Shown here piece after piece: positions 1 through 39,135 of a stretch of DNA of 39,135 bases. Every line of letters starts with the position of its first letter. Positions within the stretch are counted from its first letter, which is position 1. Under the pieces are notes generated by a model. It worked only from the letters and a program-made list of their open reading frames with translations, was not told where the DNA came from and searched no databases. This DNA comes from a virus. The stretch lies in the IMG/VR virus record IMGVR_UViG_3300044971_003486, positions 1-39,135 of that record; one strand, given 5' to 3'. Made by a program: the position numbers and the translations under genes.

Positions 1-474
1 CAATCTGATAAGGGACTGACACTTCCACAGCTTTGCACTGTTTTCTTCTCCAATTATAATTCTGCTATCTACGGAAAGCAAAATAACGTATGGATACTAA
101 GCGATGCGAAAACCGGCACAGAGATATTGAATGTTAAGAACACTCCTTATTTTATTTACACATTCGCTCAGGAGGGCTACTACTCCATTTACAATTCAGT
201 GGAGGATGCATTCGGAAATGTATATGAAGTATCTAATCCTGCTTTTGTAACCGTAGTGAATTACACAGATAAAAACCCTAATGATAAAAATCCTTTCGCT
301 GTTAATTCATCAGATTACGGATGGCCAATACCACCAAAAAACACTGATCAGAAGCTACAAGCTTTAGAGAAAACAATGGCTCAGGATCAAATTGAAAATG
401 CTAAAAATAATAAATTACCTTTTGTTTCAAACCTAGTTATTAAGGATAATCCTGACGCCACTTTTAATCAATAA
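1..474 (+). CDS. C-terminal part of a phage structural protein (5' truncated)
   Basis: The frame is open from the first base to the TAA at 472-474, so the gene starts upstream of the window and at least 157 residues are visible. The visible part has alternating hydrophobic and polar strands rich in Tyr, Phe, Asn and Val (for example YTFAQEGYYSIYNSVEDAFG), which resembles an Ig- or PKD-like beta-sandwich. A Lys/Asn/Gln-rich helical tail follows. A TTG at 127 could be mistaken for a start, but the frame simply continues upstream. The gene lies just before a PhoH-like gene and a long virion-gene run, so a tail or fibre role is inferred. The family was not recognised. Confidence 0.6.
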   Translation, partial: QSDKGLTLPQLCTVFFSNYNSAIYGKQNNVWILSDAKTGTEILNVKNTPYFIYTFAQEGYYSIYNSVEDAFGNVYEVSNPAFVTVVNYTDKNPNDKNPFAVNSSDYGWPIPPKNTDQKLQALEKTMAQDQIENAKNNKLPFVSNLVIKDNPDATFNQ

Positions 475-527
475 AAATAAGTGGATAAATCGAATCCTTT
501 TTGTTTATAAGTAATATAATATCTAAT

Positions 528-1208
528 ATGGAAAAACTATCAAAAATCCCAAATTCGGAAAAAAGAAAACCTAAAAATCCGATAAGATTCAAAATTGAAT
601 TAAACGAGGAACAAAAAATAGCAAAATCACTGATTTACGATAATCCTGTTGTCTTGATAAAAGGTCAAGCAGGATCTGGTAAGACTTTAGTTGCTTGCCA
701 GGTTGCTATGGACATGTTTTTCAAAAGGGAAATAGAAAAGATCATAATAACCAGACCGACTGTAGCAAAAGAGGACATAGGTTTTTTGCCCGGCGATCTC
801 AAGGAAAAAATGGATCCGTGGTTGGCTCCCATCTATTCAAATCTCCATCTTTTATACGATAGAGAGAAAGTTGATAAGATGCTAGCTGAGAATCAAATAG
901 AGATAGTGCCTTTTGCCTTCATGAGAGGTAGAACATTCCCTAATTCCTTCGTTGTCGTTGACGAGTGTCAAAACATCACACACAGTCAAACCGAGATGAT
1001 GCTAGGCCGCTTAGGTAAAGGTGGTAAAATGGTTTTCTGCGGGGACATAACACAATCGGATCTTAAGAATAAGAAAGAAAGCGGAATAAGCTTTTTTGCT
1101 AGATTAGAGGAGAATGTTAAGGGTGTTAAAGTGATCTCGCTTAAAACTAATCATAGACACGAAATAGTGGAACCGATCCTTAGAGTTTACGGTGACTTTA
1201 GAGATTAG
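528..1208 (+). CDS. phoH: PhoH-like ATPase
   Basis: The protein is a P-loop NTPase of the PhoH family, common in large phages; its exact role in infection is unknown, though an RNA-linked helicase-like function is often suggested. Walker A is GQAGSGKT at about residues 46-53 and Walker B is VVVDECQN at about 142-149. PhoH hallmarks around them include ITRPTVAKEDIGFLPG, a QSD segment after CGDIT, and a C-terminal TNHRHEIV segment. I chose ATG 528, giving 226 aa; an in-frame TTG at 501 would add nine residues but lies inside an AT-rich leader. The gene is followed by a GATATATA element and the virion genes. The family call is firm; the function is not. Confidence 0.92.
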   Translation: MEKLSKIPNSEKRKPKNPIRFKIELNEEQKIAKSLIYDNPVVLIKGQAGSGKTLVACQVAMDMFFKREIEKIIITRPTVAKEDIGFLPGDLKEKMDPWLAPIYSNLHLLYDREKVDKMLAENQIEIVPFAFMRGRTFPNSFVVVDECQNITHSQTEMMLGRLGKGGKMVFCGDITQSDLKNKKESGISFFARLEENVKGVKVISLKTNHRHEIVEPILRVYGDFRD

Positions 1209-1232
1209 TGTTTATTGATATAATTTCTCTTC

Positions 1233-1240
1233 GATATATA
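1233..1240 (+). promoter_or_regulatory. GATATATA candidate phage promoter
   Basis: GATATATA preceded by a pyrimidine-rich stretch (1224-1232), 32 bases before the ATG at 1273 and just after the PhoH stop. The same element recurs before several other genes here (22871, 28341, 34245, with variants elsewhere). It resembles the T4 late promoter TATAAATA in AT content and position, but this is inference. Confidence 0.4.
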
Positions 1241-1272
1241 ACTCTGAAAAAAGGATAAAAAAATAATAAAAA

Positions 1273-2196
1273 ATGGCATCTGTAAGTATTACTGAAATTT
1301 TAGGTTCTGATTCGATATCGGGATCTAGAATTACCATAAATTCCAACTTTCTAATTCTTCAGAATTGGGTAAATGGATTTGAAAATGTATTTGGAATAGA
1401 CACCTCTACTGGTGTAATGGATCTAACTGGAGCTTCAACGGGTAGGGTTTCTGCTTTGACTATTAGAGCAAACACTTTCTCCACCCCTGCGTCAGGCACT
1501 GCACTAGCAGCAATAGCAAGTAACGGTGCTGCTTCTTTTGTTTCGACGTCAACACAGACACTAGCAGTATCTGGAGCATCCACATTTAGTGGGGCATTGG
1601 GTATAGCTGGTAATCTAACTCAAGCAGCTGGTGTAACAGCTAGCTTTGCTGGTAACGTTGGTTATACTGGAAGATCGACTTACGGGGCTTATTCTAACGA
1701 GGTCCATGCAAACAACTGGAGCACTAATGGATCATTAGCTGGTGGAGCACCTGGATTAACTTCTGCATTTCCTGTTAGTACAACTGGTGTAGGCGGCGGT
1801 GGTATATCTACTAATGTTAACAATCCTTACATCTTCACTGGAACTGAAGATGTTATCTATGCAAACTGCGGTCCAACCGGATTTTACATGCAGGTTGTTG
1901 GGGGAAGCGGAGGCACAGCATCTAACTTGCCTTCTGGATACAGAGTTACTATCGTTAACACTGCAAGAGCAACCACACCTTTTATTGCAACTGGAGTTAC
2001 TGGTGTAACACAAACTTACTATACTGGGTTTAATACTACCAGCACATATGGCTCGTATACTGGTATCACTTTCGCAGCTAATACTCCATACAGAAGTTCT
2101 GTTACACTACAATGGGAATCTAGAATTGCAGGTGACCAAACAGAACAAAAAGGTTCATGGGTTATTCTAGGTGGACAGAACGTTACAGCTGGATAA
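1273..2196 (+). CDS. Gly/Ser/Thr-rich fibre-like virion protein
   Basis: This 307-aa protein is low in charge and rich in Gly, Ser, Thr and Ala, typical of phage fibres or adhesins. Residues 1-45 include DSISGSRITINSNFLILQNW, which resembles the N-termini of the three collagen-like fibres downstream (pattern D...N.NF.Q), so it may attach to the same virion site. Residues of about 50-110 look like a repetitive beta-helical shaft (ALAAIASNGAASFVSTSTQT and similar). The C-terminal half is Tyr/Gly/Thr-rich, suggesting a globular tip. The start is ATG with an A-rich leader; the gene is followed 21 bases later by the next virion gene. A fibre role is inferred from composition and context. Confidence 0.6.
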   Translation: MASVSITEILGSDSISGSRITINSNFLILQNWVNGFENVFGIDTSTGVMDLTGASTGRVSALTIRANTFSTPASGTALAAIASNGAASFVSTSTQTLAVSGASTFSGALGIAGNLTQAAGVTASFAGNVGYTGRSTYGAYSNEVHANNWSTNGSLAGGAPGLTSAFPVSTTGVGGGGISTNVNNPYIFTGTEDVIYANCGPTGFYMQVVGGSGGTASNLPSGYRVTIVNTARATTPFIATGVTGVTQTYYTGFNTTSTYGSYTGITFAANTPYRSSVTLQWESRIAGDQTEQKGSWVILGGQNVTAG

Positions 2197-2217
2197 AAAA
2201 ACAAAGGATAGAAGAAG

Positions 2218-4419
2218 ATGGCAAAAACCCCTTTTATTAGGCCCCTGCAAGTTCAGGGTGGAACTTTTTATACATTTAGTTCAGCGGCAGAGGACCTTGC
2301 TTTTACATTTAATAATTCGGTCAATAAATTCAGGTTTTCCAAATTTGCACTATTGAATATTCCTGATATTAGCACCACTGCTTCTCAGGATAATACGGTT
2401 AAATTAAACGCTCCGGATAGCGCATTTATAGATTGGAGTACTGGTACATATAATCTCGTGCCTAGTGATGCTAATATTGCATTCTCTCAAAGCTTTCAAT
2501 CGTACTGTTTAAATTTAGAAACGACTATAACCAGCAGCGATGAATACGACCCATCGTTAAAACAGAATGTCTCGGAGAGGGTTTTCTGGAAATGGATGAG
2601 AGAGATTGGAGCTTTGAGATTTAAAGCGGCGTCTTCTGAACAGGTGTCACCGTCTTTAGATCAAAATAGCGTTACGTTCGATTCTAATGGATTGCCAGTA
2701 ACACAGAAGAGATACGTTGAGGGAGATGAGCCTACTGGGCAAACCGGAGGTTATGGATTAACAGGTCCTTATAGTAAAGTGGTTCAGTATATTGGTGGTC
2801 TTGATATTGTTAACTCTGTTAGGAATCAAGATAATGCTTATTCCGAGGTTTATGTATACGTGCCAACCTCTGACGGTAGCACTCCTACTGTTCTATTTAA
2901 GAACGTTGTTGATACCAATTACTACCCAGATTTTACTTGGACCAACAATCCTTCGGATCCTTTAGATGCCGAATATCTAACTGGAAGATCTTATTTGGAT
3001 GTAAATCCTTCTGGATTGAGTACTTTAGCTATCTTTGACGAGGAAGCTTCAGGCGTACCAACTGTTTCTTATAGTGATACTTTTGATGGATCAACTTACA
3101 CAGGGAACTGGTATGCACCCCTAGATACACCAAACAGTTATTTTTCTGACGATTCTTTCGTTAATCCATATAACAAGATTCTAAGCAAAACTTATGGATC
3201 AATAACAAATTGGGAATTCGTTAGATCAAACCTCGATTCAATAGGATTGGATTTCGATCCAAATTCATACAAACAAATTATCGATAATCCTAGCATTTCT
3301 ACCATTGAGGAATTTAATTCCACCTCGGATGCTAACGATTTTGATTTTAATGCTGTTCTGATTTATTATGATGTATACGATCCTGCTAATGAAGCTGACG
3401 TTGCGACTAACTTGTATGGTGTTCTTTTTCTAGACGACGTTAATTCGGAATCTGGCGATTCTTTCATTCCTAGATTTAGTAAATATAGACCAAATCCAGT
3501 TACTAAACTAAACGGTAACTCTTACGGATTTAAGATCAATCTTAAATTCGATACCGATGTAGATCAGACAGGAGTAGAGCAGGCTATAAATGACTATTCG
3601 TCATTCTCGCTGTCTATGTTTATGGATGCTATGAATGTATTGCAAGATGCCTCTGGTACTATAAATGACACGGCTTCACAGTTTATCTTCTTAGAGCAGA
3701 GAGTTACTGCTATGGAGGATTTGCTTCTATCTAGCACAACTACAGCTACACTTGAAGCTAGAATAGCACAACTTGAATCTTCCTATGCTGCTAACCAATC
3801 GTTATTCACGAACACGAACGCAGTTATGCAGCTCATAGATCAAAACTATGAGATTTTGAGGTCCATTATAAATGGGCAATCCTCTATAACAGTTTCATAT
3901 GATCTTGATTTAGTAAAGCAAGGGATGGGTATTAATGTCGACAGAACGATACCAAATGAGCTTTATATAAATAACGCTAACCAGGATTTCAATATAGGAT
4001 CAAATTATGGTGTTGGTACTCTGACACAAACTGGTTCTAATGTGATACCGTTAGTTGAGTTTTCCAACTACTTCAAGCACGTAAACAACGGAATACCAAT
4101 AACTTTAACGCAGGATCTAAACATCAGACTACAGGATACTACCGTTAGATGGAAAACAGGGCAAAGATTCAGAATAACCTTTGGTGATAGAGTCTATCCC
4201 TCTGCATTCTTTGTTAATATCTTGACTAATGCAACAGGTGAATATCCAGTTTCAAATCCAAGCGGGACTCCTTATTCAACCCTAATTATTTCATTAGATT
4301 CCGATTTCTTCTCTGGGTACGATTATATGCCAGTTCTGGAGATCGTATGTATTGATCAGAATAACTTGATATTCCAGGTTGATGCTATAGGAAAAAGTTT
4401 AACAAATAATAATATCTAA
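2218..4419 (+). CDS. Virion structural protein, 733 aa (baseplate or tail candidate)
   Basis: The product is a large acidic, Asn/Ser/Asp-rich protein with no enzymatic motif. Its N-terminal part contains LKQNVSERVFWKWMREIGAL at about residues 117-136. A coiled-coil stretch lies near residues 490-525 (FIFLEQRVTAMEDLLL and LEARIAQLESSYAAN), followed by a beta-rich C-terminal domain. ATG 2218 follows a purine-rich leader (ggatagaagaag), one of few starts here with a weak ribosome-binding-like sequence. The next gene starts five bases after the stop, so both are probably co-transcribed. Position in the tail-gene run suggests a baseplate wedge or similar part; the T4 counterpart could not be assigned. 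Confidence 0.6.
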   Translation: MAKTPFIRPLQVQGGTFYTFSSAAEDLAFTFNNSVNKFRFSKFALLNIPDISTTASQDNTVKLNAPDSAFIDWSTGTYNLVPSDANIAFSQSFQSYCLNLETTITSSDEYDPSLKQNVSERVFWKWMREIGALRFKAASSEQVSPSLDQNSVTFDSNGLPVTQKRYVEGDEPTGQTGGYGLTGPYSKVVQYIGGLDIVNSVRNQDNAYSEVYVYVPTSDGSTPTVLFKNVVDTNYYPDFTWTNNPSDPLDAEYLTGRSYLDVNPSGLSTLAIFDEEASGVPTVSYSDTFDGSTYTGNWYAPLDTPNSYFSDDSFVNPYNKILSKTYGSITNWEFVRSNLDSIGLDFDPNSYKQIIDNPSISTIEEFNSTSDANDFDFNAVLIYYDVYDPANEADVATNLYGVLFLDDVNSESGDSFIPRFSKYRPNPVTKLNGNSYGFKINLKFDTDVDQTGVEQAINDYSSFSLSMFMDAMNVLQDASGTINDTASQFIFLEQRVTAMEDLLLSSTTTATLEARIAQLESSYAANQSLFTNTNAVMQLIDQNYEILRSIINGQSSITVSYDLDLVKQGMGINVDRTIPNELYINNANQDFNIGSNYGVGTLTQTGSNVIPLVEFSNYFKHVNNGIPITLTQDLNIRLQDTTVRWKTGQRFRITFGDRVYPSAFFVNILTNATGEYPVSNPSGTPYSTLIISLDSDFFSGYDYMPVLEIVCIDQNNLIFQVDAIGKSLTNNNI

Positions 4420-4424
4420 TCAAA

Positions 4425-7400
4425 ATGGCAGGCACCCAAAATTCGATAAGTTCTTTAGTGGCTCAATTTCTGAGGCTTCAAAAGAATGCCTTAGAAATTA
4501 TTAATGGTTTAAATGAGGTAGCGACGTCTACGAACGAAACCGTTTCAATCGAGGTATTAGATGACAATGGGAATCCCACAACAGCGAGCATTCCTTCGTA
4601 TGGATACATGAGAGCCCAAATCGAGAGGATTGATAATAATATTAAATCTTTAGCTGGAATATCTAACGGATCAACTGTTAGAAATCCCGACGGAACATAT
4701 TCTCAGGTCTTCAAAGCAGAACCTTTAAAGAATCCTGCACCGATGGCCAATCTTCCTGTACCTGGAACATTCCAGACCAAGGACAATTGGTTCTTTGAAA
4801 GCTTTCTAAGTCCACTTTTATATGTGAGTATAGATGTAACAGGTAAGATCTCTGAAAATGCTGATAGAATACTTGTTAAAAGAATTATTGCTAACACAAC
4901 AACTCAGGCTCAAAAGGATTTCTTTGATAATTCTTTAAAGGGTAGAAATGACGTTTCTTATGATACCTTCGTATCCGAATTAACTGCTGCGGGAATTCAA
5001 TACTTCACTGACGAAAGTCTAGAGCAATTACCTCTGAGAAAACTTAGATATACTGGATCTTTTAGTGTTACCTCTTTTTACGATAGCGTTGTTTCTACAA
5101 CAAGCCAAAATGGACAACTAGTTCAAACAACTGTTCGTAATTATAAACTAACAAGTTTAAAGTACACAGATACAACAACAGGGGTAAAGAATAGCAGGAC
5201 ACTCAATAACGGGAATAGACTAGCAACCGCAGACGGAACGATCTATTTAATCACCTCTGTTAACCTAGACGAATCCTCAGTTCAATTACAGAGGGTATCC
5301 GGTTATCAGCAGGTTTTCTTAGGAGCTGATACACTTAGCTATTTCTCAAATGACCTTGGCGACAGATTCGTTGATGTTAACATCGGAAATGATGAAAGAC
5401 AAGGAGTTTTCTTTAAGACAATCGATGATAATTTCAATATAGTTTCATCTGAGTGGTCCACAGGTATCACATTCTGGAGCAGTGAATTAACCACGCTGGA
5501 TTCAGCTGGTAATCTTGTTTCACTGGAACAGTTTTATTTGACACAGGTAGCGGATATCGGTAAGGTATTTCTCGATATGGCAAAGGAAAAAACAGTTCCG
5601 GCTATTCAAGGATTAACACCTAATGTGCCTACTGTTGCTGAGACAAACTTTAAAGTGGTTCAAATTAACAAGCAGGTTACTGACTCTGTTTCTGCTAAAA
5701 CAGCTACAGATAAGGTTGCTGCTAAAAGTTCACTTAAGACCGAGATAGATGCATTGGATGCTTCGATTAATCAAACTAAAGTTCAGCTAAACCAAGCTAA
5801 ATCACTGGGCACAGCTAAAGCTTCCTCCGGAGCAGTTAGTACGATACAAGCGAAATTAGATTCCCTTATAAACGAGAAATCAAAGAAGAGTCAGCTTTAC
5901 TCGTCTGTTGTAAAGGACATCCAAACAACTACGTCGGATCTTTCACAGATTGATACGCAGCCTAAATATAGAGTAAGAGGATTCTGGGCAATACCCGATC
6001 CTGTTTTCGATCCTTTAACTGGTTCTCAGCAGGTAATAGCTTTCAAGGTAAGATACAGATATCTTTCTGATAGTGGTGCAACACAGCCAACTGAGCAAAT
6101 TAAATTCGTTGATAATAACGGACAGCAAAAGACCGGAGCTTTCTCCAACTGGGTAGAATATACAACTCCAATCAGAAAGAAAGTCTATGATGAGAATAGA
6201 GGAGTTTATGTTTGGGCTCCTGAGAATGTTGATAATGCTGATGCTCAAAATATAAATCAAATTGATATTCCCATTCAAAAGGGTGAAAAAGTAGAAATAC
6301 AAATCGCATCTGTGTCTGAAGCGGGATGGCCTAATAATCCTCACGTATCGATATATTCCGATCCTGTTTCTATTTCCTTCCCTAGCGACTTAGCTGTAAA
6401 TGGTATAACTGATCTATTGAAGAAAAATAGCGAGGATTCAGCAGTAGTAACTGTTCAGGAGAATCTTAATGCACAGGGACTTCCTCAGCATCTTTCCGAG
6501 CAGTTTACTGAGAATGTAGTTACATATTTCCACCAGGCCTCGAGTATAGCATCTGGCTTTTTCAATTCAGCGGGTGGAACCATAAGCATATTTGATAAAT
6601 TAGCGGAACTTCAACAACAGATTGCCACACTACAATCCCTTGTCTCTGTTACTGTTGGTGTTCTCGAAGTTTATTTGTTAGACGGTATTAGTTCACTTCA
6701 AGTTTCAGCTGGACAGGTAATTTCATTAAATGCGGGATACTATAATGATCTATTTGATCTAACTGTTCCTGCAAATGTAGGTAAGATATACACTAAGACC
6801 TATCTTATATCCCTTACTAACTCTCAGGCAACCCCTGTAGAACTTCAGTCTATAGTTCCTGGCGGATTTACCACTCAAGCTCCTATTTCGACTTATCCTC
6901 AGATAGATGGATATGGAACTAACCTTAGATATGGCGCGGTTCCTTTATCGGTAACAACATACGCATCTTCAGACGTAATTTCAAATACCGAAATTTATCA
7001 GGCTGCTCCTTTTGCATGTGCTCAAACATATGGACAGTACATGTATTCAAGGTACAAGAACATTGGATTGAATCAGGACCTATATCTAACAAGTTCACAG
7101 ATACCAGCTTTCAATCCTTTATATGACTATTCAGGTACTACACCTAGCACTTCCTTCTTTGGTGTAACTGGTGGAATTATGCCTCTCAATGGATCTTGTT
7201 TGATACCATACGATCCGCAAAATACGCCAGTCACAGCTTCCGGCGGTACAGCTGCAGGTATCTGGTCTGGTTTATGGTCAGGCACAACACCACAGGGAGG
7301 AGGGTACGTTTCAGAATTCTGTATATCTACAACCCATCCTGCTTTGAATACTGGTGCTACAGGTGATTATGTTACCTATGTTAAGCCTAATTTCGATAAT

Positions 7401-7988
7401 ACAGTAGCAGGGTCTATTTTGTATCCTGCATTCAGACATGCAATCGGATTCTACGCTGATATAACTCTACCTGAGTATTATTCACAAACTCAATATAGAA
7501 CTCCAACAGCAGCGGCAGGAGCAACTGCTGCCTCTGTTGACATATACGATTCGCAGTGGCAGGATAGAGTTGGATTTGATGCAAACGATCAGTACCTCAT
7601 TGGTAAATATTCCTGTGGTGCTTATCTTTTCTTAGGTATACCACAAACAACTTATTTAGCTGTAGATGGATTTACGTCTCAGTCATCTAAGAGGATCTAT
7701 CAAGGACAGAATAACTCTGTCAATATTCCGATTATATTCCAATTTAGAGCACAGGATGTTGGCGGATATATCGGAGGATATAGAAAAGCTGGTACTTTGA
7801 GTAATGTAACTTATACTAAGAAGATTGGTATAGACTTACAACAGAGAGCGATTAGTGTATTTTCTTTTGATATAGAAGTTACCGGTTCGTATAGAAACCA
7901 GACCCTTATAGCTCCTAACTTTGGCTCTCAAGTAACTCCACCAGCAAATTCTACGGTTAATATTATAAATAACGTACTACGTGGTTAA
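4425..7988 (+). CDS. Large virion protein with coiled coil and Fn3-like domain, 1187 aa
   Basis: The protein appears modular. Residues 1 to about 410 mix helical and beta segments. About 415-505 form a long heptad-rich coiled coil (for example LKTEIDALDASINQTKVQLN). About 510-660 look like a fibronectin-III-type domain (YRVRGFWAIPDPV, then VEIQIASVSEAGWPNNPHVS). A second helical stretch, KLAELQQQIATLQSLVSVTV, is near 730. The C-terminal third is Tyr/Gly/Thr-rich beta structure. The size is comparable to large T4 baseplate wedge proteins such as gp7, but no specific homology was recognised. It lies between two other large virion genes on the same strand, so an extended baseplate or tail-fibre component is inferred. 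Confidence 0.6.
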   Translation: MAGTQNSISSLVAQFLRLQKNALEIINGLNEVATSTNETVSIEVLDDNGNPTTASIPSYGYMRAQIERIDNNIKSLAGISNGSTVRNPDGTYSQVFKAEPLKNPAPMANLPVPGTFQTKDNWFFESFLSPLLYVSIDVTGKISENADRILVKRIIANTTTQAQKDFFDNSLKGRNDVSYDTFVSELTAAGIQYFTDESLEQLPLRKLRYTGSFSVTSFYDSVVSTTSQNGQLVQTTVRNYKLTSLKYTDTTTGVKNSRTLNNGNRLATADGTIYLITSVNLDESSVQLQRVSGYQQVFLGADTLSYFSNDLGDRFVDVNIGNDERQGVFFKTIDDNFNIVSSEWSTGITFWSSELTTLDSAGNLVSLEQFYLTQVADIGKVFLDMAKEKTVPAIQGLTPNVPTVAETNFKVVQINKQVTDSVSAKTATDKVAAKSSLKTEIDALDASINQTKVQLNQAKSLGTAKASSGAVSTIQAKLDSLINEKSKKSQLYSSVVKDIQTTTSDLSQIDTQPKYRVRGFWAIPDPVFDPLTGSQQVIAFKVRYRYLSDSGATQPTEQIKFVDNNGQQKTGAFSNWVEYTTPIRKKVYDENRGVYVWAPENVDNADAQNINQIDIPIQKGEKVEIQIASVSEAGWPNNPHVSIYSDPVSISFPSDLAVNGITDLLKKNSEDSAVVTVQENLNAQGLPQHLSEQFTENVVTYFHQASSIASGFFNSAGGTISIFDKLAELQQQIATLQSLVSVTVGVLEVYLLDGISSLQVSAGQVISLNAGYYNDLFDLTVPANVGKIYTKTYLISLTNSQATPVELQSIVPGGFTTQAPISTYPQIDGYGTNLRYGAVPLSVTTYASSDVISNTEIYQAAPFACAQTYGQYMYSRYKNIGLNQDLYLTSSQIPAFNPLYDYSGTTPSTSFFGVTGGIMPLNGSCLIPYDPQNTPVTASGGTAAGIWSGLWSGTTPQGGGYVSEFCISTTHPALNTGATGDYVTYVKPNFDNTVAGSILYPAFRHAIGFYADITLPEYYSQTQYRTPTAAAGATAASVDIYDSQWQDRVGFDANDQYLIGKYSCGAYLFLGIPQTTYLAVDGFTSQSSKRIYQGQNNSVNIPIIFQFRAQDVGGYIGGYRKAGTLSNVTYTKKIGIDLQQRAISVFSFDIEVTGSYRNQTLIAPNFGSQVTPPANSTVNIINNVLRG

Positions 7989-8043
7989 AATGGTAATTCT
8001 ATTTTGGATTGAACAAATGGAATTGACAGCCTTTTTAATCGAT

Positions 8044-8051
8044 GATAAATA
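8044..8051 (+). promoter_or_regulatory. GATAAATA candidate late promoter
   Basis: GATAAATA is close to the T4 late promoter consensus TATAAATA and lies 30 bases before ATG 8082, in the 93-base gap before the largest gene of the window. Its 3' end overlaps the left arm of a hairpin (8050-8080). Assignment rests on sequence similarity and position only. Confidence 0.35.
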
Positions 8052-8080
8052 CTAATAACAGATTCTAATAATTATTAGTA
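8050..8080 (+). promoter_or_regulatory. Leader hairpin directly before the 1833-aa gene
   Basis: TACTAATAA at 8050-8058 is perfectly complementary to TTATTAGTA at 8072-8080 (9 bp, 13-base loop). An overlapping perfect palindrome, CTAATAATTATTAG, lies at 8065-8078. The structure ends one base before ATG 8082. There is no T-tract, so it is not a terminator; it could affect translation initiation or bind a protein. It is AT-only and weak, so chance is possible. Confidence 0.4.
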
Positions 8081-8081
8081 A

Positions 8082-11000
8082 ATGGCATTTCAAAAGTTAT
8101 ACGACTACAACACCTCATTCTCTTTAATGAGAACAAATCCCGTTTTATCGGGAAATGTAAAAATCACTGTTGATTCAGATGGAGGGGTTTGGCTGAATTC
8201 GATTAATGCGGATACCGCTTTAAGTACTGATACTTTTAAAAAGTATAATGTTACCGGAGAAAAAACATACGCACAGGATCTTTTTCAATTCTTTAACCCT
8301 AGCCTAATATCTAGAAGCATTGTTTTTAAGGTTGGTCAATTGACAAACGGTGAGAATCAATCCACTAATAACTATGCAGGGCAATATGATTTTTTATATT
8401 CTGCTGGTGCTCAAACACTTATAGATAAAAATTATCCGGAAGACTTCTCTTATTTTGCACCACTTTGGGTAAAGAGTGAGATACCTGATTTCTTTGTTAT
8501 ATTCAAAGTACCTGGACCTCTTTCCTATACATATTCACAGAATCAGACTGTTATCAATTCTGGTGTGAAGTATAAGGTGGTTAAGAATTACGATCAGGAT
8601 AATTTTGTGGTCAGATACGGAGTAGACGGAAGTGGAAATCCAGTTTATTATCAAAGTGGAGATTTTTTCACTGGTCTAAACTCTCTAACATCATATAGCA
8701 TTTTTTCAGGAAGCGGATCTGTTGTTATATTCGATGAACTCTATAACATTGATAATGTAGATGATGTACAGACTTATTTTACCGATAAAATATTACCAAA
8801 TTCCGGCGTAATAAAAACTTTCGATCTCAGGTCTGGTACAAGAATAGGTAACTATATCAGAGGTATATTTTCGGACATTGGGGAATCGTATTCACCAGTG
8901 AACATTAATCTAGGGGATGGCGGATTTACATATTTCAATGGTATATCTGTAAATTCTGGAGTTTACACACAAGCGGGTGAATTGACCTGGGATTATTTCA
9001 CAAGCTCTGATTCAACTGTACAAATCGACTTGGAAAGATTTATCACAGAAGGATTTTCTAGAAATGGAATAATTTGTCCTAGTCTTTTAAATCTTGAATT
9101 CCTTTTTGATGATTCTGAAGCAATTGACTATGATATCAATAGATATTACGGAGCTTATGTTTCTAGAAATGACACTGGTGAATTTATACTAAATGGTGAA
9201 TTCCTTTATCAATTTAGAAATTCAGAGGGTAATCAAAATTATCCAATACCTAGCAGAAATGCATTCGGATATTATTACGACAATACATCATATCCGGTAG
9301 CTGCTACCGCAGGTGTTAGATTATATTATGAGGGAGCAAGTGGATTCCTTCCTGGATCAAATGACACTAATTCGACTAGCTCTTTGAAGTTATTTTATGT
9401 AACCGATAAGAACGATAACTTTTATTCACTTAAGAGAACCGATAACTGGGATAGTTCAGTAACTGCAAGTTCTCCTTATGGTTACGGCCCTTATGATCCT
9501 TCTACAGAATTCTTTAGTGCTACTGGATCTACCGGATGCACTGCAGGAACTTTTGTTTTACAGAACACATCAGTGGATCTTTTAAACTTCACAGGTATAG
9601 AGAATCAAGCTGTGAGTGCCAATGGATTTATAGCCGGTAAAAACGGAAACCCTTATTTCAACATAGAATTCCTACAACCTTGGAATATCCCAAGCAAAGA
9701 TATTGTGATCAAGGTATATTGGCCACAGGGATCTAGATCGGAGGGAGCGGAGAGATTTGATATAATTAGAAGTGGTGATTTTTCTGCTACGATAGTTTGG
9801 GTAGCTGGTAGTACATATAGTAGCGGGAACGACTATTATTTTAACGCATCTGCAGGTACTACCGGTGACATAGCTAATTCTTTTTCAACTTCAGTTTATG
9901 AAGTTTCTGAATTGGTGTGGGATTCTGGTACAGTTGAATCTAGCTCTATAATTAGAGTTAAAAATGCTAACGATATAGGCAATTCCACCTATTACATATC
10001 GGTTTTCGATGACTATGACTATTTTGAATCAAAATATCAATGGATGTGGTCACCATCTAGCGCATATTCTATTGGTGACATTGTAAGATATGGCAGCCAA
10101 TATTACCAGGCACTTTCAAACGTTACCGCTTCCCCTTCCTCGTCCAATCAAAATCCTGATGTTTTAGAGGGAACTACCTGGGAAAAATATTATTCATTTT
10201 CTAGCAGCGGATACCTTAATATTAAAGACGAAGACGCAGCCTCAGTTTCCGGAGTTAAGTATTTTCAAGGTGGTACAGATAAGCCTCTAGTTAGGGTATC
10301 CTTTGACGATGATATTTTAAATATTGTCAGAATAGGTAACTTCATACAAACCAAGCAGGGATTCTCCAGAATACAGGAGGTTGGTAGATATGTTGACGAT
10401 CCGATATATGATACAAACACCAAACTTGTTACTGGATTTAATGACTATAGTCTATTTAGAACTGCTGTTATTGCTGACCCGTATGAACAAATAGTTCTAG
10501 GCTCTGATTCGAAGTTCAATGTATTTGAACCCTATATTTTAAAAACTGGCGTATTTACATTTTTTGATTTCAAGGATTTTGATTTCGATTTTTGGTCATC
10601 TGTATATGGTATAAATCCAAATTACGAGACGTTCCGATATTTCCAACTTTTACCCGATACGGAAGGAGAAATAGTAGCTGATATACCTTATTATGTAAAG
10701 AACGGATCCGTCTATTATAACGGCATTCTTTATAATGGAACTAACACCTTCACCGGTGTTAGCGGTGCTTCTAGTTTTACAAATAATAATACATCAACGA
10801 TAATTCCTGTTGTTTATCCTCTTGAGTTTTCCAATGCTTTATATGAGACATATAGTACAGATACTGGATATGAAAAAAATCTAAACAGCTTCCAGGGGTT
10901 CATTGGTATCAGATCGATAGAGCAAACTAATTTACAGCCAAATAATGCAACAAAAGAGCAGCAATTTAATTACGGATTGCTTGCTAGCGAGTACTCTTAT

Positions 11001-13583
11001 TTACAGGAGAATTACACAATTGAAAGAGCTAATTTATCTAGAATAGTTCCTTTCATAAATAAATGGGGATATAAAAACGGTACTGATTCTAGAGGTCACC
11101 AATATAGATTAAATCTTAGTCCTTCTTTTTCTCCAAGTAACTTTTCACCTACGTTCCAGAATTTCTATCCTGACCCTAAGTATTTGACTCACGAATGGTT
11201 CCTTCTGGAAAATGTACCAAGGGAATTTCCTGTAGAATTTATGAAGGATCAACAAAGTTATATGGCTGGACCTATAGATCTTGGTTCAGCTGTAGATACA
11301 ACACCTAATTCTTCTGATTATTTGCCGTCTTACTTTACAGTAACACCTGAGGATTATCCATCTGAATATCAAGATTTGACAGATCAGACAAAGGAGCTAT
11401 TTACAGAGTTTACCTACAACGAGGGTAACGGTTATTATGAAACTATCTTTAGAGGAGCAAAAGTTGTATTAAAGAAAAGATCTGATTTCAAAGCTGATAT
11501 CCAAGGAAACGATGTTAATCTTTATGTCGATGGATATAGAGGATATGAGGGATATAGATATGCTTCTCTGCTAAGAGTAATCCCGGAGAATTCCACTACA
11601 ATACAAACTCCCGTATCATACAGATTCATAGAAAACAACACCCAGAAGTTTATAATTATGCTGATTGATGTTGTGATGAATGACTATAAGCTACAACCAT
11701 TGGGATATACCGGGGGAACTGGCGGATCACCTATAGCTGACTATACCCTCCTTTATACTCTGAGCGACAAGAACGAGCTTGCTTCATCTTTTGTTAACGG
11801 ACAGCCTTTATATACTATTGCGGATACAAAACTAAGTGCAGCTTTAAATCTATCTAATGCATCAGGCAGTATTGTTAATACTTCAACAAATCCTGGAAGG
11901 ATAGTGATAACACCAAATCCCAGCTACGATACAGATTTAAGAGAGGAGGTTAATCTAACGTACCCAAATAGCGCTTCAGCTTCGGGATTGAGTTATCAAG
12001 GACCAGGAAGTTTCTCCGTACCTGATATAGGAACTCAGTACCCTTGGGCAACTGGAGTTGGCGAGAGATTTTTAGAATTTGGACCAGTGGGACAAAATGG
12101 CAATTATTATTTTACCGTACCTTTCTCATTTTCAAGTCCTGTTACCGTTCCTGTCGGTGCTAGCAGTATCTATAGAAACAAGCCTGTTTTTCAAGTAGAA
12201 GGAGGACAAAATTATTTTGATTTCATAGCAAAAAGAACTTCTTTTTCTTATGTTGCTGATAAAGTAAATGCTCTTAATTCCTATGTTACCTACGAATCTT
12301 ATTTTTATAACGATTCCACATCAACGTCTTCTGTAAAACCGGATGATTTTTCTATCTACTTCGAGGATCCAGCTGAACTGTATAAAATTGCAGAATCCAG
12401 ACCTGTTAAAGTTTATTCGTCTACTGCTGCTAGCTTTAGACCCGGATTGATACCAGGAAGAGGTCCACAGACTGAATCTGTGAGGCAAGCTAATTCTTAC
12501 GATATACAGGTTTTACCAGCAGGTGTTCCGTCTCAACTTCTTAGGCATTCTGGAAAATACGAGCCCATGTTTAGGAAGACGATATTCTTCCAGTCTGATA
12601 AGGACGATACCATACCTAACACGGGAATAAATTTATCATTTAGAAACTGTACCTTTTCTCCTCAAACACTCGATTTTGGATTAATAAGAAATCTGAATTA
12701 CACAAAGGTATCGGAAAACAATATTCTACAGGCTAGCGAGAAATTACCAGCAGGTCCAAGATACCCACTCGTTGGTCAAACACCTATTGCTAGAAAAGAT
12801 TTTAACGTTTTCCAGTCCTCGTGGGATGCTGGATATTACAACAAGTACACTTCGGCTACTGTGGAAACACCAGTTGCTGGTACTAGGTCCATGATTGAGC
12901 AAAAAAGCTTTCTTGGAAGTAAGATGATGAAGACTCCAAAGAATATCATTATAGATAATCAGATAGTTCTTCAGCTGAGTAATACCGCCGGGACTAGCGA
13001 CGTTAGCACTATAAACACAGATGCTTTCAATTCATTAATCACCATACAGAATATAACGACCTCTAATTCGGCATCAGGTATAGGTGTACTTCTACCCTAT
13101 AATACATCTATTCCTATTCAGTCACTGAATGTTAATATATTTCCTAATGTTGAGATATTCTGGCAAAAACCAAACGCCACAACTATAACAGGTGTAATTA
13201 GATTGGATAGAATGCTAAGAAGATATCTAATGAATGATGGCGTAGGAAACGTTTTCTTGGATAACATTATATCTGAATTTGGGGTAGGTGATCCTGCTTC
13301 TATACAGGATGATATACTGTCTTATCTTGAATTGAATATAGCACCTGTATATGAAGGATCTGTATTACTTGTCTATGCTAAAAAGACAGCAACGGGTACG
13401 CAGGATGCAAAATACCAGGTTAGAGGTGATATAGCTGCATCGGAAAGATTAAGAAATGGATATTTACCAGATAAGAACTTAATCCTAACTAAGGTTAATA
13501 ATTTAGTTTATAATTTCACATATAAGCTGGAACCCAATTTTAATTACCAGATTATATTCAGATTTAATATAGATAAAATTTAA
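8082..13583 (+). CDS. Giant virion protein with carbohydrate-binding-like module, 1833 aa
   Basis: This is the largest gene of the window. The protein is rich in Tyr, Asn, Ser, Phe and Asp and low in Lys and Cys, like extracellular virion proteins. Residues of about 654-706 fit a CBM5/12 (ChtBD3-type) module: WSPSSAYSIGDIVRYGSQYY, followed by a WEKYY end after about 25 residues. CBM5/12 modules bind chitin or related glycans, so host-surface binding is plausible. Elsewhere no catalytic motif is seen; the sequence HSGKYEPMFRKTIFF is near residue 1490. The gene follows a hairpin leader and is five bases upstream of the first collagen-like fibre, suggesting a structural partnership. Baseplate or fibre assignment is inference. 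Confidence 0.6.
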   Translation: MAFQKLYDYNTSFSLMRTNPVLSGNVKITVDSDGGVWLNSINADTALSTDTFKKYNVTGEKTYAQDLFQFFNPSLISRSIVFKVGQLTNGENQSTNNYAGQYDFLYSAGAQTLIDKNYPEDFSYFAPLWVKSEIPDFFVIFKVPGPLSYTYSQNQTVINSGVKYKVVKNYDQDNFVVRYGVDGSGNPVYYQSGDFFTGLNSLTSYSIFSGSGSVVIFDELYNIDNVDDVQTYFTDKILPNSGVIKTFDLRSGTRIGNYIRGIFSDIGESYSPVNINLGDGGFTYFNGISVNSGVYTQAGELTWDYFTSSDSTVQIDLERFITEGFSRNGIICPSLLNLEFLFDDSEAIDYDINRYYGAYVSRNDTGEFILNGEFLYQFRNSEGNQNYPIPSRNAFGYYYDNTSYPVAATAGVRLYYEGASGFLPGSNDTNSTSSLKLFYVTDKNDNFYSLKRTDNWDSSVTASSPYGYGPYDPSTEFFSATGSTGCTAGTFVLQNTSVDLLNFTGIENQAVSANGFIAGKNGNPYFNIEFLQPWNIPSKDIVIKVYWPQGSRSEGAERFDIIRSGDFSATIVWVAGSTYSSGNDYYFNASAGTTGDIANSFSTSVYEVSELVWDSGTVESSSIIRVKNANDIGNSTYYISVFDDYDYFESKYQWMWSPSSAYSIGDIVRYGSQYYQALSNVTASPSSSNQNPDVLEGTTWEKYYSFSSSGYLNIKDEDAASVSGVKYFQGGTDKPLVRVSFDDDILNIVRIGNFIQTKQGFSRIQEVGRYVDDPIYDTNTKLVTGFNDYSLFRTAVIADPYEQIVLGSDSKFNVFEPYILKTGVFTFFDFKDFDFDFWSSVYGINPNYETFRYFQLLPDTEGEIVADIPYYVKNGSVYYNGILYNGTNTFTGVSGASSFTNNNTSTIIPVVYPLEFSNALYETYSTDTGYEKNLNSFQGFIGIRSIEQTNLQPNNATKEQQFNYGLLASEYSYLQENYTIERANLSRIVPFINKWGYKNGTDSRGHQYRLNLSPSFSPSNFSPTFQNFYPDPKYLTHEWFLLENVPREFPVEFMKDQQSYMAGPIDLGSAVDTTPNSSDYLPSYFTVTPEDYPSEYQDLTDQTKELFTEFTYNEGNGYYETIFRGAKVVLKKRSDFKADIQGNDVNLYVDGYRGYEGYRYASLLRVIPENSTTIQTPVSYRFIENNTQKFIIMLIDVVMNDYKLQPLGYTGGTGGSPIADYTLLYTLSDKNELASSFVNGQPLYTIADTKLSAALNLSNASGSIVNTSTNPGRIVITPNPSYDTDLREEVNLTYPNSASASGLSYQGPGSFSVPDIGTQYPWATGVGERFLEFGPVGQNGNYYFTVPFSFSSPVTVPVGASSIYRNKPVFQVEGGQNYFDFIAKRTSFSYVADKVNALNSYVTYESYFYNDSTSTSSVKPDDFSIYFEDPAELYKIAESRPVKVYSSTAASFRPGLIPGRGPQTESVRQANSYDIQVLPAGVPSQLLRHSGKYEPMFRKTIFFQSDKDDTIPNTGINLSFRNCTFSPQTLDFGLIRNLNYTKVSENNILQASEKLPAGPRYPLVGQTPIARKDFNVFQSSWDAGYYNKYTSATVETPVAGTRSMIEQKSFLGSKMMKTPKNIIIDNQIVLQLSNTAGTSDVSTINTDAFNSLITIQNITTSNSASGIGVLLPYNTSIPIQSLNVNIFPNVEIFWQKPNATTITGVIRLDRMLRRYLMNDGVGNVFLDNIISEFGVGDPASIQDDILSYLELNIAPVYEGSVLLVYAKKTATGTQDAKYQVRGDIAASERLRNGYLPDKNLILTKVNNLVYNFTYKLEPNFNYQIIFRFNIDKI

Positions 13584-13588
13584 TAGGA

Positions 13589-14779
13589 ATGTCTAGACTA
13601 AATTTACAAACTTTTTATCCCGCAGATCCACAATCTGATTTGGTTAGCAAGCTGAACCAGAATTTTAATCAGATGTCCAATGCTATGGGCGGCACTCTAG
13701 GTGATCAAGGACCTACGGGGGAAAGAGGAACTATAGGACATGCTGGACCGGCTGGTTCAACAGGAGAAACCGGAAGAAGAGGAAGCAGATGGTTCGTACA
13801 GGTCTCTGGCCCAACCGGGCTAGATGTGAACACCGGAGATTTTTGGATGGATGCAAACGCAGATTGTTATATCTACGGAGCTACTGGGTGGAATTACATT
13901 GCCAGTCTACAAAGAGATCAGGACTTATTTAAGAATATAACTGGTGTTGTTGGACCTAGTGGTCAAAGCTATGGTGTAGCTGTGGCTTTAAATCAGGGGG
14001 ATCTACAGGATTTTGCATTTGTTGTTGCAGACGATAATCCGGAGCAAGCCGGTAACTTAAATCCACAGGGTGCTAAATTCGTTGTGTCCACTAACACCGA
14101 TATAGCTTCCGACTACCTCCTGGAATTCAGCAGAGCTGATTTAGATACAGCGGGATCAACTGGTGCAACGTCAGATTTCGTTAAGCATCCATTTTTCTCG
14201 TGGGGCGATAGTCTGAATTTAGATTCGATCGTTCCTTATGGGCCATATAAGATTGATTTTGGCGGCGGTGCTACAGGATATATGAGTATAACCGCATCCA
14301 ATCAGATTAAGTTCGAATCCCTGGCTAGCTCCATAACTCTAGCAAATCAAAATATGACTGTTGGCGGAAACATTGTACTCAATGCACCAGGTGGTAATTT
14401 ATTATCTGCAGGAACTACTAATATTCTAATCACTCAATCATACGCTGACTTTGGAAACGACTCTTCCGTGGGAATAAAATTTAATTTTAATTTTATTCCA
14501 AACGTAGCAAAGAATGATGGATACTTCAACATCACTAAAAATGCCGGTGATTCTATCTCTACGCAACCTTATTTACAGATACCGTTCCGTGTTACTAGAC
14601 TTTTTGACTATGGCTCATCTCTGAATGCATCAACTGGGGTCAATTTAGCTAAGTTTTCTTCCGGACAATCTGGTACTGTTTTGGAAATTAGATCAAATGG
14701 TAAAGTTTATACGAAAAAAACTTCGGAAAAGTACTATAATAATACTAACAGTCCAGTCTTTACTTGGACTACCCCTTAA
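13589..14779 (+). CDS. Collagen-like phage fibre protein 1
   Basis: The 396-aa protein begins with a short domain (DLVSKLNQNFNQMSNAMGG, residues about 12-30) shared with the genes at 15339 and 17028. A run of Gly-X-Y triplets follows at about residues 36-66 (GPTGERGTIGHAGPAGSTG and onward). Next is a conserved block with RWFVQVSGPTG and GDFWMDANADCYIYG. The rest is a beta-rich distal part. Collagen-like triplets in phage fibres form trimeric shafts; the shared N-terminus probably docks on the virion. ATG 13589 follows a short gga sequence, five bases after the previous stop. A terminal fibre role is inferred; the receptor is unknown. Confidence 0.8.
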   Translation: MSRLNLQTFYPADPQSDLVSKLNQNFNQMSNAMGGTLGDQGPTGERGTIGHAGPAGSTGETGRRGSRWFVQVSGPTGLDVNTGDFWMDANADCYIYGATGWNYIASLQRDQDLFKNITGVVGPSGQSYGVAVALNQGDLQDFAFVVADDNPEQAGNLNPQGAKFVVSTNTDIASDYLLEFSRADLDTAGSTGATSDFVKHPFFSWGDSLNLDSIVPYGPYKIDFGGGATGYMSITASNQIKFESLASSITLANQNMTVGGNIVLNAPGGNLLSAGTTNILITQSYADFGNDSSVGIKFNFNFIPNVAKNDGYFNITKNAGDSISTQPYLQIPFRVTRLFDYGSSLNASTGVNLAKFSSGQSGTVLEIRSNGKVYTKKTSEKYYNNTNSPVFTWTTP

Positions 14780-14795
14780 ATATTTATTTTAGAAT

Positions 14796-15320
14796 ATGGC
14801 AGCTCCTCCTCAGTTAAGAAATAAAATAAATTGGTATGAAATACCATATTTTGATCTAATAGATTCTAGAACTATCTTTATAGATCCATCTTATGGCGCT
14901 GTTGGAACAGACAGCACTGCTACAGCTGGGGCTAATGGGGCTTATCTGGGCATTGGATTTAATTTGGATAATTATATTTCAATAGACGCTATACCAAAGA
15001 GCGAGGCTGTTAAGCTGAGAATAATATGTGATAGACCTATACCCAGTTCTTCTACTCCCTCACTCAGCGGTTTCTCTTTTATAGGGTTCTGGAACGGTAC
15101 AACTAGGCCTCAGACGCTCAATTCTGATTATTTTATATTTGGTGCTACTACCTCTAATTTTAACATATGTTCTCAGATAGAGGTTACTGTGTTTGGATCA
15201 AATACAACTACAACAGCAAGCACACAACCAGGTGCAACTGCTTATCCCTGGGTTTTCTGGGAAGCTTATAGTTACAACGGAAAGGGCGGATGGAGTGGAT
15301 ATTTTGTGCTAGCCCCTTAA
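14796..15320 (+). CDS. Small virion-associated protein between collagen-like fibres, 174 aa
   Basis: Not recognised. The protein is rich in Ser, Thr, Ile, Tyr and aromatic residues, with few charges, and contains likely beta strands such as AVKLRIICDRPIP and GYFVLAP at the C-terminus. A Gly/Ala/Thr-rich loop near residues 35-52 resembles structural virion proteins. It has no signal peptide and no enzymatic motif. It sits 16 bases after fibre 1 and 18 bases before fibre 2, so it is probably a fibre tip, fibre-assembly or virion decoration protein; this rests on context alone. Confidence 0.55.
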   Translation: MAAPPQLRNKINWYEIPYFDLIDSRTIFIDPSYGAVGTDSTATAGANGAYLGIGFNLDNYISIDAIPKSEAVKLRIICDRPIPSSSTPSLSGFSFIGFWNGTTRPQTLNSDYFIFGATTSNFNICSQIEVTVFGSNTTTTASTQPGATAYPWVFWEAYSYNGKGGWSGYFVLAP

Positions 15321-15324
15321 TGAT

Positions 15325-15333
15325 CAATATATA
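15325..15333 (+). promoter_or_regulatory. CAATATATA promoter-like element before fibre 2
   Basis: CAATATATAG lies in the 18-base gap before ATG 15339. It resembles the GATATATA elements elsewhere in the window. If used, the transcript leader would be almost absent. Evidence is weak. Confidence 0.2.
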
Positions 15334-15338
15334 GATAG

Positions 15339-17018
15339 ATGATAGACTTAAGGCTTTTAAACATACAGGAAGGAGATTCTCAAGCAGACATTGCCAATAA
15401 GCTGAATTATAATTTTAATCAGATTATAAATGCTGGGGACGGAGCGTACGGGTCAGTTGGAATACCAGGAGCAGTTGGATCTTATGGTGCAACTGGTATC
15501 ACAGGTCCTGCTGGATTCCAGGGACAAAGAGGTAATTTTTGGTTTGTTCAGGAAACTGGACCAACTGCTGGTGTAACAGGAGGTGATTATTGGGTTGATT
15601 TAGCTAGTGACTGCGAGGTTTTCGAATGGATAGAATCGGATGGCACATATAGCTGGGTCAGTCAGGGATTTCTACTGTCTCAGAGTGGTGTTTTTGAAAT
15701 TGCAGCTTCTACTACAGGCCTTACATCAGGCTATCCCACACAGGCCTATACGATAGCTTTACCGTCTCCCTTCGAAAAAACATTAGTACTTTCGGGAGCC
15801 TCCGGTCCTAATGTTAAAAATCCACAGCTTTCTAAGGTAATGCTAGAAACAGGAGGAACAACGGGATTTCCACTTCTAGAGTTTTCCAAATATGAATACC
15901 AAAGCAATTCCCCTTTTAATTCTCTAACACCTAAAATAAAGTGGTACACTACAAATACAGGTAGCTCCGATGCATATGGATTGAATTTTGAGGCAAGAGG
16001 TGGACTTGGATTTAATGTTGCAAACTTTAATGGCGTCTCATATAACGATGTCAGATTCACTGATGGAAGTATAGTATCTGGAATAACCGGAGCATTCTCT
16101 AGTGATCTTAACTATTATGCAGCAACTGGCGATTTTAGAATTGGTACGACGCTATCTATAAACTCGGTAAATGCTGTGTGGAATAATGTTGGATTTACCG
16201 GACCCGTTTCTTTTTCAGCGACTACTGGTGTTGATAGAATAAATTCTGGCAGAAACACTCTAATGGTTCAAAATGGGATAACCTATAATAGAACTACATC
16301 TTATACTACGGGCCAAAATCTATTAAGTGTCAAATACACTGGATCTTCTTCGTATTCTGAATACGGACCTTATTTAGCAAGTCCAAATAATTTTTATCTG
16401 GCTGATTCGGACGGTAACAATAAATTTGCTAAAAAAACTAGTGGCTATTTCCCAAATCCTAAAACTGCATCCGGTAGTAATAATACGAGTTTCTATGTCT
16501 GGACTGGAAAAATTACAGGATCACAGGACGTTTACACAGTGGGAGCAGCAATAAGTACAACATCAGATTCGGATTTAATGCGTCACCAGATTGGTGAATT
16601 TTTCCATCCTGATATATCCGGAGCTTCAGGGGGAAACCAAGCACTTGCCATATTTGTACCAAATCCAGGCAGTAATAAAACTGGATATGGGTATCTAGTT
16701 GACAATAACCAATCTATGACATTTAGAGTTAATACAACATCTAGTGGGTATGGATTTAACACTGTTATATTGGACTCAGCATTCAATAATCCCGCAGCAT
16801 TTTTCAACTTCACTACTTCAACTGTGAAAAATGCCGTTTTACTGGGCGATCTTGTAACAGGCGGGGATGAGGACACATACGCGGACCAATTTGAATTTAG
16901 TATAGTTAGAACAGGGACCGAACTAAAAGTATACTTCAAAGCTTGGGGAGGGAATTTAAAAAATTACACTACCAACGACAGCGCTATTGTTTGCGGGTGT
17001 GTGTCCACAACTTCATAA
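15339..17018 (+). CDS. Collagen-like phage fibre protein 2
   Basis: The 559-aa protein shares its head with fibres 1 and 3: ADIANKLNYNFNQIINAGDG at about residues 15-34. Gly-X-Y triplets follow at about 34-65 (GSVGIPGAVGSYGATGITG and onward). Then comes the conserved block NFWFVQETGPT, GDYWVDLASDCEVFEW. The long distal part is rich in Gly, Ser, Thr, Asn and Tyr and differs from the other copies, as expected for receptor-binding regions under diversifying selection. It lies between the 174-aa gene and fibre 3 with short gaps. The shared head suggests all three use one docking site or occupy equivalent baseplate positions. Confidence 0.8.
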   Translation: MIDLRLLNIQEGDSQADIANKLNYNFNQIINAGDGAYGSVGIPGAVGSYGATGITGPAGFQGQRGNFWFVQETGPTAGVTGGDYWVDLASDCEVFEWIESDGTYSWVSQGFLLSQSGVFEIAASTTGLTSGYPTQAYTIALPSPFEKTLVLSGASGPNVKNPQLSKVMLETGGTTGFPLLEFSKYEYQSNSPFNSLTPKIKWYTTNTGSSDAYGLNFEARGGLGFNVANFNGVSYNDVRFTDGSIVSGITGAFSSDLNYYAATGDFRIGTTLSINSVNAVWNNVGFTGPVSFSATTGVDRINSGRNTLMVQNGITYNRTTSYTTGQNLLSVKYTGSSSYSEYGPYLASPNNFYLADSDGNNKFAKKTSGYFPNPKTASGSNNTSFYVWTGKITGSQDVYTVGAAISTTSDSDLMRHQIGEFFHPDISGASGGNQALAIFVPNPGSNKTGYGYLVDNNQSMTFRVNTTSSGYGFNTVILDSAFNNPAAFFNFTTSTVKNAVLLGDLVTGGDEDTYADQFEFSIVRTGTELKVYFKAWGGNLKNYTTNDSAIVCGCVSTTS

Positions 17019-17027
17019 AAAAATAAA

Positions 17028-18755
17028 ATGAGATTTAGTAATAAGCAAATATTCACCGGAGACACTAAGGATCTCATAGTAGACAAGATAAACGAGAACT
17101 TTTCTCAGATTATATCTTTCTCATCTGGCCCTTATGGCAGATCTGGAGTAATAGGTCCAACAGGATATCCAGGTGGAGCTGGTCAACTTGGTGCTACTGG
17201 TGTAAGTGGACAGAGAGCATCCGAATGGACGCTTAGTGTCATTCCGCCTTCTAATGCCAATGAATATGACCAGTGGATAGATCAGGGTGTAACCGGTAAT
17301 GGCAGCATCTATCAATATGATGGATCTAACTGGCAAAGTACAGGGATATCCTTAATAGAATCACAGTTCTTTAAAGTTAAAAACGATATCCCTACTTTTT
17401 CAGCCCCAACCGAATATTCGGCGATCTATTTTACAGATCCTGATCAGAATACAAAGTCATTGGTTATTTCAGACGGCGAGAACTCATCCAGCTACATAAA
17501 TCCTAACTATTCAAAGCTTTTGGTGAGTACGAATGATCAGGTAACTACACCTGTTTTTTCTTTCCGCAAATCCAATAGCTCATCTACTTCTCAGCCATCT
17601 TTCTACTGGGCTCAAGCGGGGAATAATACTAGGGTAAATTTCAATAGTAATTACGATTTCAATGTATTGTCTAATAGCGGATCACTACTAATCTATCCGC
17701 AGTATTCAGGATACGCTAATATGTCTGCTCAGAGAGCACATTTTAATGCTTATAATGATATTACGATGTCATCTGTTACTTTCTCTTCTACCGGAAGTCT
17801 ACAAATACAGACCAATAATTATCAGCTCACAAGCAGCCAATTAAATGCATCAATGGAAACGTATGTGTACGGAGCTGTAAACATAGAGCCTGCAGCTTCT
17901 GTAGCGAGCAGAAAAGAGGGTGTAGTTATAAGCAGGGGAGCGACTTCTAGTAATGCGATATCTAGCTTCTATACAACACAATCTCAATCGGAGATTCAGA
18001 ATCCGCCTTCTTCAGTATGGAGACAGGTTTTCAGTATTGAACAATCAACTGCTATACTGGATGAGGTCGATCCGATAACAGATGTTACATACAGGGATGT
18101 TAGATCCAGAGCAGTATTTGGAGCCACTGGTGATGGCTACACCTCTTATAATATATGGACATCCGGTGTTCCAACAGGACCTACAGGACCTTTCTCATAT
18201 CATGTTGTAGGTAACACCTCGATTGCAGCTCAGTCTGGAAGTTTTTATATCGCAGCTAATACCTTACCTGCAAATTTAAGATATTTCGCTGACGTTTCTT
18301 CCGTTTCTAATTTTTACACGGATACTGTAACTTTCACTTTACTCACATCGTGGCGAGGGGGGAATTTGGTTTATGTAAAAATACCAAGTACAGTAACAAA
18401 TCCACAGCAACCGGAGGGCTACCCTTTATACGGCTCCTCTTATGTTAATGAATTCAGAGTATTTCTTGACTATGGTAGTTTTACAAACGCTAACCGAAAG
18501 ATAGTCGGCGTAGTGTGGGATCAATTAACAAACATATCTGGAACGACACAGTCTACATATCAGCAGCAATTTGTTACTTTTGGAACACCCTGCTATTACT
18601 TTGATATAATGTATCATTATAACAATAGCAATCAGGTCATGGCTTATGTGAAAACATGCTCAGGACAAAGCTATCCTTTAAGAATAACAAACTATACATC
18701 AAAAGTTACGATTCTTTCTGGTGAACCCCCAGCAGCTCTATTAAGCTTCCCTTAA
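17028..18755 (+). CDS. Collagen-like phage fibre protein 3
   Basis: The 575-aa protein has the same plan as fibres 1 and 2. The docking-like N-terminus is DLIVDKINENFSQIISFSSG (about 14-33). Gly-X-Y triplets run at about 36-67 (GRSGVIGPTGYPGGAGQLG and onward). A modified version of the conserved block follows (SEWTLSVIPPSNANEYDQW), lacking the Cys of the other two. The distal part is Ser/Tyr/Asn-rich and beta-like. ATG 17028 is nine bases after the fibre 2 stop in a run of A residues. Receptor-binding or side-fibre function is inferred from architecture. Confidence 0.78.
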   Translation: MRFSNKQIFTGDTKDLIVDKINENFSQIISFSSGPYGRSGVIGPTGYPGGAGQLGATGVSGQRASEWTLSVIPPSNANEYDQWIDQGVTGNGSIYQYDGSNWQSTGISLIESQFFKVKNDIPTFSAPTEYSAIYFTDPDQNTKSLVISDGENSSSYINPNYSKLLVSTNDQVTTPVFSFRKSNSSSTSQPSFYWAQAGNNTRVNFNSNYDFNVLSNSGSLLIYPQYSGYANMSAQRAHFNAYNDITMSSVTFSSTGSLQIQTNNYQLTSSQLNASMETYVYGAVNIEPAASVASRKEGVVISRGATSSNAISSFYTTQSQSEIQNPPSSVWRQVFSIEQSTAILDEVDPITDVTYRDVRSRAVFGATGDGYTSYNIWTSGVPTGPTGPFSYHVVGNTSIAAQSGSFYIAANTLPANLRYFADVSSVSNFYTDTVTFTLLTSWRGGNLVYVKIPSTVTNPQQPEGYPLYGSSYVNEFRVFLDYGSFTNANRKIVGVVWDQLTNISGTTQSTYQQQFVTFGTPCYYFDIMYHYNNSNQVMAYVKTCSGQSYPLRITNYTSKVTILSGEPPAALLSFP

Positions 18756-18789
18756 TATAAAATGTGATACTTTTAAACTATAGATAAAT

Positions 18790-19068
18790 ATGATTGATTT
18801 AACAAAAGATGAAAGAGATTATGTACTTGATCTATCTAGAACCTATAAGAAATTGCATTCTGAAATAGGTGAGATAGAGAAAATGATGAAGGATTTCTCA
18901 GAAAAAACTGAGATACTCATTAAGGATTTAGAGGGAAAAAGATCAGATGAATTAAATTTTCTAGATCAGCTTTCTGAAAAATACGGAAAGGGACAAATTG
19001 ACATCTTCTCTTTGAAGTGGAAAAAAATAGAAGAAAATGAAAAATCTGAAGCAAGTTATCAAGGATAA
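18790..19068 (+). CDS. Small coiled-coil protein, 92 aa
   Basis: Almost the whole protein is a charged helix with heptad-like spacing (for example LHSEIGEIEKMMKDFSEKTE), so it should form a coiled coil. It has no membrane segment or enzymatic motif. The gene overlaps the following membrane-protein gene by 32 bases in another frame, which suggests translational coupling and a linked function. The ATG lies directly behind ACTATAGATAAAT, a promoter-like stretch, so the leader may be very short. Function unknown; a partner or regulator of the adjacent spanin-like protein is a guess. Confidence 0.6.
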   Translation: MIDLTKDERDYVLDLSRTYKKLHSEIGEIEKMMKDFSEKTEILIKDLEGKRSDELNFLDQLSEKYGKGQIDIFSLKWKKIEENEKSEASYQG

Positions 19069-19900
19069 CGAGGAAACAATAAAGGAAAAATCCTATTCGT
19101 TTCTTAAAAGGAATGGTTTTGCCATAGCAGCTGTTATTTTAGCTTTGCTGCTTCTTAGACAATGCAACGTAAGTGATAGAATGGAAGCTGAAGTAAAAAG
19201 AGAGCATAATAATTTATTGGCCTCACAGGATTCAGTGAGATTTATTTCCAATAAGAATGGCAACCTGGTTAATGAGAAATCTGCTTACGAACTAAAGATG
19301 TCTGAATTATCTGAGGACAATAAAGAGCTAATAGAGAAGCTAGATTTATCTAAGAAAAAAACACCAGAGGTTGTAATACAGACTGTTGTTAAATATATTG
19401 ATGTTTTTAGAGACGTACCAACTAAGGTACATAAAGATCAGACAGGTCAGGAGTATGTAAGCTTTACACACAATCCAACACTGCCTGGTCAGAATTCATT
19501 GAAGATCTCTGGTAAGATTCCATATGAAATTAAGATAAATCAAGACGAGACCGACCCTAAGATTGTAAGTGCTAATTTAATTACCAACCCCGCAGAGATT
19601 AACATAGAACAGCAAATATCCATTGTGTCTGGACTTTACAGAGATCCTAAAACTAAAAGACTAATGACGAGGGTATCCACGGACTATCCTGGTATAACCT
19701 TTAGCGACATTAACTCATTCCAAATAAAAGATACCCCCGAGAATAGAAAAACTTTAATGCAGGAAAGAAAGAGATTTGGCCTTGGGTTAAATATGGGATT
19801 TGGTTATGTTGTAGGTGCAGGTGGCATTTCACCTGGTGTTTATATTGGTGCGGGATTTCACTTCTCCCCAAAATTTTTGCAAACAGACGGTTTTAAATAA
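19037..19900 (+). CDS. Membrane-anchored coiled-coil protein with outer-membrane-like C-terminal hairpin (spanin-like candidate)
   Basis: A 287-aa protein with three parts. Residues of about 1-25 are basic and cytoplasmic. A transmembrane helix follows at about 27-43 (FAIAAVILALLLLRQC). A charged coiled coil runs at about 48-105, then a beta-rich periplasmic region. The last 45 residues hold a strand-turn-strand pattern, FGLGLNMGFGYVVGAGG then SPGVYIGAGFHFSP, that matches the end of Bacteroidota outer-membrane beta-barrel proteins. Many Bacteroidota phages carry proteins of this plan. One end in the inner membrane and the other resembling outer-membrane strands suggests a bridge between membranes, as spanins do in lysis. 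No lipobox and no endolysin or holin were seen nearby, so the role is inferred. Confidence 0.6.
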   Translation: MKNLKQVIKDNEETIKEKSYSFLKRNGFAIAAVILALLLLRQCNVSDRMEAEVKREHNNLLASQDSVRFISNKNGNLVNEKSAYELKMSELSEDNKELIEKLDLSKKKTPEVVIQTVVKYIDVFRDVPTKVHKDQTGQEYVSFTHNPTLPGQNSLKISGKIPYEIKINQDETDPKIVSANLITNPAEINIEQQISIVSGLYRDPKTKRLMTRVSTDYPGITFSDINSFQIKDTPENRKTLMQERKRFGLGLNMGFGYVVGAGGISPGVYIGAGFHFSPKFLQTDGFK

Positions 19901-19912
19901 TAATTGATTAAA

Positions 19913-21688
19913 GTGGCTTATAGTACAACATCTAAATTCGTTCAGCTTACACCATACCTACTAATGGAGTGGATGTATGCGGATCAACCAAATCCTGAGA
20001 CGTATCCAGTAAACACAGGCACTGTAACGGTGGGATACAATAAGATGGTGAATGGATACATTACAGCCATTGTAAATAACTCGTCTATAGTTCCAACTAA
20101 CCAGATCTATAACCTGGATTCTAATTATCCAGTGACACACAACACTGGTGAGAATAGCGTTGTACAGATCTCGACCAACTCCTTTGTTACATTAGATCCC
20201 GGATTGATCATACCATTCAACGATTTCTCTGATGAGCTAACTCCAACTAACGAATTGGAAATTACGTTTCCTGGTAACATAGAGGTTGTCTATGATTCTA
20301 TAAGATACCATATAGTTGCCGGCTATAACCTATCTAATATAGATGGTGTTATCTTAAGTGTAAAATATCAGGACGTCAATCAAACATTTGTGACATTCTC
20401 ACAAGCACTTATACAGAAGGGGACTCAGCAATCTTATACTCTTAACCCTAGTCCACTTAAGATAGGGGCTAATATCTATGATAGATATCTCGAGGTGAAA
20501 GTTCCTAGTTTGGTTGATATGAACAATAAATATCAGGCGGCTGCTTCCTCTTTCAAAAGCCAAACACTTGCAGCTCTAACCAGTCAAAGTGGAAGGGGAT
20601 ACGTATACGCTTCTCCCATTAGGATAGAGGTTTGGAGTGTAGTTAGCAAATCTGATTATCTAGGATACGAGAGATACGATTCTGAATTAATTTCCGCTCT
20701 CTCACTAGAGAGTGAGGATCCTTTTTCTAATATAGGAGCTGTTATTAAGGAATCTACTTCGGGACAATTTTTTGAATATTTTGCAACAGACAATGAGGGA
20801 TTTGTAGAGGATTTTATACTTTTCCAAAATTCAATAGGAAATAATTACTACATCAATCACCAAATAGAAACACTAGAACAAATTGGTGTTGCGATTATTA
20901 CTACAAATACTTTCCAGACAATACAGACAACGGGGTATGACGTTCCTAATTTCTATCGACCTATAGTTAGAAATTCTGCGGTGGCTGCAAGCTTCACCCT
21001 CAGATACACAATGTCTCTCGTAAACACTGTTGATAATTCACGTGTGGTTAGAATTGGAACATATACGTCGAATAATCCGGGTCAATGGGGTCCAAATATT
21101 TCCCCAATACAGCTAAATACTTTTCCGCAGGTTATGAAGATCTATAACAAGGTCTATAATCAAGCGGCACTTAATATTCCTGGACAATCAAATCCAACTC
21201 CAACAGAGGTAGTTAGAACGAATAATCTTTTTATTAACTACAGCAACATATCAACTACAAACATCCCTCTTATTATCCGTGATGGATCTATACAGAACGA
21301 TACGTCTGCTGCACCAAACATTGCGCAGCCTTCTGGTAGATTGGTTGTAGATGTAACACCATTTGACAACTACTATAAGTTCAAGATGTATAAGAGCGGA
21401 TCCGATGGTGCTCCTGTTGAGATAGATCTAGGTGACACTAGTAATTATAAGATGGTGTTTATAGATAACACCGGAAAGAAACTGTACGTTGCTTCTTTAC
21501 AGGACAAAAATCTAGCTAACCCATCTAAGGGTGAGGTAGCTTTCAGAATGGACGATTCTATATCTGGCACCATACTTCAGCTGAGGGATCGAAGATTCTT
21601 CATAACTCAAGGTGGTGATCGGGTTAGTAGTGTAACCAGCGTACAGTCAAATCCTAATGTGAACGTTACAGTTACTAGAAATACATAA
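19913..21688 (+). CDS. Virion structural protein, 591 aa, non-ATG start
   Basis: No ATG lies near the natural start: in-frame candidates are TTG 19904 and GTG 19913. I prefer GTG 19913, giving M-AYSTTSKFVQLTPYLLM; TTG would add three residues, and the first ATG (about 19964) would remove a well-formed N-terminus. The protein is beta-rich, low in Cys and acidic, with long Asn/Thr/Ser/Tyr stretches. A segment FYRPIVRNSAVAASFTLRYT at about residues 345-364 looks like a conserved structural core. There is no enzymatic motif. It is flanked by virion genes, so a tail or baseplate component is inferred. Confidence 0.6.
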   Translation: MAYSTTSKFVQLTPYLLMEWMYADQPNPETYPVNTGTVTVGYNKMVNGYITAIVNNSSIVPTNQIYNLDSNYPVTHNTGENSVVQISTNSFVTLDPGLIIPFNDFSDELTPTNELEITFPGNIEVVYDSIRYHIVAGYNLSNIDGVILSVKYQDVNQTFVTFSQALIQKGTQQSYTLNPSPLKIGANIYDRYLEVKVPSLVDMNNKYQAAASSFKSQTLAALTSQSGRGYVYASPIRIEVWSVVSKSDYLGYERYDSELISALSLESEDPFSNIGAVIKESTSGQFFEYFATDNEGFVEDFILFQNSIGNNYYINHQIETLEQIGVAIITTNTFQTIQTTGYDVPNFYRPIVRNSAVAASFTLRYTMSLVNTVDNSRVVRIGTYTSNNPGQWGPNISPIQLNTFPQVMKIYNKVYNQAALNIPGQSNPTPTEVVRTNNLFINYSNISTTNIPLIIRDGSIQNDTSAAPNIAQPSGRLVVDVTPFDNYYKFKMYKSGSDGAPVEIDLGDTSNYKMVFIDNTGKKLYVASLQDKNLANPSKGEVAFRMDDSISGTILQLRDRRFFITQGGDRVSSVTSVQSNPNVNVTVTRNT

Positions 21689-21699
21689 TAAATTTAGAA

Positions 21700-22308
21700 A
21701 TGGCATCATCAAGAAATCAGAACGGAATCCCCGCTAGAAGACAATCTCAGTATTCTGTTGTTGGCGGAAGGTCAACTCCACAGGTGGTTTCTACACGTCC
21801 TGATGCTTCTAGCAATCTGCCAATATCCGTTGTGTATTGGGGTTACTGGAAGCCAACAGGAACAACTTATACTATTCCCGGTTCTGCTATCGTAAGTGAA
21901 TCGACACAGATCGGAGTGACAGCAGCAACAGGACCTGCAGCAGCACAGAGGGAAACCACTGTGTCTAGTCCTCAGGAATTACTACAGCAAGCAACTTCAG
22001 CGGGATCGTTCCTTTATAGCATAGGACCGCAAGCTGGCTTAACCGGCACAAGTGAAAATAACCTCACGAAGACACAAACAAAAGCAGCAGCAGCTGCTTT
22101 CACAAACGCTGAGCTTGTTCAAGGTGTATCAGGTATAGTTAGCGCTTTTAAGTCCACTGGATGGACTGATGCTGCTATAATAACATATTTTCTAACCCCC
22201 GGGAATCTTGGGTATAAGCAATTCCCAGGATTGACCACTGCTTTGTTTATTCAGGCTGCGGGGACTATAATTAATGTTAGTTCTCTTTTAACTCAAAAAA
22301 ATAAATAA
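21700..22308 (+). CDS. Small virion-associated protein, 202 aa
   Basis: Not recognised. The N-terminal 45 residues are basic, polar and likely disordered. The middle is Ala/Thr/Gly/Gln-rich (AATGPAAAQRETTVSSP, then TKTQTKAAAAAFTNAEL). The C-terminal 70 residues are more hydrophobic and could form helices packing on a larger assembly (LVQGVSGIVSAFKSTGW). No Cys, no signal peptide. It is 11 bases after the 591-aa virion gene and seven bases before the tail-tube-fold gene, so a tail-assembly role such as a connector or minor tail protein is likely but unproven. Confidence 0.55.
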   Translation: MASSRNQNGIPARRQSQYSVVGGRSTPQVVSTRPDASSNLPISVVYWGYWKPTGTTYTIPGSAIVSESTQIGVTAATGPAAAQRETTVSSPQELLQQATSAGSFLYSIGPQAGLTGTSENNLTKTQTKAAAAAFTNAELVQGVSGIVSAFKSTGWTDAAIITYFLTPGNLGYKQFPGLTTALFIQAAGTIINVSSLLTQKNK

Positions 22309-22314
22309 GGATAG

Positions 22315-22872
22315 ATGATTCTTAATTCCAAAGGTAGTAATTTTTACTTCGTCTTTCCGAAAGGATTTTTTCCGGAGAGTGTAACTAATAAATACCTTCC
22401 TTATTTAAGGAAGCAACCCATTCCGTACGATACTATTGCACAAATGATGAATAGTACGATACAATCCATAACCTTTCCGGAGCTACAGTCTGGTACCGTG
22501 GAGCAGACAAGATATCTTGGTAAGAAGCAAAGATATAAGGGATCCGTTCCAATACAGGATTTATTTACACAGGATTTCACTGTTTCGTTCAAACTCCTCG
22601 ATGGCTATATTAACTATTTAGTTATGATGGACACATTGCTTTGGTTTCTTGATTTTAAAAATCCAATACAGTATGACTATGATCTGAGTATCAGATTGAT
22701 GGATAATAGTGGTAATATAATATCTACCGTGGGTTTCAAGAATACTATTCTTACAGCCATCTCTAACCTCACATTAGGCTATACACAAAACTCTCCGGAG
22801 GTCCAAACTTTTACACTTAACTTCTCCTGTAACTTCATTGAGATACATCTGGAAGCCAAAGAGGGAGTTTGA
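22315..22872 (+). CDS. Tail-tube-fold protein (T4 gp19/gp54-like candidate)
   Basis: The 185-aa protein shows the strand order of the myovirus tail-tube fold: FTVSFKLLDGYINYLVMMDT, a helical linker, YDLSIRLMDNSGNIISTVGF (near 120-139), then LSNLTLGY-type and VQTFTLNFSCNFIEI strands. In T4 this fold occurs in the tube protein gp19 and in the tube-baseplate junction proteins gp48 and gp54. Location next to baseplate and fibre genes favours a junction or completion protein over the main tube. ATG 22315 follows ggatag. This is a pattern reading; a structure-based search would decide. Confidence 0.5.
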   Translation: MILNSKGSNFYFVFPKGFFPESVTNKYLPYLRKQPIPYDTIAQMMNSTIQSITFPELQSGTVEQTRYLGKKQRYKGSVPIQDLFTQDFTVSFKLLDGYINYLVMMDTLLWFLDFKNPIQYDYDLSIRLMDNSGNIISTVGFKNTILTAISNLTLGYTQNSPEVQTFTLNFSCNFIEIHLEAKEGV

Positions 22873-22878
22873 TATATA
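22871..22878 (+). promoter_or_regulatory. GATATATA candidate phage promoter
   Basis: GTTTGATATATA overlaps the stop of the tail-tube-fold gene and lies 20 bases before ATG 22899. It marks the change from structural genes to DNA-metabolism genes, a sensible place for a new transcription unit. It matches the elements at 1233, 28341 and 34245. Confidence 0.45.
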
Positions 22879-22898
22879 CATAAAGAAATTTAAACAAG

Positions 22899-23141
22899 AT
22901 GAAGAAATTTTCAACAGTTAAGGAATTAAACGAAATGGAGTTTGCACAACCCCTTATAAACTCCAAAGAAAACATGATGGATCTGCTTGTAGCAGCTTCT
23001 GGAAATGATCAAAGAGTTTTGATTGACATTGTAAATTGTCTAACAGAGGATCAAATGAAGAAGTGCTACAATAAGCTCATTAAGGTTTATGGATACACTG
23101 GCGCAGCTGGACAAAGAGTTGAGTTGAAGTCAAGAGCCTAA
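22899..23141 (+). CDS. Hypothetical protein, 80 aa
   Basis: Not recognised. The product is predominantly helical, with mixed charge (MKKFSTVKELNEMEFAQPL at the start; DQRVLIDIVNCLTEDQMKKC in the middle). It ends in a Gly-rich basic tail (GYTGAAGQRVELKSRA). No membrane segment. The gene follows a GATATATA element and sits three bases before the RuvC-like gene, so it is co-transcribed with DNA-repair genes. A small nucleic-acid-binding or adaptor role is possible, without direct evidence. Confidence 0.6.
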   Translation: MKKFSTVKELNEMEFAQPLINSKENMMDLLVAASGNDQRVLIDIVNCLTEDQMKKCYNKLIKVYGYTGAAGQRVELKSRA

Positions 23142-23144
23142 TTT

Positions 23145-23867
23145 ATGATTCTAGTAGGAATAGACTTTTCCTTAAACTCACCTGCTTTTTGTGTGTTAGC
23201 CGATGGTAAGTACCATTGGGGATCAATCACTAGGTCTGACAGAGACCGTGATTCCCTTTTGAAGAACGCAAAGAAGCCTTATGCTGTTCTATCAGCTAGT
23301 TCCGATTTCAGAATAGAGTTCCTAGATAGAAAACCTATTCCTGATGAATATTCGGAAAGGGAAAGAATAAAGATCGACTATTTCCTGGATGTTGTTCTGA
23401 CTTTATGGAATGGCATCTGTGACATAATAGACAATAAAGGGGAAGAGGTTAAGATAGCTATGGAGGGACTTAGTTTTTCCTCTAATGGTAATGCATTGAT
23501 CGATATATCAATGGCTACAGCGCTATTAAGAGAAAGAATATGCAGCCACATAGGAAGCGATAATTTCTACGTTTTCTCTCCTACGTCTATAAAAAAATTC
23601 GCTTTAAAGGGTAATGCTAAGAAGGATGAATTATATGATGCTTTGAGTACTAGAGAAAAAGACGGAACAAACTTGGATAATTTTTGTAGAATACTAGCAG
23701 ATAACAAATCTGAATGGGTTACAGGAGCGAAAGCTGTGAATAAGCCGGTTGATGATTTAGTAGATGCAACTTGGATTTTATTATACTTAAGAGAAATATT
23801 AGAAGGTAAAAATGAGAAAAATTTGGAGAAAACTAAGAGCAAAAAAAAGAAACTGGCTAAAGCCTGA
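23145..23867 (+). CDS. RuvC-like Holliday-junction nuclease (RNase H fold)
   Basis: The 240-aa protein fits the RuvC/RNase H-like nuclease pattern. First strand: VGIDFSLNSPAF with Asp7. Second acidic site: AMEGLSFSS with Glu near 107. C-terminal acidic cluster: PVDDLVDATW with Asp203, Asp204 and Asp207. These give the three to four acidic residues that bind two metal ions. The tail is Lys-rich (TKSKKKKLAKA), likely for DNA contact. In phages such enzymes resolve recombination intermediates before packaging, the role of endonuclease VII in T4, which fits the SSB, UvsY and UvsW genes downstream. RuvC proteins are normally about 170 aa, so this copy has insertions. Confidence 0.75.
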   Translation: MILVGIDFSLNSPAFCVLADGKYHWGSITRSDRDRDSLLKNAKKPYAVLSASSDFRIEFLDRKPIPDEYSERERIKIDYFLDVVLTLWNGICDIIDNKGEEVKIAMEGLSFSSNGNALIDISMATALLRERICSHIGSDNFYVFSPTSIKKFALKGNAKKDELYDALSTREKDGTNLDNFCRILADNKSEWVTGAKAVNKPVDDLVDATWILLYLREILEGKNEKNLEKTKSKKKKLAKA

Positions 23868-23991
23868 TCAGCAGCGTTCTGCAGCTGTATCTAAAATCAA
23901 TAGCGACTTATTAAATTTGGGAAACCCATCTAGAATGGGCCAAATTATTACTGTCCTTTGCAAAAGCCACGAAACAAAAGTAAGTAATTAA
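23812..23991 (+). CDS. Small basic protein, 59 aa, overlapping the RuvC-like gene
   Basis: An ATG at 23812 opens a 59-codon frame ending in TAA at 23989-23991, overlapping the RuvC-like gene by 56 bases in another frame. It fills what would otherwise be a 152-base gap. The N-terminus is strongly basic (MRKIWRKLRAKKRNWLKP), and the rest is a mixed helix with PSRMGQIITVLCKSHETK. The basic part lies inside the overlap and is shared with the Lys-rich end of RuvC, so part of that composition may be a by-product; the non-overlapping part still reads as ordinary protein. Function unknown. Confidence 0.5.
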   Translation: MRKIWRKLRAKKRNWLKPDQQRSAAVSKINSDLLNLGNPSRMGQIITVLCKSHETKVSN

Positions 23992-24019
23992 ACTTAAATA
24001 AAAAAAACAATTAAAAATT

Positions 24020-25012
24020 ATGAGTAACTTGAATGACATTTTCAATCTTGATGGCGACATGTTCGTAACCAAGACAAAATCTGGAGAATCTAAGGATTTG
24101 GAATTTTACAAGCCGTACCCCGAGGATGGTAAGGACGGTGTGTATAAAGCACTTATTCGCTTCGTACCAAATCCTGCAGATCCTAAGAAATCTAAGGTCC
24201 ATAAATACTATGTGTATTTGAACGACCCACAAAGCGGAGACGGCTTTTCTGTAGACTGCCCATCTACAGTTGGTAAGAAGTCTATTTTAAAAGACATCTT
24301 CTGGAAGCTTAAGAACTCTCACTCTGCTGCAGATCAGGAGTTGGCTAAGAAATTCTCTAGAAAGGAAGACTATTATTCCTTAGTACAAGTAGTACAGGAT
24401 AAGAATAGACCTGAATTAGAGGGTAAAATAATGATCTGGAAATTTGGTAAGAAGATCAATGATATGGTAGAGGCACAATTAAAACCAGAGTATGGTGACC
24501 CATGCAACCCATATGACCTATTCGACGGTAAACTTTTCGGGGTTAGCGTTAGAAAAGTTGGAGAATGGAACAACTACGATCTTTGTCAATTTGTAGGCGA
24601 AAGAGGACCAATCACCATCGATGGTAACAAGATGGAGAAAACACAAGAGGGAATGAACAGTGTTCTTGAGTATTTGAAAACCGGTCCTCAGAATCTTGGA
24701 TCTTTTGAATATAAGGAGTGGGACGATAATTTAACCGAAAAAGTAATGGGCATCATCAGAAGCACAGTACCAGACGGAAGACTTATCAATGAAATCGTTA
24801 GCGGTGTATCCAATGCATCTTCTAATGCTTCATCAGGACCAGCTAAAGCACCTTTTAAAGAGGACAAAGCTACTAGCGAATCTTCCGACTTCTATGCTGA
24901 GGTAACAACAAACTCAGCTTCTATGAAGCCAAATTCAGATTTCTTAAAATCTGAGACACCTAAGAGTTCAGGTGGATCTTCTTCACTAGAAGATTTATAC
25001 GCAGATCTATAA
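24020..25012 (+). CDS. 32: Single-stranded DNA-binding protein, T4 gp32-like
   Basis: The 330-aa protein coats single-stranded DNA in replication and recombination. The core matches gp32: DYYSLVQVVQDKNRPELEG then WKFGKKINDMVEAQL (residues about 118-155), followed by KVGEWNNYDLCQF. The C-terminus is a Ser-rich linker ending in an acidic tail (SSLEDLYADL), the part that in gp32 recruits partner proteins. The zinc module of T4 gp32 (one His and three Cys) is not recognisable: only one Cys (in VDCPSTVGKK) lies before the core, so this copy is probably zinc-free. The gene sits before the primase, with a strong terminator between them. Confidence 0.88.
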   Translation: MSNLNDIFNLDGDMFVTKTKSGESKDLEFYKPYPEDGKDGVYKALIRFVPNPADPKKSKVHKYYVYLNDPQSGDGFSVDCPSTVGKKSILKDIFWKLKNSHSAADQELAKKFSRKEDYYSLVQVVQDKNRPELEGKIMIWKFGKKINDMVEAQLKPEYGDPCNPYDLFDGKLFGVSVRKVGEWNNYDLCQFVGERGPITIDGNKMEKTQEGMNSVLEYLKTGPQNLGSFEYKEWDDNLTEKVMGIIRSTVPDGRLINEIVSGVSNASSNASSGPAKAPFKEDKATSESSDFYAEVTTNSASMKPNSDFLKSETPKSSGGSSSLEDLYADL

Positions 25013-25027
25013 GATTTAAAATAATAG

Positions 25028-25061
25028 CAACCGGGGAGCTTGAGTTCTCCGGTTGTTTTTT
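25028..25061 (+). terminator. Strong intrinsic terminator between SSB and primase
   Basis: A 12-bp stem, CAACCGGGGAGC at 25028-25039 paired with GTTCTCCGGTTG at 25044-25055 with two G-T pairs, has a four-base loop TTGA and a run of six T. It starts 16 bases after the SSB stop and ends six bases before the primase ATG. It would end most SSB transcripts, so primase expression must come from read-through or antitermination. Confidence 0.88.
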
Positions 25062-25066
25062 GTCCA

Positions 25067-26131
25067 ATGGAACCTAGTAAAATAGAATCACTCGTCAGGG
25101 AAGTCCTCAGTAGGGAATTCCCAGGATCCCCTAGTAAACAGAGGATATACCCTTCGGGAAACCGTCTTAATTTCTCGTGCCCATATTGCGGAGACTCTAA
25201 TGACGCCAGAAAGAAGAGAGGTAACTTCTATATGGACACTCAGGCCTATAAATGCTATAATGGGGGATGTGGAGTTTTTAAATCCTCATTATCCTTCTTT
25301 AATGAATTTGGTGTTTATGGAAAATTATCCAGAGACGAGGTTTCTGAGATTAAGAAGATACTAGATGAAAATAGGGATAAGAGAAGACCGATAATAGGCT
25401 CTACCGATATCTCCATGTTCTTCGAAGATGACATCAACAAGTTCATTATACCGAGGTCACAATTTATGGAAAGCTTGGGTTTAAAGGATGTATCTGGCCA
25501 ACCTATAGAAAGATATCTAAGAAAGAGATACCAGTCTGTAGATAATAGATTTGCATGGGATCCTAAGAAGGAAAAACTATTCCTTTTCAATCTTAACAAG
25601 GAAGACAAAATAATTGGACTTCAGTTGAGAAATATGAATTCCATAAAGGGATCATCCAAGTATCTGACTTATAAACTAAGTGGAATATGGGAAAAACTTC
25701 TATTCTGTAAGGACAATGAATTCTTGGATGGCTGCCGAAAAATAGATCCTATCTCATCTGTTTTTAATGTCGCTACAATTGACTTCGGAGAGGATATAAC
25801 AATATTCGAAGGACCGATGGATTCATGGCTTTGGAAAAATTCAGTCGGACTTTGCTCGGTTGAAAATAGATTTCCGTTTGATGTCGAGAATATTAGGTTT
25901 TGGTATGATTGGGATAAGGCTGGACTTAATAAATCTATAGAGTTACTCACATCTGGATTTAAGGTGTTTAACTGGGGAAAATTTTTGGAAGATCACACTA
26001 TAACAAAGAATAGAAAATGGGATTTGAATGATCTTGTTATCCATCTGAGAAAGACTGGTAAGAAGATCAGAAGATTCGAAAATTACTTTACTGACGATGT
26101 ATTGGACTTGGGATACTTTATCGATGGGTGA
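25067..26131 (+). CDS. 61: DNA primase, T4 gp61-like
   Basis: The primase makes RNA primers for lagging-strand synthesis. The N-terminal zinc finger is CPYCGDS (Cys38, Cys41) paired with KCYNGGC (Cys63, Cys68). The Toprim core shows ITIFEGPMDSW (Glu and Asp) and FWYDWDKAG (the DxD motif). With ATG 25067 it is 354 aa, close to the 342 aa of T4 gp61. An in-frame TTG at 25040 lies inside the terminator stem and is rejected as a start. The last bases overlap the next ATG (26124) by eight bases, suggesting coupling. A replicative helicase partner is not in this window. Confidence 0.85.
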   Translation: MEPSKIESLVREVLSREFPGSPSKQRIYPSGNRLNFSCPYCGDSNDARKKRGNFYMDTQAYKCYNGGCGVFKSSLSFFNEFGVYGKLSRDEVSEIKKILDENRDKRRPIIGSTDISMFFEDDINKFIIPRSQFMESLGLKDVSGQPIERYLRKRYQSVDNRFAWDPKKEKLFLFNLNKEDKIIGLQLRNMNSIKGSSKYLTYKLSGIWEKLLFCKDNEFLDGCRKIDPISSVFNVATIDFGEDITIFEGPMDSWLWKNSVGLCSVENRFPFDVENIRFWYDWDKAGLNKSIELLTSGFKVFNWGKFLEDHTITKNRKWDLNDLVIHLRKTGKKIRRFENYFTDDVLDLGYFIDG

Positions 26132-26354
26132 CACAAAGGAGATCCAGAGTAAAATGGAAGAATGGGAAAATAGAATTGACGATGACTCACATCCTAAGTT
26201 TAAATTCCCTTTGGAAATTAAGGATTCTTCTCTTGATTCATTAAACACAGATATGAAAGAACCTGATATGAAAAAACCTCAGGATAAAAAGAAAACCGTG
26301 GTTATTAAAACCATAGAAAATAAAAATAAGAAAAGCAAAAAAAGTTTATTCTAA
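26124..26354 (+). CDS. Small Lys-rich hypothetical protein, 76 aa
   Basis: Not recognised. ATG 26124 overlaps the primase end by eight bases; an upstream in-frame TTG (26097) lies within the primase and is less likely. The protein starts acidic (MGDTKEIQSKMEEWENRIDD) and ends strongly basic (KTIENKNKKSKKSLF), and is likely disordered. The stop overlaps the next ATG as TAATG. It lies between primase and the UvsY-like gene, so it may be a replication or recombination accessory factor, but no function can be read from it. Confidence 0.6.
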   Translation: MGDTKEIQSKMEEWENRIDDDSHPKFKFPLEIKDSSLDSLNTDMKEPDMKKPQDKKKTVVIKTIENKNKKSKKSLF

Positions 26355-26803
26355 TGGAAAAAGTGGAAAAGCAAGAAGACTATAAGCAAATGTTTGATAG
26401 AGAAAGGGAAGAGTGGAGAGAGAAAATACAAGCTCTAGCTCTTAATCTAAAAGACATAAGAACAGTTGCAAAAGCGCAGGTCGATCTTTTTGGATATAGA
26501 CAAATGCTTCTAGAATACAGCTTTAAATTAGCTGGCATAGTCTCTAAGCTTAATGCTAAGTACAGGGAGAGTAAATCTGCTAAGCTAAAAGAATACTCTG
26601 AGAAGACCGATGTTAGATACGGGTCTAACGAGAAGACTGTGCTAATTGAGGGGGATTTAACAGCTCTAGTTGAGAAAATAGAACTTGTTGAAGGGCATAG
26701 AAAATTCATGGATCAGACTGTACAGACGGTAGACCATATGCTATATGGGATAAAGAGCCGGATCTCTTTAGAGGAATATCTTAGAGGAACAACAGTTAAA
26801 TAA
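26354..26803 (+). CDS. uvsY: UvsY-like recombination mediator (candidate)
   Basis: The 149-aa protein is all-helical and charged, close in length to T4 UvsY (137 aa). The order of features fits UvsY: a basic helical N-terminal half (KLAGIVSKLNAKYRESKSAK), then NEKTVLIEGD, then a helix ending in DHMLYGIKSRISLEEYL, which resembles the YDAIKSR-type end of UvsY. UvsY loads the recombinase UvsX onto gp32-coated DNA. In T4, uvsY is also adjacent to uvsW, which supports the call. The start overlaps the previous stop (TAATG), and the UvsW-like gene begins two bases after the stop. Sequence similarity is weak, so this is partly from context. Confidence 0.6.
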   Translation: MEKVEKQEDYKQMFDREREEWREKIQALALNLKDIRTVAKAQVDLFGYRQMLLEYSFKLAGIVSKLNAKYRESKSAKLKEYSEKTDVRYGSNEKTVLIEGDLTALVEKIELVEGHRKFMDQTVQTVDHMLYGIKSRISLEEYLRGTTVK

Positions 26804-26805
26804 TC

Positions 26806-28329
26806 ATGCTTAAATTTATAGTATCTGACGATCATCAATGGCTTGTTTTAACGCAGTCTCCTGACGAGGTTGAGAAGAAACAGATTGAGATATCGATGAC
26901 TAAGAAAATACACAATCACTTTTTCCATCCTTTGGTCAAGAAAAAAATATGGGACGGTAATGTCTGTTTCATAGAAAAGAAAGGACCATTCTGGAGGGTT
27001 CCTATAGGATTGTGGAGAGAATTAATGCAGATAGGTGAGGAGTATAAAATAGAGATAGAGATAGACGGGCTAGCAAATATCATCAACCAGAAATTGACAT
27101 TAGAAGAATTTACGGAGTGGTCTAATGAATTTTTTGATGATGCAGATAAAAAGCCCAGAGATTACCAGATAGAAACTGCATGGAAGATTATAAAATATAG
27201 ATATTCTGTTTCAGAGGTAGCTACTTCCTCAGGAAAGACTCTTATATCCTTTATGATATTCGCTTATTTGAAAAGCCAGGGCCTCATTAGGAAGTATATG
27301 ATGATAGCACCTAATACTAACCTTGTCATACAGGCAAGCGAGGATTTTGATGACTATGGCCTACAGAAACTTGGGGTTAAAATACAACAGATTGGAGCAG
27401 GCAATAAATTAAGACCGGGATGTGATCTGATAATAGGTACATTCCAGTCCCTAGTGAAACAGGAAGCTGAATTTTTTGAGGAAGTTGATGCTGTATTCGT
27501 GGACGAAGCACACCATACCAATTCAATGTCCATTAAGAAGATAGTAGCAAAATGCATGCATTCCCAATGGAGATATGGACTTACCGGTACTTTAACAAAA
27601 AGAGGAACAGCGGACTATTTAACCATACAGCAGTTTCTTGGTCCATTGGTTGTTGAGATACCACCTAGCTTCCTTTTTGAAAATAATTACGCAACCCCGA
27701 TATCAATAAAGGTTGTTATTCTAGATTGGCTCGAGCAGGAATATAAGGACAAGCTATCCGAATTGAAGCTAAATCACGGTAATATAGAGGGAACAGAGAT
27801 TTACAACGTTGAGAGGAGGATGGTTGTTGAATCCAAGAAGAGGATCAACTATATTGTTGACTTTATATCGAAAATTTCCAAGAATTCGCTAGTACTGTTT
27901 CAGTCTGTGAAGGACGAATATGGCAAACAAATATTCAATCTAATAAGAGATAAGAATAACGATAAGGAAGTTTTTTATGTTGATGGTGACACCGACGAGA
28001 ATTTAAGGGAAGAGTATAAATCAAGAATGAGCTTCGGCGAGAATAGAATCTTGATAGCAACATATGGAACATTTGCGACGGGAATTTCTATTAACAACCT
28101 GCACAATATCTTTCTTGTTGAATCGTACAAGAGCGAGGTTTTAATCAAGCAAAGCTTGGGAAGGGGAATGAGAAAAATGGAGGGAAAGGATAAAGTTAAT
28201 GTGATAGACTTTGTTGATGATTTCAGTAGTCCCAAATATCAGAATTATCTAATGAAGCACAGTCTTGTTAGAATCGAGATCTATAAAAGGGAAGGATTTT
28301 CTTATAAAGTATTCAAGGTTAAGCTTTAG
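26806..28329 (+). CDS. uvsW: UvsW-like superfamily 2 helicase
   Basis: At 507 aa it matches T4 UvsW (503 aa), an ATP-dependent helicase that remodels branched DNA and R-loops and helps switch from origin- to recombination-dependent replication. Motif I is ATSSGKT at about residues 138-145. Motif II is DEAHH at about 232-236. Motif III is GLTGT. Motifs V and VI are IATYGTFATGISINN and QSLGRGMRKMEG. The N-terminal 110 residues form the small domain seen in UvsW. It follows UvsY with a two-base gap. A GATATATA element lies 12 bases after the stop, so a new unit probably starts there. Confidence 0.9.
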   Translation: MLKFIVSDDHQWLVLTQSPDEVEKKQIEISMTKKIHNHFFHPLVKKKIWDGNVCFIEKKGPFWRVPIGLWRELMQIGEEYKIEIEIDGLANIINQKLTLEEFTEWSNEFFDDADKKPRDYQIETAWKIIKYRYSVSEVATSSGKTLISFMIFAYLKSQGLIRKYMMIAPNTNLVIQASEDFDDYGLQKLGVKIQQIGAGNKLRPGCDLIIGTFQSLVKQEAEFFEEVDAVFVDEAHHTNSMSIKKIVAKCMHSQWRYGLTGTLTKRGTADYLTIQQFLGPLVVEIPPSFLFENNYATPISIKVVILDWLEQEYKDKLSELKLNHGNIEGTEIYNVERRMVVESKKRINYIVDFISKISKNSLVLFQSVKDEYGKQIFNLIRDKNNDKEVFYVDGDTDENLREEYKSRMSFGENRILIATYGTFATGISINNLHNIFLVESYKSEVLIKQSLGRGMRKMEGKDKVNVIDFVDDFSSPKYQNYLMKHSLVRIEIYKREGFSYKVFKVKL

Positions 28330-28340
28330 CGCTAATTTTT

Positions 28341-28348
28341 GATATATA
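28341..28348 (+). promoter_or_regulatory. T-tract plus GATATATA candidate promoter
   Basis: TTTTTGATATATAG is the clearest copy of the recurring element and is almost identical to that at 34240-34253. It lies 15 bases before ATG 28364, directly after a 10-bp palindrome TTAGCGCTAA (28326-28335) at the end of uvsW. It is placed to drive the 28364-33459 cluster. Confidence 0.5.
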
Positions 28349-28363
28349 GAATAAAAATTTCTT

Positions 28364-28918
28364 ATGGGAATCAAGAATTTCGATCAATTTATAACAGAGG
28401 ATAGAAGATACTATAGCTCAGATCGTGGATATGGACCTTTAAAGGGAAAACTTTCCGTTTTCAAAGACAGAGAAAGATCTAGCAATATTGGAAACTGGTT
28501 AGAGGATATAAAGGGAAGGGTTAAGAGCGATATGGATCTTAGAAAGGATAGACCAGGAAAAACTAAAAATCTAGGGGATCCTTTGAGAGTTTTAGGTTCA
28601 ATATCTGGTTTTCTTCTTAATTTAGGAGCTGGAGTTAGTGATGCTCTTTTCGGTGACACTAAAAAAGGGGAAGGCTATAAAAAGAGAAGCAAAGAGGATT
28701 TAGACAGATGGGAAAGAAAAACATTTAGTGGAGATCAAAAAAAAGTTACAGATAAGGATGCTGCTAGTTTTTACATGAATGGTGTGGAAAGAGGCAAGAA
28801 AATTTTCGGTAAAGACTTCGATCCAGACAAGCCAAAGACCGAGGAAGAGAAAAGATATGCTGAGGATCTATACGATGCAACATCGAGATATTACGGTAGA
28901 ATAAATCAAAAGAGATAA
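28364..28918 (+). CDS. Putative encapsidated protein with capsid-targeting-like N-terminus, 184 aa
   Basis: The N-terminus MGIKNFDQFITE is strikingly like the capsid-targeting peptide of T4 internal proteins (MKTYQEF plus I-A/T-E), and I-T-E at residues 10-12 fits the I/L-X-E cleavage rule of the T4 prohead protease. The rest is basic and charged, with a short hydrophobic stretch (LGSISGFLLNLGAGVSDALF) at about 76-95. Basic character fits a DNA-associated internal head protein. No enzymatic motif. The stop overlaps the next ATG (TAATG), so it is coupled to the nucleotidyltransferase-like gene. Encapsidation is inference from the peptide. Confidence 0.55.
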   Translation: MGIKNFDQFITEDRRYYSSDRGYGPLKGKLSVFKDRERSSNIGNWLEDIKGRVKSDMDLRKDRPGKTKNLGDPLRVLGSISGFLLNLGAGVSDALFGDTKKGEGYKKRSKEDLDRWERKTFSGDQKKVTDKDAASFYMNGVERGKKIFGKDFDPDKPKTEEEKRYAEDLYDATSRYYGRINQKR

Positions 28919-29844
28919 TGAGATTAAAAAATTTCGTTGAGTTTAAGAATGTATCTGAAGGCGGGAAGGCTATTAAAAGCGCTAGACCAATCAGGCAGGA
29001 CGAAGCTATGAAAACTATAGAAAATATAAAGGAGGTTTTATTACCTCTTTTAGATCTTGATTCCTATAAAGAGGGAAAGGATTATATTTTTATAGGATCG
29101 ACGGGGAAAAAGAAAAATCCAGAGGACACGTCCGGTGATATAGATCTTGGATTTAATGGAAATTATTTTGCTACCAAGCATGGCATATCATTTAAAGGGT
29201 GCTCAAAGACTCTTATGGATATGCTAAGTCCCGAACTACCTAAAGTTCTTGGATTTGAGCCCGAAATGAATAATCTATCTGGACTGAATATACTTAGTGT
29301 AGCTTGGCCTATAGCTGGCGATGCAAATAACGGGTTTGTTCAATTAGATCTTATGCCTCTTCAAAATATGGAATGGGCGAAGTTTATCTATTATTCCCCT
29401 GATTATAGAACGGACGAAAGCCAGTGGAAATCTGCTCATAGGAATTGGCTTTTGAGTGCAGCTCTTGTTGCAAGGAGGGAGATATTGGCTAATGATGAGC
29501 AAGGTGAGGTTTTAGATTACAGAACACCTGCTTTGATCCTGCCTAGTGGTTTATACCTTCAAACTAAAAGCTTTAGAGGTAAATTAAAGCCGAGATTAAA
29601 AAATGCACAGAAGATTCAGGGAACGGAGGAATTCATAACAGACGATCCTCAGGAATTTATAAATTATGCTCTTGGACCAGGGTACAGTGAGAATGACGTC
29701 AAAACGTTCGAAAAAGTTTTATCTATAATGACTTCTCCGAATTTCAAATATAAAGAATTTCTCCCCCAGATAAAGGAGAAGTTTATACAATTACTAAATA
29801 GAACAGATTTACCAGTTCCACCTGAGACAGAAAAATTAGGTTGA
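28918..29844 (+). CDS. Nucleotidyltransferase-fold protein (Pol-beta superfamily)
   Basis: The 308-aa protein carries the NTase signature: a Gly-Ser pair (IGSTGKKK, Gly60-Ser61), then SGDIDLGF with Asp74 and Asp76, and a third acidic residue in VQLDLMPL (Asp144). These three acids bind metal in enzymes that transfer NMP groups to RNA, protein or antibiotics. The substrate cannot be read. The start MRLKNFVEFKNV resembles the targeting-like peptide of the preceding protein. It is followed after 40 bases by the ligase-NMNAT fusion, which suggests a shared nucleotide-transfer pathway. Catalysis is likely from the intact triad, but a non-enzymatic copy cannot be excluded. Confidence 0.68.
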   Translation: MRLKNFVEFKNVSEGGKAIKSARPIRQDEAMKTIENIKEVLLPLLDLDSYKEGKDYIFIGSTGKKKNPEDTSGDIDLGFNGNYFATKHGISFKGCSKTLMDMLSPELPKVLGFEPEMNNLSGLNILSVAWPIAGDANNGFVQLDLMPLQNMEWAKFIYYSPDYRTDESQWKSAHRNWLLSAALVARREILANDEQGEVLDYRTPALILPSGLYLQTKSFRGKLKPRLKNAQKIQGTEEFITDDPQEFINYALGPGYSENDVKTFEKVLSIMTSPNFKYKEFLPQIKEKFIQLLNRTDLPVPPETEKLG

Positions 29845-29854
29845 AACAAAAGTA

Positions 29855-29871
29855 AATTTTAAGTTAAAATT
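29855..29871 (+). promoter_or_regulatory. 17-base AT-rich palindrome before the ligase-NMNAT gene
   Basis: AATTTTAA-G-TTAAAATT is a perfect inverted repeat with 8-base arms around one central G, in the 40-base gap before ATG 29885. A repressor-type operator is conceivable, but the sequence is AT-only and may be chance. Confidence 0.25.
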
Positions 29872-29884
29872 AAAAAGCGAATTT

Positions 29885-31825
29885 ATGTCGAGTATTTCCC
29901 ATCTACAGGATCTTTACCACAAAAAAGGGAACGAGTTTATCAACAATCTCTTTAGCTCCTTCGTGACAGTGAACGAAAAGATGGACGGTTCTGCGTTCAC
30001 ATTTGAACGCGATATCGATAATGGTAAGTTTAAGTTTTATAAAAGGGATCAAAGAAATCCCATCACGATGGTTGACAGAACCATTATGAAGTACTACGAG
30101 AAACCCATACAGTACATAGAGTCACTTCCGCCCCATATAATACAATTGATACCAAGGGGATGGAGATTTGGATTGGAATATTTCTCTTCACCGCAGCCAC
30201 TTGAGATTGCTTACGATAGAATGCCGAATAATAATCTCATTCTTTCATACGTCCATAAATTGGATAACGGTAGAGCAAAGTCAACTATACAGAGTAAAGA
30301 GGATCTAGATAAATGGGCTGATTTACTGGGAGTGGAAAAACCTCCTATTATTTTTCAGGGAAAATTAACAGATGGTCAAAAAAGAAGTATTCTTGAGTTT
30401 ATAAACACCCCATTCTCTGATCTTATAGAGGAATTTAGAACAAAGAGCTTTGTAGCTTACATAGTTGGTGTTTTGAACCCTAAATTGGAAAAGACAGCAT
30501 TGAATAATGATCTAGAAAAGGCAATCGAAGGTATAGTATTTAGATTTGGTTCTGATGAGGACGGTGAAGAACCGGTTTTAGCAAAAATGGTAGATCCGCT
30601 TTTCACCGAGTTGGCAAAGAGTAAATACGTTCAGAAGAAAGAAACAAAGCCTAGCGATTTCCTAGTTATAACTGTTCTAGATGTTATGAACTTCATACTA
30701 GAAAAGGGGGTTGGTAGTTTTGATTTTAAAGGGAAGACCGAAGACGAAAGATATCTTTCCTTCATCTCCGATGTGTTTGTTAAGTTCTTAGATGAGTATA
30801 AGGAGAAGTACAGCGAAACTGATTTCGAGGAACCTGAATATTTAAAGAAGGACGAGTTTAGAGTCAATAAGAAAATGGTTCCAAATAGAGCTGCTCTTGC
30901 CTATATAGAAGAAGATGATGCTTTCGAATCCCTATATAAATTGATTGTTAACCAGTTTAGAAAAATAAAAAAGAGAGCTGGTGGAATAATAAACCAGGAT
31001 TTTATAGATCAGTTCAATTCAGTCGTGAAGGAGATAGAAGAAGCTATTTCCGAAAAGGAGACTAAGAAAATAAACGAATCTGAGATACCTTCTTTTAATG
31101 ATTTTAAATCTAAATTTAGAAAGAAAGTGGAGTATGTCACCGAGGAATCAGATAACGAGTCTGAAGAACCCCAACCATACGGCGAAACTTTCTCGCAATT
31201 CATATCAGATCTTGAGCATATAGACACAAAGGAAGTTAAAAATGTAGCTCCGCTAGAAGAGGATTCTAATAAAGATGAATTAAAGCCAATTAATATTATC
31301 GTTGGCAGATTCCAACCTTTCCATAAAGGTCACTTAGCAATGGCGAAAGAGCTAAAAGAGGAAAATGATTTGCCATCTATAGCTATTGTAGTCTACCCTG
31401 GCCACAATAAATCTGGCAAATCCCCATTCGACGAGAATGTTATAAAGACTTACATGGAGTCTGTTGTTAGGGAATACCCGGATTTGCTGAGTGGATTTCT
31501 AATTGTCAATAAAGGTCTTTTAGGTATTATAGCTGGGGAGGTTAGAAATATAGGCTATAGAATAGAGTTAATAGGAGCGGGTGAAGATAGAGTTGATGAC
31601 TATAACAAGCAAGTAGATTACCTGGTTAAAGCGGGCAAGGAATTTCCAACCACTACAAAGATTTTTAAAACTAAAAGAATAGCTAGCTCAAGTGAGGTAA
31701 GAGATAAACTCAAGAATGAGGATTTCACAGCATTTAAGAAGTTAGTACCACCTTGCGTCGCTTCATTATACGCAACCCTTGTTTCTGGGGTACATAACGG
31801 ATTAAAACAAAGTTCTAAAAAGTAA
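29885..31825 (+). CDS. Fusion: ATP-dependent polynucleotide ligase plus NMN-adenylyltransferase-like domain
   Basis: The 646-aa protein has two nucleotidyl-transfer domains. N-terminal half, ligase motifs: motif I EKMDGSAF with Lys32 as the likely AMP-accepting lysine; RFGLEYF near 95 as motif III; EGIVFRFG (Glu215) as motif IV; LAKMVDP (Lys234) as motif V. This order fits RNA ligases of the Rnl2 type better than DNA ligases. C-terminal half: IIVGRFQPFHKGHLAMAKEL at about 471-490 is the HxGH motif of NMNAT/NadM/NadR-type adenylyltransferases, and IASSSEVRDKL near 599 is the matching ISSSxxR motif. The linker (395-465) is acidic and holds two targeting-like motifs (PSFNDFKSKF, ETFSQFISDLE). 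A cytidylyltransferase activity is an alternative for the second domain. Confidence 0.75.
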   Translation: MSSISHLQDLYHKKGNEFINNLFSSFVTVNEKMDGSAFTFERDIDNGKFKFYKRDQRNPITMVDRTIMKYYEKPIQYIESLPPHIIQLIPRGWRFGLEYFSSPQPLEIAYDRMPNNNLILSYVHKLDNGRAKSTIQSKEDLDKWADLLGVEKPPIIFQGKLTDGQKRSILEFINTPFSDLIEEFRTKSFVAYIVGVLNPKLEKTALNNDLEKAIEGIVFRFGSDEDGEEPVLAKMVDPLFTELAKSKYVQKKETKPSDFLVITVLDVMNFILEKGVGSFDFKGKTEDERYLSFISDVFVKFLDEYKEKYSETDFEEPEYLKKDEFRVNKKMVPNRAALAYIEEDDAFESLYKLIVNQFRKIKKRAGGIINQDFIDQFNSVVKEIEEAISEKETKKINESEIPSFNDFKSKFRKKVEYVTEESDNESEEPQPYGETFSQFISDLEHIDTKEVKNVAPLEEDSNKDELKPINIIVGRFQPFHKGHLAMAKELKEENDLPSIAIVVYPGHNKSGKSPFDENVIKTYMESVVREYPDLLSGFLIVNKGLLGIIAGEVRNIGYRIELIGAGEDRVDDYNKQVDYLVKAGKEFPTTTKIFKTKRIASSSEVRDKLKNEDFTAFKKLVPPCVASLYATLVSGVHNGLKQSSKK

Positions 31826-31829
31826 CTGA

Positions 31830-32915
31830 ATGCAGGTTTCAAAAGGAAAACCTAAAAAATCAGAAACGCCGGAGGATATAGTTGCTTTAGAAATAGAGCA
31901 ATGTAAATCTATTCTTGGTTCCATGTCCGATAGATTGGAGAAATTTGATTTATCCGGTGTAGACGAAGCCGGGCTCAGAAAGCTGAAAAAACTAATAAAG
32001 AATATAAAAAGCTCTTCCTCTCTTGTAGATATTATACACGATAATAATAAGAGATCTAGCCAGATTATAGAAACACTATATAAAGTATTCTTTAGCAGGT
32101 CTAACGAGGATTCGCGTATTATGTTCAGAAAGGGATACGTTGAGGATTTCTACATTAATCTAGATCCTGCTACCTTAGATACCATAGAGAAAAGATTCAT
32201 TAAAAAACAGCCAATCAAGGGGTCTATAAGTTTCTCCGATGCTGTAAAGAACGGTACAACTGATATAGGATGGATTGATAGTTTTAATGGAATCTCTAGA
32301 AAAGACCTGAAGGAGATTTATACTATAGATGCCTACTTTCCAAGCGGTAAAAGAAGAAGAGGTAAGGGTGAAACTCTTTCTTGTCTTTCTTTTGGTGGCT
32401 TTATCAACAATGAGAGGGGAGCGGATGTTTTTATAGACGGCAATCGTGTTGAAGTAAAGTCTACTATAAGCGCATCTATTACCAGCGAGGATAATCTGGT
32501 ATCCCCTAAGATTAAGCAGTTTATAGATCTGTCATATAGGATAAGTGGCAAATCAAAAAAGAAGGAGAAAACATACGGTAAGAGATCCCTGAATCTTCTC
32601 ATAGCTAAGATAAAATCTAGTCAAGTAAAGGCAAACGAGTTCTGGAAGAGATTTCACCAGATAGTTGGATTTAGGACCGACCGTGATCCGGATAAGATAG
32701 TTCCAATATTAATATGTCATCAGATAGAGCATTACTCTAAGCCAGAGAACTTTAACACGATGATAATCTATAGTGAGAATACAGGGGGATTTCCAGATGC
32801 CCTTTCCGTTCTAGTGAAGAATGAATCATTTGTAAACGATCGAAACATAGAGATACTTAACGACTTGAATATATACTTCAGGGTTTATCCCAATAAGGTA
32901 GAAATATTTTTATAA
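31830..32915 (+). CDS. PD-(D/E)XK nuclease-like protein
   Basis: The 361-aa protein has a likely metal-dependent nuclease site: GKGETLSC (Glu181), then GADVFIDGNRVEVKST with Asp199 and Glu208-X-Lys210. A strand carrying Asp followed by Glu-X-Lys is the core of the PD-(D/E)XK fold of restriction and repair nucleases. The first 160 residues are helical and charged, possibly a binding domain; the C-terminal part is alpha/beta (IVPILICHQIEHY). The gene starts four bases after the ligase-NMNAT stop. Nuclease plus ligase plus nucleotidyltransferase suggests cleavage and repair of a nucleic-acid end. DNA or RNA as substrate is unknown. No partner methylase is seen. Confidence 0.6.
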   Translation: MQVSKGKPKKSETPEDIVALEIEQCKSILGSMSDRLEKFDLSGVDEAGLRKLKKLIKNIKSSSSLVDIIHDNNKRSSQIIETLYKVFFSRSNEDSRIMFRKGYVEDFYINLDPATLDTIEKRFIKKQPIKGSISFSDAVKNGTTDIGWIDSFNGISRKDLKEIYTIDAYFPSGKRRRGKGETLSCLSFGGFINNERGADVFIDGNRVEVKSTISASITSEDNLVSPKIKQFIDLSYRISGKSKKKEKTYGKRSLNLLIAKIKSSQVKANEFWKRFHQIVGFRTDRDPDKIVPILICHQIEHYSKPENFNTMIIYSENTGGFPDALSVLVKNESFVNDRNIEILNDLNIYFRVYPNKVEIFL

Positions 32916-32916
32916 A

Positions 32917-33459
32917 ATGGCTTCAATTAAAAAATTTAATGAATTCTTAGAATCTGTTTTCGAGTCCGATGGATTTGGAACAAAACCCTTTCTTTTAAGG
33001 AAAGAAAAGGACATCTTTAACTATCTCTTCTACATAGACACAGGAGAGGAAGGAAAACAAGATGCCTTTAGACTTATGATTGGTAAATACTCAAGCCATC
33101 AGGTTATAGATCAGCCTAAGAACTCATATTGCGTGCTTAGCGTTAATAAGCTATCATCCGAACAACTAGAGGATATATCGGTAACCAAAGCTGATTTGCC
33201 ACCTACGACATCCTCAGAGTTTAAAATGTCGGAAAGCGAGGTATCTAGACTATTCGAAACCATTTCTAAATGTATTTTGGATTATCTGGAGTATAATGCT
33301 AAAGTATCTAAGATTTACGACGAGATACAGGATAATCTAGTTTTCTCCGGTGAAGGCACCTATATGGAATTTATGAAATCTATAATTATTTCATATTTAG
33401 GCGAAGATTGGAGTGTACAGGAGGGAGTTGATAAAAATTCAATTTTAATCTCCAGATAA
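32917..33459 (+). CDS. Hypothetical protein with targeting-like N-terminus, 180 aa
   Basis: Not recognised. The N-terminus MASIKKFNEFLESVFES fits the (I/L)KxFxxF(I/L)xE pattern shared by several nearby proteins. A beta-rich region follows (FNYLFYIDTG, FRLMIGKYSSHQV, SYCVLSV), then a helical C-terminal half (VSRLFETISKCILDYLEY). The gene begins one base after the nuclease-like stop, so it is the last gene of the 28364-33459 run. A partner or inhibitor of the nuclease, or an encapsidated protein, are possible roles; nothing in the sequence decides. Confidence 0.6.
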   Translation: MASIKKFNEFLESVFESDGFGTKPFLLRKEKDIFNYLFYIDTGEEGKQDAFRLMIGKYSSHQVIDQPKNSYCVLSVNKLSSEQLEDISVTKADLPPTTSSEFKMSESEVSRLFETISKCILDYLEYNAKVSKIYDEIQDNLVFSGEGTYMEFMKSIIISYLGEDWSVQEGVDKNSILISR

Positions 33460-33482
33460 TTGAAACTTTTTTAAGTAATTTT

Positions 33483-33490
33483 CATATAAA
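33483..33490 (+). promoter_or_regulatory. CATATAAA candidate promoter before the histone-like gene
   Basis: TTTTCATATAAACTAATAAA lies 21-40 bases before ATG 33512, in the gap after the 180-aa gene. It resembles both the recurring GATATATA element and the T4 late TATAAATA. Evidence is positional. Confidence 0.3.
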
Positions 33491-33511
33491 CTAATAAATA
33501 AATTAAAAACA

Positions 33512-33688
33512 ATGGAAAAATTCGAACAAATCAAAGCTCTTCTTGAAGGAGTACAAGGCGACATTGAAAAATTCTACAGCAAGGGGAATTCAAGCGCAGG
33601 AACAAGAGTTAGACAAGCCATGCAAGAGCTTAAGAAATTAGCTCAGGATTTGAGAGTGGATGTTCAAGATAAAAAGAACGCTGCTTAA
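33512..33688 (+). CDS. Histone H1-like (Hc1-family) DNA-binding protein, 58 aa
   Basis: A 58-aa frame from ATG 33512 to TAA 33686-33688. It is helical and matches the pattern of the Bacteroidota histone H1-like (Hc1) proteins: an N-terminal helix (MEKFEQIKALLEGVQGDIEK), then the core YSKGNSSAGTRVRQAMQELK, in which K-GN-xAG-R-R-A--EL is typical, then LAQDLRVDVQDKK. Cellular relatives carry a longer Lys/Ala-rich tail; this copy ends after the core. It probably binds DNA and may compact phage or host DNA. It has its own candidate promoter and a strong terminator directly after it, so it is likely a separate, well-expressed unit. Confidence 0.78.
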   Translation: MEKFEQIKALLEGVQGDIEKFYSKGNSSAGTRVRQAMQELKKLAQDLRVDVQDKKNAA

Positions 33689-33706
33689 TCTCTAGGACAA
33701 ATTATT

Positions 33707-33735
33707 AAAAATGGGATCTTTAGGGTCCCATTTTT
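33707..33735 (+). terminator. Intrinsic terminator after the histone-like gene
   Basis: AAAAATGGGA at 33707-33716 pairs perfectly with TCCCATTTTT at 33726-33735, with a nine-base loop and a T-rich end. It lies 18 bases after the stop of the 58-aa gene and ends this short unit. Confidence 0.85.
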
Positions 33736-33744
33736 ATTTAAAGT

Positions 33745-33755
33745 GAATATATAAA
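33745..33755 (+). promoter_or_regulatory. GAATATATAAA candidate promoter
   Basis: GTGAATATATAAAC follows the terminator at once and lies 19 bases before ATG 33775. A promoter is needed here because transcription should stop at 33735; the element is a variant of the recurring GATATATA motif. Confidence 0.42.
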
Positions 33756-33774
33756 CTATCTAAAACAAATTAAA

Positions 33775-33981
33775 ATGAGTTACTACTTAGCAAAAGTAAA
33801 TTTTGAAACCGGTGAAGTTAGCAGAAAGGGTGAGCCGGTTGTTAGAAAATCTGAATTTTTAGTAGCAGCAGAATCCGTTATTGAAGCGGAGACTAAAGTT
33901 GCTGAATATATGAAAGGCACTATGATGTCTTTTGAGACTGTGCAGATCGCAAAGACAAGGATCGAAGCAGTCGTAAATTAA
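33775..33981 (+). CDS. DUF4494-like small protein, 68 aa
   Basis: The sequence starts with YYLAKVNFETGEVSRKGEPV, followed by KSEFLVAAESVIEAETKVAE. This fits the plan of DUF4494 proteins of Bacteroidota and their phages: a first beta hairpin, then a LVDA-type strand and an EAE helix. The C-terminal strand is VQIAKTRIEAVV. Function of the family is unknown. It has its own promoter-like element between the upstream terminator and ATG 33775. The assignment is a pattern match by eye; if right, it supports a Bacteroidota host. Confidence 0.6.
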   Translation: MSYYLAKVNFETGEVSRKGEPVVRKSEFLVAAESVIEAETKVAEYMKGTMMSFETVQIAKTRIEAVVN

Positions 33982-34003
33982 AAAGAAGAATTGATTTAAT
34001 TAA

Positions 34004-34231
34004 ATGGCTGAAACATCTTTTTATGCACCCCCGCAATCACCTATTGCAATACAACCTGGTGACAAGGGATTCGAGACTGTTGGAAAGGGATACAATAGAT
34101 TCCTCTGGACTTTTTCAGATTGGAAAAAGAAAAAGAAGAAGATAATAAATCCGGATACAAACTGGACCTTGTCTTCTAAACCAATCACTCAGAAGGAGTG
34201 GGAAAAGAAAAAGAAGGACTTATATTTATAA
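34004..34231 (+). CDS. Lys/Trp-rich hypothetical protein, 75 aa
   Basis: Not recognised. The N-terminal half is Pro/Gly-rich and polar (FYAPPQSPIAIQPGDKGF). The C-terminal half is very basic with several Trp (WTFSDWKKKKKKIINP, WEKKKKDLYL). It could bind nucleic acid or pack with DNA in the head. The 3' end contains a small palindrome (CTTATATTTATAAG, 34219-34232). The next gene has its own GATATATA element. ATG 34004 has an A-rich leader. Confidence 0.6.
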   Translation: MAETSFYAPPQSPIAIQPGDKGFETVGKGYNRFLWTFSDWKKKKKKIINPDTNWTLSSKPITQKEWEKKKKDLYL

Positions 34232-34244
34232 GCCTTTCCTTTTT

Positions 34245-34252
34245 GATATATA
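34245..34252 (+). promoter_or_regulatory. T-tract plus GATATATA candidate promoter
   Basis: TTTTTGATATATAG at 34240-34253 is identical over 14 bases to the copy at 28336-28349. It lies 28 bases before ATG 34281 and 14 bases after the previous stop. Two such perfect copies at gene starts make chance unlikely. Confidence 0.5.
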
Positions 34253-34280
34253 GTCTACATCAAAGAAAAAATATTTAATT

Positions 34281-34691
34281 ATGCCTTCACAAAGTTCAGC
34301 ACAACAGAGGCTTTTCGGACAAGCCTATGGTATCAAGACAGGAGAGCTTAAGCCATCAGATCTAAATCCAAAGTACAAATCTGAAATTCTAGCACTATCT
34401 AAAAAGATGACCAAGAAACAGTTGGACGATTTCGCATCTACCAAGACCAAGAAGCTTCCTCATTATGTAAAAGAGGACGAAGTTAACGAGAAAGGTGGAT
34501 TAGCAGTTGGTGGTAAAACAACTGTTGTTCCTCTTGTTAATGTTACAGGTGCGGAAGAATATTCGCCAAGTGGTCCTGGTCCAATAGTTCCTTTTCTAAA
34601 TACAGACGTTCAGAAGAAAAAGAAAGGTAAAAAGAATTTACAGAATCTAAAAGATTATAGAGACTGGGTAAATGAAAATAAGGATCTATAA
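34281..34691 (+). CDS. DUF3008-like protein with C-terminal targeting-like motif, 136 aa
   Basis: Residues 1-63 match the DUF3008 pattern found in phages and bacteria: MPSQSSAQQRLFGQAYGIKT, then LSKKMTKKQLDDFASTKTKK and LPHYV. The function of the family is unknown. The rest is extra: a Gly/Val/Pro-rich middle and a Lys-rich end closing with NLKDYRDWVNENKDL, which fits the recurring (I/L)KxFxxF(I/L/V)xE motif, here at the C-terminus. It is preceded by a strong promoter-like element. A role as a DNA-associated head protein is possible. Confidence 0.65.
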   Translation: MPSQSSAQQRLFGQAYGIKTGELKPSDLNPKYKSEILALSKKMTKKQLDDFASTKTKKLPHYVKEDEVNEKGGLAVGGKTTVVPLVNVTGAEEYSPSGPGPIVPFLNTDVQKKKKGKKNLQNLKDYRDWVNENKDL

Positions 34692-34720
34692 ACACATAAA
34701 GGAAAATAACAATAAACAAA

Positions 34721-35134
34721 GTGAAAAACGTACTTTCTTTTTCAGATTACGATCCAGCGGATGAATACAAATCCGAATTAAGGAGGGAGCTAAACCTTAA
34801 TTCTGCTAGAAGAAGCCCTGCTTACAAGGAGCTTCTTCGTATGGGATTTGAGGAGATAACATCAGATCAACAGGAACTTAATAACACCTTGAAGTTTATT
34901 AGAACTAGAAGACATGCTAAGGACAAGGGTCACGATTTTCCTTTCTATACTATACATCCATCTGGGACTGTTAGAAGATACAATCCTCCGAAGTCAGCTG
35001 AGCAACCAGAGGGAAGCGGAAACGACATTAAAAATTTCCCAAAGCCTTTCATAAGAGGAAGGGATTATATAAAAGCTATTAAGTATCTAATAGGCTATCT
35101 AGAGAGAAAAGAAGAGAAAGGTGATTATAAATAA
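34721..35134 (+). CDS. Hypothetical protein, 137 aa, GTG start
   Basis: Not recognised. The frame opens at GTG 34721 (MKNVLSFSDYDPADEYKSEL); no ATG lies nearby, and the N-terminus MKNVLSFSDY fits the set of targeting-like ends. The protein is basic and mixed alpha/beta: a helix with PAYKELLRMGFEEITSDQQE, a central segment FYTIHPSGTVRRYNPPK, and a C-terminal helix (YIKAIKYLIGYLERKEEK). The TIHPSG/VRR part looks like a small binding motif but cannot be named. It is 29 bases after the DUF3008-like gene. Confidence 0.6.
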   Translation: MKNVLSFSDYDPADEYKSELRRELNLNSARRSPAYKELLRMGFEEITSDQQELNNTLKFIRTRRHAKDKGHDFPFYTIHPSGTVRRYNPPKSAEQPEGSGNDIKNFPKPFIRGRDYIKAIKYLIGYLERKEEKGDYK

Positions 35135-35212
35135 ATAGAGCGCAGCTGAACATCTTCCAAAATAATATGTTTGGTGGTTCTCAAGTGAGAATGATAAAGA
35201 TAAAGAATAATT

Positions 35213-35440
35213 ATGTGCGATTGCGGTGCTCCGGATACTAACTACAGGGACTATAGAATAGGTCCAAAGAAGGAAAGCAAGATTCTAAATAAATGGATTC
35301 TGGATAATCACGGGAGAAAGCTTCTAATAAACTCACCAATCTACGATACATATAATGATATCATAGGATATGTTACCAAGGACGAAACGGGAAACATAAT
35401 AAGGATATTCGAAGGAAATATAAAAAACATACTAAATTAA
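35213..35440 (+). CDS. Hypothetical protein, 75 aa
   Basis: Not recognised. It begins with a Cys pair (MCDCGAPDTNYRDY), then a basic helix (KKESKILNKWILDNHGRKLL), then beta strands (SPIYDTYNDIIGYVTKDETG). The 78-base gap before it contains a 25-codon frame that I rejected and no clear promoter. The next gene begins one base after the stop. A small metal-binding or structural role is possible, without evidence beyond the Cys pair. Confidence 0.5.
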   Translation: MCDCGAPDTNYRDYRIGPKKESKILNKWILDNHGRKLLINSPIYDTYNDIIGYVTKDETGNIIRIFEGNIKNILN

Positions 35441-35441
35441 A

Positions 35442-35888
35442 ATGTACTATCCAACAGGTAAAACAACAGAAGGCAGAGAATTGATCTGCATGAAAAAGAA
35501 CGCTGATCTTGTTAATGAAAAATTAGGATCTTGCGATGAAGCTTGCATTATGGAATGCACAGACAATTGGCTGAATGAAAGCAACTCATGCGTTGCCTGT
35601 AATCAATTGAACGAATATCTAAACGAGTGTGGTTACTCTATGCAAGTAAACGAGGATGGTGGAATGGCAGCTCCTCTAGCATCTTTAGGTGCTACCCCAG
35701 GCATGGGAAATCCTGCTACACCGCAGAACGGTGGAACTAATGCTGGATTCTATAATCCTAGCTTATCTGGATCTGGTGATAAGTTTGACAGCCTAACTGT
35801 TGGAACACCTGCTGCCAATAAAAGAAAGAAGAGCCTAGTTAAGAAGTTTAGAGAATTTGTCAAACTTAAAGAGTCTAATAAGAGATAA
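35442..35888 (+). CDS. Cys-rich protein with disordered middle and targeting-like C-terminus, 148 aa
   Basis: Residues 1-63 hold seven Cys (16, 31, 35, 39, 50, 53, 63), including CDEACIMEC and CVAC, which suggests a zinc-binding domain. Residues 70-125 are Gly/Pro/Ala/Asn-rich and disordered (GATPGMGNPATPQNGGTNAG). The C-terminus is basic, SLVKKFREFVKLKESNKR, and fits the recurring motif seen in nearby proteins. A zinc module plus a terminal helix would suit a head-associated or packaging factor, but this is inference. It is followed by a promoter-like element and a terminator. Confidence 0.6.
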   Translation: MYYPTGKTTEGRELICMKKNADLVNEKLGSCDEACIMECTDNWLNESNSCVACNQLNEYLNECGYSMQVNEDGGMAAPLASLGATPGMGNPATPQNGGTNAGFYNPSLSGSGDKFDSLTVGTPAANKRKKSLVKKFREFVKLKESNKR

Positions 35889-35900
35889 TTTGTAATTTTT

Positions 35901-35910
35901 GACATATAAA
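35901..35910 (+). promoter_or_regulatory. GACATATAAA promoter-like element next to a terminator
   Basis: TTTTTGACATATAAATA matches the recurring element with one change. It lies only eight bases before a terminator hairpin (35918-35942), so a transcript starting here would meet the hairpin at once. It may be an attenuated promoter for the 45-aa gene and dnaK, or not a promoter at all. Confidence 0.35.
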
Positions 35911-35917
35911 TAAAACG

Positions 35918-35945
35918 AAAAGGAGACATTATGTCTCCTTTTTTC
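35918..35945 (+). terminator. Intrinsic terminator after the Cys-rich gene
   Basis: AAAAGGAGACA at 35918-35928 pairs with TGTCTCCTTTT at 35932-35942 (11 bp, three-base loop), followed by more T. It lies 30 bases after the stop of the Cys-rich gene. The A-run on the left also makes it a possible terminator on the other strand. Confidence 0.85.
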
Positions 35946-35966
35946 TTGCGGCAATCTTTTTGAAAC

Positions 35967-36104
35967 ATGGTTCTAAAAATTACAAAAATGAAAGATTTTA
36001 AACCTATATCATTAAAGATTGAAAAAACAAGGGTGAAACATCCTCAGAGATCCGGCTCTATAAATCCGGAACTAAAAATAAAAGTTTTAAAAATAAAAAA
36101 GTAA
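35967..36104 (+). CDS. Small basic protein directly upstream of dnaK, 45 aa
   Basis: The frame runs from ATG 35967 to TAA 36102-36104. The product is rich in Lys, Ile and Leu with a central [14 protein letters not shown]; a second in-frame ATG at 35988 would give a 38-aa form starting [12 protein letters not shown], which echoes the targeting-like motif. It ends eight bases before the dnaK start and fills the gap between terminator and dnaK. Composition is similar to the AT-rich surroundings, so a chance frame cannot be excluded. Function unknown. Confidence 0.5.
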
Positions 36105-36112
36105 AAAAAACT

Positions 36113-37996
36113 ATGGGAAAAGTAATTGGAATTGACTTGGGCACAACAAACTCTTGTGTTTCGGTCATAGAAGCAGATCAGCCAGTTGTTATTGTTAATG
36201 CAGAGGGAAAGAGAACAACTCCAAGCGTTATCGGATTCAACGATGGTGAAATTAAAATCGGGGATCCAGCCAGAAGACAAGCTGTGACAAACCCTACGAA
36301 CACATTGTACTCTGTTAAGAGATTCATTGGATCTAACTTTGACGATGTGAAGAAAGAGGCTAAGAAAATGCCTTATGTGGTTAAAAAGGGCAGCGATAAT
36401 AGAGTTATCGTGGAAGCTAATGGAAGAGATTATATCCCACAGGAGATCGCAGCTATGGTTCTTCAGAATCTTAAAAGAGTTGCAGAGGATTACCTCGGAA
36501 GCGAAGTAACAGAAGCGGTTATCACTGTGCCTGCTTATTTTAATGACGCACAGAGGCAAGCAACAAAAGAGGCAGGTGAGATTGCTGGTCTTAATGTATT
36601 GAGAATTATCAACGAGCCAACGGCTGCAGCACTAGCTTATGGACTTGATAAAATGGACAAAGATCAAAAGGTAGCGGTATATGACCTCGGCGGTGGTACA
36701 TTTGACGTATCCATCTTGGAAATAGGATCTGGCGTATTTGAAGTTCTTTCAACTAACGGTGACACACATCTTGGTGGTGACAACTTCGATGAGAAGATCA
36801 TTGATTGGATTGTGGAAGAGTTCAAGTCGCAAACTGGAATAGATGCCTCTAAGGACCCAATGGCTTATCAACGTATTAGAGAAGCTGCTGAGAAGGCTAA
36901 AATCGAATTATCAAATTCATCAGAAACAGAAATTAACCTACCTTATCTAAGCGCTCTTTCAGATGGGCCTAAGCACTTTGTAGGTAAACTTTCGAGAGCT
37001 AAATTTGAGCAAATGATTGATGATTTAATTCAGAAGACACTTGCTCCCTGTAGAAAAGCTATCAAAGATTCCAAACTTAAAGTTTCTGAAATAGATGAGA
37101 TTCTATTGGTTGGTGGATCAACAAGAATTCCTAAGGTTCAAGAGGAAGTAGAAAAGCTATTTGGTAAAAAGCCAAATAAGAGCGTAAATCCCGATGAGGT
37201 TGTTGCTATTGGAGCGGCAGTTCAGGGAGCAGTTTTAAAAGGAGACATCACGGACGTTCTTTTGCTTGATGTTACACCGCTTTCTTTAGGTATTGAAACA
37301 ATGGGAGGTGTATTCACCAAATTGATTGAAGCTAACTCAACTATCCCTATTAGAAAAAGCGAGTCATTCTCTACTGCCGTTGATAACCAGGCAAATGTGG
37401 AAATCCATGTTTTACAGGGTGAAAGACCAATGGCTTCAGATAACAAGACTCTAGGAAGATTCATGCTAACTGATGTTCCGCCTGCTCCAAGAGGGATTCC
37501 TCAGATTGAAGTTACCTTTGATATTGATGCTAACGGTATCATTAGCGTTTCTGCTAAGGATAAAGGAACAGGTAAAGAGCAGAACATCAAGATTGAATCT
37601 GGTAACAAGCTGTCAGATGATGAAATCAAGAAGATGAAGGATGACGCTTTATCTAATGAGAAAGCAGACAAGGAAAGACTTAAGTTATCCCAGGCTAAAA
37701 ATGAGTTGGATGGCTTAATTTTCCAAGCTGAAAAAATGATTAAAGATTTTGAAGAAAAGACATCTGAGGAGGAAAGAGCTAAGATTAATTCTATGATCGA
37801 GTCCGCTAAGGAGACCGTAAAAGGTGAGGATGCTGAAAAGATGGAATCTAGCACCAAGGATCTAGTCGAGGCACTCCAAGAAATCTCCACTAAAGTTTAT
37901 GCTCAAGAGCAAGCTAACTCCGGCGAAGCTGGTGAAACAACTAGCTCAACAAGCACAGAAGCTGAAGAGGTTGAATTTGAGGAGGTTAAGGGATAA
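36113..37996 (+). CDS. dnaK: Hsp70 chaperone DnaK
   Basis: A full-length 627-aa Hsp70. Nucleotide-binding domain: [13 protein letters not shown] at 5-17, [24 protein letters not shown] and [12 protein letters not shown]. Linker: [15 protein letters not shown] near 382-396. The substrate-binding domain and helical lid follow, and the C-terminus [10 protein letters not shown] matches Bacteroidota DnaK tails. It folds proteins in the cytoplasm, normally with DnaJ and GrpE, which are not seen here. All key residues look intact, so it should be active. Phages seldom carry DnaK; it was probably acquired from a Bacteroidota host and may help fold the very large virion proteins. A terminator follows 16 bases after the stop. 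Confidence 0.97.
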
Positions 37997-38012
37997 CCCA
38001 ATATTATCCTAG

Positions 38013-38038
38013 AAAAAGCCGGGTAACCGGCTTTTTTT
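38013..38038 (+). terminator. Intrinsic terminator after dnaK
   Basis: AAAAAGCCGG at 38013-38022 pairs with CCGGCTTTTT at 38027-38036, with a GTAA tetraloop and further T. It lies 16 bases after the dnaK stop, so dnaK ends its own transcription unit. Confidence 0.92.
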
Positions 38039-38054
38039 GTGCGGATATGTTTTT

Positions 38055-38062
38055 TATATTTG
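38055..38062 (+). promoter_or_regulatory. TATATTTG, Bacteroidota -7-type promoter element
   Basis: TATATTTG fits the Bacteroidota housekeeping -7 consensus TAnnTTTG exactly. A TTTG at 38036-38039 could serve as the -33 element, though the spacing is shorter than usual. The element ends four bases before ATG 38067, so transcription would start at or near the ATG, giving a leaderless message. Confidence 0.45.
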
Positions 38063-38066
38063 TCAC

Positions 38067-38456
38067 ATGGCTAGAGAAATATTAATACAGGAAGAGTATC
38101 TGGACAATCCGTGGAGAATGATGGTCTGCTGTATATGTCTAAACCAAACAAACAATAAACAGGTTAGACCGATATTAGAATCCCTATTTTCCATAATACC
38201 TGATCAGGTATCTGCTATTTCCTGTGAGAAGGAAAGAATTTCAGAATGTCTAAAGTCTACTGGATTCCAAAACGTAAAAGCGGATAGAATAAAAAAGATG
38301 AGTCAAAAGTGGATAGAAGGGTTCGAGAATCCTTCAGAGTTACCAGGGATAGGTAAATACGGTCAGGACTCCTGGGATATCTTCATAAATGGAAATACGG
38401 AAAGAGAAACCTCTGATAAAAAATTAATAACCTATCTGTCCTTTTTTAGAGGATAA
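38067..38456 (+). CDS. MBD4-like mismatch DNA glycosylase (HhH-GPD superfamily)
   Basis: The 129-aa protein matches the catalytic domain of MBD4-type glycosylases, which remove T or U from G mismatches. Key parts: NPWRMMVCCICLNQTNNKQ at 14-32 (compare PWKLLVATIFLNRT in MBD4), a central helical region with CLKSTGFQNVKADRI, and the hairpin plus catalytic segment LPGIGKYGQDSWDIF at 92-106 with Asp101 at the catalytic position. I chose ATG 38067; an in-frame TTG at 38037 lies in the terminator tail. It lacks the iron-sulfur cluster of EndoIII. A role in base repair or in removing modified bases is inferred. Its end overlaps the convergent gene by 33 bases. Confidence 0.75.
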   Translation: MAREILIQEEYLDNPWRMMVCCICLNQTNNKQVRPILESLFSIIPDQVSAISCEKERISECLKSTGFQNVKADRIKKMSQKWIEGFENPSELPGIGKYGQDSWDIFINGNTERETSDKKLITYLSFFRG

Positions 38457-39134
38457 AGCCAGAGTCAATCTGTTTAAAAGACCATCCATTCTCTCAAAAA
38501 ATTCTCCCTCGTATTGCATTTCTAGATTTGCTTCGTAATAGGGAATTCCTTTGTTTATATAGAAAGCTTCTACAAGTTCATCTGGACAATTTATACCAGA
38601 GTATCTACATTGATAGACTAGCGGCATGATTGAATTTATCGGATCCCAGTTTGAATCCCCGATCTCTATAGGGTCACTTGAGTAATCGTTTGCTCCATCG
38701 TCCCCGTGAATGTAAAAAGCTGCGGTTTTTCCTTCTAGGTGATTCTTTAGGAGATTATCATATTCTCCTGATAATTCAGTCGGTCCGGTGATCTTGGAAT
38801 TTTTGATATTACCCTCGCCCATTATTTCTATGGCTTCTTCCCTGGTTAGCGTTAGATTAGCGCAAACCAATCTATCAAACATTGCTTTAACCTGGGTAGA
38901 AACCGAATACCAGTTTATAGGACTAACCACAAGGAAAGCGTCACATTCTTCCAGTTTATCATAAATCTCCGCTTCGTACATCAGGTCCTTTTTTTCCATG
39001 TCTTTTCCGTAACATGTACATTTCCAATGACAATGAAATCCACCCGAAGTAGAAACGCATCCTTTACATGGACTTATCGTTACATCCCCGATTGATAGGT
39101 CTATTACCTCTATATCGTAAACACTAGACCAGTA
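38424..39134 (-). CDS. NAD(P)H-dependent FMN reductase / flavodoxin-fold protein (5' truncated)
   Basis: The only - strand gene. The frame is open from the window end to TAA at 38424-38426, at least 236 residues, so the start lies outside. An internal ATG (38999) is not the start because the frame upstream is family-like: DVTISPCKGCVSTSG, with CHWKCTCYGKD. This is followed by EECDAFLVVSPINWYSVSTQ and VKAMFDRLV, the FMN-binding core of the NADPH-dependent FMN reductase/flavodoxin-like family. Four to five Cys (CKGC, CHWKC) suggest redox or metal sites. It reduces FMN or a quinone-like substrate in the cytoplasm. The 3' end overlaps the glycosylase gene tail-to-tail. A host-derived metabolic gene is likely. 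Confidence 0.78.
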   Translation of the reverse strand, partial: YWSSVYDIEVIDLSIGDVTISPCKGCVSTSGGFHCHWKCTCYGKDMEKKDLMYEAEIYDKLEECDAFLVVSPINWYSVSTQVKAMFDRLVCANLTLTREEAIEIMGEGNIKNSKITGPTELSGEYDNLLKNHLEGKTAAFYIHGDDGANDYSSDPIEIGDSNWDPINSIMPLVYQCRYSGINCPDELVEAFYINKGIPYYEANLEMQYEGEFFERMDGLLNRLTLALSSKKGQIGY

Positions 39135-39135
39135 C

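Follow-up and report, generated by a model that had tools for sequence, protein, structure and literature searches.

An Rnl2-like ligase joined to an NMNAT-like nucleotidyltransferase in large T4-like phages, a candidate repair and NAD+-resupply enzyme

The viral DNA stretch analysed here (39,135 nucleotides, hereafter the window) encodes one protein in which an Rnl2-like ligase is joined to an NMNAT-like nucleotidyltransferase of the HIGH superfamily (HIGH-NTase). RNA ligases and NAD+-salvage enzymes are known in phages separately; here both are carried on one polypeptide. We tentatively favour, at a little short of an even chance, a bifunctional repair and NAD+-resupply enzyme of T4-like large phages, set in a counter-defence module together with a Pol-beta-type nucleotidyltransferase (hereafter the NTase). 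The features of the fusion, with conservation counted over 58 aligned full-length fusions, are as follows.

29885..31825, plus strand: fusion protein, Rnl2-like ligase and NMNAT-like (HIGH superfamily) nucleotidyltransferase (Pfam, AlphaFold2, Foldseek, ∼60 homologous fusions)
29885..30604, plus strand: ligase nucleotidyltransferase domain, approximately residues 1-240 (Pfam RNA_ligase at 27-224; Foldseek T4 Rnl2)
29975..29992, plus strand: ligase motif I EKMDGS, residues 31-36 (K32 kept in 54 of 58)
29978-29980, plus strand: codon of the predicted nucleophile Lys32, in motif I
30176..30178, plus strand: ligase motif III glutamate E98 (54 of 58)
30527..30529, plus strand: ligase motif IV glutamate E215, in EGIVFRF (56 of 58)
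30584..30586, plus strand: ligase motif V lysine K234, in LAKMVDP (57 of 58, arginine in the remaining one)
30605..31054, plus strand: helical C-terminal region of the ligase half, approximately residues 241-390 (model, homologues)
31055..31276, plus strand: disordered linker, residues 391-464 (pLDDT below 50 over most of it)
31280..31804, plus strand: NMNAT-like domain, residues 466-640 (VIA Z 15-16, rmsd 2.4-2.8 to NadD/NadM)
31304..31333, plus strand: nucleotide-binding motif GRFQPFHKGH, residues 474-483 (G482 and H483 in 56 of 58; lost in loci L068 and L069)
31685..31702, plus strand: C-terminal motif SSSEVR with R606, within IASSSEVRDK at residues 599-608 (R606 in 56 of 58)

The open reading frame is intact, starts with ATG and encodes 646 amino acids; its extent and all motifs quoted in the initial annotation (EKMDGS, EGIVFRF, LAKMVDP, GRFQPFHKGH, and IASSSEVRDK) match the sequence exactly. 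In the AlphaFold2 model, built from 40 homologues (pLDDT 77), the first half has an Rnl2 ligase fold and the second an NMNAT fold, and the linker between them is disordered. Thus, the view of the gene as a single protein with ligase and NMNAT-like domains is borne out by fold, profile, and conservation. As Pfam CTP_transf_like scores above its cut-off (26.9 bits) and RNA_ligase just below, the two-domain assignment is more than chance. An internal restart yielding a separate NMNAT was considered for ATG codons and rejected, as methionine is absent between residues 331 and 486.

The fusion is also not an assembly join of two genes, which the initial annotation had raised as a way in which its proposal could fail. 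Two other IMG/VR contigs carry the same fusion at 99% and 95% identity, and ∼60 distinct fusions, mostly at 49–63% identity, are found in further IMG/VR contigs; as these come from independent assemblies, an artefact is excluded. The alignment search with the fusion returned 80 loci, the majority with the full-length fusion; the contigs bearing them reach 434 kb. A genome-contig scan with a few peptide patterns gave no cellular fusion, its one partial match (30%, in a MAG) covering residues 1-159. Two of the homologues, L141 (1122 aa) and L249 (1114 aa), have ∼480 extra C-terminal residues, preceded in L141 by a TFNDFIGEN-like motif.

For the ligase half, the top Foldseek match in PDB is full-length T4 Rnl2 (2hvr/2hvq, E 2e-7 to 3e-7), and other RNA-ligase matches include 1s68 (E 1.1e-5) and REL1 (1xdn). 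The Pfam RNA_ligase score of the window protein is 22.5 bits against a gathering cut-off of 27, while two relatives score 26.1 and 28.1 bits, the latter (L068) above the cut-off; PHROG 548, RNA ligase, matches residues 22-321 of L068. A ligase profile from six divergent members, compared with PDB sequences, returned nothing relevant. Motif I in the form E-K-x-(H/D)-G and the glutamates of motifs III and IV are present in all 54 proteins of the clade with an intact site. The motif V of T4 Rnl2 is K-x-K. In the fusion it reads K234-M-V, with valine or isoleucine at position 236 in 58 of 58; the motif LAKMVDP named earlier is present, with one lysine. Judged by its sequence, the first half is Rnl2-like rather than a canonical Rnl2. 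NAD+-dependent ligases (LigA) release NMN, and a chemical coupling could be imagined in which the ligase half takes AMP from NAD+ and the fused NMNAT recycles the released NMN to NAD+. This would account for the fusion of these two activities, but no Ia-type NAD+-binding domain is visible and the fold is that of the ATP-dependent Rnl2, and we consider such coupling highly improbable.

The second half has the GxFxPxHxGH and C-terminal S/T..R motifs on a Rossmann nucleotidyltransferase fold. Foldseek matches it to nicotinate/nicotinamide mononucleotide adenylyltransferases (NadD/NadM structures). The NMNAT equivalog TIGR01527 gives 23.8 bits where 181.2 are required, and since both this score and motif V fall short, we file the fusion as Rnl2-like plus NMNAT-like and as a member of neither family.

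The genomic context bears on the substrate of this half. A NadV-type transferase is encoded in seven of 22 related records, many of them partial (G001, G002, G004, G005, G008, G009, and G011); the closest relative, at 95% identity, is G001, and the window itself is a fragment that contains no NadV. The two NadV-type genes examined exceed the cut-off of NF006629, a model named nicotinate phosphoribosyltransferase, and one of them adjoins a ribose-phosphate pyrophosphokinase. The fusion is the sole HIGH-NTase of G001, G002, G004, and G008, so that its second half would be the one phage candidate there for the final step to NAD+. The suggested role in NAD+ resupply gains support from NadV in these seven records and from the four in which no other HIGH-NTase accompanies it. 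Alternatively, the HIGH-NTase half could activate some other phosphate ester (a sugar, lipid, or nucleotide), the fusion providing shared localisation or control only. We regard this as rather unlikely. The annotation of the cyanophage HIGH-NTases and of PHROG 395/3041 is cytidyltransferase, and NadV was not found in several relatives of 270–350 kb; however, the best solved-structure sequence matches of this half are archaeal NMNATs, and the top Z scores over residues 466-640 belong to NadD/NadM, whereas PPAT scores lower by 1–2 units.

The ligase site shows a reciprocal pattern with a second ligase-like gene, LIG2 (∼425 aa, TEK-x-DG motif). Lysine 32 is replaced in four loci, L004, L082, L139, and L141, of which L004 and L082 encode the same protein, and LIG2 lies immediately upstream in each. 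Searching with LIG2 gave 80 loci, in 72 to 74 of which it is closely followed by a fusion homologue of ∼620 aa whose NMNAT motifs are intact and whose ligase motifs are degraded. These LIG2-adjacent fusions form a sister clade larger than that of the window. Scored at K32, D34/G35, E98, E215, and K234, 54/54 fusions with no LIG2 next to them keep an intact ligase site, whereas in 57/57 beside LIG2 it is broken. LIG2 is absent from all 14 records of the window's clade searched (163–434 kb) and present in all three of the other clade. In a FastTree phylogeny, which carries a long-branch warning, one change suffices for each trait, and hence the pattern counts as one replacement event rather than many. 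In the converse case, L068 and L069 keep the ligase site and have their NMNAT motifs destroyed (GKFQPFDNLDL); the NTase gene is missing from these loci too.

LIG2 has no convincing match in Pfam or PHROG and nothing relevant among PDB sequences. Its profile and that of the window ligase align with motifs I and III in register, though weakly (P 0.011, probability 4%), and for this reason we call LIG2 putatively ligase-like by its invariant motifs I, IV, and V alone. The degraded relatives also suggest that the ligase half of the fusion might itself be a non-enzymatic scaffold or nucleic-acid-binding module, as its decayed relatives must be. Besides the 57 broken fusions of the LIG2 clade, phages of 630–735 kb have ligase-like homologues without the motif I lysine and without NMNAT, in which the helical region at about 241-390 is conserved too. 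We find this quite improbable for the window's clade, since all tested elements of the site are kept in 54 of 54 members, down to ∼49% identity, as expected of a working enzyme.

The neighbourhood of the fusion is conserved: gp32, primase, uvsY, uvsW, a leader-bearing protein of 184 aa, the NTase, the fusion, and a protein of 180 aa follow one another in this order in ∼50 of 58 loci. The nearest genes in the window are as follows.

28364..28918, plus strand: 184-aa protein whose N-terminus MGIKNFDQFITE is capsid-targeting-like (48 of 50 homologues have the F-x-x-F leader; conserved neighbour)
28918..29844, plus strand: nucleotidyltransferase of Pol-beta/PolX fold (GS..DxD..D) whose N-terminal leader ends in EGG (AlphaFold pLDDT 90.5; in 50 of 58 loci)
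31830..32915, plus strand: 361-aa protein; a stretch of it is possibly PD-(D/E)xK-like (GADVFIDGNRVEVKS; motif by eye only)
32917..33459, plus strand: 180-aa protein (MASIKKFNEFLES..) downstream of the fusion (fused in frame to it in L036 and L129)

The 361-aa gene occurs only in the three loci of this species and has no Pfam family above the cut-off; a similar-looking gene lies between the NTase and the ligase in Stenotrophomonas phage Ps15 (L010). The fusion is accompanied in 54 loci by small proteins that start MPSQSSAQQRLFGQAY (PHROG 28725), with several copies per locus; in the window they are encoded at 34281-34691 on the plus strand and around it. Further downstream (36113-37996, plus strand) is a complete phage HSP70/DnaK (Pfam E 1e-256), found in eight of 58 related loci and also falling in PHROG 22485, a family of unknown function.

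The GS, DxD, and third D of the NTase are invariant among its homologues. It has no Pfam match at E≤1, and its profile found nothing relevant among PDB sequences; hence we describe it as Pol-beta-fold and do not assign it to RlaP. Its fold matches AsfvPolX and Pol beta (Z 9.7), with DNA Pol beta/lambda at Z 9.3–9.7. These matches, together with the location among the recombination genes gp32, primase, uvsY, and uvsW, would fit a short-patch repair of nicks and gaps in phage DNA by the ligase and a Pol-beta/PolX-like NTase, perhaps entering with the genome, with the NMNAT half as cofactor supply only; moreover, an Rnl2-type fold alone fixes neither RNA nor DNA as the substrate. On the other hand, the ligase fold is nearest to RNA ligases rather than DNA ligases, the RNA nucleotidyltransferases CutA and TUT rank beside Pol beta in Foldseek, and LR756504 has a separate gene, DNA-ligase-like by motif, adjoining its ligase-like homologue. 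DNA repair thus seems to us an unlikely explanation. At the same time, at least one stronger RNA_ligase match is present elsewhere in each of the six related records tested, and so the ligase of the fusion is not the only RNA ligase of these phages.

Several proteins of the locus have leaders resembling those of virion-targeted proteins. In T4, a leader of 10–19 residues directs internal proteins to the head. Its residues 4 and 7 matter for targeting, residues 8 and 10 for cleavage; the T4 and giant-phage proteases cleave after Glu (PMC9026906, PMC5694885). An F-x-x-F...EGG leader is present in all 49 NTase homologues, and in LIG2 the EGG is found in 53 of 54 and the leader motif in 46 of 54. 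In G004, 22 of 421 ORFs show the pattern (F/Y)xx(F/Y/W)hxE within their first 20 residues, whereas among internal stretches its frequency is 0.7% (p 1.7e-12, or 2.6e-4 once a tandem array is left out). The array itself (L149-L164, ∼38.7–48.4 kb) comprises about ten paralogous proteins of 231–315 aa, nearly all of which start MKRI.NYKTFINES, a capsid-targeting-like leader. A Peptidase_S77 prohead protease match is present in four of six related records. The fusion starts MSSISHLQDLYHKKG, with no (F/Y)xxF(I/L)xE leader, and carries such F-x-x-F motifs in its linker only: SFNDF near 403-407 in 58/58 fusions and FSQFISDLE near 436-444 in 52/58. As the leaders are on the neighbours and the N-terminus of the fusion has none, delivery in the virion can reasonably be inferred for the leader-bearing neighbours, whereas for the fusion itself it is no more than possible.

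Ligase-like proteins and HIGH-NTases are paired in other phages as well. In Microcystis phage Mel-JY01, a 639-aa protein has the reverse order, HIGH-NTase and then LIG2, and LR756508 encodes a 915-aa protein that combines a ParB-like domain, a HIGH-NTase, and LIG2. In L144 (3483-6230), HIGH-NTase and LIG2 are joined to a ParB/sulfiredoxin-like domain with DGHHRW; L010 encodes a similar domain in a neighbouring gene of its own. Separate but adjoining genes are found in Xanthomonas phage X1 and Stenotrophomonas phage Ps15: one for an NTase (GST..GDID-type) and one for a protein with ligase motifs, both assigned by motif only, and one whose product is NMNAT-like. In the cyanophages Syn33, S-CAM9, and S-RIM32, DUF6267 (motifs K-W-D-G, E-G, and Y-K-L) directly precedes a 'cytitidyltransferase', and PHROG 455 covers both; the exception is P-TIM68, with no DUF6267-like gene directly beside its cytitidyltransferase. 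Relatives of DUF6267 are found in 470 phage records. Such pairing across many T4-like phages, in several arrangements, suggests a widespread undescribed repair-and-resupply module. The recurrence of the pairing, along with the decay of the ligase site only beside LIG2, lends support to the functional coupling of ligation with the HIGH-NTase proposed initially; for the accompanying idea of NAD-capped RNA, we found no evidence.

Compared with known systems, the fusion shares with the T4 Rnl2 (gp24.1) family the fold over the whole ligase half, motif I E-K-x-D-G, the glutamates of motifs III and IV, a motif V lysine, and an extra C-terminal region, and differs in having one lysine in motif V, a weak sequence score, and the fused NMNAT domain. 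With the NadM/NadR NMNATs (KVP40 NadM; archaeal 1ej2 and 1f9a) it shares GRFQPFHxGH, S-x-x-x-x-R, and the fold at Z 15-16. While the phage NMNATs described so far are fused to Nudix (NadM) or to a P-loop kinase (NadR) (PMC7824862, PMC9503650), here the NMNAT-like domain is on a ligase and NMN is its predicted acceptor. In common with NARP2-type salvage (NadV plus NMNAT), the closest relative and several others encode a NadV-type transferase, four of them with the fusion as their sole HIGH-NTase; unlike in that system, the domain with its predicted substrate is carried on a ligase, and NadV lies outside the window fragment. In jumbo phages, RNA repair by an RNA ligase paired with a Pol-beta NTase has been described (PMC7824862); like RNA ligase plus RlaP, the ligase gene here is directly beside a Pol-beta-fold NTase, but the fusion adds an NMNAT domain and the NTase matches no Pfam family. 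The cyanophage DUF6267 (PF19782, T4-GC 71) and cytitidyltransferase (T4-GC 190) also place a ligase-motif protein beside a HIGH-NTase, although the ligase-like family differs (K-W-D-G) and the genes are separate in the genomes examined. Neither DUF6267 nor a ligase–NMNAT fusion is named in the literature searched, though a 2016 RNA-repair survey (doi 10.1093/nar/gkw722) might mention such a fusion; jumbo-phage surveys, in their accessible part, describe Rnl1/Rnl2, RlaP, and NadM/NadR and name no such fusion (PMC7824862).

For the favoured enzyme of repair and resupply, we infer RNA and NMN as substrates, a role in counter-defence, and a possible link to virion delivery. The Rnl2-like half would load AMP on Lys32 and seal nicks in nucleic acid, the most likely substrate being RNA that defence nucleases of the host have cut, after the upstream Pol-beta-fold NTase had restored the lost nucleotides. 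The NMNAT-like half would most likely make NAD+ (or a related dinucleotide) and so refill the pool drained by host NADases, with NMN supplied in several relatives by the phage NadV-type transferase. Joining both halves would put two counter-measures on one polypeptide, and leader-bearing neighbours may be delivered in the virion by their T4-like capsid-targeting leaders. We favour this reading because of the two folds, the conservation of both active sites in ∼50 diverged fusions, synteny, the recurrent pairing, and the LIG2-linked decay. It is weakened by the sub-threshold RNA_ligase score, the lone motif V lysine, and the missed NMNAT equivalog; by the DNA Pol beta/X fold matches, the stronger RNA ligases elsewhere, and the presence of NadV in seven of 22 records; and by the reciprocal pattern being a single event and the fusion lacking an N-terminal leader.

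More broadly, and more doubtfully, T4-like phages from cyanophages to 400-kb phages may share an unrecognised module of ligase and HIGH-NTase, often with a Pol-beta NTase, that would be packed into the head via capsid-targeting leaders and injected with the genome, mending cut RNA and refilling NAD+ as host defence strikes; the fusion in the window would be its most compact form, with DUF6267 and LIG2 as the ligases elsewhere. The fusion is maintained across dozens of lineages of large phages, and adjacent or reverse-order fused genes echo it elsewhere. This points to the sealing of nucleic acids being functionally linked to a HIGH-type nucleotidyltransferase, a connection absent from the literature searched, and offers testable functions for DUF6267, LIG2, and the cyanophage cytitidyltransferases.
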